In this document: piece by piece, positions 1 to 64,000 of the stretch
Numbering within the stretch: position 1 is the first letter of the stretch
How the letters are laid out: each line of letters begins with the position of its first letter
DNA from: Actinospineispora spinosispora DSM 44797
GTDB lineage: Bacteria > Actinomycetota > Actinomycetes > Mycobacteriales > Pseudonocardiaceae
Assembly (NCBI RefSeq): GCF_000429025.1
Contig: NZ_AUBB01000006.1
Coordinates: 620,001-684,000, forward strand
DNA: 64,000 nt
Direction: 5' to 3'
Notes under the pieces: model-generated
The model's input: only the letters and a program-made list of their open reading frames with translations
What the model was told of the DNA's origin: nothing
Databases searched by the model: none
Program-made: the position numbers and the translations under genes

Positions 1-54
1 GACCGTAACACCATCGTGGCAACCAAACAATACTTCCGGTCTCAGGAAATCTGA
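1..54 (+). CDS. 3' end of an unidentified upstream gene
   Basis: The first 54 bases read as one open frame ending in TGA at 52-54, with a plausible C-terminus ending YFRSQEI. Related microcompartment operons often begin with an amino-acid permease, so this could be the tail of that transporter. Seventeen residues are too few to identify a family, and the frame could be fortuitous. Confidence 0.3.
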   Translation, partial: DRNTIVATKQYFRSQEI

Positions 55-95
55 CCGAAACTAACCATTGACGACCATAGGTCGGACACGGCACT

Positions 96-111
96 ATTTG
101 GTCAACCAAAT
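96..111. promoter_or_regulatory. perfect palindrome before microcompartment operon
   Basis: ATTTGGT-CA-ACCAAAT is a perfect inverted repeat (7-bp arms, 2-bp centre) about 20 bp upstream of the preferred GTG start at 131. A related TTTGGTC heptamer occurs ahead of the GntR gene at the other end of the operon. It is a good candidate operator for that regulator. The assignment is inferred from position and symmetry only. Confidence 0.5.
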
Positions 112-130
112 CGAAACCAAAGGGGGCCGA

Positions 131-1420
131 GTGACGCACGACTACGGGCTCTTCGCCTTCGAGTCGAAGGACGAGGTCCTCGCCAAGTCCCAGAAGTTCT
201 GGAACCCGGGCAAGACCAGGTTCTGGATGGACGCCGAGGTTCCGCTGGTCATCGACCGCCGGGAGGAGTACTTCCTCTACGACATGTCCGGCAAGCGCCT
301 CATCGACGTGCATCTCAACGGCGGCACCTACAACGTCGGCCACCGCAACCCCGAGGTCGTACGGGCGATCTCCGAGGGCATGAAGCATTTCGACATAGGC
401 AACCACCACTTCCCCGCGCTCACCAGGACGGCGCTCGCCGAGGCACTGGTCGCGTCCGCTCCCGCGAACCTGACGAAGGTGATCTACGGCAGCGGGGGCG
501 GCGAGGCGATCGACATCGCGCTCAAGACGGCGCGGCACACGACACAACGGCGCAAGATCGTGTCCGTCATCAAGGCCTACCACGGCCACACCGGTCTCGC
601 CGTCAGTGCCGGTGACGACCGGTTCTCCCGCCTCTTCCTCTCCGACCAGCCGGAGGACTTCCCGAAGGTCCCGTTCAACGACCTCGACGCGATGGAGTCG
701 GTGCTGCGCGCCGGTGACGTGGCCGCGGTGATCATGGAGACGATCCCGGCGACCTACGGCTTCCCGCTGCCGGCCCCCGGCTATCTCGAAGCGGTCAAGC
801 GGCTCTGCGACCAGCACGGAACGCTCTACATCGCCGACGAGGTCCAGACCGGGCTGATGCGGACCGGTGAGATGTGGGGAATCACCAAGCACGGCATCGA
901 GCCGGACCTCATGGTGATCGGCAAGGGAATCTCCGGTGGCATGTACCCGATCTCCGCGGTGCTGGCCAGCGAGCGCGCCGCCGGGTGGCTGAGCGAGGAC
1001 GGCTTCGGCCACATCTCCACGTTCGGCGGCGCTGAGCTGGGCTGCCTCGCGGCGCTGAAGACGCTCGAAATCTGTGGCAGACCGGAGACGCGCTCGATGG
1101 TGCACTACATCGCCGACGCGGTCGGGCGCGGCCTGGACCGCATCCGGTCCGAGTATCCGGACTGGTTCGTCGGAATCCGGCAGAACGGCGTGGTCATCGG
1201 GCTGGAGTTCGGGCACCCGGAAGGCGCCAAGCTGGTGATGAAACACCTGTACGAGAACGGTGTCTGGGCGATCTTCTCGACCCTCGACCCGAGCGTGCTG
1301 CAGTTCAAGCCGGGCGTCCTGCTGCGGCCGGAGCTGTGTGACGAGCTGCTGGACCGCACCGAGATCGCGATCGGCAAGGCCTGGCGCGACGCGGCGGCGA
1401 CCGGTCGGAGGGCGGCATGA
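131..1420 (+). CDS. class III PLP aminotransferase/phospholyase (microcompartment)
   Basis: This is a 429-residue fold-type I PLP enzyme of the class III aminotransferase family. The PLP lysine sits in MVIGKGISGG (about K265), and the D-E-V-Q-T-G motif that contacts the cofactor lies upstream. In the characterised aminoacetone/1-amino-2-propanol microcompartment the equivalent enzyme is thought to act as a phospholyase, releasing propionaldehyde from phosphorylated amino-propanol. GTG 131 is preferred because an AAGGGGG ribosome site lies just upstream; an in-frame TTG at 68 would add 21 residues and place the coding start across the palindrome. The stop overlaps the next start (ATGA), so the two genes are translationally coupled. 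Substrate is inferred from the operon. Confidence 0.85.
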   Translation: MTHDYGLFAFESKDEVLAKSQKFWNPGKTRFWMDAEVPLVIDRREEYFLYDMSGKRLIDVHLNGGTYNVGHRNPEVVRAISEGMKHFDIGNHHFPALTRTALAEALVASAPANLTKVIYGSGGGEAIDIALKTARHTTQRRKIVSVIKAYHGHTGLAVSAGDDRFSRLFLSDQPEDFPKVPFNDLDAMESVLRAGDVAAVIMETIPATYGFPLPAPGYLEAVKRLCDQHGTLYIADEVQTGLMRTGEMWGITKHGIEPDLMVIGKGISGGMYPISAVLASERAAGWLSEDGFGHISTFGGAELGCLAALKTLEICGRPETRSMVHYIADAVGRGLDRIRSEYPDWFVGIRQNGVVIGLEFGHPEGAKLVMKHLYENGVWAIFSTLDPSVLQFKPGVLLRPELCDELLDRTEIAIGKAWRDAAATGRRAA

Positions 1421-2961
1421 GCGAGACATCGGTCGAGGCCGCCGCGGCGATGATGGGCCGGGCGTCCTGGGCGTCCCGCGCTTTCGCCGAGTACCGCAAG
1501 GACGCGGTCGACCGGATCGTCCACGCGGTCGCCTCGGCCGCCGAGTCGCACGCCGGCGAGTACGCCGAGTGGGCGGTCCGCGAGACCGGTTTCGGTGTCG
1601 CCGAGCACAAGAAGATCAAGAACATCGCGTGCTCCCGGGGTATCGCGGACGGCTACCGAGAGCACGACTACGTGACACCTCGGATCGACGCCGGCGCCAA
1701 GCTGGTCGCCGTGCCACGACCGGCGGGGGTGGTGTTCGCGCTGACCCCGTCGACGAACCCGGTGTGCACGCTGTACTTCAAGGTGCTGCTCGCGCTGATG
1801 ACCCGCAACGCCATCGTGATCAGCCCGCACCCGGCCGCGCGTGAGGTGTGTGTCGCCGCGGCACGGACACTCGCGGAGGCGGCGCGGGCAGCCGGCGCGC
1901 CGGACGGTGTCATCCAGGTGATCGAGCAGCCGTCCATCCCGCTGGTCGAGGCGCTGATGGCCGACGAGCGCACGAACGTCGTCGTGGCGACCGGCGGATC
2001 CGCGATGGTGCGGGCGGCCTACCGCTCGGGCACTCCCGCGCTCGGCGTCGGCCCGGCGAACGTGCCGGTGCTGGTGGACGCGACGGCCGACCTGCCAGCG
2101 GCGGCGAAACGGATCGTCGAGAGCAAGAGCTTCGACAACTCGGTGCTGTGCACCAACGAGTCGGTGCTGATCGTCGAGGACTCGTGCGCGGATCGGCTAC
2201 TGACGCTGATGACCTCCGAGGGTGCCCATCTGCTCGACGACGCCGATACCGGCCGGTTGCGGGCCGCGATGTTCCCCGGCGGGAGTTTCGACACCCGGTT
2301 CGTCGGGCGGGACGCGCGGTGGATCGCCGGTCAGGCCGGGATACGGGTGGGCGCGAACTGCCGCGTGCTGGTCGCGCCGATCGAACTGGCTATGCCGGAG
2401 GAGCCGCTGGCCCGCGAGAAGCTCTGCCCGGTCCTCGGGCTGCTCAGGGTGCCCTCGGCGCATCGCGGCATCGCCGCGGCCAAGGCGGTCCTGCGGATCA
2501 CCGGTGCCGGGCATTCGGCGGCGATCCACAGCACCGATCCGGCCACGATCCTGGACTACTCGGCGGCACTTCCGGTGCTTCGGGTGAGCGTCAACGTCGG
2601 CAACAGTCTGGGCAGCTCCGGCTTCGAGACAAACCTGGCGCCCTCGATGACGATCGGCACCGGTTTCCCGGGCCGGTCGAGCGCCGGCGCGAACCTGGCG
2701 CCGGAACACCTGGTCAACTGGTCGAACATCGCCTACAACGCCGACTCGACGGTCCCGTTCGGCGACTTCACCGGGCTCGACCCGTGGCGCCGCTCGCCCG
2801 AGGGCGCCGTGCCCCCGTACCCACACGCGTCGAACGCCCTCGACTCACCGCGCCGGTCACACCCGTCGCACCGGCCGCCCGTGGCCGAGGGTGACACCGC
2901 GTTCCGCGAGCAGCTACGCAGGCTCATCGTCGAAGAACTAGCCCAGATCATGAAGGGCTGA
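1417..2961 (+). CDS. CoA-acylating aldehyde dehydrogenase, BMC-targeted
   Basis: This 514-residue protein belongs to the PduP/EutE-like acylating aldehyde dehydrogenases. The likely catalytic cysteine is C245 in NSVLCTNES. After the catalytic domain there is a Pro/His/Ser-rich linker (about residues 475-495). It ends in an amphipathic helix, FREQLRRLIVEELAQIM, which is a typical C-terminal encapsulation peptide that docks enzymes to the shell. It should convert the operon's aldehyde (probably propionaldehyde) to acyl-CoA inside the microcompartment. The start overlaps the aminotransferase stop. Family and targeting are clear; the aldehyde identity is inferred. Confidence 0.9.
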   Translation: MSETSVEAAAAMMGRASWASRAFAEYRKDAVDRIVHAVASAAESHAGEYAEWAVRETGFGVAEHKKIKNIACSRGIADGYREHDYVTPRIDAGAKLVAVPRPAGVVFALTPSTNPVCTLYFKVLLALMTRNAIVISPHPAAREVCVAAARTLAEAARAAGAPDGVIQVIEQPSIPLVEALMADERTNVVVATGGSAMVRAAYRSGTPALGVGPANVPVLVDATADLPAAAKRIVESKSFDNSVLCTNESVLIVEDSCADRLLTLMTSEGAHLLDDADTGRLRAAMFPGGSFDTRFVGRDARWIAGQAGIRVGANCRVLVAPIELAMPEEPLAREKLCPVLGLLRVPSAHRGIAAAKAVLRITGAGHSAAIHSTDPATILDYSAALPVLRVSVNVGNSLGSSGFETNLAPSMTIGTGFPGRSSAGANLAPEHLVNWSNIAYNADSTVPFGDFTGLDPWRRSPEGAVPPYPHASNALDSPRRSHPSHRPPVAEGDTAFREQLRRLIVEELAQIMKG

Positions 2962-2967
2962 GCCGCC

Positions 2968-3570
2968 GTGGCCGAACTGCGCTCGTTCATCTTCATCGAC
3001 CAGCTGCAGCCGCAGACGATGTGCTACCTGGGCAGCTGGATCAAGGGCCGGCTGCCCCGTTCTGGGATGGCCGCGCAGGTCATCGAGGTGGCACCGGGAC
3101 TGGACATCGAGCCGCTCACCGACGTCGCGGTCAAACATGCCGACGTCCAGGCGGGCATCCTGGTCGTCGAGCGGCAGTTCGGCTACCTCGAGCTGCACGG
3201 GGCGACCGACCAGGTGCGCGCGGCGGGCAGCGAGGCGCTCGCCGTCCTGGGCGGCACCGAGCAGGATGCCACCGAGCCCGAGATTCTCGCTTCCAAGATC
3301 ATCACGAGGCTCGACGACCAGCACGCGTTCCTGATCAACCGCAACCGGCTCGGTTCGCTGGCGCTGCCCGGTGAGTCCCTGTTCGTGCTGGAGGTCCGCC
3401 CCGCCTCGTACGCCATCCTGGCGGTCAACGAGGCGGAGAAGGCGGCCCGGATCAAGGTCGTCGACTACCGCATGATGGGGGCCACCGGCCGGATCTACCT
3501 GACCGGGGACGAGGACGACGTCCGTCAGGCGGCCGACGCCGCACGGGCCGCGTTGGGGGCCGGCCGATGA
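2968..3570 (+). CDS. BMC-T (tandem-domain) shell protein 1
   Basis: This 200-residue protein has two BMC folds in tandem and should form pseudohexameric trimers in the microcompartment shell. It is clearly paralogous to the second BMC-T gene four genes downstream: both have a D-Q-H-A-x-x-I/L-I-N-R-N-R segment and N-E-A-E-K-A-A in the second domain. The GTG start follows the dehydrogenase stop by 6 bp, with AAGGG as a possible ribosome site. It ends overlapping the next start by 4 bp. Two different BMC-T proteins flanking the BMC-P and BMC-H genes match the four-shell-protein inventory of the mycobacterial microcompartment. Confidence 0.88.
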   Translation: MAELRSFIFIDQLQPQTMCYLGSWIKGRLPRSGMAAQVIEVAPGLDIEPLTDVAVKHADVQAGILVVERQFGYLELHGATDQVRAAGSEALAVLGGTEQDATEPEILASKIITRLDDQHAFLINRNRLGSLALPGESLFVLEVRPASYAILAVNEAEKAARIKVVDYRMMGATGRIYLTGDEDDVRQAADAARAALGAGR

Positions 3571-3815
3571 GCCCCACCGAGGACGAGATCCGCCGGATGA
3601 TCCGTGAGCTGCTGCGCGAGCTCCTGCCGGCGCTTCCCGACCCGGCGCGCGCGTGCGGCCACCGGGTCGAGGCGAAGGCGGTCCTGGAGCGACATGTCGT
3701 GGCCGCGGCACAAGCCGGTGTCACGGAGCTGGTCATCGGGCCCAGGGCGGTCCTCACGCCGTTGGCGAAGGACAAGATCAGAACGCTCGGGCTGACCGTC
3801 CGGAGGGAGGACTAG
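3567..3815 (+). CDS. small conserved microcompartment protein
   Basis: This 82-residue protein has an N-terminal amphipathic helix, EDEIRRMIRELLRELLPAL, that looks like an encapsulation peptide. Its C-terminus, GPRAVLTPLAKDKIRTLGL, resembles the T-P-x-A-(K/R)-D ends of some other microcompartment accessory proteins. It overlaps the BMC-T stop by 4 bp and its TAG abuts the BMC-P ATG, so it is fully embedded in the shell operon. I do not recognise an enzymatic domain. A role in cargo nucleation or shell attachment is possible but inferred. Confidence 0.75.
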   Translation: MSPTEDEIRRMIRELLRELLPALPDPARACGHRVEAKAVLERHVVAAAQAGVTELVIGPRAVLTPLAKDKIRTLGLTVRRED

Positions 3816-4089
3816 ATGCTGCGAGCCATCGTGCGGGGCAACGTGTGGGCCACCAAACGGCTCGACGGGATACCCGGCGGCGCGTTCCTCGACGTGGAGG
3901 TCGAGGACAGCGGCGCTCGGCTGATCGCATTCGACGTGCTGGGCAGCGGGGTCGGTGAGCACGTCCTGGTCGCCCAGGGCTCGGTCGCCGCCTCCTGGTT
4001 CCCCGGTACGCCCCCACCGGTCGATGCGCTGGTCATCGGCTCGATCGACGAACAACCCGACCCACAACCCGAGCAAGGAGACACCTCTC

Positions 4090-4100
<11 letters not shown>
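3816..4100 (+). CDS. BMC-P (EutN/CcmL) pentamer vertex protein
   Basis: This 94-residue EutN/CcmL-family protein begins [18 protein letters not shown], with a beta-barrel core containing the D-V-L-G-S-G-V-G-E-x-V-L-V segment typical of the family, followed by V-I-G-S-I-D. Such proteins form pentamers that close the vertices of the polyhedral shell. It starts immediately after the stop of the small gene upstream. Its last 11 bp overlap the BMC-H gene, whose ribosome site (AAGGAG, 4075-4080) lies inside this gene. Confidence 0.92.
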
Positions 4101-4371
<271 letters not shown>

Positions 4372-4374
4372 ACC

Positions 4375-5019
4375 GTGTCGCACGCGGGCGCACCGGAGCT
4401 GCGGGTCTACCTGCCGATCGAGGATCTGCAGCGCCAGTTCGCCGCCTACCTGGGTACACCGACCAGAGCGAGAGGCTATCCGCCGGTCCGGGGCCAGCAC
4501 TCGCTGATCATCGAGGTGGCTCCTGGCCTGGCGATCGAGCGGGTGACCGACCTGGCGCTCAAGTCGGTGCCGAGCGTCGAACCGGGAATCCTGTTCGTCG
4601 AGCGCCAGTTCGGCGTGCTCGAGGTGCACAGCGACGACCGCGCGGACATCGACGCGGCGGGCAAGGCCATCCTGGATGGTCTGGGCGCCGGCCCGGCCGA
4701 TCAGCTGGCACCCCGCATCCTCTACTCGGACGTCATCGAGAACCTCACCGACCAGCACGCGGTGATCATCAACCGCAACCGGGACGCGTCGATGGTGCTA
4801 CCCGGGGACAGCCTGCTGGTCTACGAGATGACGCCGGCGCTGTTCGCGTCGGTCGCCGCCAACGAGGCGGAGAAGGCGGCGCCGGGCATCACGATCGTCA
4901 CCGTGTCGATGATCGGCGCGGCGGGCCGTCTCTACCTGAGCGGCACCACCGCGCAGGTGCTGACCGCCCGCGATGCGATCACCTCGGTGCTGACCGGCAT
5001 CGAGGGGCGCGCCGGCTAG
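4375..5019 (+). CDS. BMC-T (tandem-domain) shell protein 2
   Basis: This 214-residue protein is the second tandem BMC shell protein and a paralogue of the one at 2968-3570. It keeps TDQHAVIINRNR and ANEAEKAA at the equivalent places, but has a different N-terminal region (LPIEDLQRQFAAYLG). The GTG start lies 3 bp after the BMC-H stop. Two divergent BMC-T proteins probably form different pores or stacked trimers, as known for other BMC-T proteins. Which one gates cofactors cannot be told from sequence alone. Confidence 0.88.
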   Translation: MSHAGAPELRVYLPIEDLQRQFAAYLGTPTRARGYPPVRGQHSLIIEVAPGLAIERVTDLALKSVPSVEPGILFVERQFGVLEVHSDDRADIDAAGKAILDGLGAGPADQLAPRILYSDVIENLTDQHAVIINRNRDASMVLPGDSLLVYEMTPALFASVAANEAEKAAPGITIVTVSMIGAAGRLYLSGTTAQVLTARDAITSVLTGIEGRAG

Positions 5020-5056
5020 CTCCCCGCGCAGGTCACTCAACGACGAGGACACCACC

Positions 5057-6076
5057 ATGACCAACCACGATCTCTCCGAGGCCGACGCGGTCGCCCGGCT
5101 CACCGAGGTGGCCCACCAGGCACTCGAGCAGTACGACGTCGCGCCGGGCTGTGACGTGTCACTGCTCGACCTGTCGGAGAACGCCACCTTCCGCGTCACC
5201 GACGCCGCCACCGGCACGGCATCGATTCTGCGGGTGCACCGGCTCGGCTACCACGACCATGCCGACGTCGTGTCCGAGCTGCGCTGGCTCGACGCGCTGC
5301 GCGAGGAAGCCGGCGTGCGCACTCCGCACGTGCTGCCCACTGTGGACGGTGAACCGGTGGCGACGGTCGTCCCGACGGACGGTGGCCCGGAGCGCATGGC
5401 GGTCCGCTTCGAGTTCCTGTCCGGCGGGGAGCCGCCGGAGACACGCAGGCACCGGGACTTCGAGACGCTCGGCGAGCTGACCGCACGCATGCACCGGCAC
5501 GCGAGGCAGTGGCCCCGACCGGCCGGGTTCAGCCGGTTCAGCTGGAACTGCGACGCGGCCTTCGGCCCCGGGGCCCGCTGGGGGCAGTGGCGCGACGGCG
5601 TCGGTGTCGGCCCCGAGGAACGCGCCGTTCTCGGCAGGCTGGAGGACACGCTGCGCCGACGGCTCGCGGCGTTCGGCTCGGGTCCGGCTCGGTGGGGGTT
5701 GATCCACGCCGATCTCCGGCTCGCCAACCTGCTGGTCGACGACAGCGCCGACGACGCCGATGCGGTCAGCGTCATCGACTTCGACCACTGCGGCAACGGC
5801 TGGTACCTCTATGACCTCGGCACGGCGGTGAGCTTCTTCGAGCACCAGCCGGAGGTGCCCGAGCTCATCGACCGGTGGCTGCGCGGCTACCGCCGGGTCC
5901 TGCCGCTGCCCGCCGATGACGAGGCGGAGATCTGGACGTTCGTGCTGTTCCGCAGGCTCCTGCTGGTCGCCTGGATCGGCTCGCACACCGGGGTGGATTT
6001 CGCGCGCGGCCTCGGCGCCGACTACACGGCGGACTCGTGCGCGCTCGCCGAGCAGTATCTGTCCCGACACACCTGA
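5057..6076 (+). CDS. APH-fold amino-alcohol kinase of the microcompartment
   Basis: This 339-residue aminoglycoside-phosphotransferase-fold kinase has the Brenner motif [12 protein letters not shown] (H217, D219, N224) and the metal-binding aspartate in VIDFDH (D241). The homologous enzyme of the Mycobacterium smegmatis microcompartment is an (S)-1-amino-2-propanol kinase, so the likely reaction is ATP-dependent phosphorylation of 1-amino-2-propanol. That product would feed the class III PLP enzyme. It has a ribosome site (GACGAGGA) before ATG and follows the BMC-T gene by 37 bp. No encapsulation helix is obvious. Confidence 0.82.
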
Positions 6077-6089
6077 CCAGGAGGACTCC

Positions 6090-6863
6090 ATGTTCACCTC
6101 ACTCGCCGGCAGCTCGGTCGTCGTGACCGGTGCGAGCAAAGGCATCGGCAAGGGCATCGCCTCGGTGTTCGCCGACGCGGGCGCGAAGGTACTGATCGTC
6201 GGGCGGGATGCCACGACCGCACAGGCTGCCGCCGAGGAACTCGACGCGGGCCGGGGCTCGGTCACCGCGCTCGCGGCCGACGTGAGCGACCCGGCGGGCT
6301 GCGCCGCGATCGCCGCCGCCGCAACGATGCGGCACGGCGGCATCGACGTGGTGTGCGCCAACGCCGGGAAGTTCCCGGAGGGCAGGCTCGCCGACCTGAC
6401 CGCGGCCGACATCGACGACGTGCTCGGCACCAATCTCAAGGGCACGATGCTCACCGTCCAGGCGTGCCTGCCCGCGCTGCGCGCGTCCGGTCACGGCCGA
6501 GTGGTCATCACCTCGTCGATCACCGGCCCGTTCACCGGGTTCTCCGGCTGGACGCACTACGGCGCGAGCAAGGCCGGCCAGCTCGGCTTCATGCGGACCG
6601 CGGCACTCGAGCTGGCACCCGACGGCATCACGGTCAACGCGGTGCTGCCGGGCAACGTGCTGACCGAGGGTCTGCAGGATCTCGGCGAGGGATATCTGAA
6701 CCAGATGAGCGCGTCGATCCCGCTCAAACGTCTGGGAACCGTCGCCGACATCGGTTACGCCGCGCTGTTCCTCGCCACCAGGGAGGCCGGCTTCATCACC
6801 GGCCACGCGCTCGTGGTGGACGGCGGCCAGATCGTCCCCGAGTCGCTGGACGCCATGGCCTGA
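6090..6863 (+). CDS. SDR dehydrogenase of the microcompartment operon
   Basis: This 257-residue classical short-chain dehydrogenase has the nucleotide motif TGASKGIG (residues 13-20), N-A-G at 91-93 and the catalytic set S142/S143, Y157 and K161. In the related mycobacterial operon an SDR interconverts aminoacetone and 1-amino-2-propanol, which fits a position next to the kinase. A strong AGGAGG site precedes the ATG. It lies 13 bp after the kinase stop, so it is in the same transcript. Confidence 0.85.
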
Positions 6864-6905
6864 GCATTCACAGCAGCAACACGCGACCGAATGCCAGCTT
6901 TGGTC

Positions 6906-6920
6906 GGTATTGGTTATACC
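6906..6920. promoter_or_regulatory. candidate GntR operator GGTAT-N5-ATACC
   Basis: GGTAT-TGGTT-ATACC is an inverted repeat with 5-bp arms in the 95-bp gap before the GntR/HutC gene. It is preceded by TTTGGTC, which also occurs in the palindrome at 96-111. HutC-type regulators often bind GT/AC-flanked palindromes of this size. Autoregulation plus control of the operon is inferred. Confidence 0.4.
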
Positions 6921-6958
6921 CTGGGCTCACCGACCGGACGAAGAGGTGCAGTTCCAGC

Positions 6959-7780
6959 ATGACCGTCGACATGATCGCCGAGGACGGCGGCGCCTACGAG
7001 TTCACCGCCGAGGAGATCCGCCACGAGCTCCACACGCGGATCACCGAGGGCACCCTCAAGCCCGGCGAGCGACTCAGCCCGGAGCGTGAGCTCGCCGCCT
7101 CGTACGGGGTGAGTCGTTCGACGATCCGGCTTGCGCTGGAGGCGTTGGAACGCAGCGGGAACGTACGACGGTTGCCCGGCCGAGGCGGCGGGACGTTCGT
7201 GAGCGAACCGAAGATCGAGCGCGACCTGTCGAGCGTGGTCAGCGTGCCCGCGCTGCTGCGCAAGCAGGGCATGACGGCCGGCACCCGCATCCTCAGCACG
7301 GCGATGGTCGGCGCCGACGAGGCGACCGCGACCGCGTTGCGGTTGCCACGTGGTGAGCTCGTGGTCGAGGTGGTCCGCATCCGGCTCGCCGACGGCAGCC
7401 CGCTGTCGCTCGAGCACGCGCGGCTGCCCGCCGCACGCTTCCCCGGGCTGTTGGAGCTACCGCTGGGCGGTTCGGTCTACGAGCTGCTGGAGGAGCACTT
7501 CCAGGTGAGCCCCGCCGAGTCGGTCGAACAGATCGAGGTGGTCACCGCGACCGAGCACGAGGCGGCGATCCTCAACCTGAGTGGTCCGGCTCCGCTGCTG
7601 TCGATCACCCGCACGACGACCGACCGGGACGGTGAGCCCATCGAGTTCTCCCACGATCTGTTCCGGGCGGACCGCACGCGCATCGTGATCAGGTCACCCT
7701 CGGCGAGTGGCGCCGCCGGCTCCTCGACCGAGCCCGGCCAGCGCATCGAGATCGTCTCCTCACCGGGGCGGTCGGGCTGA
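6959..7780 (+). CDS. GntR/HutC-family regulator (wHTH plus UTRA)
   Basis: This 273-residue regulator has an N-terminal winged helix with the GntR signature LSPERELAASYGVSRSTIR (about residues 39-57). A UTRA-type effector domain (about residues 95-255) follows, with E-(H)-A-R-L-P and S-I-T-R-T-T-x-D-R-D-G-x-P-I-E-F-S as in HutC proteins. The ATG has AAGAGGTG upstream. Its position at the end of the microcompartment operon suggests it senses an operon metabolite, probably a small amino alcohol or aldehyde adduct. The C-terminal 25 residues are low complexity. Confidence 0.85.
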   Translation: MTVDMIAEDGGAYEFTAEEIRHELHTRITEGTLKPGERLSPERELAASYGVSRSTIRLALEALERSGNVRRLPGRGGGTFVSEPKIERDLSSVVSVPALLRKQGMTAGTRILSTAMVGADEATATALRLPRGELVVEVVRIRLADGSPLSLEHARLPAARFPGLLELPLGGSVYELLEEHFQVSPAESVEQIEVVTATEHEAAILNLSGPAPLLSITRTTTDRDGEPIEFSHDLFRADRTRIVIRSPSASGAAGSSTEPGQRIEIVSSPGRSG

Positions 7781-7823
7781 AACTCGGTGGCACCGCCCCG
7801 ACGAGGGCCGCGACACTGGGCGG

Positions 7824-8609
7824 GTGTTGACCGACGAGGAGATCGCGAGATTTGTCGATGCCGGGTTCGTCCATGTCCCGGCCGCTGTACCGCGCGACCT
7901 CGTCGACCGGTGCGGCGCCGAGCTGTGGGCGGCGACCGGCTGTGACCCCGAGGACCCGTCCACCTGGACGGAGCCGGTGATCAGGCTGAGTGACTTCGCC
8001 ACGGAGCCCTTCCGGCGCGCCGCGAACACCCCGGTGTTGCACGAGGCGTTCGACCAGCTCGTCGGATCCGGCCGGTGGGTGCCGCGAGGCAGCCTAGGTA
8101 CTTTCCCGGTGCGTTTCCCCACCGAGCAGCTGCCCACCGACGACGGCTGGCACGTCGAGGCGAGCTTCGCGGGTGCGGACGGCAACTACCGGGTGAACCT
8201 GCGGTCCCGGGGCCGGGCGCTGCTCATGTTGTTCCTGTTCTCCGACGTCGGCCCCGACGATGCACCGACCAGGATCCGGGTGGGCTCGCACCTCGACGTG
8301 CCGCCGCTGCTCGTCGAAGCGGGCGACGACGGCCGCGAATGGATGGACCTGTGCCGCGACGCCGTACCCGCGTCGGCCCATCGCCCCGAGGCCTACGCCA
8401 CCGGTACGGCCGGTGACGTCTACCTGTGCCATCCGTTCCTGGTGCACGCCGCCCAGCCTCACCGGGGCACGACGCCCCGCTTCATGGCGCAGCCCCCGCT
8501 GCTGCCCAGAGCACCTCTCCCCCTGGACCCCCAGGCCCCGACCCCCGTGGAGCGCCCCATCCTCGCCGCTCTGGCCGGCGCGCCCGCCCCCCGCGAGTCG
8601 GGCGCGTGA
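7824..8609 (+). CDS. PhyH-like Fe(II)/2-oxoglutarate dioxygenase
   Basis: This protein of about 261 residues resembles the phytanoyl-CoA dioxygenase superfamily. A W-H-V-E segment (about residues 108-111) supplies an H-x-E/D pair. A distal C-H-P-F-L-V-H-A-A-Q-P-H-R-G stretch supplies the third histidine and the 2-oxoglutarate-binding arginine. GTG 7824 and TTG 7827 are both possible starts. The stop lies within a copy of the CGAGTCGGGC repeat. No substrate can be assigned, and its orientation allows co-transcription with the GntR gene. Confidence 0.65.
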   Translation: MLTDEEIARFVDAGFVHVPAAVPRDLVDRCGAELWAATGCDPEDPSTWTEPVIRLSDFATEPFRRAANTPVLHEAFDQLVGSGRWVPRGSLGTFPVRFPTEQLPTDDGWHVEASFAGADGNYRVNLRSRGRALLMLFLFSDVGPDDAPTRIRVGSHLDVPPLLVEAGDDGREWMDLCRDAVPASAHRPEAYATGTAGDVYLCHPFLVHAAQPHRGTTPRFMAQPPLLPRAPLPLDPQAPTPVERPILAALAGAPAPRESGA

Positions 8610-8652
8610 GCACCGCCTCACGGCCACGATCCTCCGACTCGCGCCGCGGGAT

Positions 8653-9906
8653 CTAGCGGCTCGCGGGTGGTGGGGTCTTGCGGTAGCGAGCGGCGGCCTC
8701 GTCGTATCCGCTTTCGGTGGAGAGCGTCACCCAGGAGTCCAGGGCGCCGGCGAGGTTCGCCTCTCTGCGTGGGCCGTCCCAGGCGAGGCCGGCGACGCAG
8801 CGGCGGGCGAAGGCCGTCGCCGCGCCGGTGAGGTCGGCGAAGATCGAGACCAGGGCGTCCACGATCACCGGCTCCATCACGTTGAGCTCGAGCTCACCCG
8901 CCGCCACCGCGTACTCGACGGTGTTCGCCGCCCCTCGGATGCGGTAGCTCAGCTGCATCACGTACTCCGGGGTCGCCGGGTTGACCTTCGCCGGCATGAT
9001 CGACGAACCGGCCTGGACGGCGGGGATGGTGAGGTCCCCGATTCCGCCGGCGGGCCCGGACGACAGTAGCCGGACGTCGGCCGCGATCTTCGCCAGCGTG
9101 ATCCCGGCCCGCGCGCCCGCGCCGGCGACCGCCGCGTAGGGGTCGAGGTGGGCGAGCGCGTCGAACAGGTCGGGCGCGGGGCGCAGCTCGTGGCCGGTGA
9201 CCGCGACGAGCTCGGTCAGGCACACCTCCGCGTATCCGTCGGGCGCACCCAGGCCCGTACCCACGGCCGTGGCCCCGATCGGCACCGAGGTCAGCTGCTC
9301 GGCGGCCGACCGCAGCCCCTCGGCGGCGCGCTGGATGGCGGCGGCCTGCGCGCGGTGAGTCTGTCCGGCGGTCACCGTCACCGCGTCGCGCAGGCAGGTA
9401 CGGCCGAGGTGCGGGGTCTCGTCGAACTCCGCGGCCTTGCGCAGCAGCGCAACCGCCAGCTCGTCGAGCGCGGCAAGCGGCCGCGCGACGAGGTCCAGCA
9501 CGGTGAGCGCCATCGCCGTCGGATAGGTGTCGTTGGTCGACTGGGAGGCGTTGACGTGGTCGTTCGGATGTACGTCGATGCCGCCCAGCCGGGAGGCGAG
9601 CGCGGCGACGACCTCGTTGACGTTCATGTTGGTCGTGGTCCCGCCGCCGCCGAGCACGAGCGCGGACGGGAACTCGGTGCCGTGGAGCCCGTCGGCGATC
9701 TGCGTGCACGCCTGAGCGATCGCGTCCGCGCGCGACACGTCGAGCACTCCGACGGCCTGGTTCGCGCGGGCGGCGGCCAGCTTCACCAGCGCGTAGTTGC
9801 GAACGAACTCGCCGACGTCGCCGAAGGCCCGACCGGGTGCCGGGAAGTTCTCGAAGGACAGCCGCGTCTGCTGGCCGTAGAGCGGGGTGTCGCGATCAGG
9901 CGCCAT
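8653..9906 (-). CDS. aspartase/fumarase-superfamily lyase
   Basis: This 417-residue protein has the superfamily signature GSSIMPAKVNP and the substrate loop N-D-H-V-N-A-S-Q-S-T-N-D-T-Y-P-T-A typical of aspartate ammonia-lyase and class II fumarase. It is about 45 residues shorter than most family members at the C-terminus. The ATG lies 10 bp downstream of the DinB-like stop, so the two are probably one transcript. Aspartase is more likely than fumarase because the gene is not near TCA genes, but this is a weak argument. Confidence 0.75.
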   Translation of the reverse strand: MAPDRDTPLYGQQTRLSFENFPAPGRAFGDVGEFVRNYALVKLAAARANQAVGVLDVSRADAIAQACTQIADGLHGTEFPSALVLGGGGTTTNMNVNEVVAALASRLGGIDVHPNDHVNASQSTNDTYPTAMALTVLDLVARPLAALDELAVALLRKAAEFDETPHLGRTCLRDAVTVTAGQTHRAQAAAIQRAAEGLRSAAEQLTSVPIGATAVGTGLGAPDGYAEVCLTELVAVTGHELRPAPDLFDALAHLDPYAAVAGAGARAGITLAKIAADVRLLSSGPAGGIGDLTIPAVQAGSSIMPAKVNPATPEYVMQLSYRIRGAANTVEYAVAAGELELNVMEPVIVDALVSIFADLTGAATAFARRCVAGLAWDGPRREANLAGALDSWVTLSTESGYDEAAARYRKTPPPASR

Positions 9907-9916
9907 GTCCAGCCTT

Positions 9917-10444
9917 TCAACCAGGTGAGCCGGCCCCTCGCAACAGCCGGAGCTGGCCGACCTCCGCGATGTTCTTCATCAGTTCCGCGTTGACCCAGGC
10001 CAGGGTGTGGGCCACGGTCTTGTCCGGATCGTCCGACCACGGGAAGGGTGCGGCGCCGTCAAGCTCGTCATCGGTGAGCCGCGCGAGGACCGCCAGCCAT
10101 TCCCGTCGAAGGTCGCGCAACCATTCGACGACCGAGTCGCGCCCGCCCGGCCATTCGACGTCGGTGCGCTCCCTCGGCTCCCGGCCCTGCAGGTGATCGA
10201 GCGTGACCGACCACCACCAGCCCATGTGCCAGGTGATCCAGCCGATCGTCGGAACGGGGATCGGGTCGGGCTCGGTGTCCGACCAGTCCGGCACCCAGCG
10301 ACCGTCGGCCGGCCGCACCGTCCAGCAGAGCGCGGCGGGCTCCCACAGCAGGTCTCCCGGCTTCAACGCGTCCAGGTGCAGCTCCACGAGTGACCAGGTC
10401 AGGTCGAACTGCCAGCGGATCAGCTCGGCACGGGTGACAGCCAT
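9917..10444 (-). CDS. DinB-like four-helix protein
   Basis: This 175-residue protein matches the DinB/YfiT-like superfamily: an N-terminal F-D-L-T-W-S-L-V-E helix, W-H-M-G-W-W-W-S-V in the second helix, and a C-terminal H-x-x-A-W-V-N-A-E-L-M-K-N segment whose histidine usually completes a metal site. Actinobacterial members are often mycothiol-dependent transferases, for example maleylpyruvate isomerase-like. The substrate here is unknown. It is transcribed just ahead of the lyase gene. Confidence 0.7.
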   Translation of the reverse strand: MAVTRAELIRWQFDLTWSLVELHLDALKPGDLLWEPAALCWTVRPADGRWVPDWSDTEPDPIPVPTIGWITWHMGWWWSVTLDHLQGREPRERTDVEWPGGRDSVVEWLRDLRREWLAVLARLTDDELDGAAPFPWSDDPDKTVAHTLAWVNAELMKNIAEVGQLRLLRGAGSPG

Positions 10445-10485
10445 GACCTGATCTTGTCACGACTCCCCGGTAGCCGGACGACGAG

Positions 10486-10528
10486 CCGAGTATATCGATC
10501 GTCACACCGGGTCACCGGCTATATCAAT
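10486..10528. repeat. 14-bp direct repeat in divergent promoter region
   Basis: CCGAGTATATCGAT (10486-10499) and CCGGCTATATCAAT (10515-10528) match at 11 of 14 positions with a 29-bp period. They lie between the divergent DinB-like and secreted hydrolase genes. They could be regulator half-sites or overlapping -10 regions. No known motif is recognised. Confidence 0.35.
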
Positions 10529-10623
10529 AACAGCCATGCGTTACGGAAATGCGGCTGCGCCAGCTTTATTCCATTCGTTGACCAGTGCACTGACAGACGT
10601 CAACAGAGGAGTTGAGTTCGGTC

Positions 10624-11892
10624 GTGAGAAGAATCCCTCGGTGGCGGACGGTGGGAGCCGCGGCGGTGGTCGCACTCGCGGTGGCCATGCTGGTCCCGGC
10701 GACCTCGAACGCCGCTGAACCGGTGAACGACGACGCCGGGCCGGGGTGTCGGTTCCTCGATGTCCCGGTCCCGGCCTCGGTTCTGGACGAGCAGATGGTG
10801 CCAGCGCCGGGTGCGAATGTCCTGGCCAAAGCTGTCAACCCGGGAAAGCCCGACCTCACCGTGCACGGGCGGCTGTGCCTGCCGCACGACGGGCAGGTGA
10901 AGACCGTCATGCTCGCTCTGCACGGAATCACCTACAACAATGGTTATTGGAATGTCGGGTTCGAGCCGGAGAAATACAACTATTCACGCTACATGACCGA
11001 TGCCGGATACGCGATCTTCGCAATCGATCGGCTGGGCGCGGGGAAGAGCAGTAAACCGCCGGCTGCTCTGGTCACGCTCGATGCGCAGGCAGCTATGGTG
11101 CATCAGCTGATCGGCAAGCTCCGGCACGGCGATATCGGCGGTCACAGGTTCGAGCGGGTCGTGCTGGTCGGCTATTCCTACGGTTCCGCGACGACGTGGC
11201 GGGAGACGTCGAAGTACAACGACGCCGACGCGATCATCACCACCGCGTGGGGCAGCACGTTCCAGAACGGCCCGCTGCTACGGGTGTTCTCGACGTTCCA
11301 GCCGGCCCAGCTGGACCCCCAGTTCCGTGACCGGCCGCCGGGCTATCTGACCCTCGGCCCGACCGGCCGCGACCAGGACTACTTCTACGACCTGAGCAAC
11401 GTCGACCCGAAGATGCTGCGCTACTCCGCGACCGAGCTCGACGACACGCTCACAGCGGGTGAGGTGGCGAGCTTCTATCCCCGCTTCGGCGCCGTTCCGC
11501 TGGGCCAGGTGCCAGGAGGCAGCACGGAGCTGGAGCTGCCGCTCCCGCATCAGACGAAGTCCATCACCGTGCCCACGTTCCTGGTCAACGGCACCGGTGA
11601 GCTGTTCTTCTGCGGGGTGAACCAGCAGCACTGCACCAGCAGCCAGGAGCTGCAGCGCCAGGAGTCCAAGTACTTCTCCGAGGCCGCCTGCTTCCGGGCC
11701 GCGGTGATCCCGAACTCGGGTCACAACCTGAACCTGCAGCGCAACGCCCCGTTCGCCTTCGAGACGATGCGGACCTTCGCCGACGAGGTCCTCGGCCCGG
11801 ACGGCGACAACCTGGACCACTACCGCGCGACGTGCTCCGGGATCAGCGGAAGCCACGTCCGCCCCGGCCCGGCCCGCTTCGGCGCCCTCTAG
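10624..11892 (+). CDS. secreted alpha/beta hydrolase
   Basis: This precursor of about 422 residues has a signal peptide (RRIPRWRT, a hydrophobic run, then cleavage near TSNAAEP). The mature part is an alpha/beta hydrolase with the nucleophile elbow VGYSYGS (S185), an Asp-containing F-L-V-N-G-T-G segment and a C-terminal S-G-H-N-L-N histidine. GTG 10624 is chosen because it starts exactly at the signal peptide; an AGGAG lies about 12 bp upstream. A TTG at 10612 overlaps that site and is less likely. Likely an extracellular esterase or lipase of unknown substrate. Confidence 0.8.
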   Translation: MRRIPRWRTVGAAAVVALAVAMLVPATSNAAEPVNDDAGPGCRFLDVPVPASVLDEQMVPAPGANVLAKAVNPGKPDLTVHGRLCLPHDGQVKTVMLALHGITYNNGYWNVGFEPEKYNYSRYMTDAGYAIFAIDRLGAGKSSKPPAALVTLDAQAAMVHQLIGKLRHGDIGGHRFERVVLVGYSYGSATTWRETSKYNDADAIITTAWGSTFQNGPLLRVFSTFQPAQLDPQFRDRPPGYLTLGPTGRDQDYFYDLSNVDPKMLRYSATELDDTLTAGEVASFYPRFGAVPLGQVPGGSTELELPLPHQTKSITVPTFLVNGTGELFFCGVNQQHCTSSQELQRQESKYFSEAACFRAAVIPNSGHNLNLQRNAPFAFETMRTFADEVLGPDGDNLDHYRATCSGISGSHVRPGPARFGAL

Positions 11893-11894
11893 AA

Positions 11895-11942
11895 ACCCGT
11901 GAGTGGCGAGTGGTCCTATAGGACCACTCGCCACTCACGGGT
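11895..11942. terminator. 48-bp perfect palindrome, bidirectional terminator
   Basis: The sequence is a perfect inverted repeat with 24-bp arms beginning ACCCGTGAGTGGCGAGTGG. It starts 2 bp after the hydrolase stop and ends 3 bp before the end of the convergent paaK gene. Its position and symmetry fit a shared terminator. The CCGTGAGTG arm recurs in the convergent terminator at 53358-53401. Confidence 0.85.
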
Positions 11943-11945
11943 GGT

Positions 11946-13271
11946 TCAGCGGTTGCGCTGGTCGATGAGGCGTTTGAGCTTGCCGACGGAGCGTTCGAGG
12001 GTGTCCGGCTCGATGATCTCGCAGGTCACGCTGACTCCCACGGTCTCCTTGACCGCGTGAACGAGCGCGGCGGCCGCGGCCGTGCGCTGATCCGGGTCGA
12101 CTCCGTGGCGCGCTTCGACGCGGACGCCCATGGCGTCCATCCGGCCTCGGGTGGTGAGGACGAGTTGGAAGTGCGGTGACAGCCCGGCGGTGCGCAGGAC
12201 GATCTCCTCGATCTGGGTCGGGAAGACGTTGACCCCGCGCAGGATGATCATGTCGTCGGTGCGTCCGGTGATCTTCTCCATGCGCCGCATCGACGGTCGC
12301 GCCGTTCCCGGCCTCAGTGTGGTGAGGTCGCGGGTGCGGTAGCGGATGATGGGTAGCGCTTCCTTGGTGAGCGAGGTGAACAGCAGCTCACCCTGTTCCC
12401 CGTCGGTCAGCGGGGTGCCGTCGAGCGGGTCGATGACCTCGGGCAGGAAGTGGTCCTCCCAGATGTGCAGCCCGTCCTTGGTGTCCACGCACTCCTGCGA
12501 CACCCCGGGCCCCATGACCTCGGACAGGCCGTAGATGTCGACCGCGTGCATGTCCATGCGCTCCTCGATCTCGGCGCGCATCTGCTCGGTCCACGGCTCC
12601 GCCCCGAACACCCCGACCCGCAGCGACGACGTGCGCGGGTCGATGCCCTGACGCTCGAACTCGTCCATGATCGTCAACATGTACGTCGGGGTGACCAGGA
12701 TCGCGTGCGGCTGGAAGTCCTGGATCAGCTGCACCTGGCGCGGGGTCATCCCGCCGGACACCGGGATCGCCGTGGCTCCCAGTGCCTCGATGCCGTAATG
12801 CGCACCGAGGCCACCGGTGAACAGCCCGTAGCCGTAGGCGTTGTGCACCCTCTGACCGGCCCGAACCCCCGCCGCGCGCAACGACCGGGCGAACAGACCG
12901 GCCCAGTTCTCGATGTCGCGGGCGGTGTAGCCGACCACGGTCGGCCGCCCAGTCGTCCCCGACGAGGCGTGCACCCGGCGCACCTGGTCCTGGGGCACGG
13001 CGAACATGCCGAACGGATAGTTGTCGCGCAGGTCCGCCTTGGTGGTCGGCGGGAACTTCGCGATGTCCGCCAGCTCCCGGCAGTCGTCCGGGTGGACACC
13101 GGCCGCGTCGAAGCTCGACCGGTAGAACGGCACGTTGTCGTAGGCGTGCCGCAATGTCCACCGCAGCCGCGACAGCTGCACCGCACGTAGCTCGTCGGTG
13201 CTCATCCGCTCCGCGTCGTCCCACAGCTCGGCCGCCAACGGGTCACCGAGCCGGCGGGTGCTGGTGCTCAT
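11946..13271 (-). CDS. paaK: phenylacetate-CoA ligase
   Basis: This 441-residue adenylate-forming enzyme of the PaaK family has the P-loop-like S-S-G-T-T-G-R-P-T segment, the Y-G-L-S-E-V motif and a C-terminal G-R-T-D-D-M-I-I-L-R-G-V-N-V-F-P-T-Q-I-E block. It activates phenylacetate with ATP and CoA to phenylacetyl-CoA in the cytoplasm. The ATG at 13271 lies 2 bp after the PaaZ stop, so the two are one operon. It sits downstream of the amine oxidase/aldehyde dehydrogenase block that would supply phenylacetate. Confidence 0.92.
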   Translation of the reverse strand: MSTSTRRLGDPLAAELWDDAERMSTDELRAVQLSRLRWTLRHAYDNVPFYRSSFDAAGVHPDDCRELADIAKFPPTTKADLRDNYPFGMFAVPQDQVRRVHASSGTTGRPTVVGYTARDIENWAGLFARSLRAAGVRAGQRVHNAYGYGLFTGGLGAHYGIEALGATAIPVSGGMTPRQVQLIQDFQPHAILVTPTYMLTIMDEFERQGIDPRTSSLRVGVFGAEPWTEQMRAEIEERMDMHAVDIYGLSEVMGPGVSQECVDTKDGLHIWEDHFLPEVIDPLDGTPLTDGEQGELLFTSLTKEALPIIRYRTRDLTTLRPGTARPSMRRMEKITGRTDDMIILRGVNVFPTQIEEIVLRTAGLSPHFQLVLTTRGRMDAMGVRVEARHGVDPDQRTAAAAALVHAVKETVGVSVTCEIIEPDTLERSVGKLKRLIDQRNR

Positions 13272-13273
13272 GG

Positions 13274-15316
13274 CTACTCGCCCTTCGGCTGTTTGGCGAC
13301 CAGGGTCAGCACGTCGTACTGGGCGACCGACTCGCCGTCGCCCCTGGTGATGTTCGCGTCCCATCGGACCTCGCCGTAGTCGGCGGTGTCGCGCGGGGTG
13401 ATCTGCTTCGCGGTCAACGTCACGGTCAGCTCGTCACCGAACTTCGTCGGCGCGAGGAACCGCAGGTTGTCGACACCGAAGTTGGCCAGCACGGGGCCCG
13501 GGTCAGGGTCGACGAACAGACCGGCCGCGAGCGAGACCACCAGGTAGCCGTGCGCGACCCGCTCGCCGAAGAACGGGTTCGCGGCGGCGGCCTCGGCGTC
13601 CATGTGCGCGTAGAACGTGTCGCCGGTGAACTCGGCGAAGTGCTCGACGTCCTCCTGGGTCACCGTGCGCGGACCGGCGACGATCGTGTCGCCGATGGAC
13701 AGCTCCTCGAGGTGCCTGCGGAACGGGTGCACGTCGGTGACGGTCCGCCGCGAACCGGCGACCCAGCGCCCGGTGATCGCGGTCAACGTGTCCGGGTCGG
13801 CCTGGATCGCGGTGCGGCGCATGTGGTGCAGCACGCCCCGGATGCCGCCCAGCTCCTCACCGCCACCCGCGCGACCGGGCCCGCCGTGCACGAGCACCGG
13901 GAGCGGCGAGCCGTGCCCGGTGGACTCGGCGGCGTCGCGCGCGTTGAGCACGAGGAGCCTGCCGTGCCACGGCGCGACCCCGAGCACCAGCTGCCTGGCG
14001 AACGCGGAATCGGCGGTGACCACCGATCCCACCAAGCTGCCCAGGCCGCGTGCCGCATAGTCGATGAGCTGCTCGGTCGAGTCGTACGGCAGCACGGTCG
14101 ACACCGGACCGAACGCCTCCACCTCGTGCGGCTCTGCCCGCTCCGGGTCACCGACCAGCAGGATCGGTGACAGGAATGCGCCGTTCTCGGCATCCGCGCC
14201 GACGACGTCGACCTTGTCCGGGTCGCCGAACACGATCCGCCCGGCGTCGGCGAGCGCCTTCACGCTGCGCCGGACGTCCTCGCGCTGCTCCAAGGACGCC
14301 AGCGCACCCATCCGGACGCCGTCCGCGCCGGGTGCCCCGACGACGACCTTCGCCAGCTTCGCGCTGACCGCCTCGACGACGGCGTCGACCTGCGCCGTGG
14401 GCACGAAAGCTCGCCGGATCGCGGTGCACTTCTGGCCTGCCTTGGTGGTCATCTCGGTGACCAGCTGCTTCACGAACAGCCCGAACTCCTCGGTGTCCGG
14501 CGTCGCGTCCGGCCCGAGCACCGACAGGTTGAGTGAGTCGGCCTCGGCACTGAACCGCACCGCGCGGGCCACCACGGTCGGGTGCGCGCGCAGTGTCGCG
14601 GCGGTGGACGCCGAACCGGTGAACGACACGATGTCCTGCTCGGTCAGATGGTCGAACGTGTCACCGAGGCTGCCCGCGACGAACTGCAGCGAGCCCTCCG
14701 GCAGCACCCCGGAGGAGACGATGAGCTCCACGAGCTTCGCGGTCAGGAACGCGGTCGGGCTGGCCGGTTTGACGATCGAGGGCACTCCGGCCAGGAACGC
14801 GGGCGCGAACTTCTCCAGCGGACCCCACACCGGGAAGTTGAACGCGTTGACCTGCACGACGACAGCCGGCGGCGAGGTGAACACGTGCTGGGCGACGAAG
14901 CTGCCGCCCTTGCTCAACGGCTCGACCGCACCGTCCAGGTAGACCGTGTCGTTCGGCAGCTCACGGCGTCCCTTGGACGCGTAGGACAGCAGCGTGCCGA
15001 TCCCGCCGTCGACGTCGAACTTCGAGTCGCCGAGGGTGGCGCCGGTCCGCGCGGACTCCGCGTACAGCTCGTCGCGGTGTTCACGCAGGTGGGCCGCCAG
15101 CGCCTTGAGCAGGCCGGCCCGCTGGTGGAACGTCAGTGCCCGCAGCGCGGGCCCGCCGACCCGCCGGCCGTGGTCGAGCACGCCGGCGAAGTCCACCCCG
15201 GTCGAGGAGACCCTGGCGATCTCCTCGCCGCTGGCCGCGTCGTACAGCGGGCGCCCCTCGTCGGTCGGGCTGTGCCAAGCCCCTTGGACGTAGCTGCGCA
15301 GCGGGGTGGTGGTCAT
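13274..15316 (-). CDS. paaZ: PaaZ: aldehyde dehydrogenase-hydratase fusion
   Basis: This 680-residue fusion has an N-terminal aldehyde dehydrogenase (about 1-520, catalytic C297 in GQKCTA) and a C-terminal MaoC-like hot-dog hydratase (about 530-680) with H-F-A-E-F-T-G-D-T-F and G-E-R-V-A-H-G-Y. PaaZ hydrolyses the oxepin-CoA ring and oxidises the resulting semialdehyde in aerobic phenylacetate degradation. A GGAAGGGA site precedes ATG. The ring epoxidase genes (paaABCDE) are not in the window, so the pathway must be completed elsewhere. Confidence 0.93.
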   Translation of the reverse strand: MTTTPLRSYVQGAWHSPTDEGRPLYDAASGEEIARVSSTGVDFAGVLDHGRRVGGPALRALTFHQRAGLLKALAAHLREHRDELYAESARTGATLGDSKFDVDGGIGTLLSYASKGRRELPNDTVYLDGAVEPLSKGGSFVAQHVFTSPPAVVVQVNAFNFPVWGPLEKFAPAFLAGVPSIVKPASPTAFLTAKLVELIVSSGVLPEGSLQFVAGSLGDTFDHLTEQDIVSFTGSASTAATLRAHPTVVARAVRFSAEADSLNLSVLGPDATPDTEEFGLFVKQLVTEMTTKAGQKCTAIRRAFVPTAQVDAVVEAVSAKLAKVVVGAPGADGVRMGALASLEQREDVRRSVKALADAGRIVFGDPDKVDVVGADAENGAFLSPILLVGDPERAEPHEVEAFGPVSTVLPYDSTEQLIDYAARGLGSLVGSVVTADSAFARQLVLGVAPWHGRLLVLNARDAAESTGHGSPLPVLVHGGPGRAGGGEELGGIRGVLHHMRRTAIQADPDTLTAITGRWVAGSRRTVTDVHPFRRHLEELSIGDTIVAGPRTVTQEDVEHFAEFTGDTFYAHMDAEAAAANPFFGERVAHGYLVVSLAAGLFVDPDPGPVLANFGVDNLRFLAPTKFGDELTVTLTAKQITPRDTADYGEVRWDANITRGDGESVAQYDVLTLVAKQPKGE

Positions 15317-15332
15317 GACGTCCCTTCCATCT

Positions 15333-15349
15333 ACCGAATGTTCGTTCGT
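15333..15349. promoter_or_regulatory. candidate PaaR/TetR-type operator
   Basis: The 46-bp gap between tynA and paaZ contains ACCGAATGTTCGTTCGT with the symmetric core CGAA-TG-TTCG. PaaR (TetR family) sites are usually A/T-CCGA-x-CGGT palindromes. This one resembles that class and lies just upstream of the paaZ ribosome site. Identification is tentative. Confidence 0.4.
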
Positions 15350-15362
15350 GCAGACTAGCGGG

Positions 15363-17300
15363 TCAGGACTGTCCCGAACAATGGGTCGATCCGGACGGCG
15401 GCACGTCCAGCGTGGGGTTGCGGTCGAAGAACCCCACCGGCTTGAGGGTGAACCCGGCGTAGTCGACCGGCATGATCGGCCAGTCCTCGGGCCTCGGCAC
15501 GTGGGTGAGCCCGAACGTGTGCCAGACGACGAGGTCCTGGCCGTTGATGTCCCGGTCGGCGGCGACGTAGCTGGGCAGTCCCGCTCCCCCGGCGTGCTGG
15601 TTGACGAAGTCACCCGCCGAGTACCGCTGGGCCGGGTCGTAGCGGGTCACCCACAGGTGCCTGGTGGCGAACGCGGCGCGCGAGGCGATCGAGGAGTCCG
15701 GGTCGGCCAGCAGGGTCGGCAGCCCTTCCGGCATGAGCGCGTAGCCGACCGGCTTGCCGACGTGGTTGAGCCGGTCCGGGTTGACGATGTGCCACACGCG
15801 GTTGCGGCTCCGGTCGGCGTCGCGCTGTGCCGCGGACTCGGTCTCCAGCGGGGTGTGCCGCATGGTGAACGCATTGCCGCGCAGGTTGTCCGGTCCCATC
15901 GGCACCCGCTGGACCTCGACCTCGTCGACCCGGTTGCGCACGCCGTCGACGGTCATGTCCAGCCGGGCGCTGAACAGGTGCTGGTGTACCGGGGCGCCCA
16001 GCCCGGGGGCGATCTGCGAGGCGTACGGGTAGTCGCCGCCGTCGTGGGCCGAGGTGAACACGACGCCGGTTGCCTTGGTCTCGAAGCCGATGGTGCCGTC
16101 GAGGTACAGGTACCAGTAGAAGCCGTAGTCGTAGTTGCCGACCGTGGTGAAGAACGAGACGACCAGCCGCCGTTGCCTGCGGGTCTGCGCGGAGCCGCTC
16201 CACAGGTCGGTGTGCTTCCAGAGGATTCCGTAGTCCTCCTCGTGGATGCAGATCGCGTTCGGCAGGGTCTTCGGGTTGCCCTGTTCGTCGGAGATGACCG
16301 CGTCGACGTAGGTGATGTCGCCGAGGCAGTCGCAGCCCAGCTCGAGTGCGTTGGCGTAGCGCCCGACGAGGTACTCGCCGGTGTCGAAGTAGTTCTGCCA
16401 GGACCGCACCGGTGCGGGGTCGCCGTAGGGCACGACCATCTCGGCGATGGATGCCCGGTAGATGATCGGCCGCACGCCGGCGCCTTCGTCGAACCCGATC
16501 TGGTGCAGCACCAGGCCTTCGCGTGCGTCGAACCCGACCCGCAGCGACCATTTCTCCCAGCTCAGCTGGTTGCCGTCGAGCTGGAGGCTGCTGCCTTCTG
16601 GTTGGGTGATCTCGATCGGCCGCTGGGTGGTGCGTGCCGGGCCGCTCACCGCCGGGTCGTCGTAGTTGCCGTCGGCGGTGGGGATCGGGACCGGGCCGGC
16701 GTCGATCACCCGGTCGACGACCCGGTTGATCGTGTCGACGTAGGCGACGAGCCCGTCGATGGGGTGCGCCCACGCGGCGTCGGTCGGGTGTTCCTGGACG
16801 AACGCCAGCCCGCGCAACATGCGCCGACCGGTCTCTTCGGGGTACTCGTCGGCGTAGACCCCGGCGGACAGCGGGGCCACCCGCACCTTCTCCACGTCGA
16901 GGCCCCGAGCCGCGAGCGCCGCCAGCCATCTCTCGTCCCCCGCCAGCAGCTGCTCGACCAGTTCGAACTCCGAGTCGAGCACCGGGAGCTGCCCGGAGGT
17001 GACGGTGTCCAGCTCGATCCGCGACACGACCGCCGAGGCCGCGACGTCGACCACGACGTCCCGCGAGACCTGGCTGGCCAGGTCGATCAGCAGAACGCGG
17101 AACCGCCGCGCAACAACGTCTCCCGGCGAGTGCCCGAGCACCTCCCCTTTGTCGGGTTCATCGAGCCCGACATACACGAACCGCGTGCTGTCGGTGACGA
17201 GCCCAGCCTCGTCGACGATCCGACGAACCTCGGCGACCTCCTCCGCGACAACCGCATCAAGCGGATGCGTGCGACGAAGCTGGTCGGTAGTGACGGTCAT
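15363..17300 (-). CDS. tynA: copper amine oxidase (tyramine/phenylethylamine oxidase)
   Basis: This 645-residue topaquinone amine oxidase has the cofactor tyrosine in GNYDYGFYW (Y390, the N-Y-D/E motif) and the copper-ligand histidines in [12 protein letters not shown]. No signal peptide is visible, as usual for actinobacterial cytoplasmic members. It oxidises primary aromatic amines to aldehyde, ammonia and hydrogen peroxide. The ATG is at 17300. Position between paaZ and an aldehyde dehydrogenase/AraC pair supports tyramine or phenylethylamine use. Confidence 0.92.
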
Positions 17301-17627
17301 GGCAACTCCGTGTCCACTATCTGACGATCAGGATGGATGAGCTAGAGCAACCGCGGTAGGAACCAACTGAGGTAAGGACTGAGTGCGGTCGGACCAACTG
17401 CGGTAGGAGGTAGTGGAGCCGGCTCCGCGAGTCTCCGAAGGAGTTCCGGCGAAGGCCGGCGCACTGAATGTCCCCAACCAGGCTCCCAACCCGAACGGCG
17501 GCTGCCAAGGCCCCACAAGCGCGCGCCCGGCGACGAAGGAGCTTGTTTTTCTGGAAGCACCCCCGAAGCGAAGCGAGTGGGGTGGTTACAGAAAAACTCC
17601 GCGCGGAACAGGCCCAAAGAACAAGCC
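17301..17627. other. 327-bp intergenic region with repeats
   Basis: I see no convincing gene here. The tynA-proximal part has three variants of an AACCGCGGTAGGA-like unit (17349-17412). The rest includes a GC-rich stretch and the long hairpin at 17545-17597. A 72-codon frame spans it, but it has no ribosome site, no recognisable domain and runs straight through the hairpin. Confidence 0.6.
17545..17597. repeat. two-stem hairpin element with GAAGCGAAGCGAG loop
   Basis: Outer arms GTTTTTCTG (17545-17553) and CAGAAAAAC (17589-17597) enclose a small internal loop, then inner arms CACCCC/GGGGTG and a loop GAAGCGAAGCGAG. The same architecture (outer stem, internal loop, CCCC/GGGG inner stem, GCTTCGCT-type loop) recurs at 62716-62772 with unrelated outer-stem sequence. 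It lies upstream of tynA and downstream of the aldehyde dehydrogenase, so it could also act as a terminator. Confidence 0.6.
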
Positions 17628-19106
17628 CTAGAGGATTACGGTCACAGCCTTCTCCTCCGTGTTGGCGAGGATTCCGCTCCAGCCGAGCTCGCGGCCGATG
17701 CCGCTGGTCTTCATGCCGCCCCAGGGCAGCGCCGGGTTGATCGCGGCCCACCCGTTGACCCACACGGCGCCGGCGCGGACTTTCCCGGCGAGTACGTGCG
17801 CGTGTGACACGTCGCGGGTCCAGATGGTCGCGGCCAAGCCGTAGCGGGAGGCGTTGGCGATGCGGATGGCCTCGTCCGGGTCGTCGAACGGGATGACCGA
17901 GCCGACCGGCCCGAAGATCTCTTCGCGCGCGATCGTCATGTCGTTGTCGACGCCCGCGAAGACGGTCGGTTCGACGAAGTAGCCGGGCAGGTCTGGCTGT
18001 CCGCCACCGGCGACGACGCTGGCACCGTCGGCACGGCCGGCCTCGATGTAGCCGAGGACCCGGTCGCGGTGCTTCGCGTTGATCAGCGCGCCCATGGTGG
18101 TCGCGCCGTCGAACGGGTCGCCGAGGACCTGGGCCTTCGCGGCGCCGGCGAGACCGTCGACGACCTGGTCGTACAGCGAGCGGTGTACGAGCACGCGTGT
18201 GCCGGCGGCGCACACCTCGCCCTGGTTGAAGAACAGGCCCATGGCGGTGCCCTGGACGGCGGCTTCCACGTCGGCGTCGGCGAGGATGATCTGCGGTGAC
18301 TTGCCGCCGAGTTCCAGTGTGACCCGTTTGAACGTCTCGGCGGCCGCGATCTGGATGGCGCGGCCGACCTCGGGGCTTCCGGTGAAGCTGATCTTGTCGA
18401 CGTCCGGGTGCGCGGTGAGCGCCGCCCCGGCATCGGGGCCGAGTCCCGGCACGACGTTGAGTACGCCCGGCGGCAGTCCGGCTTCTTCCAGCAGGGCGGC
18501 CAGGTGCATGGTCGACAGCGGTGCGTCCTCGGCGGGTTTGACGACCATGGTGTTGCCGGTGGCCAGCGCGGGTGCGATCTTCCATCCGCCGATCATGAGC
18601 GGGGTGTTCCACGGTGTGATCGCTCCGATCACACCGACCGGCTCGCGGACCGTGTACGAGTGCGTCGGCCGCCCGAAGTACCCGGCGGTGGGGATCGACG
18701 ATCCGGTGATCTTGTCGGCCCATCCGGCGAAGTGCCGGAATGTGGCGGCGGCGTTGGGGATGTCGAGCAGGGCGGGCTGCCCGACCGGTTTGCCGACGTC
18801 GAGCGCCTCGAGCCGGCAGAGCAGGTCGGCGTCGCGTTCGATCAGGTCGGCCGTCCGGTTGAGGATGCGGCCGCGCTCGGTCCCGGGCATCGCGGCCCAG
18901 TCACCCTCCAGCTGTGCCCGAGCGGCACGCACGGCGGCGTCCACGTCCTGGGCCGACGCGGCCGCCACCTCCACGAGTGCCTCGCCGGTGGCCGGGTTGC
19001 GGTCGGTGAACGTCCCCGCCGAGCCATCCCGCCATTCACCGCCGATCAGCAGCTGGTGCGGCAGGTCGGTGGCACGGCGATCGTCAATGGTCGTCATGCC
19101 CCTCAC
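17628..19106 (-). CDS. aldehyde dehydrogenase (phenylacetaldehyde type)
   Basis: This NAD(P)-dependent aldehyde dehydrogenase of about 492 residues has the V-T-L-E-L-G-G-K-S-P general-base motif and catalytic C299 in QGEVCAAG. In this context it should oxidise phenylacetaldehyde or 4-hydroxyphenylacetaldehyde, made by the copper amine oxidase, to the arylacetate. GTG 19106 has a GGCGAGG site 4 bp upstream; ATG 19097 is an alternative. AraC-type direct repeats lie 26-60 bp upstream of the start, next to the AraC gene. Confidence 0.85.
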   Translation of the reverse strand: MRGMTTIDDRRATDLPHQLLIGGEWRDGSAGTFTDRNPATGEALVEVAAASAQDVDAAVRAARAQLEGDWAAMPGTERGRILNRTADLIERDADLLCRLEALDVGKPVGQPALLDIPNAAATFRHFAGWADKITGSSIPTAGYFGRPTHSYTVREPVGVIGAITPWNTPLMIGGWKIAPALATGNTMVVKPAEDAPLSTMHLAALLEEAGLPPGVLNVVPGLGPDAGAALTAHPDVDKISFTGSPEVGRAIQIAAAETFKRVTLELGGKSPQIILADADVEAAVQGTAMGLFFNQGEVCAAGTRVLVHRSLYDQVVDGLAGAAKAQVLGDPFDGATTMGALINAKHRDRVLGYIEAGRADGASVVAGGGQPDLPGYFVEPTVFAGVDNDMTIAREEIFGPVGSVIPFDDPDEAIRIANASRYGLAATIWTRDVSHAHVLAGKVRAGAVWVNGWAAINPALPWGGMKTSGIGRELGWSGILANTEEKAVTVIL

Positions 19107-19131
19107 GGTGCCTCGCCGTTCACCGCCCGGT

Positions 19132-19166
19132 CTTGCGCCTCACGGCCCAGAACTTGTCGGTCACGG
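19132..19166. promoter_or_regulatory. AraC-type 21-bp-spaced direct repeat
   Basis: CTTGCGCCTCACGG (19132-19145) and CTTGTCGGTCACGG (19153-19166) match at 10 of 14 positions and are offset by exactly 21 bp, two helical turns, as expected for AraC/XylS-family binding. They lie upstream of the aldehyde dehydrogenase start. A 13/14 match, CTTGTCGCTCACGG, occurs at the same distance upstream of the GntR gene at 25125. Confidence 0.65.
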
Positions 19167-19183
19167 TCGTCTTGCCCGTCGGC

Positions 19184-20113
19184 TCATCCGTTGTGGCGGC
19201 CCGCCTGCCGGTACGCGCGGGGCGGTACCCCGTAGGCGGCGCGGAACGTGCGGCTGAAGTGGGCGGCGTCCACGAGGCCCCAGCGCGCGGCGACGGCGCT
19301 GATCGGCCGGTCGGGGAGCATGGTCAGGTCACGCCGGCACCGCTCCAGCCGCCGCGACCGAATCCACCCGGCCACCGTCTCACCCTCGCGCTCGAAGAGT
19401 TTCTGCAGGTAGCGCGTGGAGATGTGGTGAGCGGCAGCCACGGTGTCCGGTCCGAGGTCGTGGTCGGCGAGGTGGTCCTCGATGTAGCGGTGGACTCGCA
19501 ACAGCAGGCTGTCGGAGCGCGCCGACGATCCGTCGGTGAAGACCGCTGCCAGCATGTCCAGTACGGCTTCGTTGAGGTGCCATGCGGCCGACTCCGACAC
19601 CGCGTCGAGCTGTGCGGCCAGTCCGGCGAGGAACGGCGAGACCAGCGCGCCGGTCCCTTCCCGGCCGCTGACCCGCACGGCCGTCATCCGGGCCATGGTC
19701 CGTTCCGGCACCTTCACCGCGGACCGGGGGCACATCAGGACCAGCATCCGGAACGTCTCGTCGAACACCAGCCGGTAGGGCCGCGACGTGTCGTAGACCG
19801 CGAAGTCACCGGGTGTGAGCAGGGCTTCGCGGTCGTCCTGGAGCACCAGTCCCCTGCCGCGCAGCTGCAACCCGATCTTGTAGTACTCCGGGTCGGCACG
19901 GCGGATCATCGCCCGGTCCCGGTGCACGACCTGGCCGGTGCCGGTCACTTCGGCGAGCTGCAGGCCGTCCAGGTCGGTGGAGCGCAGCGTCCCGTCGAAC
20001 GGGGCGTCACCGGGCGTCGTGTCGAGGGGCACGAAGGTGCGGGACAGGGTGTGCCGCCAGTAGTCGACCCGGTCGGTCGGGGCCTGGTCGGCGGCCCGCA
20101 CCACAGTGCTCAT
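19184..20113 (-). CDS. AraC-family regulator (FeaR-like)
   Basis: This 309-residue protein has an N-terminal AraC-binding-like domain (about 1-190) and two C-terminal helix-turn-helices. The second ends W-G-L-V-D-A-A-H-F-S-R-T-F-R-A-A-Y-G, as in AraC/XylS regulators. Its neighbourhood of amine oxidase and aldehyde dehydrogenase genes matches FeaR, which activates phenylethylamine/tyramine catabolism. The ATG is at 20113. The 21-bp direct repeat just downstream of its stop is the likely binding site. Confidence 0.85.
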   Translation of the reverse strand: MSTVVRAADQAPTDRVDYWRHTLSRTFVPLDTTPGDAPFDGTLRSTDLDGLQLAEVTGTGQVVHRDRAMIRRADPEYYKIGLQLRGRGLVLQDDREALLTPGDFAVYDTSRPYRLVFDETFRMLVLMCPRSAVKVPERTMARMTAVRVSGREGTGALVSPFLAGLAAQLDAVSESAAWHLNEAVLDMLAAVFTDGSSARSDSLLLRVHRYIEDHLADHDLGPDTVAAAHHISTRYLQKLFEREGETVAGWIRSRRLERCRRDLTMLPDRPISAVAARWGLVDAAHFSRTFRAAYGVPPRAYRQAGRHNG

Positions 20114-20130
20114 CGCATGCTCACCGGAAT

Positions 20131-20676
20131 TCAGAACTTCATCATCGGCACCGGGTTCACCGGCGACTCCTTGAGCCCTCGACCGAAGGCCCGCATCAGC
20201 ATAGGTCGGAATCCCTTGTCCGGGTACTGCGCGACGAGCTCCTTGAACTGTGCTCTGCTCGCGCCCGGTGCACCGATCAGACCGGCGGAGACGTCGGTCA
20301 GGTCGGCGCGCCGGAAGGCCTCGACGAGCGGGTCGTCGTGCCGGGCCTTGCGCATCCGGTGGTGCTCGGTGATCAGGCTCGATACCAGCTCGGCGTGCTG
20401 TGCATCGGATTCGCCCAGCTCCTCGGTGGCGCGGCGGGCCGAGGGCGGCAGGTAGTCCCAGGTGCCGTCGAACCAGATTCCGGCGTCGTGGAAGAAGGCC
20501 GCGATGCCCAGCGGTGCGGCGATGTCGGCGGGGACGTCGCACTGCAGTCCGACGACCCCGATCACCCGGTGCACGTGCCCCCGGTAGATCGGGAGCTCGT
20601 CGCCGAAAACCGTGGCGTGACGTTCGAACAGCTCGTCCGCCGTCTCGTGGGCGCGGGCGATCGTGGTGGTGGGCAC
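20131..20676 (-). CDS. HD-domain protein
   Basis: This 181-residue protein has an HD-superfamily metal-binding pattern: an early H-V-H-R-V, then A-A-F-F-H-D-A-G-I-W and later E-H-H-R-M. It is a putative phosphohydrolase with no assignable substrate. It starts with GTG at 20676 and ends 17 bp before the AraC gene start, so it is probably co-transcribed with the regulator. Confidence 0.7.
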   Translation of the reverse strand: MPTTTIARAHETADELFERHATVFGDELPIYRGHVHRVIGVVGLQCDVPADIAAPLGIAAFFHDAGIWFDGTWDYLPPSARRATEELGESDAQHAELVSSLITEHHRMRKARHDDPLVEAFRRADLTDVSAGLIGAPGASRAQFKELVAQYPDKGFRPMLMRAFGRGLKESPVNPVPMMKF

Positions 20677-20757
20677 GGTGACTCCAGTGTCGGGGACGGT
20701 CGAGTAGCAGCGATCATGTCGCTGATCACCGGGGCCCGCCAGTGACGTGCGCGTCGA

Positions 20758-21906
20758 CTATCGACCATTGTGCGCCACGTGCGCGTACGCCGCGGCCCGG
20801 ATGTCCTGATGCACCGGTGGCAGCGCCGGCGAGTCGAACATCCGCTGGGTCGCCACGATGACGACCAGTTCTTCGTTCGGGTCGACCAGGAACGACGTGC
20901 CGTAGCCGCCGTCCCATCCGTAGGCGCCGTTCGCGGCCACCGCCTGCCCGAACCCCCAGGACGTTCCCTCCTCCAGGAACACGGCGCCGCTGGTCCGCTG
21001 CTCCGCCGTCAGCTGCACGCTCGTCATGGCGGCCACCGCCCGGTCCGACAGCACCGGCGCTCCGCCCTCGAGCAGCATCCGGGCGAAGGCGAGCAGATCG
21101 TCGATCGTGGACACCAGGCCCGCGGCGCCGTCGCAGAACGCCGGTGGTGTGCTCCAGGTCCCGTCCGGGCCGTCCCATTCGACCAGCCCGTCCGGGGCCG
21201 GCCGGTACGCGGTGGTGAGCCGATCGGTGTCCTTCGTCCAGAACGCCGTGTCCCGCATGCCGAGCGGTTCGAACAGCCGGGTGCGCAGGACGTCCGCGAG
21301 CGACGTGCCCGCCGCCCGGGCGAGCAGCACGCTCAGGATCGACGCACCGGTGTTGTACATCCACTTCTCGCCCGGCTGGGCCATCAGCGGCAGCGAGCCG
21401 AAGCGGGCGATCCAGGTGTCCGGGTCGGGCTGGCGCGCCGGGTCCGGTGGGCCGAACTGCTGCAGGTCCAGCTCGCTCGCGGCCGCCACGACCGGCCAGG
21501 GCGTCTCCGCCTGGAACATCTCGGCCACCATGCCGAAACCGCAGGTGAAGGTCAGCAGGTCGCGCGTGGTGATCGGCCGTCGCGCCGGCACGGTCTCGTC
21601 GAGCGGCCCGTCCATCCGGCGCAGCACCCGACGATCGGCGAGCTCCGGCAGCAGCCGGTCGACCGGCTCGTCCAGCGCGAGCAGGCCTTCGTCGACCAGG
21701 GCGAGCGTGGCCGCCGCGGTGATCGGTTTCGACGTCGAGGCGATCCGGAACAGCGAGTCCCGCCGCACCGGCGGGCCGCCGATGCTCACCGAGCCCAGCG
21801 TCAGTACCTCGGCCTGGTCCCCTCGGGCGGCCACGGCGGCCAGCCCCGGCACCAGTGAATCCCCGACGTGCCGTTCCGCCGCCGCGCGCAGACCCATGTC
21901 ACCCAT
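20758..21906 (-). CDS. class C beta-lactamase-fold serine hydrolase
   Basis: This 382-residue protein has the SxxK nucleophile motif (S57-T-S-K60) and a Y-N-T motif in MYNTGASIL. It has no signal peptide, so it is more likely a cytoplasmic esterase or DD-peptidase-like hydrolase than a secreted beta-lactamase. The ATG at 21906 is chosen because GAGGAGG lies just upstream; upstream in-frame codons look non-coding. It is divergent from the GlxA-type regulator. Confidence 0.82.
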   Translation of the reverse strand: MGDMGLRAAAERHVGDSLVPGLAAVAARGDQAEVLTLGSVSIGGPPVRRDSLFRIASTSKPITAAATLALVDEGLLALDEPVDRLLPELADRRVLRRMDGPLDETVPARRPITTRDLLTFTCGFGMVAEMFQAETPWPVVAAASELDLQQFGPPDPARQPDPDTWIARFGSLPLMAQPGEKWMYNTGASILSVLLARAAGTSLADVLRTRLFEPLGMRDTAFWTKDTDRLTTAYRPAPDGLVEWDGPDGTWSTPPAFCDGAAGLVSTIDDLLAFARMLLEGGAPVLSDRAVAAMTSVQLTAEQRTSGAVFLEEGTSWGFGQAVAANGAYGWDGGYGTSFLVDPNEELVVIVATQRMFDSPALPPVHQDIRAAAYAHVAHNGR

Positions 21907-21997
21907 CGCATCCTCCTCGCCACACCCGGCCTTCTCGCCAGAACAGACCCGGGCCGACCGCGAAACTAATCGGCCACGCTGGCTACGCTCCATCTTT

Positions 21998-22957
21998 ATG
22001 CGTCAGAAGATCGTCGTCGTGGTGCCGGAGGACGGCAGCCTCTTCGAGATCGCCACTCCGCTGCGGGTCTGGGGCCGCGATCCGGGTGAGCCGGACTGGC
22101 CGGACACCGAGCTGGTCGCCTGCGGTACCGCGACCGAGCAGACGAACCTGGCCAACCAGCCGCTGACCCTCGGCGGGCTGTGTGCCCTGTCCGAGCACGT
22201 CGCGGACGCGGACATGGTCATCGTGCCGACCTGGCCGATCGATGTGCGCCCGGTGCCCCGCTCGCTGCTCGACGCGCTGCGCGAAGCCCACACCCGGGGC
22301 TCCCGGATCGTCGGGCTGTGCCTCGGTGCGTTCGCGCTCGCCGAGGCCGGGCTACTCGACGGTCATCGCGCGGTGACCCACTGGCGCTACGCCGACGACT
22401 TCGCGCGGCGGTTCCCAGACGTCGTGCTCGACCGGGCGCCGCTCTACGTCGACGACGGTTCGGTGGTGACCTCCGCGGGCAGCGCCGCGGCCATCGACTG
22501 CTGCCTGCACCTGGTGCGCCGCGACCACGGCGCCGACGCGGCCGCGCTGGTCGCCCGGTCGCTGGTCACGGCGCCGCACCGGTCCGGCGGCCAGTCCCAG
22601 TTCGCCGCCGTCGCACCGCTGAGCACCGCCGACGACCGGCTCGGCGGGCTGCTCAGCACCGCCGCCGCCGACATCCGTGACGTCCGCTGCGTCGCGGACC
22701 TGGTGGAACGGTCCGCGATGAGCCGCCGCTCGCTGGAGCGGCTGTTCCACGCCCGGCTGGGCAGCTCGCCCGGTTCGTGGTTGACCGCGCAGCGGGTCCA
22801 GACCGCGCGTGAGCTGCTGGAGGGTTCCGATCTGAGCGTCGAGGCGGTCGCGGAGGCGGTGGGGTTCGGTTCGGTCCAGGCGTTGCGGCGGGAGTTCAAG
22901 CTCGCCGTCCAGGTCTCCCCGACCACCTACCGACGAGCGTTCCGCGCGCCCGCCTGA
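21998..22957 (+). CDS. GlxA-type AraC regulator with DJ-1/PfpI domain
   Basis: This 319-residue protein has an N-terminal DJ-1/PfpI-like class I glutaminase fold, with the elbow cysteine in IVGLCLGAF (about C107), and a C-terminal AraC DNA-binding domain (about 220-319). Such proteins control catabolic genes without being catalytic. It may regulate the divergent serine hydrolase. Its TGA is directly adjacent to the stop of the convergent SDR (TGATCA), with no spacer. Confidence 0.85.
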   Translation: MRQKIVVVVPEDGSLFEIATPLRVWGRDPGEPDWPDTELVACGTATEQTNLANQPLTLGGLCALSEHVADADMVIVPTWPIDVRPVPRSLLDALREAHTRGSRIVGLCLGAFALAEAGLLDGHRAVTHWRYADDFARRFPDVVLDRAPLYVDDGSVVTSAGSAAAIDCCLHLVRRDHGADAAALVARSLVTAPHRSGGQSQFAAVAPLSTADDRLGGLLSTAAADIRDVRCVADLVERSAMSRRSLERLFHARLGSSPGSWLTAQRVQTARELLEGSDLSVEAVAEAVGFGSVQALRREFKLAVQVSPTTYRRAFRAPA

Positions 22958-23752
22958 TCAGTGGTCGTACCAACCCCCGTCGGCGCGCAGGGTCGCGCCG
23001 GTGAGGTATCCGGACAGCGGGCTTGCCAGGAACGCGACGAGATCGGCGTACTCGCGGGGACGACCGATGCGACCGACGTCGTTGGGTCCCAGCGCGGCGA
23101 CCGCGTTGCGCTCGATCTCCGGCCAGTCCTCACCCCACCCGTTGGCCGGGGCCAGCCCGGTCAGCAGCTCCCGCACCGGTGTCGTGAGGATGCCGCCCGC
23201 CGCGACGGCGTTCGAGGTCACGCCGGACGCCTTCAGCTCGTGCGCGAGTGACGCCGCGAGGTTGTTGCGGGCGGCGTTGGTCGCGGCGTAGTGCGGCTGG
23301 CTCGCGGCCGGCAGCTGGCCGAGGACGCTGCTGATCTGGATGACCCGACCCCAGCCGCGTCCGCGCATGCCGGGCACGAACCGCTGGATCATGCGCACGC
23401 TCGATCCCACGTTGGTGTTGTAGATGTCGAGCCAGTCGCCCGCCGACGTGCTCGACCACGTCGCCTCCGGGTCGTAGATCCCCAGGTTGTTGACGAGGAT
23501 GTCGATCGGGGTGTCGCCGATCGCCGCCGCGACGGCGTCGGCACCGACGTCGGTCGCCAGGTCACCGATCGCCACCGACGCCGCGCCCCCGTCGTCGCGG
23601 ATCGCGACGGCGACGTCGGTGGCCCTGCGCGCGTCCCTGCCGTGCACGATCACCGCCGCACCCTCGGCGGCCAGCACCCGGGCGATCTCGGCGCCCAGTC
23701 CGTTGCTGGAACCAGTGACGAGTGCGTGCTTGCCCTCAAGACCGAGCTTCAT
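22958..23752 (-). CDS. SDR-family oxidoreductase with altered YxxxK
   Basis: This 264-residue SDR has the nucleotide motif TGSSNGLG (13-20), N-N-L-G at 88-91 and the catalytic-serine region ISS (140-142). The conserved Y-x-x-x-K is Y155-A-A-T-N159, so the active-site lysine is asparagine. The rest of the fold is well preserved, so it may be a non-classical or inactive SDR. ATG 23752 has AGAAG upstream. The divergent TetR gene and paired operators in between suggest TetR repression. Confidence 0.85.
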   Translation of the reverse strand: MKLGLEGKHALVTGSSNGLGAEIARVLAAEGAAVIVHGRDARRATDVAVAIRDDGGAASVAIGDLATDVGADAVAAAIGDTPIDILVNNLGIYDPEATWSSTSAGDWLDIYNTNVGSSVRMIQRFVPGMRGRGWGRVIQISSVLGQLPAASQPHYAATNAARNNLAASLAHELKASGVTSNAVAAGGILTTPVRELLTGLAPANGWGEDWPEIERNAVAALGPNDVGRIGRPREYADLVAFLASPLSGYLTGATLRADGGWYDH

Positions 23753-23771
23753 GGTTGCTTCTCCCAAAGAG

Positions 23772-23820
23772 TGGACCGATGAGTCCAGACTCTCCCTCAA
23801 ATAATGGACCGTCAAGTCCA
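23772..23820. promoter_or_regulatory. paired TetR operators TGGAC-N6-GTCCA
   Basis: TGGACCGATGAGTCCA (23772-23787) and TGGACCGTCAAGTCCA (23805-23820) are two near-identical inverted repeats, 33 bp centre to centre, in the gap between the divergent SDR and TetR genes. Their symmetry and placement make them convincing operators for the adjacent TetR protein. Confidence 0.8.
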
Positions 23821-23865
23821 GAGTGCGTTATCGTGGTCACGTCGCCCGGAGGGAGCCGAAACCAG

Positions 23866-24456
23866 ATGTTGACGCGCAAAGGTGCGGCGACCCGGCACCG
23901 GATAGTGGTCGGGGCCGCCGAGCAGATGCGCGAACATGGACCGGCGAACGTAGGTCTGGACGACATCCGGGCCGCCACCTCGACCAGCAAGAGCCAGCTG
24001 TTCCACTACTTCCCGGACGGCAAGGCCGAGCTGCTACTCGCCGTGGCGAGGTACGAGGCCGAGCAGGTCCTCGTCGAGCAACAGCCCATGCTGGGCGATC
24101 TGACGACCTGGGACCAGTGGGAGGCCTGGCGACAGCGGGTCGTCGAACGATACGAGCTGCAGCGCCGTCGCTGCCCGCTGACGGCACTGACCGCGCTGCT
24201 CGGCCTCGCGGACCCGGCCGTGCGCACGATCATCACCGAGCTGTACGAGCGGTGGCACGGCTACGTCGCCGAGGGCGTGCGCGCACTGCGCGACGGCGGC
24301 CTGATCGACGCCCGGATCGACCCGGACACGTCGGCCGTGGAGATCCTCACCGCGATCTCCGGCGGCGCGACGATGCTGCAGGCGACCGACCGGATCGACT
24401 ACCTCGACATCAGCCTGCGCGAAGTCATCAACGGCCTGCGCCGCCCCGTGGTCTGA
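23866..24456 (+). CDS. TetR-family repressor
   Basis: This 196-residue regulator has an N-terminal TetR helix-turn-helix (about 8-50; the recognition region ends T-S-K-S-Q-L-F-H-Y-F). The C-terminal domain resembles the YxaF/LmrA type. A GGAGGGAG site lies 12-19 bp before ATG. It is divergent from the SDR gene, and the two inverted repeats between them are its likely targets, giving autoregulation and control of the SDR. Confidence 0.87.
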   Translation: MLTRKGAATRHRIVVGAAEQMREHGPANVGLDDIRAATSTSKSQLFHYFPDGKAELLLAVARYEAEQVLVEQQPMLGDLTTWDQWEAWRQRVVERYELQRRRCPLTALTALLGLADPAVRTIITELYERWHGYVAEGVRALRDGGLIDARIDPDTSAVEILTAISGGATMLQATDRIDYLDISLREVINGLRRPVV

Positions 24457-24465
24457 CCCGCACCC

Positions 24466-25125
24466 TCAGAAGGATCGGGGGACGCCGCGCAGCGCCGCGT
24501 CCAGGTTCTGCCGCAGGTGCTCGCGCACGACCTCCCTCACCGCGTCCGGTTCGCCGCACCTGAACGTCGCCAGCAGCGCACTGTGAGTGGTCACCACGTG
24601 GCCTTCCAGCGCCCGGCGGTCCGAGGTGGCGAGCCCGGCTCGCACGCAGCGCTCGGCGGCGTACCAGGCCATCCGCAACACTCGGTCGTCCCAGGGAGTG
24701 AGGGCCGGGCGCAACAGCTCGGAATGGAAGTCCCGATGCGCGGTGTACCGCGCATCGTCGGACAACGAGGTGTCCGCGGCACGCGCGAGGTGCCTCTCGG
24801 CACGTTCCAGATCCACCGCGTGCAACAGCTGGCTGGCGTGCGCGGCGAGCTCCGGCTCGATGAGCTGACGCAGCCGATGCACCCCGAAGAGATCCTGCGC
24901 GTCGAGCGGAGCGACCACAGGGCGACGACCGCCCCGGATCACTACCAGCCCCTCCGCCTGCAGGCTGCGCACCGCCTCGCGTACCGGGATGAAGCTCACC
25001 TCGAACCGTTGCGCCATCTCCCGCATCGAGAACTCCGAACCGGGACCGAGCCTGCCGGCCACGATGGCGTCACGCAGCTGCCCGGTCACCCGATCCGCGA
25101 TGGAGCCCTCGCCCGCCATCCGCAC
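24466..25125 (-). CDS. GntR/FadR-family regulator (FCD domain)
   Basis: This 219-residue regulator has an N-terminal winged helix (E-F-S-M-R-E-M-A-Q-R-F-E-V-S-F-I-P-V-R-E-A-V-R, spelled to show the motif) and a C-terminal all-helical FCD domain with H-x-x-F-H and a final H-x-x-L-L-x-x-F. FCD proteins usually bind carboxylates with a metal. GTG 25125 or ATG 25119 may be the start. A motif almost identical to the AraC-type repeat upstream of the aldehyde dehydrogenase lies 27-61 bp upstream, hinting at a link to aromatic amine catabolism. Confidence 0.82.
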   Translation of the reverse strand: MRMAGEGSIADRVTGQLRDAIVAGRLGPGSEFSMREMAQRFEVSFIPVREAVRSLQAEGLVVIRGGRRPVVAPLDAQDLFGVHRLRQLIEPELAAHASQLLHAVDLERAERHLARAADTSLSDDARYTAHRDFHSELLRPALTPWDDRVLRMAWYAAERCVRAGLATSDRRALEGHVVTTHSALLATFRCGEPDAVREVVREHLRQNLDAALRGVPRSF

Positions 25126-25151
25126 ACCCTGCCCCGGCCGTGCCGGCGGGT

Positions 25152-25186
25152 CTTGTCGCTCACGGCCCAGCCTTTGGCGATGCGCG
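25152..25186. promoter_or_regulatory. second AraC-type site upstream of GntR gene
   Basis: CTTGTCGCTCACGG (25152-25165) matches the 19153-19166 half-site at 13 of 14 bases. A weaker copy (8 of 14) starts 21 bp further on, at 25173. The flanking GGTCTTG and GGCCCAG are also shared with the other site, and the distance to the start codon is the same to within 1 bp. Confidence 0.55.
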
Positions 25187-25214
25187 TACCTCCGCGATAT
25201 TCGCCGAGCAAACG

Positions 25215-25227
25215 AAAACGGTTTTCA
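25215..25227. promoter_or_regulatory. Zur-like box
   Basis: GAAAAC-G-GTTTTC is a perfect palindrome in the leader of the AztD-like lipoprotein gene and resembles actinobacterial Zur sites (GAAAA-x3-TTTTC). It lies 50 bp before the start codon. Zinc control is consistent with the His-rich protein it precedes. Confidence 0.65.
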
Positions 25228-25276
25228 TTCCTGATAGCCTCCTGAGGTCGATGCTCGACCACTGAGAGGCAGGGAC

Positions 25277-26533
25277 ATGCCGCGTATCCGTCCGATCGTG
25301 TTGCTGACCGTCACGCTCGCCGTGACGCTGGCCGGGTGCGCGGGGCAGCCCACGGGGCAACCGCCCGGCGAGGAACCCCGTGCGGAGGGCGAGACGGACC
25401 GTGCGGTGACCCGACTGCTCGTCGCCGACGGCGCGCAGGGCCGCAGCACCCTGCTGGACCTCGACACCGGTGCCACGATGGCGACCTTCGAACACGCCGC
25501 CCCGCCCGCCCTGCACACCAGCCCTGGTGGTCGGTTCGCGTTCGCCGTCCAGGGCAAGGCCGACGTCGTCGAGATCGTCGACGGCGGGGCATGGACGAGG
25601 TCGCACGGCGACCATTCCCACCACTACGCACTCCCGCCGAAGAAGCTCGACCTCGCGCTGCACGGCGCGAAACCGTCGCACCTGGTCGAGCACGGCGGAC
25701 GGATCGCCGCCTTCTACGACAACGACGGGCGCGCCGAGGTGTTCGATGCCAAGTCGCTGCCGACGGGGCCGCTGAACCCGGTGGCCGTGTCCAGCACCGG
25801 CCCGCACCACGGCGTCGCGGTGCCGTTCGGAGCGAACTACCTGATCAGCCTGCCCGCGCCGAACCCCGAGGACCTCCCGAACGGCGTGGCGCTGAAGGAC
25901 CCGGCCGGCGCGGTGCTCGCCGAGAGCCGGAACTGTCCGGAGCTGCACGGTGAGGCCGCGATGGACGAGACCGTGCTGTTCGCCTGTGCCGACGGAATCC
26001 TCACCGTGACCCCGGGCGGCGTTGGCGCGAAGTTCGCCAAGGTCGGTTACCCGGCCGGGCCGCTGGGCCCGGAAGGCGACCGGCGCACGTTCTCACTGCT
26101 GGTCGACAAGTCACGCCGGGCGGTGCTCGGCAAGCTGAGCACCGAGACCGGCCTGGTCCGGCTCGACCTGGCGACCTCGACCATGACCGAGGTCCCGCTG
26201 CCCGCCGGAACGTCCGCGCTCGACGTGGCGCCCGCCGCCGGCGGGGCGGTACTGACGGTCACCGAGGACGGCACGCTGCACAAGATCGACCCCACCACCG
26301 GCGCCGTCGCGGCCGTCGTGAAGCTCACCGAACCGTTCCGCGCGGCGGGTGAGTTCACGGTTCCCCGGCCGAAGCTGGAGGTCAGCGGCAAGCAGGTGTT
26401 CGTCAGCGACCCGGCGCGCGGAACGGTCACCGAGCTGTCCGCCGACTCACTGGCCGTGACCCGCACGCTGAAGGTCGACGGCGCACCGACGAACATGGTG
26501 CTGCTCGGCGCCGACAACAGGCAGTCGCAATAG
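25277..26533 (+). CDS. AztD-like zinc-binding lipoprotein
   Basis: This 418-residue lipoprotein has the lipobox LAGC at about residues 18-21. A beta-propeller-like body follows, with repeated L-D-L-x-T-G and V-x-x-x-D-P-x-T-G units. A His-rich segment SHGDHSHHY lies near residue 113. This combination matches the periplasmic zinc chaperone AztD, which passes zinc to an ABC binding protein. A Zur-like palindrome in the promoter supports zinc regulation. No aztABC transporter is adjacent, so it may serve a transporter elsewhere. Confidence 0.65.
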   Translation: MPRIRPIVLLTVTLAVTLAGCAGQPTGQPPGEEPRAEGETDRAVTRLLVADGAQGRSTLLDLDTGATMATFEHAAPPALHTSPGGRFAFAVQGKADVVEIVDGGAWTRSHGDHSHHYALPPKKLDLALHGAKPSHLVEHGGRIAAFYDNDGRAEVFDAKSLPTGPLNPVAVSSTGPHHGVAVPFGANYLISLPAPNPEDLPNGVALKDPAGAVLAESRNCPELHGEAAMDETVLFACADGILTVTPGGVGAKFAKVGYPAGPLGPEGDRRTFSLLVDKSRRAVLGKLSTETGLVRLDLATSTMTEVPLPAGTSALDVAPAAGGAVLTVTEDGTLHKIDPTTGAVAAVVKLTEPFRAAGEFTVPRPKLEVSGKQVFVSDPARGTVTELSADSLAVTRTLKVDGAPTNMVLLGADNRQSQ

Positions 26534-26559
26534 GGCGAGACCCATTCCGGACAACCGAA

Positions 26560-26598
26560 ACCGCCGCGGAGTCCTCGATTCGAGGATTTCGCGGCGGT
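26560..26598. terminator. bidirectional hairpin terminator
   Basis: ACCGCCGCG (26560-26568) pairs with CGCGGCGGT (26590-26598), and the inner TCCTCG/CGAGGA arms extend the stem. It sits between the convergent AztD-like gene and the small secreted protein gene. Confidence 0.75.
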
Positions 26599-26618
26599 CG
26601 GTCGGACTATGTCATTTC

Positions 26619-26957
26619 TCAGCGGCGGTGATGCCACCGACAGAAGCGGTCGAGGCCGTCGTTGTAACCGTCACGGAAACCGCGCTCGTAATCACGGTCG
26701 CTCCGCGAGATGCGGTTGCCGTGGTGCGGCCGACAGTCCCGCCGGGCCTCGCGCATGCCGTCGCGGTAGCCCCGTCCGTAGTCCTCGCGTCGCATCGGAG
26801 CCAGACCCTGGGCAGCGGTGGACGCCGTCTGCACCGTGGCCACCTGGCTCCCCGTCGCCGCGAGAGCGGACGGTGCACCGATCAGCATCGCCATGACGGA
26901 AACCCCGGATGCCGCCAGAGCAAAGCCAATTCTGCGCCCTTGCCTCATAACCCTCAT
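26619..26957 (-). CDS. small secreted protein with YxxGxxDG repeats
   Basis: This 112-residue precursor has a signal peptide (basic start, hydrophobic core ending S-A-L-A-A). The mature part has two copies of a Y-x-x-G-(Y/F)-R-D-G-(M/Y)-x-x-(A/G) unit (YGRGYRDGMREA and YERGFRDGYNDG), each followed by a cysteine, and a basic His/Arg tail. It is probably exported with a single disulphide. No function is recognised. ATG 26948 is an alternative start. Confidence 0.65.
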   Translation of the reverse strand: MRVMRQGRRIGFALAASGVSVMAMLIGAPSALAATGSQVATVQTASTAAQGLAPMRREDYGRGYRDGMREARRDCRPHHGNRISRSDRDYERGFRDGYNDGLDRFCRWHHRR

Positions 26958-27160
26958 CCTCCCCTTGTGTTACCGGACCAGATACATCATGAGGACGTTC
27001 TCAGCGGTAGTCCAGGTTTATTCGGGGAAGATCGGTCAAGAAGTGCCGGAACGGAGCATCCGATTAATTCGGCATTTTGTATCGGCCCACCCGAAGCATT
27101 CGTTACGGCGCCACGCGGCCGTTAACCGGTCGGGTGATCCGCTCGGCGATACCGGACGGC

Positions 27161-28240
27161 TCAGCCGGTGGGGACCGCCAGCTCCGGATCACCGACGTGC
27201 AACAGGAGCTTGCCGGTGCTGGTGCCCTCGAACAGCTGGTTGATCGCTCCGACCACGTTCTCGATGCCCTCGACGATCGTCTCGTCGGAGCGCATCCTGC
27301 CTTCGGAGAGCAGGCCAGCGAGGTACTCGATGGCTTCCGGGAAACGCTCTGCGTGGTCGAGCACCAGGAACCCGGTCATCGACGCGCGCTGCATGATGAG
27401 CTGGCCGATGCTCTGCTGGCCCGCCCAGGTCGAGGTACCGCTGGACGCCTCGTACTGGGAGATCATGCCGGACAGCACCACCCGGGCGCCGATGTTCAGG
27501 TGCAGCAGCACCTCGTCCATGATCGGCCCGCCGACGTTCTCGAAGTTCACGTCTACGCCGTCGGGGACGGCGGCGGCGAGCAGCTCGCGCCACGCCGGGT
27601 CCTTGTAGTTCACGCACTCGTCGAAGCCGAGCGCCTCCACCACGTGGGCGCACTTGTCCGGCGACCCGGCCAGCCCGACGACCCGGGCACCCCTGGCCTT
27701 GGCGATCTGCCCCGCGACCGACCCCACCGCTCCGGCGGCAGCCGACACGAAGACCGTCTCACCGGGCTCGGGGCGACCGATGTCGTGCATCCCGAGGTAA
27801 GCGGTGATGCCGGTGTGGCCGAGTGCGCCGAGGAACATCGGCAGCGGCGCCGGAGTCGGTTCCGGCAGTCGTGTGTAGGGCGTCAGGTCGGTGGCGTCGT
27901 CCAGCACGGCGTACTCCTGAAACCCGGAGAAGCCCATGACGAGCGCGCCGACCGGGAAGTCCTCCCGCCTCGACGCGACGATCTGGCCGATGCCGATCGC
28001 CCGCATGACCTCGCCCAACGGCACGGGAGGCAGGTAGGAGCGCATCTCGCTCATCCAGATGCGGTTCGACGGGTCGAGCGACAGGTACAGGTTGCGCACC
28101 AGCGCCTGCCCGTCGGCCAGCTCCGGAACGGTCTCCTCGACGAGCTCGAGGTCGGCGGACGTCACTCGCCCCGTCGGCCGCTGACGAAGCCGGTAACACC
28201 GGTTCGTCTTGCCTGCCAGCGTCTCCTCGACCTGCTCCAT
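27161..28240 (-). CDS. NADPH-dependent MDR oxidoreductase (CurA/LTB4DH type)
   Basis: This 359-residue zinc-free medium-chain reductase has the nucleotide motif A-A-A-G-A-V-G-S and F-E-N-V-G-G typical of the leukotriene B4 12-hydroxydehydrogenase/CurA group. It lacks structural-zinc cysteines. Family members reduce alkenals and alkenones or prostaglandin-like enones. ATG 28240 is clear. It is divergent from the epoxide hydrolase, which hints at a shared lipid or xenobiotic role, but that is only inference. Confidence 0.85.
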   Translation of the reverse strand: MEQVEETLAGKTNRCYRLRQRPTGRVTSADLELVEETVPELADGQALVRNLYLSLDPSNRIWMSEMRSYLPPVPLGEVMRAIGIGQIVASRREDFPVGALVMGFSGFQEYAVLDDATDLTPYTRLPEPTPAPLPMFLGALGHTGITAYLGMHDIGRPEPGETVFVSAAAGAVGSVAGQIAKARGARVVGLAGSPDKCAHVVEALGFDECVNYKDPAWRELLAAAVPDGVDVNFENVGGPIMDEVLLHLNIGARVVLSGMISQYEASSGTSTWAGQQSIGQLIMQRASMTGFLVLDHAERFPEAIEYLAGLLSEGRMRSDETIVEGIENVVGAINQLFEGTSTGKLLLHVGDPELAVPTG

Positions 28241-28398
28241 CGCAGTACCTCTCCCGTAGTCGGATCGCGCGCACCCGGACGCTATCGGCGGACCACGCCC
28301 CCGGACACGGTCCGGGACACCAAAGATCGGGCCGTTGATCGTGACGAGGCCACGATCGTGAAGCGCGGCCGCCGGACTTCCGTCGGATACTGCGTTCC

Positions 28399-29550
28399 AT
28401 GGTCGAGATACGAGAGTTCACCGTCGACATCGCCGAGGCGCAGATCACCGACCTGCGTGAACGCTTGGGCCGGACCCGGTGGCCCGAGCGGGAGACCGTC
28501 CAGGACTGGTCGCAGGGCATCCCGCTCGACTACGTCCGCGAGCTCGCCGAGTACTGGGCACGCGACTACGACATGCGGCGCCTCGCCACGAGACTCAACG
28601 CGTTCCCTCAGTTCCACGCCACGATCGGCGACCTCGGGGTGCACTTCCTGCACATCCGGTCGCGCCACGAGAACGCCCGGCCGCTGCTGCTGACCCACGG
28701 CTGGCCCGGATCGGTGCTGGAGTTCCTCCAGGTCATCGAGCCACTCACCGACCCGACCGCGCACGGCGGCACCGAGGCCGACGCGTTCCACCTGGTGATC
28801 CCGGCGCTTCCCGGCTACGGCTTCAGCGACAAGCCGGGCAGCCCCGGGACCGGGATCGAGCGCATCGGCGCCACCTGGGACGAGCTCATGAAGGCCCTGG
28901 ACTACCCGCGCTACTACGCCCAGGGCGGCGACTGGGGTGGGCTCGTCACGGCCGCGCTGGCCGTCGACCCGCCCGATGGACTGCTCGGCGTGCACCTCAA
29001 CTTCCTGGTGCCCAACCCGCAGGAGGTCGCCGGGTTCGACGACCCCACCCCGGACGAGCAGCAGCTGGGCGGACTGCAGTACTACGTCGACCAGGAGGCC
29101 GGCTACTCCACCCAGCAGTCGACCAGGCCGCAGACCCTCGGTTACGGGCTGGCCGACTCCCCGGTCGGGCAGCTGGCCTGGATCGTGGAGAAGTTCTATG
29201 CCTGGACCGACTGCGCGGGACACCCGGAGAACGCGGTCTCCCGTGACGAGCTGCTCGACAACGTCATGATCTATTGGCTCACCAACAGCGCCACGTCGTC
29301 GGCCCGGCTGTACTGGGAGAGCATGAAGGCGACGTTCACCTCCTTCGACCCGATCTCGCTGCCCTCGGCGTACAGCCGGTTCCCGAAGGAGCTGCTCCAG
29401 GTGAGCGAGCGGTGGGCCCGCACGCGGCTCATCGACCTGCGCCGGTACGGCAGCCTCGACAAGGGCGGCCACTTCGCGGCGCTCGAGCAGCCGACGCTGT
29501 TCGTCGAGGAGGTACGCGCGGCGATCGGCGCGCTGGCCGCGGACCGCTAG
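28399..29550 (+). CDS. epoxide hydrolase (EHN plus alpha/beta hydrolase)
   Basis: This 383-residue protein has an N-terminal EHN region (F-T-V-D-I-A-E-A-Q-I-x-D-L-R-E-R-L) followed by the alpha/beta hydrolase core. The nucleophile is D178 in GGDWGG and the base is H358 in KGGHFAALEQP; H-G-W-P-G-S forms the oxyanion motif. These features match microsomal-type epoxide hydrolases. Its stop overlaps the convergent small gene by 3 bp within a CTAG. Confidence 0.88.
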   Translation: MVEIREFTVDIAEAQITDLRERLGRTRWPERETVQDWSQGIPLDYVRELAEYWARDYDMRRLATRLNAFPQFHATIGDLGVHFLHIRSRHENARPLLLTHGWPGSVLEFLQVIEPLTDPTAHGGTEADAFHLVIPALPGYGFSDKPGSPGTGIERIGATWDELMKALDYPRYYAQGGDWGGLVTAALAVDPPDGLLGVHLNFLVPNPQEVAGFDDPTPDEQQLGGLQYYVDQEAGYSTQQSTRPQTLGYGLADSPVGQLAWIVEKFYAWTDCAGHPENAVSRDELLDNVMIYWLTNSATSSARLYWESMKATFTSFDPISLPSAYSRFPKELLQVSERWARTRLIDLRRYGSLDKGGHFAALEQPTLFVEEVRAAIGALAADR

Positions 29551-29798
29551 CGCGCGGCGAACCCTCGGTTCGTGACCGGACGGAGCGCGCGCGGCTCGGG
29601 CAGGCGCTGCTGGGAATAGGGGCCGTGCGGGCGCCGCCGGGCGAGCCGCTCGGCCGCGACCGCGATCTGGTGCAGGTCACACGGCCATTGCACCCGTCCG
29701 CCGCATTCACTGCAGCAACCCCAGTGGTCCGCGACGTGCTGGGCCTGGACACGGCGACGGAGATCGGGCATGCGCGCCAGAAGCGTGGCCATCAGCAT
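29547..29798 (-). CDS. small CxxC protein, paralogue of 59755 gene
   Basis: This 83-residue protein starts MLMATLLARMPDLRRRVQ and has C-S-E-C-G...W-P-C-D-L. It is clearly homologous to the 55-residue protein at 59755-59922, which starts MLMARLLARMPDLRQRVQ and has C-Q-E-C-G...W-P-C-E-L. The three conserved cysteines and C-x2-C-G knuckle suggest a metal site. The last 30 residues are an extra basic tail not in the paralogue. Function unknown; GGGAGGG precedes the ATG. Confidence 0.7.
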   Translation of the reverse strand: MLMATLLARMPDLRRRVQAQHVADHWGCCSECGGRVQWPCDLHQIAVAAERLARRRPHGPYSQQRLPEPRALRPVTNRGFAAR

Positions 29799-30016
29799 GA
29801 TCGGGGACCCTCCCGTTGAGCCTGAGATCAGTGGTGCCTATGGGGTACCAACTCTCAGTCAGACTCCGGGTGACGCCCGAGCGTGAAAAAATTGCGATGC
29901 GTCGACAAGTGGTCAACACGGCCGGGTGAGCGGTCGCGTATTTCGAGCTTAGCCGCGCCTTAATACTTACCCTGAGTGATCAAGGCTCGGTCAGCGGCCA
30001 AGATCTCCATCACCCG

Positions 30017-30685
30017 TCAGCGTAAGCCGCCGTCTCGCAGGAACAGCTGCTGTACCAGTCCGTGAAGTTCTTCATCCGTCAGTGACGGGGTGCCCGGTTC
30101 ATCGACCCCGCGAGCGCGAAGCCCGTCCAGCGTGAACGCCAGGTGCCTGCGCCAGGCGTTCGGCGCGATCGAACCGGCGGCCGGGATCATCTGCTGGACC
30201 GAGCAGAGTGCCATCCCGACGTCCTCGACCGTGACCTCGGGCCGCAGCACACCCTGGTCGTGCGCACGACCGATCAGCTCGCCCATGAACTTCGAGCCCT
30301 CGCGCCATTTCTCGGTGAACGTGGGCGCCCCGGGGAAGCCGCCGGTCATCATCAGCTCGCACAGCGCGCGGTTGCTCACCGAGAGCATGCTGACGCCCTC
30401 GAAGTAGGTGACCAGCGCGAGCCAGGCGTCCTGGATGCGCAGCACCTCGTCCTGCAGGCGCCGGACCGTCGCGTCACCCTCCGCGTACACCGCCGCGTAC
30501 AGGTCGGCGCGAGTGGGAAAACGCCGGTACAGCGTCGCGTTGCCGACTCCGGCACGCCGGGCGATCTCGTCGAGCGAGGCGTGCAGCCCCTGCTCGGAGA
30601 AGACCTCGACCGCCGCCGCGACCAGCAACCGCCGATTCCGCTCCGCGTCCTTACGCAGCCGCGGCGCACTCTCGGTCATCACCAT
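30017..30685 (-). CDS. TetR-family regulator
   Basis: This regulator of about 222 residues has a clear TetR helix-turn-helix, with D-E-I-A-R-R-A-G-V-G-N-A-T-L-Y-R-R-F (about residues 40-57), and a C-terminal domain of the SbtR-like type. ATG 30685 and ATG 30679 are both possible starts. No obvious target gene is divergent to it; upstream DNA carries the 22-bp tandem repeats. Its regulon cannot be assigned. Confidence 0.82.
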   Translation of the reverse strand: MVMTESAPRLRKDAERNRRLLVAAAVEVFSEQGLHASLDEIARRAGVGNATLYRRFPTRADLYAAVYAEGDATVRRLQDEVLRIQDAWLALVTYFEGVSMLSVSNRALCELMMTGGFPGAPTFTEKWREGSKFMGELIGRAHDQGVLRPEVTVEDVGMALCSVQQMIPAAGSIAPNAWRRHLAFTLDGLRARGVDEPGTPSLTDEELHGLVQQLFLRDGGLR

Positions 30686-30761
30686 GACGTCCAGACTACC
30701 AAAGAACCGAGGACTCCTCCCCATTTCTGCGAACGCCCCCGCGCACACACCCCCGGGCCCG

Positions 30762-30827
30762 CGAGTCGGGCACCCCAGCACCGCGAGTCGGGCGTGTGAA
30801 CACACCGAGTCGGGCACGTCAGCACGC
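30762..30827. repeat. three tandem 22-bp CGAGTCGGGC repeats
   Basis: CGAGTCGGGC begins at 30762, 30784 and 30806, a period of exactly 22 bp, each followed by a variable 12-bp half ending near AGCAC/AACAC. The stop codon of the neighbouring endonuclease-like gene lies inside the third unit. Two units in the opposite orientation and the same 22-bp period lie beyond that gene's start (31829-31860). Confidence 0.8.
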
Positions 30828-31724
30828 CTGCCTCGGAAATCCACGGCGCTCGAAAGCCTCGCGCAGCGCCGCCGCGAGCCGTCGGTTGTTCTTCAGATCG
30901 TCGTGCGCCACCAGGATGACGATCCATCCCCGGCGCCGAAGATCCTCCAGGCGAGCGAGGTCTTCAGCCTGGCGCTCGACGTGGACGGCGTAGCCCTGGT
31001 ACTCGACCGCGATCCGCTGCTCGGGCCACGCGAGGTCGAGCCGATACACCTCGGCTCCGGACGGCGACCGCAGTGACCAGTTCGCCTCCGGCGGCGGAAA
31101 TCCGAGTTCGGCGACCTCCAGCATCAACCAGCTCTCCGGCGGTGACTCCGCCCGCCCGGTCGCCAGCCCGAGCAACCGCGCGCCGCGACGCGTCCCCCTC
31201 GGATCAGCCCGCCGGCTGATGCGGCGAGCGACCTGCCCCCGGAACTCCTCGCGCCACTCGGCGGGCTGGGCCGCGAGCATCTGGTCGGCGATCGCCAGGG
31301 CGTCCCTCGGCCTCGCCGTGCACAGGAGGTCGGACGTCACCCGGATCGCACCGAGCGATCGCAGACCGTCCAGCTCGACGACGTCGTCGTCCGCCGTCGA
31401 ACCGTTGTGGACGATCAGGCCCGGCCGGCGCCGCCCCGGATGGCCGTAGGGCAAGAGGACATGAATGTTGGCCTCGTCGATCGACTGGCAGCCGTGGAGC
31501 CACGCGCCGGTCGGGCCGGAGAGGACCGCATCCGGCCCGTGCAGCAGCAGTGCGGCCGACGCTCGCGTGCGCGGGTCCGCAACCCGCTCGGTATCGACGA
31601 GCACGCGATCCCATAATCGGAGCAACGCACCGTCACGTAGCGCCGCTCGCACCGGATATCGACCGATCGCGCCGATCAGCTCGCGCTGGAGTACCGCACC
31701 GTGCAGCCCGCCTGGAATGTCCAT
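30819..31724 (-). CDS. AbiEi/DUF559-type protein with nuclease-like domain
   Basis: This protein of about 301 residues has an N-terminal winged-helix region like AbiEi-family antitoxins (V-L-Q-R-E-L...L-R-D-G-A-L-L-R-L) and a C-terminal DUF559/Vsr-like PD-(D/E)xK region: Y-R-L-D-L-A-W, then I-A-V-E-Y-Q-G, then L-R-R-R-G-W-I-V-I-L-V. Such proteins are common in actinobacteria and mostly uncharacterised. ATG 31724 is chosen from the N-terminal domain match. No toxin partner is adjacent. It is flanked by inverted 22-bp repeat clusters. Confidence 0.7.
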   Translation of the reverse strand: MDIPGGLHGAVLQRELIGAIGRYPVRAALRDGALLRLWDRVLVDTERVADPRTRASAALLLHGPDAVLSGPTGAWLHGCQSIDEANIHVLLPYGHPGRRRPGLIVHNGSTADDDVVELDGLRSLGAIRVTSDLLCTARPRDALAIADQMLAAQPAEWREEFRGQVARRISRRADPRGTRRGARLLGLATGRAESPPESWLMLEVAELGFPPPEANWSLRSPSGAEVYRLDLAWPEQRIAVEYQGYAVHVERQAEDLARLEDLRRRGWIVILVAHDDLKNNRRLAAALREAFERRGFPRQAC

Positions 31725-31828
31725 TCGCCCAGGTTCGCGCGTTCCGCGGGATCGCGGGGCGGCTTCTCGCGCGGCTGTGGACAAGTCGGCGCGGTGTGGA
31801 CAGATCGCGGGAATGCGTGTGCCCACAC

Positions 31829-31860
31829 GCCCGACTCGGTGTGCTGAGGTGCCCGACTCG
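31829..31860. repeat. two inverted 22-bp-period repeat units
   Basis: GCCCGACTCG, the reverse complement of the 30.8-kb repeat core, occurs at 31829 and 31851. Read on the minus strand, the run CGAGTCGGGCACC-x-CAGCAC is shared with the first unit at 30762. The two clusters therefore flank the 0.9-kb endonuclease-like gene as imperfect inverted repeats. Confidence 0.75.
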
Positions 31861-31903
31861 CGGGCCTGGGGCCCGCGCGCCCAGAGGGCAGGGGGCGTGG
31901 GAG

Positions 31904-32728
31904 TCAGGGGGCGTGGGCGTGGGCCTTCGTGAAGGTGTAGTGGAAGGTGCCTGTGGGGTCGGTGGTGCGGTGGAGGTCCGCCACTCCCCTGGCCCAGGTT
32001 TCACTGTCGGTCAGGTTCTCGGCCAAGGCCCGCTCCCGGACCGACTCGATCATGGCGATGAACGTGTTGCGGGTGAAGCCCTCGACGAGCTCCGGACGGC
32101 CGGCGTCCGCGTAGACCGTTCGCGGCCGGACCCGCACCCGCTGGTAGCCGGCCGACTCCAGCAGCGGGTACAGCTCGCGCCCGATGAGCGCGTTGCCGCC
32201 GTCGGCTCGCTGCAGTCTCACCTGGCAGTCGATCACCGCGCGGGCGTCCGCGCTGTCGGGGTGGAAGAACGCCGATCCGTGGTCACCCTCGATCACTGTG
32301 ATCGAGCCGCCCGGCCGCAGCAGCCGACGCAGTCCCGACAGCGCGACCGAGGGAGCCGCCAGGTGCTCCAACACGAAGCACACAAAAAGATGATCGAACG
32401 TCGCGTCGGCGAACGGCAGTTCCCGCAGGTCCGCCCGGTGCCAGCTCACCAGGGCGTCCGGGTGCCGCGCGGTGACCGAGGCACGTGCCCTGGCCAGCGA
32501 GGCCTCGGCGACGTCCACCGCCACGATCCGTGCACCGGGGCTCGACTCCACTAGGTGGACGGTCTGTGCCCCGACACCGCACCCGACCTCGAGCACCCGG
32601 CTTCCCGCGGGGTAGGCCGTACCGGAGTGCAGGAGCTCGGCAAGGGTGTCGGCCTGGTCGCCGAGGCGGCGGGACTCGGAGTCGGAGTACCCGTGCACGT
32701 ACGGATCGGTGATTTTCAGTGCGGTCAT
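31904..32728 (-). CDS. class I SAM-dependent methyltransferase
   Basis: This 274-residue methyltransferase has motif I V-L-E-V-G-C-G-V-G-A-Q-T (about 45-56), the acidic loop A-V-D-V-A and motif L-R-P-G-G-S. The N-terminal H-G-Y-S-D-S-E-x-x-R-L-x-x-Q-A segment is typical of small-molecule methyltransferases related to UbiE. The ATG is only 28 bp from the divergent MocR start, so the regulator probably controls this gene. The substrate is unknown. Confidence 0.85.
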   Translation of the reverse strand: MTALKITDPYVHGYSDSESRRLGDQADTLAELLHSGTAYPAGSRVLEVGCGVGAQTVHLVESSPGARIVAVDVAEASLARARASVTARHPDALVSWHRADLRELPFADATFDHLFVCFVLEHLAAPSVALSGLRRLLRPGGSITVIEGDHGSAFFHPDSADARAVIDCQVRLQRADGGNALIGRELYPLLESAGYQRVRVRPRTVYADAGRPELVEGFTRNTFIAMIESVRERALAENLTDSETWARGVADLHRTTDPTGTFHYTFTKAHAHAP

Positions 32729-32756
32729 GCGCCCAGGCTGCTGCCACACTGGACCG

Positions 32757-34232
32757 GTGACCAGGTCCAGAAACACCTCGCCGAGCAGGGCCATAAGCTC
32801 GCCGAGCGGCTCGGACTTCCTCCAGCTGACGATCGACGACGCCCCACCGAGGGGCCGCTGCGAGTGGCTCACCGAACAGCTTCGGCTGGCGATCGCGGAC
32901 GGCAGGCTACCGATCGGCGCCACTCTGCCCGCCACCCGCACCCTGGCCGCTGACCTGCGGGTATCGCGCGGCGTGGTCACCGAGGCGTACCAGCGCCTCG
33001 TCGAGGACGGGCACGTCGCCGGGCACGGCAGAGGCGGCACGACGGTGGTGGCCGCCCCGATCGGGACCCGGCCGCCGCGGGCGACCCCGCGAGCCGTCCG
33101 CCCCTCGAACCCGTTCACCGGGCCCCCCGAGGCCGACGTCTTCGACGCCGTACGAGCGGCGCCCGCCCGGATCGACCTGACCCCGGGCGTCCCCGACCTG
33201 GCGGCCTTCCCGCGCGCCGCCTGGATGCGCGCCGAGCGGGCCGTGCTGGACGGGCTCTCGGCCGCCGACTTCGGCTACGGCGACCCCCGGGGCGCCCCCG
33301 CGCTGCGTGCCGAGGTCGCCACCTGGCTCGCCCGCAACCGAGGTATCCGCGTCGAACCCGCCGAGGTGGTCATCGTCGCCGGGGTCGCGCAGGCGCTCGC
33401 CCTGTTCGCCCGGGTGTTCCGCGACCAGGGCATCGACCGGATCGCGGTGGAGGACCCGAGCTCGCTCGGCGCACGCCAGCACCTGAACCACTGGGGGCTC
33501 ACCACGCCGCCGATCGCGGTGGACTCCGCCGGGCTCGACGTCGAGGAGCTCCGCGCCTCCGGTGCACCCGCCGCACTGCTCACCCCGGCGCACCAGTTCC
33601 CGACCGGCGTGGTCCTCGACGGCGAACGACGCCGCGAGCTGCTGCGCTGGGCCGAGGAGGGTGGCGTGATCGTCGAGGACGACTACGACGCCGAGCACCG
33701 GTACGGCCGGGCGCCCGTGCCCGCGTTGCGTTCCAGGTACGCCGAACGCATCTGCTACGCGGGCAGCGTGTCGAAGTGGCTCGCGCCGGCGCTGCGGATC
33801 GGCTGGCTGCTGGCCCCACCGGAGTACTTCGACGCCGTGGTGAGCGCCAAACGCTTCACCGACCTCGGCAGCCCGGTGCTGGCCCAGCTGGTCCTCGCGC
33901 ACCTGATGCGCTCGGGTGAGATGGAACGCCAGCTGCGGTTCGTCCGCACCCGCCACCGGCGCCGCCGTGACGCCATGGCCGCCGCGATCGCCGAGCACCT
34001 GCCCGGGGCGGTCGTGCACGGCGTCGCGGCGGGCCTGCACCTGACCGTCACCTGGGACACCGGCCCCGACGACGTCGAGCTCGCCGAGGCCGCCCTCGCC
34101 AGCGGGGTGAAGGTGCAGCCCCTGTCCTGGCACCGCCAGCGCCCCGGACCGCCGGGACTGGTCCTCGGTTACGGCGCCCGCACTCCCACCGACATCGCCG
34201 ACGCCGTCGCGACGCTCGGCGCGCTCCGGTAG
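32757..34232 (+). CDS. MocR/PdxR-family regulator (wHTH-aminotransferase fusion)
   Basis: This 491-residue fusion has an N-terminal GntR winged helix (about 30-95) and a C-terminal fold-type I aminotransferase domain (about 125-490), with the PLP lysine in GSVSKWLAPALRIG. GTG 32757 follows CACACT at promoter-like distance and may be leaderless. MocR proteins usually control the divergently transcribed neighbour. Here that is the methyltransferase, an unusual target because most characterised ones control vitamin B6 or amino-acid genes. Confidence 0.85.
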   Translation: MTRSRNTSPSRAISSPSGSDFLQLTIDDAPPRGRCEWLTEQLRLAIADGRLPIGATLPATRTLAADLRVSRGVVTEAYQRLVEDGHVAGHGRGGTTVVAAPIGTRPPRATPRAVRPSNPFTGPPEADVFDAVRAAPARIDLTPGVPDLAAFPRAAWMRAERAVLDGLSAADFGYGDPRGAPALRAEVATWLARNRGIRVEPAEVVIVAGVAQALALFARVFRDQGIDRIAVEDPSSLGARQHLNHWGLTTPPIAVDSAGLDVEELRASGAPAALLTPAHQFPTGVVLDGERRRELLRWAEEGGVIVEDDYDAEHRYGRAPVPALRSRYAERICYAGSVSKWLAPALRIGWLLAPPEYFDAVVSAKRFTDLGSPVLAQLVLAHLMRSGEMERQLRFVRTRHRRRRDAMAAAIAEHLPGAVVHGVAAGLHLTVTWDTGPDDVELAEAALASGVKVQPLSWHRQRPGPPGLVLGYGARTPTDIADAVATLGALR

Positions 34233-34265
34233 CCGTCCCGCTCTTCTGCAACACAGAACACACTC

Positions 34266-34285
34266 ACCCGGTGGGGTCACCGGGT
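34266..34285. terminator. short hairpin after MocR gene
   Basis: ACCCGGTG-GGGT-CACCGGGT is a perfect 8-bp stem with a 4-base loop, 33 bp after the MocR stop. There is no T-run, so termination is only likely. Confidence 0.5.
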
Positions 34286-34336
34286 TAACACCGCCGCCAT
34301 GCATACCGACACACAGGGCATGGAGGAGGTCATCTG

Positions 34337-34597
34337 ATGGACGCACAGTTCAACGAATTGTCGAGGTCGCAGCTGGACCGGCTGGTGGAGCTGGACGCCT
34401 GCGACGGCTACATCGTGCTCGTGGTCGACCCGGAGACCGAGGAGGCCGACGCGCACGGTCCTTACGACGGTCTGTCCGCGACCGGGGCGGCTGACCGGTT
34501 CCGCCGCGATTTCGACTCGGCAGGCCTGCCGGACGTCCAGGTGACCGTGACCAGGCTGCACCGGCCCGCGCACCACACCGCCCGGCACGCGGCGTAG
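34337..34597 (+). CDS. small hypothetical protein
   Basis: This acidic 86-residue protein is preceded by a strong GGAGGAGG site. It contains the hydrophobic strand GYIVLVVDPE and a downstream F-R-R-D-F-x-x-A-G-L-P-D-V-Q-V-T-V-T-R-L. The alternating hydrophobic pattern suggests a small alpha/beta domain. I do not recognise a family. Codon use and ribosome site support a real gene. Confidence 0.65.
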   Translation: MDAQFNELSRSQLDRLVELDACDGYIVLVVDPETEEADAHGPYDGLSATGAADRFRRDFDSAGLPDVQVTVTRLHRPAHHTARHAA

Positions 34598-34606
34598 CCG
34601 ACGTAC

Positions 34607-34612
34607 TAAACT
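34607..34612 (+). promoter_or_regulatory. -10 box of leaderless attenuator transcript
   Basis: TAAACT ends 6 bp before the GTG at 34619. This is the spacing expected if transcription starts at the G of that codon, giving a leaderless leader-peptide mRNA. No clear -35 box is seen. Confidence 0.5.
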
Positions 34613-34618
34613 GACCGC

Positions 34619-34657
34619 GTGCTGCCACGCGAGATTATCGGGCCGCGCACCGGCTGA
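34619..34657 (+). CDS. leader peptide with tandem Ile codons
   Basis: A 12-codon frame (GTG, then L-P-R-E-I-I-G-P-R-T-G) begins at the predicted transcription start and contains adjacent ATT-ATC isoleucine codons. Its 3' end overlaps the first hairpin of the leader (34645-34653 with 34666-34674). A strong terminator follows and then an IlvM-like ACT-domain gene. This is the layout of a branched-chain amino-acid attenuator; the assignment is inferred. Confidence 0.55.
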   Translation: MLPREIIGPRTG

Positions 34658-34674
34658 TCCAGGCCCCGGTGCGC

Positions 34675-34704
34675 AACCTCCTCGTCCCCTGGGGAGGTTT
34701 TTTT
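34675..34704 (+). terminator. intrinsic terminator of the attenuator
   Basis: AACCTCC (34675-34681) pairs with GGAGGTT (34693-34699) and is followed by a run of seven T in total (34698-34704). It lies 73 bp upstream of the ACT-domain gene, inside its leader. A preceding hairpin (GCGCACCGG with CCGGTGCGC) may be the pause stem. The antiterminator pairing was not identified. Confidence 0.75.
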
Positions 34705-34777
34705 GTGCCCCGCGCGGTGGGCCCGAGAGTCTGGCTCGTCGACACTCATCGATCGCCAGACCTGGAGCCGAGCGACC

Positions 34778-35056
34778 ATGTCACTGCCGGACCATCACAC
34801 TCGGGAATCTCGAACCGACGCACGATCGCACCATTGTTACGCGGTGCAGACCCATGACGGTTTCGACGGAGTCGTGCGCATCGCCACATTGCTGCGGCAG
34901 CGCGCCTATCAGGTGAAAAACCTCACCGCCGATGTGCGCGACGGCCTCGACAGAACCACGTTGACCTGCGTCCTCGCGGTCACCTCGGACGAAGCCGCCT
35001 TGTTCGAACGACGACTTCTCCGGGTGCCGTCGGTCATCAGCGTAGAACGTCGATGA
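34778..35056 (+). CDS. IlvM-like ACT-domain protein
   Basis: This 92-residue protein matches the ACT fold of acetolactate synthase small subunits (IlvM/IlvN N-terminal part). It has Y-A-V-Q-T-H-D-G-F-D-G-V-V-R-I-A-T-L-L-R-Q-R-A-Y-Q-V, then L-T-C-V-L-A-V, and a terminal R-V-P-S-V-I-S-V-E. No large subunit (ilvB) is adjacent, so it is an orphan regulatory subunit or a sensor. Its leader has a peptide plus terminator. The 3' end overlaps the convergent DUF397 gene by 20 bp. The first 20 residues are poorly conserved. Confidence 0.6.
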   Translation: MSLPDHHTRESRTDARSHHCYAVQTHDGFDGVVRIATLLRQRAYQVKNLTADVRDGLDRTTLTCVLAVTSDEAALFERRLLRVPSVISVERR

Positions 35057-35276
35057 CCCCGAATTCACCGGCTTTGATACCGCCGACGAGGGCCGCCAGC
35101 TGGGCCCGGCCGACGATCAGTACGGCTCCGGCGGGCTCGCGGGAGTTCCGGACCGCAACCCGGCCACCGAGCAGAGCAGCTAGTTCGACACACTCGCCGT
35201 GAGGGTTGCTGTACGTACTCTTGCGCCACGACACAGCAGGCGAACCTCGCCTGTCGTCGTCGATCTGTAACTTCAC
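35037..35276 (-). CDS. DUF397 protein
   Basis: This 79-residue DUF397 protein has the signature W-R-K-S-T-Y-S-N-P-H-G-E-C-V-E and V-A-V-R-N-S-R-E-P. In most actinobacteria DUF397 genes pair with an XRE-type (DUF5753) regulator in developmental or antibiotic-linked loci. No partner is present here. It is convergent with and overlaps the ACT gene. Confidence 0.85.
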   Translation of the reverse strand: MKLQIDDDRRGSPAVSWRKSTYSNPHGECVELAALLGGRVAVRNSREPAGAVLIVGRAQLAALVGGIKAGEFGVIDVLR

Positions 35277-35508
35277 CGCGCCCCCGACCCTCCTGATATA
35301 GCGAATTATCTCGCCGGCCCCAGGCTATGTTCCGAACACGGCAAGTGTCGATTCAAATTTGTCGACTCAATTATATTTGAAGTCCTTTCACAAAGCCCTT
35401 TGTCGGCCGCGCTAAATCCACAGGTATTTCGGTTACCCAGCTTGGTCGCGGGGAAGCATAGGCTTCACTGACTGGAAGCAATCCGGATCCGCTGCTTCAC
35501 TCTCATCC
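35277..35508. other. AT-rich intergenic region
   Basis: This 232-bp gap is markedly AT-rich for this genome (for example 35340-35400). It contains an interrupted inverted repeat TTCAAAT...ATTTGAA (35352-35381). It separates the DUF397 gene from the VIT1-like gene and probably holds both promoters. No gene is seen. Confidence 0.6.
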
Positions 35509-36216
35509 ATGGTCACCCACGAGGACGAGCCGCACACCGCTCACCTGAGCGCCCGGCTCAACTGGCTGCGCGCCGGAGTGCTCGGCGCGAACGACGGGAT
35601 CGTCTCGGTCGCCGGTCTGGTCGTCGGCGTCGCGGGCGCGACGACCGCGCGCGGTCCGATCTTCACCGCCGGACTCGCCGGCCTGGTCGCCGGCGCGGTC
35701 TCGATGGCACTCGGCGAGTACGTGTCGGTGTCCAGCCAGCGCGACACCGAGCTGGCCGCGATGGCGAAGGAACGGCGGGAGCTGCGCGAGGATCCCGAGG
35801 ACGAGCTGGCCGAGCTCGCGTCGCTCTACCAGGAGAAGGGGCTGAGCGCGGAGACCGCACGGGCCGTGGCCGTCGAGCTGACCGCTCACGATGCACTGGC
35901 CGCCCACATCGAGGTCGAGCTCGGTTTCGACCCCGACGAGCTGACCAGCCCCTGGCAGGCCGCCGGGGCATCGGCCGTGTCGTTCTTCCTCGGCGCGCTG
36001 CTGCCGCTCGTCGCGATCCTGCTGCCGCCGGCGAGCTGGCGGGTACCGGTCACGTTCGTCGCGGTGCTGGCGGCGCTCGCCATCACCGGCACGATCAGCG
36101 CGCGGCTCGGCAACAGCTTGCTGCGCCCCGCACTGCTCAGGGTGATCATCGGCGGCGCGCTCGGGCTCGCCGTGACCTACGGCATCGGACGCCTGTTCGG
36201 CACCGCGATCGGCTGA
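35509..36216 (+). CDS. VIT1/CCC1-family Fe/Mn transporter
   Basis: This 235-residue membrane protein has the family start L-R-A-G-V-L-G-A-N-D-G-I-V-S-V-A-G-L-V-V-G-V (spelled to show the motif). Then comes the acidic cytoplasmic metal-binding helix region with repeated E (E-L-R-E-D-P-E-D-E-L), and three C-terminal membrane spans. Such proteins move ferrous iron or manganese out of the cytoplasm or into compartments. It is close to the siderophore locus, but no iron box is seen in its leader. Confidence 0.88.
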   Translation: MVTHEDEPHTAHLSARLNWLRAGVLGANDGIVSVAGLVVGVAGATTARGPIFTAGLAGLVAGAVSMALGEYVSVSSQRDTELAAMAKERRELREDPEDELAELASLYQEKGLSAETARAVAVELTAHDALAAHIEVELGFDPDELTSPWQAAGASAVSFFLGALLPLVAILLPPASWRVPVTFVAVLAALAITGTISARLGNSLLRPALLRVIIGGALGLAVTYGIGRLFGTAIG

Positions 36217-36328
36217 GAACCGCACTGACCAGGGCGAGCCCGGAACTGAGAAAGTTGCCAGATTCGGGTCAGTAGCGTTGCGTGGTGTTCCCGTTGAGCC
36301 CTACCGAACCACGTCCGTGGCGGCACCC

Positions 36329-37840
36329 ATGACCCAGACGCTGACCCGTCCCGGCTCGTCGTCGGGACAAGCCGCCGGCTCCGGGTCCGATGCCATGGAC
36401 AAGGGCTCGAAGGCTCTCCTCGCGGTCGCCGTGCTCGGCACCGTGGCCGCCGCGGTCGCCAGCGCCGCGATCGCGCCGAAAGCCGGCTACGGCGTGGTCG
36501 GTTTCCTGCTCGTGATCCTGCTGGGCAGCATCGCGGGGCTCTACCCGATCTTCGGCACCTACGCCTACCTGGTCACCCTCCCGATCCTGGCCGGCATCGA
36601 CCGGGACGCGCTGATCCCGCTGGTCCGCCCGAACGAGGCGGTCCTCGCGGTGGTGATGGCGGGCGCGACCATCGGGGTGTTCCTGCGCTACCTGCGCGGC
36701 GACCTGATCCGACCACGGATATTCCCGCTGATCGACATCCCGCTCGCGGTGTTCCTGCTGATGGCGACGATCTGGCCGCTCGCCTCGCTGACCCTGCGCG
36801 GGCTGATCCCGGACGGCGCGGAGTACGCGGGCGTGCTGCCGTTCACCAAGCTGGTCGCGTTCTACTTCATGGTCCGCTACACGGTGCAGACCGAGCAGCA
36901 GATCCTGCGGATCATCCGGTTCATCGTGTGGCCGGGCGCCGTCGTGGCGATGATCGCGGTGCTGCAGACCCTGCAGTTCCCACCGGTGATCGCGTTCCTG
37001 CAGATCTTCTGGGGCAGCGGCGCCGAAGGCACCCCGGACACCGCCTCCGAGCTCGGTGAACGCGGCAGCGCGACCCTCGGCTCACCCATCGCGGCGGGTG
37101 ACGTGATCATCATCAGCCTCATCCTGGTGATGTGCTGTGTCGCGCGCGGCCTGCTCGGCAGGCGGGAGCGGCTGTTCCTCGCATTGACGCTGGGCACCGG
37201 GGTGTTCGCCGCCGGCCAGTTCTCCACCTGGATCGCGGCCGCGGTCGGTTTCTCGCTGCTGGCCTGGCGGTTCCCGAACCTGCGCCGCCAGGCCACCCGG
37301 TTCGCGCCACTCGCGGGTGTGGCGCTGGTGATCGGGGCGCCCGCGTTCGTCGGACGGCTCAGCGGCATCGGGGGGATCGACGGCTCCTGGATCCCGGAGC
37401 CCGAGCTCGGCCGCATCGACAACCTCAGCCACCTGTACCTGCCGCACTTCAACTGGATCACCACGCTCATCGGGGTCAGCCCGAACGAGGCGCTGATCCC
37501 GCCGGAGACCTGGCGCAACGTCGTCTACCTCGAGTCCGGCGTGCTGTACTTCCTGTGGATCGGCGGGATTCCGCTGCTGGCCGCGTTCATCTGGCTGTCG
37601 ATGCGCGTCCTGCGCGCGGTCCGGCCCGCGCTGGCCCATCCCGGCCCGTTCGGCGCGACGGCGTCCTGTCTGGACATCGTGTGGCGCTTCCTGCTGGTGT
37701 TGACGCTCATCGACCCGCACCTGCAGCTGCGCGGCAGCGGTGACCTGGTGTTCACGCTGCTCGCGGTCGTGACGACCGGTCTCGCGCAGCGGAACATGGT
37801 GGCTCAGCCACACCAAAGAGTCATGTCCGCGACCGGCTGA
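36329..37840 (+). CDS. O-antigen ligase-like polytopic membrane protein
   Basis: This 503-residue protein has a disordered N-terminal 30 residues and about 10-12 hydrophobic spans. A large external loop (G-V-S-P-N-E-A-L-I-P-P-E-T-W-R-N) precedes the last spans, the layout of Wzy/WaaL-type O-antigen ligases and polymerases. No glycan genes are adjacent, so the substrate cannot be inferred. ATG 36329 is preferred because it precedes the low-complexity tail; there is no clear ribosome site. Confidence 0.6.
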   Translation: MTQTLTRPGSSSGQAAGSGSDAMDKGSKALLAVAVLGTVAAAVASAAIAPKAGYGVVGFLLVILLGSIAGLYPIFGTYAYLVTLPILAGIDRDALIPLVRPNEAVLAVVMAGATIGVFLRYLRGDLIRPRIFPLIDIPLAVFLLMATIWPLASLTLRGLIPDGAEYAGVLPFTKLVAFYFMVRYTVQTEQQILRIIRFIVWPGAVVAMIAVLQTLQFPPVIAFLQIFWGSGAEGTPDTASELGERGSATLGSPIAAGDVIIISLILVMCCVARGLLGRRERLFLALTLGTGVFAAGQFSTWIAAAVGFSLLAWRFPNLRRQATRFAPLAGVALVIGAPAFVGRLSGIGGIDGSWIPEPELGRIDNLSHLYLPHFNWITTLIGVSPNEALIPPETWRNVVYLESGVLYFLWIGGIPLLAAFIWLSMRVLRAVRPALAHPGPFGATASCLDIVWRFLLVLTLIDPHLQLRGSGDLVFTLLAVVTTGLAQRNMVAQPHQRVMSATG

Positions 37841-37911
37841 CACCAGTACCGTTGACTGCGGTGTTGTCGGCCGCCATCCCCCGGTGTGTCGACAGCACCG
37901 CCCCCCGACCA

Positions 37912-37940
37912 CCCGCCAGGGATGGCACAGCCCTGGCGGG
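37912..37940. terminator. hairpin between convergent genes
   Basis: CCCGCCAGGG (37912-37921) pairs perfectly with CCCTGGCGGG (37931-37940) around a 9-base loop. It lies between the O-antigen-ligase-like gene and the convergent YqcI/YcgG gene. Confidence 0.7.
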
Positions 37941-37952
37941 CGGGTGGGCGAC

Positions 37953-38810
37953 TCAGCCGGTGGGCACCAGTCCGGCCTCCGCCAGCATGAACCGGTGCAA
38001 CAGCCGCCGACGTTCGGCGAGGCTCCCCGGCCCGGTGCGCGGCACCGGCACCGCCTCCGACAGCGGCGCCCCCGCATGGAACGGACAGCCCAGCTCCGCG
38101 TCGGAGTTCTTGTCCGGCAGGAAGTACTGCCGCCATTCCCGGTTCGTCGGATCGCCGTAGTTGCCCAGCGCCGTGGACGGCGCGGTCCCGTCGAACGCCC
38201 GGAGACGCTTGCGGATGACCCGCCGTGCCGCCGCGCCGCGCGGTGACTCCGGTTCCAGCCCGTCGAACACCCAGCGGGGCTGGAAGGTGATCACGAATCC
38301 CGGCGAGTAGCGGCTGCGCCGCCTCGTGTGCGCGGGAGTGTTGCACACGACGAAGATCGACGTGCCGCCGTAGCTGAACTCCCACATCGGATGATCGGGG
38401 TCCTTCGGCACGTCGTCCGGCCAGTGCTCCGGGTCGTTCTCGTGCAGGTATTGCATGACCGACCAGAACTTGCCGTGGTACTCCTCGATCGTCCGGACCT
38501 TCGGTTGCGGCCGGAAGAACACGATCAGCGAGGTGTCCTTGGAGATCGTCTGGTAGGTGTCGAGGTAGTTCCCGATGATCGTGGTCAGCGACGACCACGT
38601 GTTCGTGTCATCCAGGTCGTCGACGAACCCGAACCGCAGTGTGCGTTTCTTCGCGCCGGCCACCGCGAACGTGCAGGGGAACGGTGAATCCGTCGACAGC
38701 AGCGAGTCGACCAGGTCGTCGAGACAGGCCGCGCCCCAGGGCGGCACGTCGCCGATCGTCCAGTCCTTGATCCGGGTGTCGTCTCCGACCGGGCAGCTTT
38801 CGGTAGTCAC
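37953..38810 (-). CDS. YqcI/YcgG protein, probable haem-dependent N-hydroxylase
   Basis: This 285-residue YqcI/YcgG-family protein has F-P-C-T-F-A near residue 43, then R-F-G-F-V-D-D, a central D-P-E-H-W-P-D-D-V-P-K-D-P-D-H-P segment and C-terminal G-C-P-F-H. Characterised relatives (DcsA, GntA, GrbE) are haem enzymes that hydroxylate guanidine or amine nitrogens of arginine-type substrates. It lies directly downstream of the SznF-like gene (23-bp gap), under one iron box. I infer N-hydroxylation of arginine or a similar amino acid as the first step towards an N-N ligand. GTG 38810 has TGGAG upstream. Confidence 0.78.
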   Translation of the reverse strand: MTTESCPVGDDTRIKDWTIGDVPPWGAACLDDLVDSLLSTDSPFPCTFAVAGAKKRTLRFGFVDDLDDTNTWSSLTTIIGNYLDTYQTISKDTSLIVFFRPQPKVRTIEEYHGKFWSVMQYLHENDPEHWPDDVPKDPDHPMWEFSYGGTSIFVVCNTPAHTRRRSRYSPGFVITFQPRWVFDGLEPESPRGAAARRVIRKRLRAFDGTAPSTALGNYGDPTNREWRQYFLPDKNSDAELGCPFHAGAPLSEAVPVPRTGPGSLAERRRLLHRFMLAEAGLVPTG

Positions 38811-38833
38811 TTCCACTCCAGGATTCGCCTCGG

Positions 38834-40210
38834 TCAGAACTGACGGAACATCTCGTCGGGAATGATCGGCTGGTGGTATGTGCACGAGCCGGACAGGACC
38901 GTCGAGCCGTGCAGCCGGGACGTCGGGATCAGCACCTTGTCGCCCTGGTTCAACTCGATCTTGTGGGTGACGTTGTTCCAGAAGTGCATCTGACCGACCT
39001 CGATCATGACCAGCCGGTGGTCGTCGTGCACGTGTGTCGTGGAGGTCTCCGCCGAGGTCTCGACGAACGTGTCCAGGTCGAACTCGATGTTCTCGTTCGT
39101 GAGGTGCTGGTCGATCTTCTCGGCCTTCTCCTTGTACTCCTCGATCCGGTCGGCCCAGTTGACCTGCGCGGCGAGGTCGGAGTGCCACAGGTCCCCGAGC
39201 CACGCCGCGTCCGCGAAACCGCGGTGCACGCCCGCGACGACCTCGTCACCGAAGGTCTCCACCAGCGGCGCGACGAGCGCGGTCAGGTACTCCTCGAGGC
39301 CCGCGCCGTCGAGCGTGGCCGGCCGGCTGAAGAAACCACCGGTCGAACCGAGGCCCTCGGCGAAGACCTGGGCGAACCGGGCCCGACTGACCTCCTCGTC
39401 GATCTTCTTGTGCAGCAGCGCGCCGAGGAACTCGTAGAGCTTCTCGTGGTTGCTCGCCGTGTAGTGCACGTAGTTGCCGCGGGCGAGCGAGGAGTTGAGG
39501 TACAGCTGCCAGTACGCGCCGATGGTCGGCTTCAGCTCGGCGTCGGCGAGCAGCGCGCGGTACTTCTCCGCGTCCGCGACCCAGGCGCCGTATTCCTGCA
39601 GGAGCAGCCCGCGCAGGCCGGGGTGCGCGACGTCGTACTCGCCGATCGCGTTGCGTGCGATCGCCGCGTTGGACGCGGGCAGGAACGCGGAGAGCTGCAG
39701 CAGCAGGAAGGTCGCCGACTCCCGGCGCCCCTTCGTGGCCAGCGCGGCGTCGAACGCCTCACCCGGCGCCGCGGCGCGCTGGTCGCGGTAGTCGTGCAGG
39801 TACCGGCTCAGACCCGCGAAGCTCGTGCTCGGCAGGGTCTCGCGCTCGCCCTCGAGGAAGGTGAACAGGTGCCGTTCCAGGATCGGCTTGGCCTGCGCAC
39901 CGAGCGTGCGGTTGCGGTCGGAGTAGAAGTCCCTGTGGTCCTGCGCGGCGGCCGCGTTCGCGGTCGGCGCCACGTACAGCAGGTCGGTGTCGTAGATGTT
40001 GCGCAGCATGCGGTTGCCGAGCAGACCGCTGAGCATCAGCACCCGCTCCACCGGCATCGGCTTGCTGTAGTCCAGCCATTCCAGGTCGTCCGGACGCACC
40101 GGGCGCCGGAACGGGTTCTCCTCGGTGGTCAGCTCCTCCCACTCGGCGGCCCTGAACGCCGGGTTCCTGGAGAACACCTTGACCAGGTCGTGAGAGTCCT
40201 CTGTTGTCAT
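38834..40210 (-). CDS. SznF/GrbD-like HDO-cupin protein
   Basis: This 458-residue protein has an N-terminal region, a haem-oxygenase-like (HDO) central domain (about 160-360) and a C-terminal cupin (about 385-455), the architecture of SznF. The cupin keeps H393-x-H395 and H434; the 39-residue spacing equals that between the second and third iron ligands of SznF. In the HDO domain E206-Y-G is present, but the expected His ten residues later is K216. The segment normally Y-F-x-x-H-x3-D-x2-H reads FFSRPATLDGAG, so most diiron ligands are missing. It likely performs only the cupin N-N-forming step, with N-hydroxylation by the neighbouring YqcI-type protein. An iron box lies 58 bp upstream. Confidence 0.78.
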   Translation of the reverse strand: MTTEDSHDLVKVFSRNPAFRAAEWEELTTEENPFRRPVRPDDLEWLDYSKPMPVERVLMLSGLLGNRMLRNIYDTDLLYVAPTANAAAAQDHRDFYSDRNRTLGAQAKPILERHLFTFLEGERETLPSTSFAGLSRYLHDYRDQRAAAPGEAFDAALATKGRRESATFLLLQLSAFLPASNAAIARNAIGEYDVAHPGLRGLLLQEYGAWVADAEKYRALLADAELKPTIGAYWQLYLNSSLARGNYVHYTASNHEKLYEFLGALLHKKIDEEVSRARFAQVFAEGLGSTGGFFSRPATLDGAGLEEYLTALVAPLVETFGDEVVAGVHRGFADAAWLGDLWHSDLAAQVNWADRIEEYKEKAEKIDQHLTNENIEFDLDTFVETSAETSTTHVHDDHRLVMIEVGQMHFWNNVTHKIELNQGDKVLIPTSRLHGSTVLSGSCTYHQPIIPDEMFRQF

Positions 40211-40267
40211 GCTCGCCCTTCTGATCGCTATGTCGCGCCGCCGCCACGGCACGCCATCCGACCATAA

Positions 40268-40286
40268 TTAGGCAAGGCTTACATAA
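40268..40286. promoter_or_regulatory. DtxR/IdeR-type iron box
   Basis: TTAGGCAAGGCTTACATAA matches the 19-bp DtxR/IdeR/DmdR consensus TTAGGTTAGGCTAACCTAA at 15 positions. It lies 58 bp upstream of the SznF-like start and should repress the SznF/YqcI pair when iron is plentiful. Confidence 0.8.
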
Positions 40287-40298
40287 CAAGTAGTAGGC

Positions 40299-41096
40299 TC
40301 AACTACCTAGGAACTCTACGAGAAGCCGGTTGACCTCGCCCGGTCGCTCCAGGTAGCCGAAATGGCCGGTATCGGGAATCTCGCTATAGCGTGCTCCCGG
40401 CACTACGTCGGCCACCTCCCGGGACAGCGCACACGGGATCATCACGTCGTCCGCGAAGCCCACGACCAGCAAGGGAGCCCGGATGTCCCGGTACGCGTCG
40501 CGCCGGTCGCGCAGCTGGGTGGACACCGCGAGCTGGGCCCGTTCCCCCGCGGACATCGGGCCGGCGGAGAACTCCAGCACGTCCAGCCAGTCCCGCGCCG
40601 CCTTCTCGTCACGCAGCGTCGCCGGGGAGAGGTTCAGCACAGCGGTGACCGCCGAGTGGTAGGCCGGAGGCAATGTGACGCCCTGGTCGAACAGCGCCTG
40701 CTGGCCCGAGGTGAACATCGACTGCACCGGATCGAGACGCGCGTGCGCGGCCATCGCCACGACCTTGCCGACCAGCTCGGGCCTGGCGAGCGCCAGCTCC
40801 TGGACCACTCGGGCACCCAGCGACGTGCCGACGACGTGCGCGGGGCCGCCGCCGAGATGTTCGATCAGCGACGCGACGTCCCCGACCAGATCGTCGATGG
40901 TCAGGCCGGAGCCGGCAGGCGGCGATGCCCCGATGCCCCTGCTGTCGAAAGTCACCACCCTGAATCCGGCCGCGACCAGCGCGGGCACCTGGTGCAGCTT
41001 CCAGACGCGACCGGGGCTTCCGGTTCCCATCACCATGACGACGAGATCGCCGTCGCCCGCCACCTCGTAGCTCACCGGGAGTCCGTTTGAAAACAC
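40299..41096 (-). CDS. alpha/beta hydrolase of siderophore locus
   Basis: This 265-residue cytoplasmic alpha/beta hydrolase has the nucleophile S92 in VVGTSLGARV, an acidic residue in G-F-A-D-D (about 218) and the base histidine in DTGHFGY. Position between the iron-boxed hydroxylase pair and the siderophore transporter suggests siderophore release or hydrolysis, or an editing thioesterase. Substrate is unknown. It starts with GTG at 41096, back to back with the ABC operon. Confidence 0.78.
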   Translation of the reverse strand: MFSNGLPVSYEVAGDGDLVVMVMGTGSPGRVWKLHQVPALVAAGFRVVTFDSRGIGASPPAGSGLTIDDLVGDVASLIEHLGGGPAHVVGTSLGARVVQELALARPELVGKVVAMAAHARLDPVQSMFTSGQQALFDQGVTLPPAYHSAVTAVLNLSPATLRDEKAARDWLDVLEFSAGPMSAGERAQLAVSTQLRDRRDAYRDIRAPLLVVGFADDVMIPCALSREVADVVPGARYSEIPDTGHFGYLERPGEVNRLLVEFLGS

Positions 41097-41106
41097 AGCC
41101 TAACCT
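41097..41106. promoter_or_regulatory. partial iron box between hydrolase and ABC operon
   Basis: AGCCTAACCT (reverse complement AGGTTAGGCT) is a perfect match to ten core positions of the iron box but lacks the second flank. It lies in the 39-bp gap between the divergent starts. It may be a weak DtxR/IdeR half-site controlling both directions. Confidence 0.4.
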
Positions 41107-41135
41107 TGCCACGCTACCGATATGAGCGTGCTGAC

Positions 41136-42809
41136 GTGACCGAGCCGACCATCGGACGGTCCATACTCCGCGACTCGGTCGCCGCCGATCGCCGGGACCT
41201 CGCAGCGGCATCCGTGCTGCTCATGCTGCACCAGGCGGGCGAGGCACTCGTGCCGGTCCTCGTCGGTGTGGTGATCGACAAAGCGGTGCGTGGCGGCGCC
41301 GGAACGGCACTGCTGACCTGGCTCGCGGTCCTCGGGCTGGACTTCCTGATGCTGTCGGTGTGCTACCGGTTCGGTGCACGCCGGACCTGGTTGGCCGAGG
41401 CCCGCGCCGACCAGCGGCTGCGACTGCGGATCACCGGGCGCGTGCTCGATCCCCGGGGTGGCGCGGAGCTGGGGCACCTGCCGGGGGCGCTGGTCAACAT
41501 CGCGGTAGGGGACGCCAAGCGGGTGGCGAACCTGCACCTCGCACTGCCGTTCGGACTGGCCGCGCTGGCCGCACTCATCGTGGCCGGGATCGCATTGTTG
41601 CGGATCTCACTGCCGCTGGGTCTGCTCATCCTGCTCGGCACTCCCCCGCTGCTGTACCTGCTGCGGCTGCTCGGCAAGCCGTTGCAGCGGCGCAGCGGGC
41701 CGGAACAGGAACGCGCGGCGCAGGCGGCCGGCGTCGCGGCCGACCTGGTGAACGGCGTCCGTGTACTCAAGGGCATCGGCGCCGAAGCGGCGGCGGTCCA
41801 GCGCTACACCCTGACCAGCCAGGACGCGCTCACCGCGACACTGCGCGCCGGACGTGCCCAGGGTTGGTACCAGGGCGCGATGCTGGCCGCGAACGGTCTG
41901 TTCCTCGCGCTCATCGCGCTGGTCGGTGGCCGCCTCGCGGCGGAGGGTTCGATCAGTGTCGGTGAGCTGGTCTCGGCCGTCGGCCTGGCCCAGTTCCTGC
42001 TCGCCCCGATGAACATCTTCGGTCGCGTGGTCAGCTCGTTGGCACAGGCCAGGGCGTCCGCCGAGCGCATCGCCTCGGTACTCATCGCGCCGCACGCCGC
42101 CGACGGTGGCGCCGGCAGGCCGTCCGAACCGGTCTCCGGCGCGCTGCGCATCCGCGGCCTCGACGGGCTCGACCTCGATGTCCCGGCGGGCCAGCTGCTC
42201 GGCATCGTCAGCCCCGACCCGGCGGTGATCACCACCCTGTTGCGCTGCCTGAACCGGGAGTCCGACCTCGGGTCCGGCAGCATCGAGCTGGACGGCCGCG
42301 CGATCACCGAGCTGGACCCGGCCGCGCTGCGCGGCGCGATCCTCGTCGCGGCACACGATGCGGAGCTGTTCGCCGGCACGCTGTGGGAGAACGTCACGTC
42401 GGCGGCGCACGGCCGCGATCCGGGCGCCGCGATGGCCGCGGCGCAGGCCGACGAGGTCGCCGGCACGCTCGCCGACGGCGTCCACTCGCTGATCAGCGAA
42501 CAGGGCCGGTCGCTGTCCGGTGGCCAGCGTCAGCGGGTGGCGCTGGCCAGAGCCCTCGCGGTCGACGCGCCGGTACTGGTGCTGCACGACCCGACGACCG
42601 CGCTGGACACCGTCACCGAGGCGCGGATCGCGGGCGCGCTGCGCGAGGTGCGCGCCGGTCGCACCACGCTGGTGGCCACCACCAGCCCCGCGCTGCTCGC
42701 CGCGTGCGACCGGGTGGTCGCGCTGGACGGCGGCTCGGTCACCGCCGACGGCAGCCATGCCGAGCTGCTGAACAGCCATGACGACTACCGGACGTTGGTG
42801 CTGGCATGA
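41136..42809 (+). CDS. ABC exporter-fold subunit with degenerate Walker A
   Basis: This subunit of about 557 residues has an N-terminal six-span membrane domain (about 15-300) and a C-terminal ATPase domain. The signature motif is intact (LSGGQRQR, 460-467). The Walker A region reads GIVSPDPAVITT (356-367) with no G-K-S/T, and Walker B reads L-V-L-H-D-P with His and Asp in place of Asp-Glu. It therefore cannot bind ATP canonically on its own, and should pair with the next gene's product. Sequence context (salicylate siderophore) points to a YbtPQ/IrtAB-like importer. The TTG at 41106 is a possible but poor alternative start. Confidence 0.85.
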   Translation: MTEPTIGRSILRDSVAADRRDLAAASVLLMLHQAGEALVPVLVGVVIDKAVRGGAGTALLTWLAVLGLDFLMLSVCYRFGARRTWLAEARADQRLRLRITGRVLDPRGGAELGHLPGALVNIAVGDAKRVANLHLALPFGLAALAALIVAGIALLRISLPLGLLILLGTPPLLYLLRLLGKPLQRRSGPEQERAAQAAGVAADLVNGVRVLKGIGAEAAAVQRYTLTSQDALTATLRAGRAQGWYQGAMLAANGLFLALIALVGGRLAAEGSISVGELVSAVGLAQFLLAPMNIFGRVVSSLAQARASAERIASVLIAPHAADGGAGRPSEPVSGALRIRGLDGLDLDVPAGQLLGIVSPDPAVITTLLRCLNRESDLGSGSIELDGRAITELDPAALRGAILVAAHDAELFAGTLWENVTSAAHGRDPGAAMAAAQADEVAGTLADGVHSLISEQGRSLSGGQRQRVALARALAVDAPVLVLHDPTTALDTVTEARIAGALREVRAGRTTLVATTSPALLAACDRVVALDGGSVTADGSHAELLNSHDDYRTLVLA

Positions 42810-44548
42810 GCGAACGACAACTGCTGCCGGTCGCCACCGCCGGGCGGGTCAGGGCCGAGCTGTCGGTGCTGCTGCGGCCTCGGCGGCTGTGGGGCTATTC
42901 GGCGCTCGTCGCGCTGGTGGGTGCGGCGGCGGTGAGCCTGCTGACCGCACCGCTGCTGGGGCGGATCGTGGATCTCGTCGCGCAACGTCAGCCGGCGTCC
43001 TCGGTGCACGGCCCGGTGCTGGCGCTGGCCGGGGTCGCGCTCGGCCAGGGACTGCTCACCGTGCTCGGCATCGCGCTGGTGAACCGGGTCGGCGAGGGCA
43101 TGCTCGCGTCGCTGCGGGAACGGTTCGTCGCGCAGGTCCTCGACCTGCCGCTGGAGCGGATCGAGCGCGCCGGCTCGGGCGACCTCACGTCCCGGGTCAG
43201 CGCGGACGTCGCGGTGGTCAGCGAGGCGGTCCGCCAGGCGGTTCCGCAGTTCGCCCGCTCCGGCCTGCTGATCGCGCTCACCCTGGTCGGGCTGGCCGCG
43301 TTGGACTGGCGGTTCATGCTGGCCGGGCTGGTCGCCGTTCCGGTGCAGGTGCTGACCGCGCGCTGGTACCTGCGTCGTTCGGCGCCGATGTACCGGGCGC
43401 AGCGAGAGGCGGCCGGCGCGCAGCAGCAACAGCTGCTCGACACCGTGGGCGGAGCGGCCACGGTCCGTGCGTTCCGGCTCGGCGAGGAACACACCGCGCT
43501 GGTCGCGCACCGTTCCGAAGCGGTCGTCGAGACGGCCGTGCGGGTCATCCGCACCCAGACCAGCTTCTTCGGCAGGCTCAACCTCGCCGAGTTCGTCGGC
43601 ACCGCCTCGGTACTGGTCGTCGGCTTCTTCCTGGTCCGGTCCGGTACCGCGACGGTCGGTGCGGCGAGTGCCGCCGCGTTGTACTTCATCAACCTGTTCG
43701 GCCCGGTCAACCAGGCGCTGTTCTCGCTGGACACGGTGCAGTCCTCCGGTGCCGCGCTCGCTCGCCTCGTCGGGGTGCTGGACACCGCGCCCCGGACCGA
43801 GTCACTCGGCGGCGCGCAGCCGGTCGACGGCTCGGTGAAGCTCAGCGAGGTGAGCCACGCCTACCTGGACGGCCCCGAGGTGCTGCACGACATCGATCTG
43901 GACGTGACGTCCGGCAACCGCATCGCGCTGGTGGGTGCCACCGGCGCCGGGAAGAGCACGCTGGCCAAGCTGGTGTCCGGCATTCATCAGCCGAGCAGCG
44001 GCACGGTCCAGATCGGCGGGGTCGAGCCGGTCTCGGCCGACGCGCGTCGCGGGGTCGCGCTGGTCACCCAGGAGGTTCATGTGTTCGCCGGCAGACTCGC
44101 CGACGACCTGCGCCTGGCCCGCCCCGGTGCGACCGACGACGAGCTGCTCGCCGCGCTGCGCACGGTCGGGGCCGCCGACTGGGCGCTGGCGCTGCCCGAC
44201 GGACTGGACACGATCGTCGGCTCCGGAGGTCACAGCCTGACCGTCGTGCAGTCCCAGCAGCTGGCGCTGGCCAGACTGGTACTGGCGGACCCGCCGGTGG
44301 CGGTGCTGGACGAGGCCACGGCGGAGGCGGGGAGCGCGGGCGCGAAGGTGCTCGACGGTGCCGCGCTCAACGCGCTGGAGGGGCGCACCGGTCTGATGGT
44401 GGCGCATCGGCTCACCCAGGCGGCCACGGCGGACCAGGTGGTGGTGATGGACGGTGGCCGCATCGTCGAGCAGGGCACCCACGACGAGCTCCTTGCCGAG
44501 GGCGGCCGCTACGCCGGCTTGTGGGCCGCATGGCAGCACAGCCGATGA
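42806..44548 (+). CDS. ABC exporter-fold subunit with degenerate signature
   Basis: This 580-residue partner has a six-span membrane domain and an ATPase domain with a perfect Walker A (GATGAGKST, 377-385) and Walker B (V-A-V-L-D-E). Its signature motif is S-L-T-V-V-Q-S-Q-Q instead of L-S-G-G-Q. It complements the upstream subunit: the only complete ATP site would use this Walker A/B and the partner's LSGGQ. The start overlaps the upstream stop by 4 bp. Expected to be a heterodimeric transporter for the iron-loaded salicylate siderophore, or its exporter. Confidence 0.87.
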   Translation: MSERQLLPVATAGRVRAELSVLLRPRRLWGYSALVALVGAAAVSLLTAPLLGRIVDLVAQRQPASSVHGPVLALAGVALGQGLLTVLGIALVNRVGEGMLASLRERFVAQVLDLPLERIERAGSGDLTSRVSADVAVVSEAVRQAVPQFARSGLLIALTLVGLAALDWRFMLAGLVAVPVQVLTARWYLRRSAPMYRAQREAAGAQQQQLLDTVGGAATVRAFRLGEEHTALVAHRSEAVVETAVRVIRTQTSFFGRLNLAEFVGTASVLVVGFFLVRSGTATVGAASAAALYFINLFGPVNQALFSLDTVQSSGAALARLVGVLDTAPRTESLGGAQPVDGSVKLSEVSHAYLDGPEVLHDIDLDVTSGNRIALVGATGAGKSTLAKLVSGIHQPSSGTVQIGGVEPVSADARRGVALVTQEVHVFAGRLADDLRLARPGATDDELLAALRTVGAADWALALPDGLDTIVGSGGHSLTVVQSQQLALARLVLADPPVAVLDEATAEAGSAGAKVLDGAALNALEGRTGLMVAHRLTQAATADQVVVMDGGRIVEQGTHDELLAEGGRYAGLWAAWQHSR

Positions 44549-45492
44549 GCGGCCTGAGCCGACGCGGCTTCCTCGGTCTCGGCGGCCTGGGCCTGCTGGT
44601 GGCGGGGTGTGGCAGCACCGTCGCCGAGCAGCGCCCGGGCAGGACCGTCACGGACAAGTTCGGCCAGGTCACGATCCCCACCGAGCCGAGGACCATCGCG
44701 TCGGTCGGCCGGACCGACCACGACGCACTACTCGCCCTGGGCATCGTGCCCACGTCGGTCTACCAGTTCGTACCGACCATGCGCCGGGGTGTCGGGGTGT
44801 GGGCGGAGCCGAAGCTCGGCGCCGTGAACCCCGCTCTGGTGACCGCGCCGCTGAGCTTCGAGAAGATCGCCGCGCTGCGCCCCGACCTGATCCTCGACGT
44901 CCAGTCGAGCGGCGACCCGACCGAATACCGCACGCTCAGCGCGATAGCCCCCACGATCGGCCTCCCACCGAACACCGCGCCGAACACGGTCTCCTGGCAG
45001 GACTCGACCCGCCTCATCTCGACGGCGGTGGGCCGGGCCGCTGACGGCGACAAGCTGGTCACCGATACCGAGCAGCTGCTGGAGCGCACGAAGTCCGCGA
45101 ACCCGTCGCTGCACGGCAGAACCATCTCGATCCTGCTGTGCGGCGCGGGCGAAATCGACGCCTATACGACCCGGGACGTCCGAACCCAGCTGGCCGTCGC
45201 GCTCGGCATGGTGCCGTCGCCGTTCGTCCTGCGCCTCGACCAGTCCCGCTACTACGCGGCGCTGTCGGCGGAGCTGGTCAACGACTCCACCGCGGACGTA
45301 ATATTGGTGCTCACCCGCACGGGTCTGTCCGAGGCCGAGACCCTGAACCAGTACCCGATGCTCGCCTCCCCCGCGCTGCGCGACAGGGTCGTGGTGGTGG
45401 AGGACTTCAACGTCTCACTCGCGCTCGCGTGCGCCTCGGTGTTGAGCATCCCGTACGCGATCGCCGGTCTGGTGCCGCTGTTGATCCGCTGA
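44545..45492 (+). CDS. Tat-exported siderophore-binding lipoprotein
   Basis: This 315-residue FepB/FecB-type binding protein has a twin-arginine signal S-R-R-G-F-L and a lipobox L-V-A-G-C in its first 25 residues. The periplasmic-binding domain follows, with the typical T-I-A-S-V-G-R-T-D-H-D-A-L-L-A-L-G-I-V-P opening. It should capture the ferric siderophore outside the membrane. Its ATG overlaps the permease stop (ATGA). A binding protein in one operon with an exporter-fold ABC pair is unusual, because such proteins normally serve FepDG-type permeases. Confidence 0.85.
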   Translation: MSGLSRRGFLGLGGLGLLVAGCGSTVAEQRPGRTVTDKFGQVTIPTEPRTIASVGRTDHDALLALGIVPTSVYQFVPTMRRGVGVWAEPKLGAVNPALVTAPLSFEKIAALRPDLILDVQSSGDPTEYRTLSAIAPTIGLPPNTAPNTVSWQDSTRLISTAVGRAADGDKLVTDTEQLLERTKSANPSLHGRTISILLCGAGEIDAYTTRDVRTQLAVALGMVPSPFVLRLDQSRYYAALSAELVNDSTADVILVLTRTGLSEAETLNQYPMLASPALRDRVVVVEDFNVSLALACASVLSIPYAIAGLVPLLIR

Positions 45493-45517
45493 GCTGGCCA
45501 CAGCCCTTCCCGTGTGG

Positions 45518-47041
45518 TCAGAAGGGCGGCAGGTCATCACCTGGTGTGGAGGGTGGTGGGGTGATGATCGGGTCGCCTCGGGTGTGGTGGGTCTGGCCGA
45601 ATGGGCTGGTCCAGCGGAACTGGCCTGGTGTGGGTTGTTGGAGTCGCCATCGGCCCCGGGTTTTGAGGTCGTGGTCGTGGGCGCAGAGTTGGCCGCCGTT
45701 GGTGTCGGTGGTGGGGCCGCCGTGGTGGAAGTCGATGGTGTGGTCGAACTGCGATTCCTGTGCTGGGCGTCGGCAGCCCGGGCCGAGGCAGTAGCGGTCG
45801 CGGATCTGGCTGTAGAGCCGGAGTGCGGCGGTGGGGAAACGACGCCCCGGCCGAGAGTTGATCATGGTCCGGGCCTGTGGCCAGGCGGCGCACTGGTTTG
45901 CAATGTCGGTAAGCACCCGTTCCCAGCCTGGTGGCGGGTTCTGCATCAGTTGGGCGAGCAGTGAGGCGGTCAGCTGCAGCTCGACCGCGCCACCGGCACG
46001 CTCGCGGGTGGCGTGGGTCGGGCGGGAGCGCAGCACACCGGGAACCAGGAGGTAGCCGTGCTCGTCGCAGACGGCGAACGTCCAGGGCCCGCCTCGTTGC
46101 TGCAGGACGGTGCGGCGGGTGTTGGCGGCGAGGATGGGTCCCCAGCCGGGTAGTTCGCCGGGGCGTTCGCTGAGGTCGAGCAGGGTGGCGAGTTCCGCGC
46201 GGATTTCGACGCCTTGGGGCTTGCCCGCTGGTGCATGGCCCAGGAAGAAGGCGACGATCCCGGCGCGATCTAGACCGTGCAGGGTGCCATCCAGCAGCCC
46301 GCAGAACACATCCGCGCGAATCTGATCCACCCGCGCCGGACACCCAGCCCTCTTGATCGCCCCGGCCAGAGCATTGACCCGAGTACACGCGGCGGCCATG
46401 TCCTCCGGCGCGATACCCGAGGCGGAGAGAGTCGCGGTGCCGTCCTCATTCAAATACCCGACCACGGTCCGGCGCTCGAACGCCTTCTCATACAAGTCCT
46501 GGGCACGCTCGGGGTCGGAGCCGATGACCAACTTGCGCAGATACGCGGCCAGCTTCCCGGTCGTCCACGGCGGGGTCTTGGGCAGCACCGCCTGACAGAT
46601 TTCGACGCGCTGGGCCTCGGGGAGGTCGGCAAGGTAGGTGGCGAAGATGCGGGCTTTGGGCAGGTCGATCCACCCCGAATCGAGGGCGTCGAACACCAGC
46701 GGTAGGCGGGACAGCAGTAGCCAGGAGAAATCCAGCTCCGCATCCGACTTACGCCGAGTCCACGACAACGCCACCCGCAACTCATCAGCCACATACCGAC
46801 CAGGCTCAGCCACCAACGCGACCTCACAAGGATCAGCTTCAGGATCACGCCCACCCAACGCCGCGATATCCGCCGCCAACTGGGCAGCCACATGCGCCTG
46901 CAACCGATACCGGGCCTTCAACACCTCGACCAGGTCACCGTTCGACACCGAGGACCGATCAATCCCAGCCAGGGCAGCGGCGAGTTCCGGGCCTGGCGCC
47001 ATCGACGCCAACCCCTCCGGAACCACACCCGCCGCTGCCAT
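45518..47041 (-). CDS. 13E12-type DUF222 HNH endonuclease-like protein
   Basis: This protein of about 507 residues has an N-terminal DUF222 (13E12 repeat) region and a C-terminal HNH domain: R-D-R-Y-C-x-x-P-G-C, then F-D-H-T-I-D-F-H-H-G-G-P-T-x-x-x-N-G-G-Q-L-C-A-H-D-H. These genes are multicopy and mobile-looking in actinobacteria; the activity is rarely shown. It interrupts the siderophore locus. Its codons use far more T and TTG-type third positions than its neighbours. ATG 47041 is chosen; GTG 47050 and TTG 47071 are alternatives. Confidence 0.85.
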   Translation of the reverse strand: MAAAGVVPEGLASMAPGPELAAALAGIDRSSVSNGDLVEVLKARYRLQAHVAAQLAADIAALGGRDPEADPCEVALVAEPGRYVADELRVALSWTRRKSDAELDFSWLLLSRLPLVFDALDSGWIDLPKARIFATYLADLPEAQRVEICQAVLPKTPPWTTGKLAAYLRKLVIGSDPERAQDLYEKAFERRTVVGYLNEDGTATLSASGIAPEDMAAACTRVNALAGAIKRAGCPARVDQIRADVFCGLLDGTLHGLDRAGIVAFFLGHAPAGKPQGVEIRAELATLLDLSERPGELPGWGPILAANTRRTVLQQRGGPWTFAVCDEHGYLLVPGVLRSRPTHATRERAGGAVELQLTASLLAQLMQNPPPGWERVLTDIANQCAAWPQARTMINSRPGRRFPTAALRLYSQIRDRYCLGPGCRRPAQESQFDHTIDFHHGGPTTDTNGGQLCAHDHDLKTRGRWRLQQPTPGQFRWTSPFGQTHHTRGDPIITPPPSTPGDDLPPF

Positions 47042-47167
47042 ATCAAGCACGCTACGGGCGACCCCCGACAAAAACCGCCCGCGCAGACTAGGCCAAAAGG
47101 GTGATATATCCAGGCCAGACAGCTAAAGCCGCGCAACCGCCTACGGCGTGCACGCACACCACCCCCA

Positions 47168-47324
47168 TCCCCGCGATCCTGGCCAGCACTTGGCGTGGCG
47201 GGCCGGGGTCAACCCTGAAACCTCGCCCCCGAACGGCGTGCAACCAGGAACCCGCGCGAGGCCGGCGAAGCCGGGGGTTGAGGCCGGCCCGCCACGCCAA
47301 GACACTGGATGGCCAGCGGGGACA
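47168..47324. repeat. 157-bp structured repeat, copy 1
   Basis: This copy shares length (157 bp) and most sequence with 63109-63265. Outer arms starting TTGGCGTGGCGGGCCGG pair with CCGGCCCGCCACGCCAA; inside are a CCTCGC/GCGAGG pairing, a conserved GCAACCAGGA loop and a GCCGGC hairpin. Where the two copies differ in the outer arms, they differ on both sides so that pairing is kept. It lies downstream of the salicyl-AMP ligase gene and upstream of the DUF222 gene. Confidence 0.85.
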
Positions 47325-47357
47325 ACCCCCGAGGCCCGCGGCGACAGCAACAGACCC

Positions 47358-48974
47358 CTATAAAGACCCAGCCAACTGCCGCTTATCGATCTTCCCCACG
47401 GCAGTCAAAGGCAGAGACTCCCGAACCACCAACCGATCAGGATTGAAGAACCGAGCCAACCCCCGCCCCGCGAGCCACGCCCGAATCTCCCGAAGCTTGG
47501 GAGCCCGAGCAGCCTCGGGCGACAGCGTCACCACGGCACACACCAACTCCCCGACCGCCTCGTCAGGCACCCCGAACACGGCGACCTGAGCAAGGGAGGG
47601 ATGCTCCAGCAGATGCTCCTCGAGCGTCGCGGCCGAGACGTTCTCCCCGCCCCGGTTGATCACGTCCTTGACCCGCCCGGTCACCACCAGGTGCCCGGAC
47701 GGCAGCTGACGCACCAGGTCACCCGAGCAGTAGAAGCCGTCAGCGGTGAAGGCGTGCGCGTTGTACGACGACGCCCGGTAGTAGCCGCGCAACGTGTACG
47801 GCCCACGAGTCCACAGTTCACCCGAGGAACCCGGCTCGACCGGCGAACCGGACCGGTCGACGACGAGCACCTCGTCGTCGGGACACAACGGGCGCCCCTG
47901 GGTCGACTCGATCAGCTCGGACGAGTCGTCCAGGCGCGTGTAGTTGAGCAGCCCCTCGGCCATGCCGAAGACCTGCTGCACGCCACACCCCAGCGCCGGC
48001 GTGATGCGACGGGCGAGCGCAGCGTCCAGTTTCGCGCCGCCGACCTGCAGCAGCCGGAGGCTCGAGCGGTCGTGGGTGTCCCATTCGGCCACCTCGACCC
48101 ACATCCTGGCCATCGGCGGTACCAGCGCGGTGACCGTGACACGCTCCCGTTCGACCAGTGCGAAACCCACGTCGGGGCTGGGTGCCGGCGCCAGTACGAC
48201 CCGGGCGCCCACCCCGAACGCGCCGAGCATGCCGGGGCAGGCGAGCGGGAAGTTGTGCGCGATCGGCAGGCACGCCAGGTACACGTCCCGCGCCGTCAGC
48301 CCACAGATCTCGGCGCTGGCCCGCGCGTTGTAGGCATAGTCGCGGTGCGTACGCGGGATCAGCTTCGGCTTGCCGGTGGTGCCGCCGGAGATCAGTAGCA
48401 CCGCCACCTCGGCCGGGTCCGACTCCGGTAGCGGCTCAGGCGTACCGGACGGCAGGTCGTCGAGGCCGACGAACGGACCGGGGTCACCGGAGGCCACGAT
48501 CACGTGCCGCAGCGACGGAGCGCCCTCGGCGATGCCGGTGGCCAGCTCGCGGTAGTCGAAACCGTCGTGGCGCTCCGGGATGACGTAGCCGACCGCGTCG
48601 GCGAGCCCGACGAAGTGCTCGATCTCGACGTGCCGGTGCGCGGGCAGCGCCAGTACCGGCACCGCCCCGCAGCGCATCAGCGCGAAGAACACCACGACGA
48701 ACTCGACCGTGTTCGGCAGGTGCACGACCACCCGGTCAGCCGGTGCGATCCCGAGTGCCCGCAATCCCCTGGCCACCCGGTCGACCCGCTGGTCCAGCTC
48801 CGCGTAGCTCAGCCGGGGGCCGTCCGGCCTGCCGTCGACCACCGCGATCTCGGAGCCGGAGCGCGCCGCCCAGTCATGGAGCAGCCCGTCCAGGGTCTCG
48901 TCCCGCCAGTAGCCCGCCTCCCGGTACTTCCGCACCAGGTCGTCGGGCCACGGGTTCGTTCCGTCCAGCTTCAT
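47358..48974 (-). CDS. salicyl-AMP ligase (aryl acid activating)
   Basis: This 538-residue stand-alone adenylation enzyme is of the EntE/YbtE/MbtA type, with P-loop L-L-I-S-G-G-T-T-G-K-P-K, G-M-A-E-G-L-L-N-Y and C-terminal G-R-V-K-D-V-I-N-R-G-G-E-N-V, and the catalytic lysine in V-G-K-I-D-K. With salicylate synthase two genes upstream it should load salicylate onto the aryl carrier domain of the NRPS. Its ATG overlaps the NRPS stop. The last 80 or so codons have relaxed, T-rich third positions and the final sense codon is TTA, unlike the rest of the gene. Confidence 0.88.
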   Translation of the reverse strand: MKLDGTNPWPDDLVRKYREAGYWRDETLDGLLHDWAARSGSEIAVVDGRPDGPRLSYAELDQRVDRVARGLRALGIAPADRVVVHLPNTVEFVVVFFALMRCGAVPVLALPAHRHVEIEHFVGLADAVGYVIPERHDGFDYRELATGIAEGAPSLRHVIVASGDPGPFVGLDDLPSGTPEPLPESDPAEVAVLLISGGTTGKPKLIPRTHRDYAYNARASAEICGLTARDVYLACLPIAHNFPLACPGMLGAFGVGARVVLAPAPSPDVGFALVERERVTVTALVPPMARMWVEVAEWDTHDRSSLRLLQVGGAKLDAALARRITPALGCGVQQVFGMAEGLLNYTRLDDSSELIESTQGRPLCPDDEVLVVDRSGSPVEPGSSGELWTRGPYTLRGYYRASSYNAHAFTADGFYCSGDLVRQLPSGHLVVTGRVKDVINRGGENVSAATLEEHLLEHPSLAQVAVFGVPDEAVGELVCAVVTLSPEAARAPKLREIRAWLAGRGLARFFNPDRLVVRESLPLTAVGKIDKRQLAGSL

Positions 48975-51046
48975 CCGGTCAACCGTGCTTCCAGCGCGCA
49001 GGCCACCTCGTCGTCGCTCATCGTGGCGATCGCGGCGAACATCGCGGCCGCCTCGTCGAGCCGTCCCGGCAACGGTTCGGCCGCGCGCAGCCGGGCGGCC
49101 AACGCGTCGATCGTGGGCGCCGCGAACAGCATCCGCACCGTGGCGACCTGGGTCGCCAGCACCTCGCGCAGCCCCCTGACCAGGACGGTGGCACTCAGCG
49201 AGTCACCACCGGCGGCGAAGAAGTCGTCGGTGACCCCGGGCAGCTCGGTCTCCGGCAGACCCAACGACTCGGTCCACAGCAGCGCGATCGCATGTTCCAG
49301 GTCGTCCCTCGGAGCGACCTGTTCGGCGGGAACCGGTTCGGCCCGGGGACGCGGCGCCCGGCGCGGCGGGAGCAGAGCCGGATCGGACAGGTCACGCAGC
49401 GGTGTCACCCAGGCCTGCTGCTCCACCGCGAGCCTGCGCAGCAGCGCCACGAATGCCTGGAACATGGCGGGCACGACGCCGTCGGAGAACTCGCGCACGC
49501 GGACGTCCCAGTTCACCAGCAGACCGCCGGACACCTCGGTGACCTGCGCGTCGAGCAGCACCTGCGGACCCTGCGAAATGATCCACACCGCGTCGCCGAA
49601 CGCGGCGGCCACCTCGGCGGAGAACAGCTCCCCCAGGTTGAGCGCGCTGGTGAACACCACCGGGGCGAGCACCTGCTCGCCGTCGCGTCTGCTCAGCTCA
49701 CGCAGCACCTCGACACCGCAATGATCGGCGTTCGCGGCATCGGTGTGCAGCTGCGCCTGGATCTCGCGCACCCGGTCGGCGAACGTCCGTGGCTCGGTCA
49801 GGTCGACGGCGAGCAGTACCGAGCTGGTGAAGTCCCCGACCAGCAGGTCCACGTCTGGATGGACCTGCTCGCGGTCGAACATCGGCACGTTGAGCAGGAA
49901 CTTCGACTCGCTGCTCCACGCACCGAGCACCTCCGCGAACGCCGTGGCGATCGCCGCGGCCAGCGTGACGCCGTGCCGGCGGGCCGCGCCGGCCAGCGCC
50001 TCACGCTCCTCCGGACCCAGCAGCACGTACTCACGGGTGACCTCCGGCCGACCGGCCACCGGGTGGTCCGGCGCCATCGGCAGCTCGGGTGCACCGGGGA
50101 GCGAAGCCAGCCGCGACTGCCAGTAGCCGGTGGCACGCTGGACGTCCTCGCGGTGCTCGGCCGCCACCGCGTCCAGGTAGTCGCGGTAGCCGCTGCGGAT
50201 CGGCGGTAACTCGCCGTCCGGTGCCAGATAGAGCGTCGCCAGGTCGGCGAGCAGGACCCGGTAGCTGACCGCGTCGGCCGCGACCATGTCGACGTCCAGG
50301 TGGAACCTGGTGCGGCCGCCGGGCAGCAGGGTCAGCGCGGTGCTCAGCACCTCGCCCGCCTCGATGTCCAGCAGCTGGTGGGAGTACTCGTCGCGAACCT
50401 CGGCGAGCACCCGGTCGACCTCGGTCGGCAGGCTGTCCCGCAGGTCACGCACCGTCAGGCCGCGCCAGCCGCTGTCCCCGGTGATCGTCTGACGACCGGT
50501 GTCGGTGATCCGCACCCGCAGCATCTCGTGCCGCTCCACCAGCCGGTCCAACGCCGCCGCGAGCCGTCCCGGGTCGACGTCGCTGCCGTCGAACTCGCTG
50601 TACAGGTGGGCCGCGACACCGCCGAGACGCTGGTCGTCGCCGCGACCGATCCAGTAGGCGTGCTGCAGCGGCGCGAGGTCGAACTCCTCGCTGTCGCTCT
50701 CGACGCCGCCCACGACCTCACCGAACCCGGCGGGGACGGCGTGCTCGCCGACCGCCCTGGCCTGGCTGCGTGCTCTCGACTCGGCGGCCGCCCGGCGCGC
50801 CGCGATCAGCTGGGTCCAGTCCGCGACCGTCGGCCGCTCGGCCAGCTCGGCGAAGTCGACCTCGACCCCGGCGCGACGCCACCTGGCGACCAGCTGCATC
50901 AGGCTGATCGAGTCCAGCCCGAGCTCGAACAGGTTCTCGCTGGCCTCGACGACGGAGGGAGCCTCTTCCACCAGGTCGGCCAGCGTCGCCGTCACATCTC
51001 GTACGTCCCCGGGCAGTCCACTGACCGGTACCTTCGAGGCCGTCAC
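48971..51046 (-). CDS. NRPS ArCP-Cy-PCP without adenylation domain
   Basis: This 691-residue protein has an N-terminal aryl carrier domain (phosphopantetheine S46 in GLDSISLMQL). A heterocyclisation domain follows (about 100-540): L-A-P-L-Q-H-A-Y-W-I-G-R at its start and the D-x4-D-x2-S active motif in VDMVAADAVS. A C-terminal carrier domain ends it, with S in GGDSLSATV. There is no A and no TE domain. It should couple salicylate to a Cys, Ser or Thr on the second carrier and cyclise it to a thiazoline or oxazoline. The amino acid must be loaded in trans. GTG overlaps the synthase stop (GTGA). Confidence 0.85.
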   Translation of the reverse strand: MTASKVPVSGLPGDVRDVTATLADLVEEAPSVVEASENLFELGLDSISLMQLVARWRRAGVEVDFAELAERPTVADWTQLIAARRAAAESRARSQARAVGEHAVPAGFGEVVGGVESDSEEFDLAPLQHAYWIGRGDDQRLGGVAAHLYSEFDGSDVDPGRLAAALDRLVERHEMLRVRITDTGRQTITGDSGWRGLTVRDLRDSLPTEVDRVLAEVRDEYSHQLLDIEAGEVLSTALTLLPGGRTRFHLDVDMVAADAVSYRVLLADLATLYLAPDGELPPIRSGYRDYLDAVAAEHREDVQRATGYWQSRLASLPGAPELPMAPDHPVAGRPEVTREYVLLGPEEREALAGAARRHGVTLAAAIATAFAEVLGAWSSESKFLLNVPMFDREQVHPDVDLLVGDFTSSVLLAVDLTEPRTFADRVREIQAQLHTDAANADHCGVEVLRELSRRDGEQVLAPVVFTSALNLGELFSAEVAAAFGDAVWIISQGPQVLLDAQVTEVSGGLLVNWDVRVREFSDGVVPAMFQAFVALLRRLAVEQQAWVTPLRDLSDPALLPPRRAPRPRAEPVPAEQVAPRDDLEHAIALLWTESLGLPETELPGVTDDFFAAGGDSLSATVLVRGLREVLATQVATVRMLFAAPTIDALAARLRAAEPLPGRLDEAAAMFAAIATMSDDEVACALEARLTG

Positions 51047-52425
51047 GGTACGACCACCCTCCGATCGTCGGCCACGTGCTCGGTCGCCGGCACCAGGAAG
51101 CGGCTGATGCTGCGCAGCTTCTCCCTGGTCTCCTCGAACTCCCGCTCCGGGTTGGACTGGCCGACGACACCCGCGCCGGCGCGCAACCAGGTACGGCCGG
51201 CGCGCTGGAAGACGGTCCGCAGCACCAGCGCGGCGTCCAGCGACCCGTCGGCGTCCGCGACGACGACCGCGCCGCTGTACAGGTGGCGCGGTTCGCTCTC
51301 GTACCGGTGGATCGCCTGGCAGGCCTCGAGCTTCGGCACCCCGGACGCGGTCACCGCCGGGAACAGGCAGGCCAGCGCGTGCCAGGCGGTGCGGTCCTCG
51401 GCGAGCCTGCCGGTCACCCGGGAGGCGAGGTGCTGCACGCTGCCTCGGCGACTCACCGACATGAAGTCCTCGACCAGCACCGAGCCGTCGGTGCACACCG
51501 CGCGCAGCTCCTCCTGCGCGCCCAGCACCGACACGGCGTGCTCGTAGATCTCCTTCGGGTCGGCGAGCAGCTCCTCGCGCAGCGCGGTGTCGGTGTCGGT
51601 GTCCCCGGACAGCGCCCGGGTGCCGGCGAGCGGCTGCGTCGACACGGTGCCGTCACCCCGTACCTCGACGACGGTCTCCGGGCTGAAGCCCGCCGCGCCC
51701 AGGTCACCCAGGTTCAGCAGGAACGACCGCGCGGGCGTGTTGCCCCGGCGTCCCGCCTGGTAGGTGCCGGCGAGGTCGGCGCCACCGGGCACCGGAACGA
51801 CACGGGACAGGATGACCTTGCGCAGCAGCTGCGCGTGGATGTCGTCGACCGCGGCGGACACGGTGTTCCGGTAGGCGTCATAGCCGACCATCTCGTCGGC
51901 GAGCAGCTCGCTCACCGGCGTGGCCGGCACCTCGCGCAGCCCCTCGATCTCGATGCACAGCGCGGCGAGGTCATCGGTGTGCAGTGCGCGCAGCTCGGCA
52001 CTGTCACCATTCAGCCGCACCTCACGGGCGGGCACGATCAGGTGCGCCAGCGTTGCGTCGCCGACCGCGTCCGGCATGCCGTGCAGCAGGTAGCTCAGCT
52101 CGAACGCGAAGTAGCCGTAGGCGCGCCAGCCTGCGATGCCGCACTCGGCGAGCAGGTCACCGATTTGCCGTAGCGGCTCAGAGCCGACCGGCACCCGGCG
52201 CTCGCCGTCCTGAGTGGTGAGTCGGATCTCGCGGCCGGTCATGATCAGCTCGGCGGCGGCGCCGATGCCGATCGACACCTCGCCGTGGCGCTCGTAGAGC
52301 ACGAACGGCCCTTCCGCGCCCCTGGCCAGCCCGACACCGGCCGCGACCGGGTCGACGCCGAGGTTGACGGTGGTTCCCGCGTAGTGCGGTTCGGTGCGGG
52401 TCGTTCCGGACATCAGCTCAGACAT
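51043..52425 (-). CDS. salicylate synthase (MbtI/YbtS-like)
   Basis: This 460-residue chorismate-utilising enzyme has the salicylate-synthase C-terminal signatures K-E-I-Y-E-H-A-V, V-E-D-F-M-S-V-S-R-R-G-S-V-Q-H-L and F-P-A-V-T-A-S-G-V-P-K. It converts chorismate via isochorismate to salicylate and pyruvate, giving the starter of the siderophore. The match to MbtI-type motifs favours salicylate over dihydroxybenzoate, and no EntA/EntB genes are present. ATG 52425 overlaps the MbtH gene by 8 bp; ATG 52413 is an alternative. Confidence 0.88.
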   Translation of the reverse strand: MSELMSGTTRTEPHYAGTTVNLGVDPVAAGVGLARGAEGPFVLYERHGEVSIGIGAAAELIMTGREIRLTTQDGERRVPVGSEPLRQIGDLLAECGIAGWRAYGYFAFELSYLLHGMPDAVGDATLAHLIVPAREVRLNGDSAELRALHTDDLAALCIEIEGLREVPATPVSELLADEMVGYDAYRNTVSAAVDDIHAQLLRKVILSRVVPVPGGADLAGTYQAGRRGNTPARSFLLNLGDLGAAGFSPETVVEVRGDGTVSTQPLAGTRALSGDTDTDTALREELLADPKEIYEHAVSVLGAQEELRAVCTDGSVLVEDFMSVSRRGSVQHLASRVTGRLAEDRTAWHALACLFPAVTASGVPKLEACQAIHRYESEPRHLYSGAVVVADADGSLDAALVLRTVFQRAGRTWLRAGAGVVGQSNPEREFEETREKLRSISRFLVPATEHVADDRRVVVP

Positions 52426-52654
52426 TCGACCGCTCCGCCTGGTCGCGCTCCATCCGGGCGCGCAGGCTGGCCGGCCGCATGTCGGTCCACGCCGCCTCGA
52501 TGTGATCGAGGCACGGTTGTCGGCCGTCCGGCCCGTGAGTGATCGTCCAACCTTGTGGCACCGGTGAGAACGTCGGCCACAATGAGTACTGGCCCTCACC
52601 GTTCACGAGTGCGTAGAACGTGCCTGCCTCGTCTGCGAACGGATTTTCGGACAT
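52418..52654 (-). CDS. mbtH: MbtH-like NRPS helper
   Basis: This 78-residue MbtH protein has N-G-E-G-Q-Y-S-L-W-P, P-Q-G-W and the terminal I-E-A-A-W-T-D-M-R-P-x-S-L family motif. MbtH proteins bind and activate NRPS adenylation domains. No NRPS adenylation domain is encoded in the window, so it must help one encoded elsewhere. It is the first gene of the four-gene operon and follows an iron box by 113 bp. Confidence 0.93.
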   Translation of the reverse strand: MSENPFADEAGTFYALVNGEGQYSLWPTFSPVPQGWTITHGPDGRQPCLDHIEAAWTDMRPASLRARMERDQAERSNV

Positions 52655-53004
52655 GGGTGTGCCTCCAAACTCGTGGTTGAGAAGCCCGCCGGGGCGCCTC
52701 AGCGAACGGCCCGCGGGATGTTCGGACGCAGCCAGACCACCGAGGAACTAGCTCTCGCTACCTCGACTTAGGTTAGGCTAAACATCGTTGTAACGCAGCC
52801 CGAACATGGGGCAAGTGAGTGCTGAGTCACGCAACTAAGCGCCTCCAGAGAACCACTGTTCGACTCACGCGCATCACGCTACTCAGTGAACACACAACTA
52901 AAGGAAAGTTTCCCCCGAATGCCGGGGCTGAGCGACGCGGGAATAGGCGCCCTCCCGGGCCCGTTGAGGCGTGCGCGGATCAACCCGATGCAGGAGGTGG
53001 CGTA
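52655..53004. other. 350-bp regulatory intergenic region
   Basis: This gap between the divergent MbtH operon and TPR gene holds the iron box at 52768-52786 and presumably both promoters. I see no gene. The TPR-proximal half is moderately AT-rich. Confidence 0.7.
52768..52786. promoter_or_regulatory. DtxR/IdeR-type iron box upstream of mbtH
   Basis: TTAGGTTAGGCTAAACATC is identical to the iron-box consensus over its first 14 positions and matches 15 of 19 overall. It lies 113 bp upstream of the MbtH start and should control the whole salicylate-NRPS operon. Confidence 0.85.
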
Positions 53005-53352
53005 ATGATCGAGACCTTGATGGAGCGCTACGAACGGGCTCAGATGTACTTCGACGCCAAGGACTTCGTCACCGCATCGACGCTTCTGGACGAGCTCGTC
53101 GAGGACGTGCCCGACGAGACGGCGGTGCGCGTGCTGCTGGCCCGGGCGTACTTCCACTCCGCCCAGCTGCACCGCGCCGAGCGGGAGCTGCGGATCGTGC
53201 TGGACCGTGACCCGGTGGACGACTACGCCCACCTGCTGCTGGGACGCACGCTGGAGCGGCAGAGCCGGCACGGGGAGGCGGCCCGTCACCTGCGCATCGC
53301 CGAGGCGATGACCGGGGAGAGCAGCCGACGGATCCTCGAGCCGGTCGACTAG
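53005..53352 (+). CDS. TPR protein
   Basis: This 115-residue protein carries about three tetratricopeptide repeats (Y-F-D-A-K-D-F-V-T-A, then V-R-V-L-L-A-R-A-Y-F-H-S-A-Q-L-H-R-A, then Y-A-H-L-L-L-G-R-T-L-E-R). An AGGAGG ribosome site precedes ATG at good spacing. TPR folds bind other proteins; the partner is unknown. It ends convergent to the sulfhydrylase gene with a shared terminator. Confidence 0.8.
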   Translation: MIETLMERYERAQMYFDAKDFVTASTLLDELVEDVPDETAVRVLLARAYFHSAQLHRAERELRIVLDRDPVDDYAHLLLGRTLERQSRHGEAARHLRIAEAMTGESSRRILEPVD

Positions 53353-53357
53353 AACCC

Positions 53358-53401
53358 CCGTGAGTGATTTGGGCTGCCCTGGCAGCCCGAATCACTCACG
53401 G
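53358..53401. terminator. bidirectional CCGTGAGTG-type terminator
   Basis: CCGTGAGTGATTTGGGCTGC... pairs with ...GCAGCCCGAATCACTCACGG: a 21-bp stem with one G-T-type mismatch and a 2-base centre. It lies between the convergent TPR and sulfhydrylase genes. The CCGTGAGTG arm is shared with the 11895-11942 palindrome. Confidence 0.85.
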
Positions 53402-53409
53402 GTTCTTCG

Positions 53410-54838
<1,429 letters not shown>

Positions 54839-54844
54839 GCGCTG

Positions 54845-54873
54845 ACCGTAATGGAGCCGCTGCACCGGCACAA
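54845..54873 (-). promoter_or_regulatory. promoter of the leader-sulfhydrylase transcript
   Basis: On the minus strand TTGTGC (54868-54873) and TACGGT (54845-54850) are separated by 17 bp, a good -35/-10 pair. The -10 ends 6 bp before the leader GTG, giving a leaderless transcript. Confidence 0.65.
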
Positions 54874-54879
54874 CAACCC

Positions 54880-55326
54880 TCACCTGACGGGCAGGTCCAG
54901 CCAGAACAGCACCCCGAGCACCGGCAGCACGATGATCTTGAGTCCTTCCAGCGCGATGTAGACCAGGTGACCACGCGACGCCGGTGGTGTCTCTCCCGCG
55001 ATCAGCGCCAGTGCGCGCCGGTCGAGCTTCGGCCGCAGGAAACCCAGCTGGACGACCAGCAACAACCACAGCACGAGCACCAGCGACGAGGTCGCCCCGG
55101 TGTGGAACTCCGACGGCGGCACCAACAGCGCCACCGTGATCAGCAGCGCCCAGACCAGCTCGGCGATGTTCAGCGCACGGAACACCAGCCGGCCGATCCC
55201 CAGCCCGAGCGGGACGGTGATGCCCGGCGCTCGGAACTTCAGCGGCGCCTCCAGCCCGGAGATCGCCAGCACCATGCCCCACCAGGTGAACGTGCCCAGC
55301 AGTCGCAGGAACTCGGGAAGCGTCAC
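54880..55326 (-). CDS. four-span membrane protein
   Basis: This 148-residue integral membrane protein has hydrophobic spans at about 10-25, 45-68, 75-95 and 125-143 and a short basic loop K-L-D-R-R-A. No family is recognised. It starts with GTG at 55326, 9 bp after the COG0523 GTPase stop, so the two may be co-transcribed. Its end lies 7 bp from the leader promoter. Confidence 0.7.
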   Translation of the reverse strand: MTLPEFLRLLGTFTWWGMVLAISGLEAPLKFRAPGITVPLGLGIGRLVFRALNIAELVWALLITVALLVPPSEFHTGATSSLVLVLWLLLVVQLGFLRPKLDRRALALIAGETPPASRGHLVYIALEGLKIIVLPVLGVLFWLDLPVR

Positions 55327-55335
55327 TCTCGCACT

Positions 55336-56322
55336 TTACGAGAACGTGTAGCGGATGACCGGGAGTATCGAGTCCTCGTCGGCAGGCTCGTCCCGCTCGC
55401 AGTCGCGCAGTGTCTTGTCCAGCAGAGCGCGGTCCAGGTCCGATCCGATGATCTCCAGCGCGGTCTCCCTCGGCTCGCCGCGCGGCCACGATGTGCGGTC
55501 GAACCGCAGGTAGCGGCCCACCGCGTGCACGACGAAGCGCTGCCGGTGGCCGGTCACGCCGAAGTAGGCGAACCCTTTGATGCGGTAGGCGCCGGCGGGC
55601 CGGTCGTCGAAGAACGCCGCGAAACACCTCGGATCGAGCGGACGGTCGGTGCGAAAGGTCACCGCGTCGTAATGAGTGTGCAGGTGCTCGTCATGGTCGA
55701 CGGCCTGGCCCAGCATGAGCTGGCGGCCCGGTTCGACGTGGATGTCGAACAGCAGGCCGGGGTCGACGACGGCATGGCTGGTGGCGACCATCGGCGCGTC
55801 GGCGTTGGCGGCGCGACACAGCTCGCGCACCCGGGCGAGCACCTCCGGGTCCACCCGGTCGATCTTGTTGAGTACGAGCAGGTCGGCGAACCCCACGTGG
55901 CGGTCGAGCGACGGGTGCCTGCGCCTGGTCTCCTCGAACTCGGCCACGTCGACGACCTCGACGAGACCGCCGAACGTCAGCCCCGGCACGTCACACCCGA
56001 GCACCAGCTGGACCAGCGCGCCCGGCTCGGCGATCCCGCTGGCCTCGATGACGATCACCTCGATGCCGGAGGCGGGGTCGGCCAGCTGCTCCAGCAGCGG
56101 GCCGACGCCCTGCTCCCCCACCTCACAGCACAGGCAGCCGTTGCCCAGCGAGGCCACGCCGCCGGCCTGACCGCCCACCAGCATGGCGTCGACACCGACG
56201 CTGCCGAAGTCGTTGACGATCACGCCGATGCGCACGTCCAGGCTGTTCCTGAGTAGATGGTTGAGCAGGGTCGTCTTCCCAGAACCGAGGAACCCCGCCA
56301 GCACGAGTACCGGTATCCGCAC
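55336..56322 (-). CDS. COG0523/CobW-family GTPase
   Basis: This 328-residue G3E GTPase has Walker A G-F-L-G-S-G-K-T-T (10-18), the metal-binding C-x-C-C in GNGCLCCE and N-K-I-D for guanine binding. An H-D-E-H-L-H-T-H-Y stretch in the linker adds further metal ligands. COG0523 proteins insert or traffic zinc, cobalt or nickel. No Zur box is visible at its start. It lies directly downstream of the NCS1 permease gene (26 bp), so it may be linked to it. Confidence 0.85.
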   Translation of the reverse strand: MRIPVLVLAGFLGSGKTTLLNHLLRNSLDVRIGVIVNDFGSVGVDAMLVGGQAGGVASLGNGCLCCEVGEQGVGPLLEQLADPASGIEVIVIEASGIAEPGALVQLVLGCDVPGLTFGGLVEVVDVAEFEETRRRHPSLDRHVGFADLLVLNKIDRVDPEVLARVRELCRAANADAPMVATSHAVVDPGLLFDIHVEPGRQLMLGQAVDHDEHLHTHYDAVTFRTDRPLDPRCFAAFFDDRPAGAYRIKGFAYFGVTGHRQRFVVHAVGRYLRFDRTSWPRGEPRETALEIIGSDLDRALLDKTLRDCERDEPADEDSILPVIRYTFS

Positions 56323-56348
56323 CCTGTACTTCTAACAGGGCGCCCGGC

Positions 56349-58007
56349 TCACGTCTGGGCCGGGAGCACGTGCTCGCCGGTCTTGTCGGTGCTCAGGCAC
56401 AGCGAGCAGATGTGTTCGCTGTGCTCCAGGCAGGCGACGACGTCCGGTCGTTCGAACCGCTGGTTGCACACGTGGCAGTCGAGCACCTCGCCGGACGGGT
56501 TGCCGTACTCGTCGTACATCGGCAGCGCGACCCCGTCGTCGGTCCGGCGCAGGTAGTACCTACCCCGGGTGGCGATCGCCAGTACCGGCGGCAGCAGGAG
56601 GGCCAGGACGATCGCCACGAGCGGCGAGAACGGGCGTAGCGCCTCACCGAGACCGCCGAAGAAGTCGACGATCGACACCCCGGCCGCGATGATCATCGAA
56701 CCGAACCCGACCGGGTTGACCGCGTAGATCATGCCCCGGCGGAACTCCGGCTCGATCGGCGAGAGCTTCAGCAGGTATTTGTTGAACACGATGTCCGAGG
56801 CCACCACGACGACCCAGGCCATTCCGCAGTTCGCGTAGAAACCAAGGATCGTGTTGAGGAAGTCGAACATGTTCGCTTCCATCAGGACCAGCGCGATCAG
56901 CAGGTTCACGCCGAGGAAGACCAGCCTGCCCGGATATGTCTTGGTGACCCGGGTGAACGAGTTCGTCCAGGCGAGCGATCCGGAGTAGGCATTCGTCACG
57001 TTGATCTTGACCTGGCTGATGACCACCAGAATCACCGCGAGGGTCATCGCGGCCCACGGCGGCATGATGTCCTGATAGATCTCCAGGAACTGGTGCACCG
57101 GCTGGTTCGCCACGGTCGCCGGGCCGGCGGCGTGAGCGATGAGATAGACCGCGAGGAAAAGACCGACGACCTGCTTGATCGCACCGAACAGAACCCAGCC
57201 GGGGCCGGCCAGGATCGTCGCGGCCCACCAGCGGCGCGCGTTCTCCGGGGTCTTCGGCGGCATGAACCGCAGGTAGTCGATCTGCTCGGCGATCTGCGCG
57301 ATCAGCGACAGACACACCCCGGCCGCCAGCATCACCGAACCGAGGCTGGGCGCACCGGCGCCGTTCTCACCCTGGTACGCGAAGAAGGTGCTGACCGACT
57401 CCGGGTGGCTGACCAGCAGATACCCGAACGGAAGGACCATCAGGACGAGCCACAACGGTGTCGTCCACAGCTGCAGCTTCGACAGCAGCGACATCCCGTA
57501 GACCACCAGCGGGAAGATCACCAGGGTGGACAGCGCGTAGCCAAGCCACAGTGGGATGCCCAGCCCGAGGTTGAGCCCCTGGGCCATGATCGAGCCCTCT
57601 AACGCGAAGAAGATGAAGGTGAACGTCGCGAAGATGACGTTGGTGACCACCGAGCCGTAGTAGCCGAAACCACTGCCCCGGGTGATCAGATCGAGGTCGA
57701 GGTTGTATCTGGCCGCGTAGTAGGCGAGCGGGAATCCGCTTGCCGCGATGACCACGGCGAACACCAGAATTCCCCACAGTGCATTCGTCGTGCCGTAGGA
57801 GATTCCGATATTGGCACCGATCGCGAAGTCCGCCAGATAGGCGATCCCGCCCAGTGCGGACACGGCGACGACGCCCGGGGACCACTTCCGATAACTGCGC
57901 GGCGCGAACCGCAGTGTGTAGTCCTCGAGCGTCTCCTTCGCCGCGGCCCCGCTATTACTGTCCGGGCCATTACCACCGGCCCTGATGTCAACGGCATCCT
58001 GCGTCAT
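56349..58007 (-). CDS. NCS1 permease with C-terminal zinc-ribbon tail
   Basis: This 552-residue nucleobase:cation symporter-1 family protein (cytosine/purine/allantoin type) has about 12 membrane spans. The last 45 residues form a cytosolic tail with C-H-V-C, then C-L-E-H and H-I-C-S-L-C, a treble-clef or RING-like zinc site rarely seen in transporters. Substrate cannot be fixed from sequence. The start at 58007 is clear. It precedes a metal-trafficking GTPase. Confidence 0.82.
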   Translation of the reverse strand: MTQDAVDIRAGGNGPDSNSGAAAKETLEDYTLRFAPRSYRKWSPGVVAVSALGGIAYLADFAIGANIGISYGTTNALWGILVFAVVIAASGFPLAYYAARYNLDLDLITRGSGFGYYGSVVTNVIFATFTFIFFALEGSIMAQGLNLGLGIPLWLGYALSTLVIFPLVVYGMSLLSKLQLWTTPLWLVLMVLPFGYLLVSHPESVSTFFAYQGENGAGAPSLGSVMLAAGVCLSLIAQIAEQIDYLRFMPPKTPENARRWWAATILAGPGWVLFGAIKQVVGLFLAVYLIAHAAGPATVANQPVHQFLEIYQDIMPPWAAMTLAVILVVISQVKINVTNAYSGSLAWTNSFTRVTKTYPGRLVFLGVNLLIALVLMEANMFDFLNTILGFYANCGMAWVVVVASDIVFNKYLLKLSPIEPEFRRGMIYAVNPVGFGSMIIAAGVSIVDFFGGLGEALRPFSPLVAIVLALLLPPVLAIATRGRYYLRRTDDGVALPMYDEYGNPSGEVLDCHVCNQRFERPDVVACLEHSEHICSLCLSTDKTGEHVLPAQT

Positions 58008-58082
58008 TCGACAAGCGTCAAATCCGGGAGCTATCCAGGAGTTTCGCTGTTATGACGTTCAGGTAACGGTAGGTCCCAGGCG

Positions 58083-59042
58083 TCAGGGCAGGCGCACGAC
58101 CTGTGCCGCGTAGGTCAGACCGGCGCCGAAACCGACCAGCAGCGCGAGGTCGCCGGACAACAGCTGCCCCTCGTCGATCAGGCGGTGCAGCGCCAGCGGG
58201 ATCGACGCCGCCGACGTGTTTCCGGTGTCGGCGCCGTCCCTGGCCACCACCGCCTTCGGCGCGTCGATCTTGCGCGCCAGATGGTCGACGATCCGCAGGT
58301 TGGCCTGGTGCGGAACGATCGCGGCCAGTTCCTCGACCGGTACCCCCGCCCTGCGGCAGGCCTCCAGCGCGACCGGATGAATCTCCGACGTCGCCCACCG
58401 GAAGACCGCCTGGCCCTGCATCGTCATGATCTGGTTGGTCTCGATCGTGATGAGGTCCTTCTGTGCGCCGTCGCTGCCCCACACGACCGGCCCGATCCCC
58501 GGGTCGTCCGAGGGGCCGACGACCACGGCGCCCGCGCCGTCACCGAACACGATCGCCGTCGGTAGGTCGTCCGGGTCGACGAAGGTGCTCATCCGCTCGG
58601 CGCCGACGACGAGCACGTGCTGAGCTGATCCCATCCGCACGCTGTCCGCCGCGACGGCGAGTGAGTAGCAGAATCCGGCGCAGGCCGCATTCAGGTCGGT
58701 ACCGGCCGCGCCGGTGGCGCCGATGGCCGCGGCCACGACGTCCGCGGAGCCCCTCGGCGGTGCCGTGCTGCAGCTCGCCACGATGATGAGGTCGATCTGG
58801 CCGGGAGCGAGCCCGCTCGCCTCGACCGCGCCACGGGCCGCGCCGATCGCCATGTCGGACAGCGACTCGTCCTCGGCGGCGATGGTCCGGCTGTTCATCC
58901 CGGTGCGCGCACGCACCCAGTCGCCGTCCTTACCCCATCGTTTTCCCAGGTCATCGCTATACAACAAGCTCGATGGCCGATGAACACCGAAGCCCATCAG
59001 GCGGGCCCCACCGATCGCGGGGCGGGAGTGCAGAGAGATCAC
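58083..59042 (-). CDS. FabH-like ketoacyl-ACP synthase III
   Basis: This 319-residue thiolase-fold enzyme has the KAS III triad C121 in NAACAGF, H in VPHQANLRI (about 247) and N in DTGNTSAAS (about 277). It should condense an acyl-CoA with malonyl-ACP. It stands alone, without other fatty-acid genes, so a secondary-metabolite or branched starter role is possible. ATG 59042 is taken as start; ATG 58997 is an alternative that fits the family N-terminus better. Confidence 0.85.
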   Translation of the reverse strand: MISLHSRPAIGGARLMGFGVHRPSSLLYSDDLGKRWGKDGDWVRARTGMNSRTIAAEDESLSDMAIGAARGAVEASGLAPGQIDLIIVASCSTAPPRGSADVVAAAIGATGAAGTDLNAACAGFCYSLAVAADSVRMGSAQHVLVVGAERMSTFVDPDDLPTAIVFGDGAGAVVVGPSDDPGIGPVVWGSDGAQKDLITIETNQIMTMQGQAVFRWATSEIHPVALEACRRAGVPVEELAAIVPHQANLRIVDHLARKIDAPKAVVARDGADTGNTSAASIPLALHRLIDEGQLLSGDLALLVGFGAGLTYAAQVVRLP

Positions 59043-59239
59043 CGGGGCGGCTCACCGGCCGATCGACAGGAACGCATTGAACTACTTTGAAGACCTACTA
59101 TCTGGTATCCAAATTGGTGTGACCCAGCTCTCGCATGCACCGCGCTCATCTTAGGGATGAACACGTTCGAGTGGTGTAACCCGTCCAGCTGCTGGGAAAC
59201 CTGGTTCCAGCCCGAGCTAACGACCTCTTGGAGGTACTG

Positions 59240-59461
59240 ATGGAACTCGGCAACTTGGTCAACAAGGTCAAGGAGTGGGCCGGGAAGAACCCTGACAAGG
59301 CCGACTCGGCCGTGGACAAGGGCACCGGCATGGTCAAGCAGAAGTTCGCCGGACACGACAGCCAGATCGACTCGGCTTCGGAGAAGGCGAAGAACTACCT
59401 GCACGGATCGGGCGAGCAGCAGAAGCAACAGGAGCAGCCGCCACCCCCGCCGCCCCAGTAG
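59240..59461 (+). CDS. Rv0909-like small helical protein
   Basis: This 73-residue protein resembles the Rv0909/CsbD-like antitoxin family: a repeated N-K-V-K-E-W-A-G-K-N-P-D-K-A-D, D-K-G-T-G-M-V-K-Q and A-S-E-K-A-K-N-Y-L pattern, then a Gln/Pro-rich tail. TTGGAGG precedes the ATG. No toxin gene is adjacent. Often classed as a putative antitoxin, but the annotation is weak. Confidence 0.7.
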   Translation: MELGNLVNKVKEWAGKNPDKADSAVDKGTGMVKQKFAGHDSQIDSASEKAKNYLHGSGEQQKQQEQPPPPPPQ

Positions 59462-59482
59462 GGGCCGCATCGCCGTACCGGC

Positions 59483-59517
59483 GGAGGGCGCACACCGAAC
59501 CTCGGTGTGCGCCCTCC
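59483..59517 (+). terminator. intrinsic terminator of Rv0909-like gene
   Basis: GGAGGGCGCACACCGA (59483-59498) pairs perfectly with TCGGTGTGCGCCCTCC (59502-59517), followed by GTCTTTTTG. This is a strong stem with a short T-run, 22 bp after the stop. Confidence 0.88.
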
Positions 59518-59754
59518 GTCTTTTTGTGTGTGACCGTCCCGAGGTGATCGCTTCCCTCCGTGACCGTCGACTACCATGCGTCATCAACCTTTCACCTAGT
59601 GGCGTGACAATGAGACGCCGTTCACCTTTCAGAGGCGACCACTGGTCGACGCTCCGAAGTTTTTCTCGTCCCACCCGTCACTCGATGCCCAGACGAGTGT
59701 TGAACCGGGTGGGTACCGACACAGGGCCCACCGTCTACCGGAAGGAACGCCACC

Positions 59755-59922
59755 ATGCTCATGGCCCGCCTACTGGCTCGGATGCCGGATCTGCGTCAGC
59801 GCGTCCAGACGGAACACGTCCCCGATGCCCACGGCAACTGCCAGGAATGCGGCGTCGCCCAGTGGCCGTGCGAACTCTACGAAATCGCGTCCAGGGCCGA
59901 CGAGCTACAGCTGTCCGCCTGA
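59755..59922 (+). CDS. small CxxC protein, paralogue of 29547 gene
   Basis: This 55-residue protein has MLMARLLARMPDLRQRVQ at its start and C-Q-E-C-G-V-A-Q-W-P-C-E-L. It is homologous to the 83-residue protein at 29547-29798 through the first 50 residues. GGAAGGA precedes the ATG. Three conserved cysteines suggest metal binding. Its stop overlaps the end of the convergent MFS gene by 18 bp. Confidence 0.75.
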   Translation: MLMARLLARMPDLRQRVQTEHVPDAHGNCQECGVAQWPCELYEIASRADELQLSA

Positions 59923-61323
59923 GGTCTCGGCCGCCGCCGGTCTCGGGATGAGGTACGACACGGCCAGCGCGCAGCCGGTGATCACCAGACCGAGCAACAG
60001 GCCCCCGGTGTACCCGGCCGAGGAGCTCGACCCGCTCGGGCTGCCGAACACCTGGACCACCGGGAGCACGGCGAAGCTCAGGCCGGCGCCGAAGTTGAAG
60101 GCCGCCGAGTTCATCCCGGGTAGGAAGCCCGGGTTCTCCGGATGGGAGAGCACGATGCCGAGACCGTTCAGCATGATGTTCACGACGCCCGCATAGGTGA
60201 TGCCGAGCAGCACCGAGGCGACCACCAGCATCGGCAGCGAGTGCAGGCCGAACGTCGCCATGATCGCCAACGAGACGATGCTGCCGACCATGCCGAGCCG
60301 CAGCACCCTGCGGTAGCCCAACGCGGGTGCCATACGGCCCGCGAACGGGCCGACCAGCCAGCCCACCAGCGCGAACGGGGTGAGCAGCAGCAGCGACGAC
60401 ACGTCGGGACGCAGTCCGAAACCGGCGTGGGTGTCCTGGGCGAACGTCACGGCGAGGCCGTTGATGGTCGCGAAGATGCCGGTCATGGTCAGCAACGTGG
60501 TCAGCAGCAGCGCCCAGGTCTCGCGCTTGCGCAGCTGCTCCGGGCTGACCAGCGGATGCGGCCTGCCCTTCTCGACCCGGTAGAAGAGCACGAAGAACCC
60601 GACGCCGAGCACCAGCAGCCCCGCGACCAGCGGCCAGTTCGCCGAACCGAGCTTGCCCGCCTCGTTGACCGAGGTGAGGATGGCGGCGACGGACAGCACG
60701 AGCGGAACGACGCCCCACCAGTCCATCGCGACGCCCTCCGACGGGCGCGACTCCGGCGTCCAGGCGAACACCACCGCGGTGGCGATCAGCGCGATCACCG
60801 TCATGGTCCAGAAGACACCCCGGAAACCGAAGTGCGTGGCCAGCAGACCGCCGAAGTACGCGTCGACGCCCGCGACGCCGCCGTTGACCGCCGTGATCAC
60901 GCCCATCAACGTCCCGTAGCGCTTCGGCTCGGTGACACTCGCGCGCAGCATCAGCAGACAGATCGGCACGACCGGGCCCGAGCAGCCCTGGATGATCCGC
61001 GCGATGTCGAGCACCACGATGTTCGGCGCGAGCGCCCCCAGCACGGAGCCCACCGCGACCAGCGCGAGCAGCCCGCCGAGCACGAGTCGTCTGCCCCTGA
61101 TGTCGCTGAGCCTCGGCAGGAACACCCCGAAGATCGCGCCCGAGGTGAAGAACATCGTCTGGGACAGCCCGACGGCGACCTCGTCGGTCCCCAGCTCCCG
61201 CGCCATGGTCGGCAGGACCGGGCTCATCATCGTCGCGTTGAGCTGGAACGCGATGCACGCGCTGAGCAGAGCCGTCATCAGCGCGACCGTGCTCCCCGCC
61301 CTCACGGGCGCGTCCTGGGTCAC
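59905..61323 (-). CDS. MFS transporter
   Basis: This 472-residue major facilitator has 12-14 membrane spans and the MFS signature around S-D-I-R-G-R-R-L-V-L after the second span. It overlaps the nucleoside hydrolase stop by 4 bp (GTGA), so it probably imports or exports nucleosides or ribose derivatives. DHA2-like layout is likely. Confidence 0.82.
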   Translation of the reverse strand: MTQDAPVRAGSTVALMTALLSACIAFQLNATMMSPVLPTMARELGTDEVAVGLSQTMFFTSGAIFGVFLPRLSDIRGRRLVLGGLLALVAVGSVLGALAPNIVVLDIARIIQGCSGPVVPICLLMLRASVTEPKRYGTLMGVITAVNGGVAGVDAYFGGLLATHFGFRGVFWTMTVIALIATAVVFAWTPESRPSEGVAMDWWGVVPLVLSVAAILTSVNEAGKLGSANWPLVAGLLVLGVGFFVLFYRVEKGRPHPLVSPEQLRKRETWALLLTTLLTMTGIFATINGLAVTFAQDTHAGFGLRPDVSSLLLLTPFALVGWLVGPFAGRMAPALGYRRVLRLGMVGSIVSLAIMATFGLHSLPMLVVASVLLGITYAGVVNIMLNGLGIVLSHPENPGFLPGMNSAAFNFGAGLSFAVLPVVQVFGSPSGSSSSAGYTGGLLLGLVITGCALAVSYLIPRPAAAETSGGQL

Positions 61324-62255
61324 CGCATGGCCCGGATGGCGTTCTCGACCATGTCCCAGAAACGCGCGACGTCTAGGGTGATCGCGACCGTGGCGTTCTG
61401 CTCACGGCCCAGCTTGTCGTGCAGGTCGACGCTCGTCGCTCCCGCCGTCTCGGTGCCGCGCAGCTCCACGTCGAGGCGCGCCCGGACCGACGCGACTACC
61501 TCGGGCACCGCCACCATCGCGACCGCGACCGGGTCGTGCAACGGCGCGGCCGGCATGCCTTCGGCGGTGTTGTAGCTCGCGCAGAAGAACTTCAGCAGCT
61601 GCGCGGCGAACTCCGAGGTCCGGTTGCCGATCGCGGCGATGCGGTCCAGCACCTCGGCGGTGACCAGCGCCTGGTGGGTGATGTTGAGCCCGACCATGGT
61701 GAACGGGACCTGCGCGCCGAGCACGACCGACAACGCCTCCGGGTCCACCCACGAGTTGAACTCGGCGTACGGGGTGACGTTCCCCCGGCCGGTCGAGCCG
61801 CCCATCCAGACGACCTCCCGGACGTTGCGCAGAACGTCCGGGTGCGTGCGGACCAGCAGTGCGATGTTGGTCAACGGACCGGTGGCGAGCACCGTCACCG
61901 GCTCGGGCGAGCCGGTGATGAGCTCGCGCAGCAGCTCGATCGCGCCACGCGGGTCGAGATCCACCTCGGGCTCGGGAAGCACCGGGCCGTCCAGCGCGCT
62001 CGCGCCATGAATGTCGTCCGCGACCGTCAGCCGCCGCACGAGCGGGCTGTCCGCGCCCGCCGCGATCGGCACGCCGTGGATGCCCCCGACCGTGCAGACG
62101 ACCCGCGCGTTGTGGGTGGTGTGCTCCAGATGCCCGTTGCCGCCCACCGTGGTGATCCCCAGCAGGTCGATGTTCGGGTCACCCGCCGCCAGCCAGATGG
62201 CGAACGCATCGTCATGACCTGGATCGCAGTCCAGAACCACCGGAACCGACACCAC
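61320..62255 (-). CDS. IU-nucleoside hydrolase
   Basis: This 311-residue nucleoside hydrolase has the calcium/ribose motif D-C-D-P-G-H-D-D-A (9-17) and the later N-I-T-H and H-D-P. It hydrolyses the N-glycosidic bond of ribonucleosides to base and ribose. GTG 62255 has GGGAG upstream. The next gene is an MFS transporter in the same operon. Confidence 0.87.
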   Translation of the reverse strand: MVSVPVVLDCDPGHDDAFAIWLAAGDPNIDLLGITTVGGNGHLEHTTHNARVVCTVGGIHGVPIAAGADSPLVRRLTVADDIHGASALDGPVLPEPEVDLDPRGAIELLRELITGSPEPVTVLATGPLTNIALLVRTHPDVLRNVREVVWMGGSTGRGNVTPYAEFNSWVDPEALSVVLGAQVPFTMVGLNITHQALVTAEVLDRIAAIGNRTSEFAAQLLKFFCASYNTAEGMPAAPLHDPVAVAMVAVPEVVASVRARLDVELRGTETAGATSVDLHDKLGREQNATVAITLDVARFWDMVENAIRAMR

Positions 62256-62446
62256 AACGCTCCCTCACCTTCGCGACCGCCTGACTCCGCTGGCACAGTA
62301 CCTCTCGCTTTCGGAACCAAGCGTGATCGTCAGGTACCTCCTTCGGCGTCTCAAGGTGGGCCGTCCGGGGAGAGTTCGGAGACCCTCAGTGACCTGCCAA
62401 GATCAGGAGTTGCACCACCCGAAGATCCGTGAGGAGCCCGACCGGC

Positions 62447-62692
62447 ATGCCCCAGCTCTGCGCCGCGTGTACAGCCCCGCTCTCCTACCTGGTTGGCGAT
62501 GCGACGCCGTACGAGCTGATCGACCCCCTCGAGGGCGGCCCGAAGGCACTGGTCCCGCACACCGACGAACGGTGCAGGTTCCACCGCTTCCTCACCCCCG
62601 AACTGGGCCCGCCCTTATCCCAGAAGACCAAGCCCGAAATGATCACCCCCCGCCCCAGCATCCGCCTGGAACGCTGGGTCAGGACCGATTAG
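62447..62692 (+). CDS. small CxxC protein
   Basis: This 81-residue protein starts M-P-Q-L-C-A-A-C and has a further C-R-F-H-R-F. A GAGGAG site precedes the ATG. The cysteine pattern suggests a small zinc knuckle. Family not recognised. Confidence 0.6.
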   Translation: MPQLCAACTAPLSYLVGDATPYELIDPLEGGPKALVPHTDERCRFHRFLTPELGPPLSQKTKPEMITPRPSIRLERWVRTD

Positions 62693-62715
62693 CCGGCCGG
62701 CTCCTCGCGCGTCGA

Positions 62716-62772
62716 AAGTTTCCGGTTGGGACCCCGCTCCGCTTCGCTCCGGGGGCCCGCAACCGGAAACTT
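62716..62772. repeat. two-stem hairpin element, second family member
   Basis: AAGTTTCCGGTTG (62716-62728) pairs with CAACCGGAAACTT (62760-62772); inside are CCCC/GGGG inner arms and a GCTTCGCT loop. Same layout as 17545-17597. Confidence 0.7.
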
Positions 62773-62972
62773 GGGCGGCTTCGCCGTTCGCTTCGCTCCG
62801 GCTTCGCTGCCCTTGCTTGACGCGCGCGTGTCTGATCGCGTTTTGCTTCGCCTGTTGCGTTTTGTGCAGTGCTTCGCACTGAACCCCCTTCGGGGAGACT
62901 CGCGGAGCGAACCTCGCCCACCGCGCGCATCTTGCGCACCTCGCAGAGGTTCTGGCCCACCTCGCAGAGGCT

Positions 62973-63014
62973 CGTGTCGTGTCGCAGATGTTGGAACATC
63001 TGCGACACGACACG
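62973..63014. repeat. 42-bp palindrome with 20-bp arms
   Basis: CGTGTCGTGTCGCAGATGTT and its exact reverse complement are separated by GG. It lies in noncoding DNA between the CxxC gene and the acyl-CoA oxidase gene. No T-run follows. Confidence 0.8.
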
Positions 63015-63108
63015 AAGCTCTGCGAAGTCACCCCGCCCCTCCCGGGGCGCACTGCAGCCGGTGAGGCACGGCACAGCCGTGGACCTGTGGGCGCGCAAAG
63101 CTCCCCCG

Positions 63109-63265
63109 TCCCCGCGATCCTGGCCTGCACTTGGCGTGGGTGGGCGGTGTCAACCCTGAAACCTCGCCCCCGAACCCGTGCAACCAGGAACGGGTGCGAG
63201 GCCGGCGTCAGCCGGGGGTTGATACCGCCCACCCACGCCAAGACACTTGATGGCCAGCGGGGACA
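63109..63265. repeat. 157-bp structured repeat, copy 2
   Basis: Same length and conserved blocks as 47168-47324. Its outer arms TTGGCGTGGGTGGGCGGT and ACCGCCCACCCACGCCAA differ from copy 1 but remain complementary. Internal loop GCAACCAGGA is unchanged and is here closed by ACCCGT/ACGGGT. Confidence 0.85.
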
Positions 63266-63320
63266 CCCTGAGAACCCGCGATCCCAGACACCGGCGCGGC
63301 GCAGCCGCGGCCCTGTGCCG

Positions 63321-64000
63321 TCAATTGCGCAGGATCGCGGCGTCCAGCCAGAGCTCGGGGATGCCGAAGCCGTCGACCAGGGTGTCGGCGTGGGCCCGCA
63401 CCTCCCGGCACAGGTCGTTGACCGCACCGATGATCGCCTTGGACTGGGCGGCGGTGATCCGGCCGTGTTCGAGGAACCAGCCCCGGTCGGCTTCGATGTT
63501 GGACAGCGCGTACAGCGCACGGACCCGCTCCAGCAGGGCCACGACGTCCGGCTCCTCGCAGCGCTCCAGCGCCGAGGTGAACGACTCCAGGACCCACCGG
63601 TCCACGTGCGCCTTGGCCGCCGCGAGCAGGTGGTCCTGTGCGTCGTTGAACACCTCGAACGGGTCGGCGTCGTCTTCGGTGGCCCGGCGCAGCCTGCGCG
63701 CCGCACCGGCCAGCAGGTGCTCCTCGCGGTCGGCGAACAGTGAGTGGTGCCAGTCGGCGTCGTCGGTCGCCGGGTCGCGGAAGCGCTGCGCGATGGTGCG
63801 CGCCGAGGTGCGTTCGGCGATCGCGTCGACGACCTGCTCGGCGAGGAACTTGAACATCTCCAGGGAGTTCAGGTCACCGACGGTGTCCCGGTACTCGGTC
63901 AGCAGGCCCTTCGCCACCAGCTGCAGGAGCACCGTGTTGTCACCCTCGAACGTGGTGAACACATCGGTGTCGGCCTTGAGCTGCGGCAACAGGTTCTCGG
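63321..64000 (-). CDS. acyl-CoA oxidase, C-terminal part
   Basis: The gene runs off the right edge of the window. The visible 226 residues are the C-terminal half of an acyl-CoA oxidase/dehydrogenase: T-F-E-G-D-N-T-V-L-L-Q-L-V-A-K (FAD contact helix), then a helical C-terminal domain. It ends with TGA at 63321. Beta-oxidation of fatty acyl-CoA is the likely role. Confidence 0.85.
   Translation of the reverse strand, partial: ENLLPQLKADTDVFTTFEGDNTVLLQLVAKGLLTEYRDTVGDLNSLEMFKFLAEQVVDAIAERTSARTIAQRFRDPATDDADWHHSLFADREEHLLAGAARRLRRATEDDADPFEVFNDAQDHLLAAAKAHVDRWVLESFTSALERCEEPDVVALLERVRALYALSNIEADRGWFLEHGRITAAQSKAIIGAVNDLCREVRAHADTLVDGFGIPELWLDAAILRN

Follow-up and report, generated by a model that had tools for sequence, protein, structure and literature searches.

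The protein encoded at 38834-40210 of the window (the whole stretch of DNA that was analysed, 64,000 nucleotides) most likely works together with a heme enzyme to turn arginine into graminine, a metal-binding amino acid. As a whole, the locus was best explained as the graminine-making pair of a metallophore pathway, composed of a heme protein of the YqcI/YcgG type and an SznF-like protein that would work with its cupin only, and this explanation is considered very probable.

The gene pair and the predicted structure

The pair and the two domains discussed below were located as follows.

37953..38816 (-): YqcI/YcgG heme protein, putative arginine guanidino N-oxygenase (PF08892, 1.8e-73; presumed GTG start)
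38834..40210 (-): SznF/GrbD/ChmM-like protein of 458 aa with N-terminal region, HDO core and C-terminal cupin (SznF E=8e-57; AlphaFold fold)
38837..39088 (-): cupin region, residues 375-458, with H393, H395 and H434 intact and with R399, E404 and H446 of the graminine group
39176..39850 (-): degenerate HDO core, residues 121-345, with S180, E206, K216/D213, K269, P297, D301 and G304 at the seven ligand positions

The SznF-like open reading frame was on the minus strand, from ATG at 40210 to TGA at 38836-38834, and encoded 458 aa. The frame as listed begins at GTG 40252, and the ATG at 40210 is the start that was taken both by the first-pass annotation and here. That annotation had placed an SznF-like enzyme at these positions, and the frame proved to be a real gene for a full-length SznF homologue. 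Only SznF was matched among PDB sequences by phmmer (three distinct sequences at E<=0.001), the best match being 6m9r (E=8e-57, query residues 8-447 on SznF 19-461); no Pfam-A model was found for the protein at the threshold used. A chance alignment was ruled out by this E-value and by a residue pattern which recurred in 24/24 close relatives. One copy of the SznF-like gene and one of the PF08892 gene were found in the genome.

The full-length SznF-like fold with C-terminal cupin was also present in the predicted structure. An AlphaFold2 model was built from 25 family sequences (mean pLDDT 83.9, pTM 0.88), and the 12 best PDB chains in Foldseek were all SznF, with TM (by query) of 0.85-0.88. 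In VIA-align 2 the model was superposed on SznF with Z 42.0 and rmsd 2.4 A over 440 residues, and the next protein after SznF was HrmI, an HDO N-oxygenase, with Z 23.9.

Loss of the diiron site

The SznF ligands, which we take to be numbered E189, E215, H225, E281, H311, D315 and H318 in the diiron (HDO) domain and H407, H409 and H448 in the cupin, fitted the letters of the SznF sequence at all ten positions. A ligand count of 7+3 for SznF is given in PMC10849742, and PMC10849742 and PMC13108848 together give 7+3 ligands and a 3H/4C set. In a MAFFT alignment of the window protein with SznF and 28 relatives, the seven HDO positions read S180, E206, D213, K269, P297, D301 and G304 in the window protein. 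Five of the seven ligands were lost, and only E206 (for E215) and D301 (for D315) were kept.

The first-pass annotation had read E206-Y-G...K216 and FFSRPATLDGAG (P297, D301, G304) in this domain and had concluded that three histidine ligands were lost. Both stretches were present as read, and the three losses were confirmed (H225 to K216 in phmmer or to D213 in MAFFT, H311 to P297, H318 to G304), while two further losses had been missed, namely the carboxylates E189 (S180) and E281 (K269). The complete seven-ligand HDO diiron site that marks an SznF-type N-nitrosourea synthase was not found in the window protein.

It had also been considered that other residues might form a complete diiron site, which found no support in conservation. 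His, Cys or an acid was found in at least 22 of the 25 members only at E191 and D345 within residues 121-345, too few positions for a diiron site as judged from conservation, and the 25 members shared no alternative metal-ligand set in this core. A full SznF-type nitrosourea synthase, catalyzing both steps by itself at a site rebuilt from other residues, would agree with a fold so close to SznF (Z 42) and with the retention of E206 and D301, but was made very improbable by the five lost ligands, by the lack of conserved positions beyond E191 and D345, by the coil modelled at residues 288-301 (which hold P297 and D301, aligned with SznF H311 and D315; a helix begins at 302) and by the YqcI protein encoded next door, and an intact or rebuilt site was rejected.

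Relatives of the window protein

Relatives were collected by scanning genome contigs with the window protein, a type of search that finds close relatives only. Twenty-four close-relative loci were obtained, all from Actinomycetota and 46-71% identical, with the H/H/H cupin triad in 24/24 and at most two of the seven HDO ligands in 24/24. Of the 397 genomes searched within the order to which the window's genome belongs, 6 had a match, including the window's own and a short partial match (L016, 81 residues matched) that was excluded from the ligand table and from all counts. The SznF-like gene of L025 was frameshifted in its assembly, and its residues before query position 51 were omitted from alignment A1.

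A YqcI homologue with the PC-x-F motif was nearby in 22 of the 24 close relatives, a more distant one (36-37%) in the case of L020 and L027, and none was found in L023 and L026, which lie on short contigs of 6.5 and 11 kb. Near the HDO-intact homologues (L012-L015 and L053-L056) YqcI was found in 0/8, in flanks of only ~1.5 kb for four of them and 3-4 kb for the other four. In addition, a homologue was present in Tistrella mobilis KA081020-065, a known maker of C-diazeniumdiolate siderophores (PMC10391617). It had lost five of the seven HDO ligands and kept the cupin triad, with YqcI directly downstream, and was taken to be MobE from the strain, the homology and this downstream gene. In a tree of 35 rows the 26 HDO-lost and the 9 HDO-intact proteins were split by one branch with support 100/100; the tree was rooted at its midpoint, and the Tistrella row was very long and its placement unsure.

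Two other kinds of homologue were observed. The proteins of L013, L014 and L015, from the same order, were a mirror image, with seven HDO ligands kept and the triad changed to R/A/F or R/A/Y, and to judge from these residues they might catalyze N-hydroxylation but not the N-N step. Genes of the SznF type with a full set of ten ligands were found on plasmids of Azospirillum, Pantoea, Gloeothece and Methylobacterium (L053-L056), where each was adjoined by a Rieske-domain gene and an ATP-grasp gene was near in three of the four.

The cupin domain

The claim that the SznF cupin ligand set is preserved was correct. H393, H395 and H434 aligned with SznF H407, H409 and H448, and the spacing of 39 between 395 and 434 equals that between 409 and 448 in SznF. 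The H/H/H triad was kept in 25/25 members of alignment A1, and the cupin was the best conserved part of the protein, with a mean pairwise identity of 0.79 for residues 375-458 versus 0.41 for residues 121-345.

Beside the triad, a Glu occupied the position of SznF E413 in all six SznF-type proteins with full triad, whereas Arg (R399) was found there in the graminine group (25/25, and the Tistrella homologue). H446 was present in all 26 graminine-group proteins and in 0/6 of the SznF-type full-triad proteins. E404 and D378 were also present in all 26, E404 being shared by the Gloeothece protein and D378 by the Azospirillum protein; H398 and H409 were found in the 25 actinobacterial members and were absent from the Tistrella homologue. 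This Arg/Glu difference was not seen pointed out in the consulted passages of the cited papers. From the sequences, R399 and H446 could have a role in the choice between graminine and nitrosourea. One Arg in place of Glu together with one His is a simple difference between graminine-type and nitrosourea-type cupins, and it is open to mutagenesis.

The gene cluster and its apparent split

The genes next to the pair, with their likeness to the cluster of Pseudonocardia eucalypti, were as follows.

40299..41096 (-): alpha/beta hydrolase (homologue 75% identical in the P. eucalypti cluster)
41106..42809 (+): ABC transporter, membrane and ATPase domains (P. eucalypti cluster copy 73% identical)
42806..44548 (+): ABC transporter, membrane and ATPase domains (P. 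eucalypti cluster copy 72% identical)
44545..45492 (+): periplasmic binding protein (Peripla_BP_2)
47358..48974 (-): stand-alone adenylating enzyme (P. eucalypti copy 73% identical), taken as salicylate-AMP ligase from its neighbours
48971..51046 (-): NRPS, carrier-Cy-carrier without adenylation (A) domain (upstream limit approximate; Cy motif DxxxxDxxS by eye)
51043..52599 (-): chorismate-binding enzyme, salicylate synthase-like, start uncertain (PF00425, 7.7e-72; P. eucalypti homologue 61%)

An HNH/DUF222 ORF at 45518-47071 separated the gene of the binding protein from that of the adenylating enzyme and may have been inserted into the cluster.

Counterparts of the window cluster were found on contig C7 of P. 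eucalypti within ~33 kb, at one locus, with identities of 77% for YqcI and 71% for the SznF-like protein. The P. eucalypti NRPS is carrier-Cy-A-carrier, and was 65% and 61% identical to two parts of the window NRPS, whose residues 17-553 and 574-688 aligned with its residues 159-699 and 1202-1316. A stretch of ~500 residues with the A domain, which lies between Cy and the last carrier in P. eucalypti, was missing from the window NRPS. A six-frame search of the genome with a ChmO-like C-A-T protein, in which 150 of 160 candidates were scored, gave no amino-acid A domain in the window; its matches within the window were confined to the aryl ligase and the condensation region of the NRPS.

The P. 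eucalypti locus includes, in between these counterparts, a peptide NRPS with an FDISINE A domain, and FDIS(V/I)NE A domains, as in the ChmO-like protein of L025, were present in the flanks of 18/24 relatives. In the window's genome they were found on contig C2, at 540046, 545937 and 580133, and the C2 A domains most like the P. eucalypti FDISINE one had identities of 62%, 59% and 53%. In the metallophore-like cluster of the window no amino-acid A domain was found, and candidate graminine-type A domains were on C2. Contig C2 further had a carrier-Cy-A-carrier NRPS and a binding protein, 53-56% and 54% identical to their P. eucalypti equivalents. An ABC gene on C2 matched, with 75% identity along 279 residues, a gene that lies ~10 kb from YqcI at the limit of the stretch analysed in P. 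eucalypti, and an ornithine/lysine hydroxylase-family gene was present at C2:608278. The one-locus cluster of P. eucalypti therefore corresponds to two loci in the window's genome, and relative to it the cluster looks split. Tetranucleotide usage of the window and C2 correlated with r 0.997, compared with 0.991-0.992 for further contigs of this genome and 0.949-0.973 for stretches from other genera, and the assembly is listed with 7.41% contamination.

The A domains were compared by the letters of FDxSxNE within these loci, which are not a full ten-letter code. A domains of the FDIS(V/I)NE type might also activate other ornithine derivatives. The A domain of ChmO was predicted for hydroxyformylornithine, and the graminine code from gramibactin-type clusters is a different one, DVHRTGLVAK (PMC10391617), so the reading of FDIS(V/I)NE is uncertain.

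A stand-alone A domain on contig C44 (L041:8220-9869) was tried as the missing one; it has the FDFSVWE motif and lies beside its own carrier-Cy-carrier NRPS, and nothing ties it to the window cluster, although it may serve in trans. Meanwhile, a second metallophore-like NRPS-PKS locus without SznF or YqcI genes was observed at C2:570000-586000 (L062, L063), composed of a Cy-like protein, C-A-T-C-A-T (FDFSVWE and FDISVNE), a KS-AT-carrier PKS and a binding protein, and it resembles the chalkophomycin assembly line.

The locus might be a relic, in which the graminine genes are still open and the pathway is broken, with the A domain lost from the aryl NRPS and the peptide NRPS gone from the window. 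The missing stretch of ~500 residues, the aryl ligase as sole window match to the amino-acid A-domain query and the HNH/DUF222 ORF inside the cluster would all fit such decay. However, all the cluster genes listed have open frames, contig C2 offers graminine-type A domains together with a related carrier-Cy-A-carrier NRPS, and no second copy of the SznF-like gene or of the YqcI gene was found in the genome, which leaves a relic rather unlikely.

The graminine-making pair of a metallophore pathway was the preferred explanation. A more specific form of it is put forward tentatively and with some doubt, in which a pathway broken up between two distant loci would work in trans, the window giving graminine, salicylate activation and an NRPS from which the A domain was excised in frame and C2 giving adenylation and the graminine modules, and in which the graminine-type cupin would be chemically distinct from that of SznF, R399 in place of Glu and the extra invariant H446 steering the N-N rearrangement to loss of the guanidino carbon (graminine) versus its retention (nitrosourea). 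Among the papers listed from a mainly open-access literature, judged by title and the opening of the abstract, there was no salicylate-graminine product and no Pseudonocardia diazeniumdiolate siderophore.

Proposed division of labour between the two enzymes

The YqcI neighbour was homologous to AglA (9uba, E=9.5e-34), and AglA Cys44 aligned with the Cys of its FPCTFA motif. Cys44 is the axial heme ligand of AglA, whose native substrate is aminomethylphosphonate-linked arginine, hydroxylated at an internal nitrogen (PMC12866846). ChmN binds heme and generates dihydroxyarginine, and its heme features are lost when Cys47 is changed to Ala; SznF homologues such as ChmM lack the HDO ligands, and the heme enzyme ChmN hydroxylates arginine instead (PMC10849742). 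For gramibactin and graminine both grbD and grbE are required, and both mutants are rescued by synthetic graminine (PMC6771848). Natural graminine has arginine as its precursor (PMC9679993).

The first-pass annotation had suggested that the YqcI protein took over N-hydroxylation and that only N-N bond formation was left to the SznF-like protein. This agrees with the published ChmN/ChmM model, fits GrbE/GrbD, and is supported by YqcI being nearby in 22/24 close relatives versus 0/8 HDO-intact homologues (flanks of ~1.5-4 kb) and by the lack of an alternative HDO ligand set. For C-diazeniumdiolate N-N bond formation, the heme step was shown in vitro for ChmN and the cupin step was not for ChmM; purified ChmM showed no activity on arginine derivatives and its N-N bond formation was unreconstituted (PMC10849742), so the N-N step still has to be inferred. 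The division of labour itself is already in print (PMC10849742, PMC6771848, PMC9679993).

By analogy with these published relatives, which also suggest the substrate, the order of reactions and the product, the YqcI/YcgG heme protein would hydroxylate the guanidino nitrogens of L-arginine, then the mononuclear cupin iron held by three His would rearrange dihydroxyarginine into the N-N bonded diazeniumdiolate L-graminine, and the dead diiron domain of the SznF-like protein may serve only as scaffold or docking surface. NRPS modules would load graminine into a metallophore which may be salicylate-capped and would contain oxazoline or thiazoline, and which the adjacent ABC and binding proteins could move. 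Since the putative graminine-loading modules lie on another contig, such a pathway would depend on cooperation in trans.

The N-N bond might instead be made on the assembly line, after dihydroxyarginine had been loaded by an NRPS, as was suggested for chalkophomycin, and both the inactivity of ChmM on free arginine derivatives and a ChmO A-domain code different from those of gramibactin-type pathways agree with this (PMC10849742). However, synthetic L-graminine restores gramibactin in the grbD and grbE mutants (PMC6771848), so gramibactin assembly can at least make use of free graminine, and in the window's genome the genes of the two enzymes lie on one contig and the candidate modules on another. 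A carrier-bound substrate was considered unlikely, and formation of free graminine by the enzyme pair was kept as the preferred route.

Comparison with known systems

Among the closest known systems was the ChmM/ChmN pair of chalkophomycin (PMC10849742), which like the window has an SznF homologue without HDO ligands, three cupin His and a YqcI/YcgG heme N-oxygenase, encoded in a metallophore cluster with NRPS genes. In S. violaceusniger, a chm-like cluster (L025, assigned by gene order) encodes a ChmM-like protein that was 58% identical to the window protein. Unlike the chalkophomycin cluster, the window has a salicylate synthase-like gene and an NRPS without A domain, no graminine-loading NRPS was found in it, and neither polyketide synthase nor acyl-CoA dehydrogenase was seen among the 31 of its 61 ORFs that were scanned with Pfam.

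The same enzyme pair is known from gramibactin biosynthesis, as GrbD/GrbE, and from Tistrella, with the homologue taken to be MobE (PMC6771848, PMC9679993, PMC10391617). The Tistrella homologue shares with the window protein the lost HDO ligands, the kept triad, R399, E404 and H446. It differs in having only 34% identity, a proteobacterial host and other NRPS partners. SznF of streptozotocin biosynthesis (PDB 6m9r, 6m9s, 6vzy) resembles the window protein in domain layout, fold (TM 0.85-0.88) and the three-His cupin triad, whereas it has all seven HDO ligands, produces N-nitrosourea from methylarginine, and carries E413 where the window protein has Arg. AglA (PDB 9uba) resembles the YqcI neighbour as a homologue with conserved heme Cys.

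The window pair is a further example of the published ChmM-type arrangement, and the central claim is already published. The present analysis confirms it independently and contributes two more lost ligands, an Arg/Glu signature in the cupin, an NRPS that lacks its A domain and a cluster that looks split. In addition, an intact one-locus cluster with a close relative of the window member is present in P. eucalypti, a named strain whose genome is sequenced. A genome-mining rule asks for GrbD, GrbE and complete NRPS modules in one region (PMC12971057), and with a split such as the apparent one seen here, one-region rules could misjudge such genomes.
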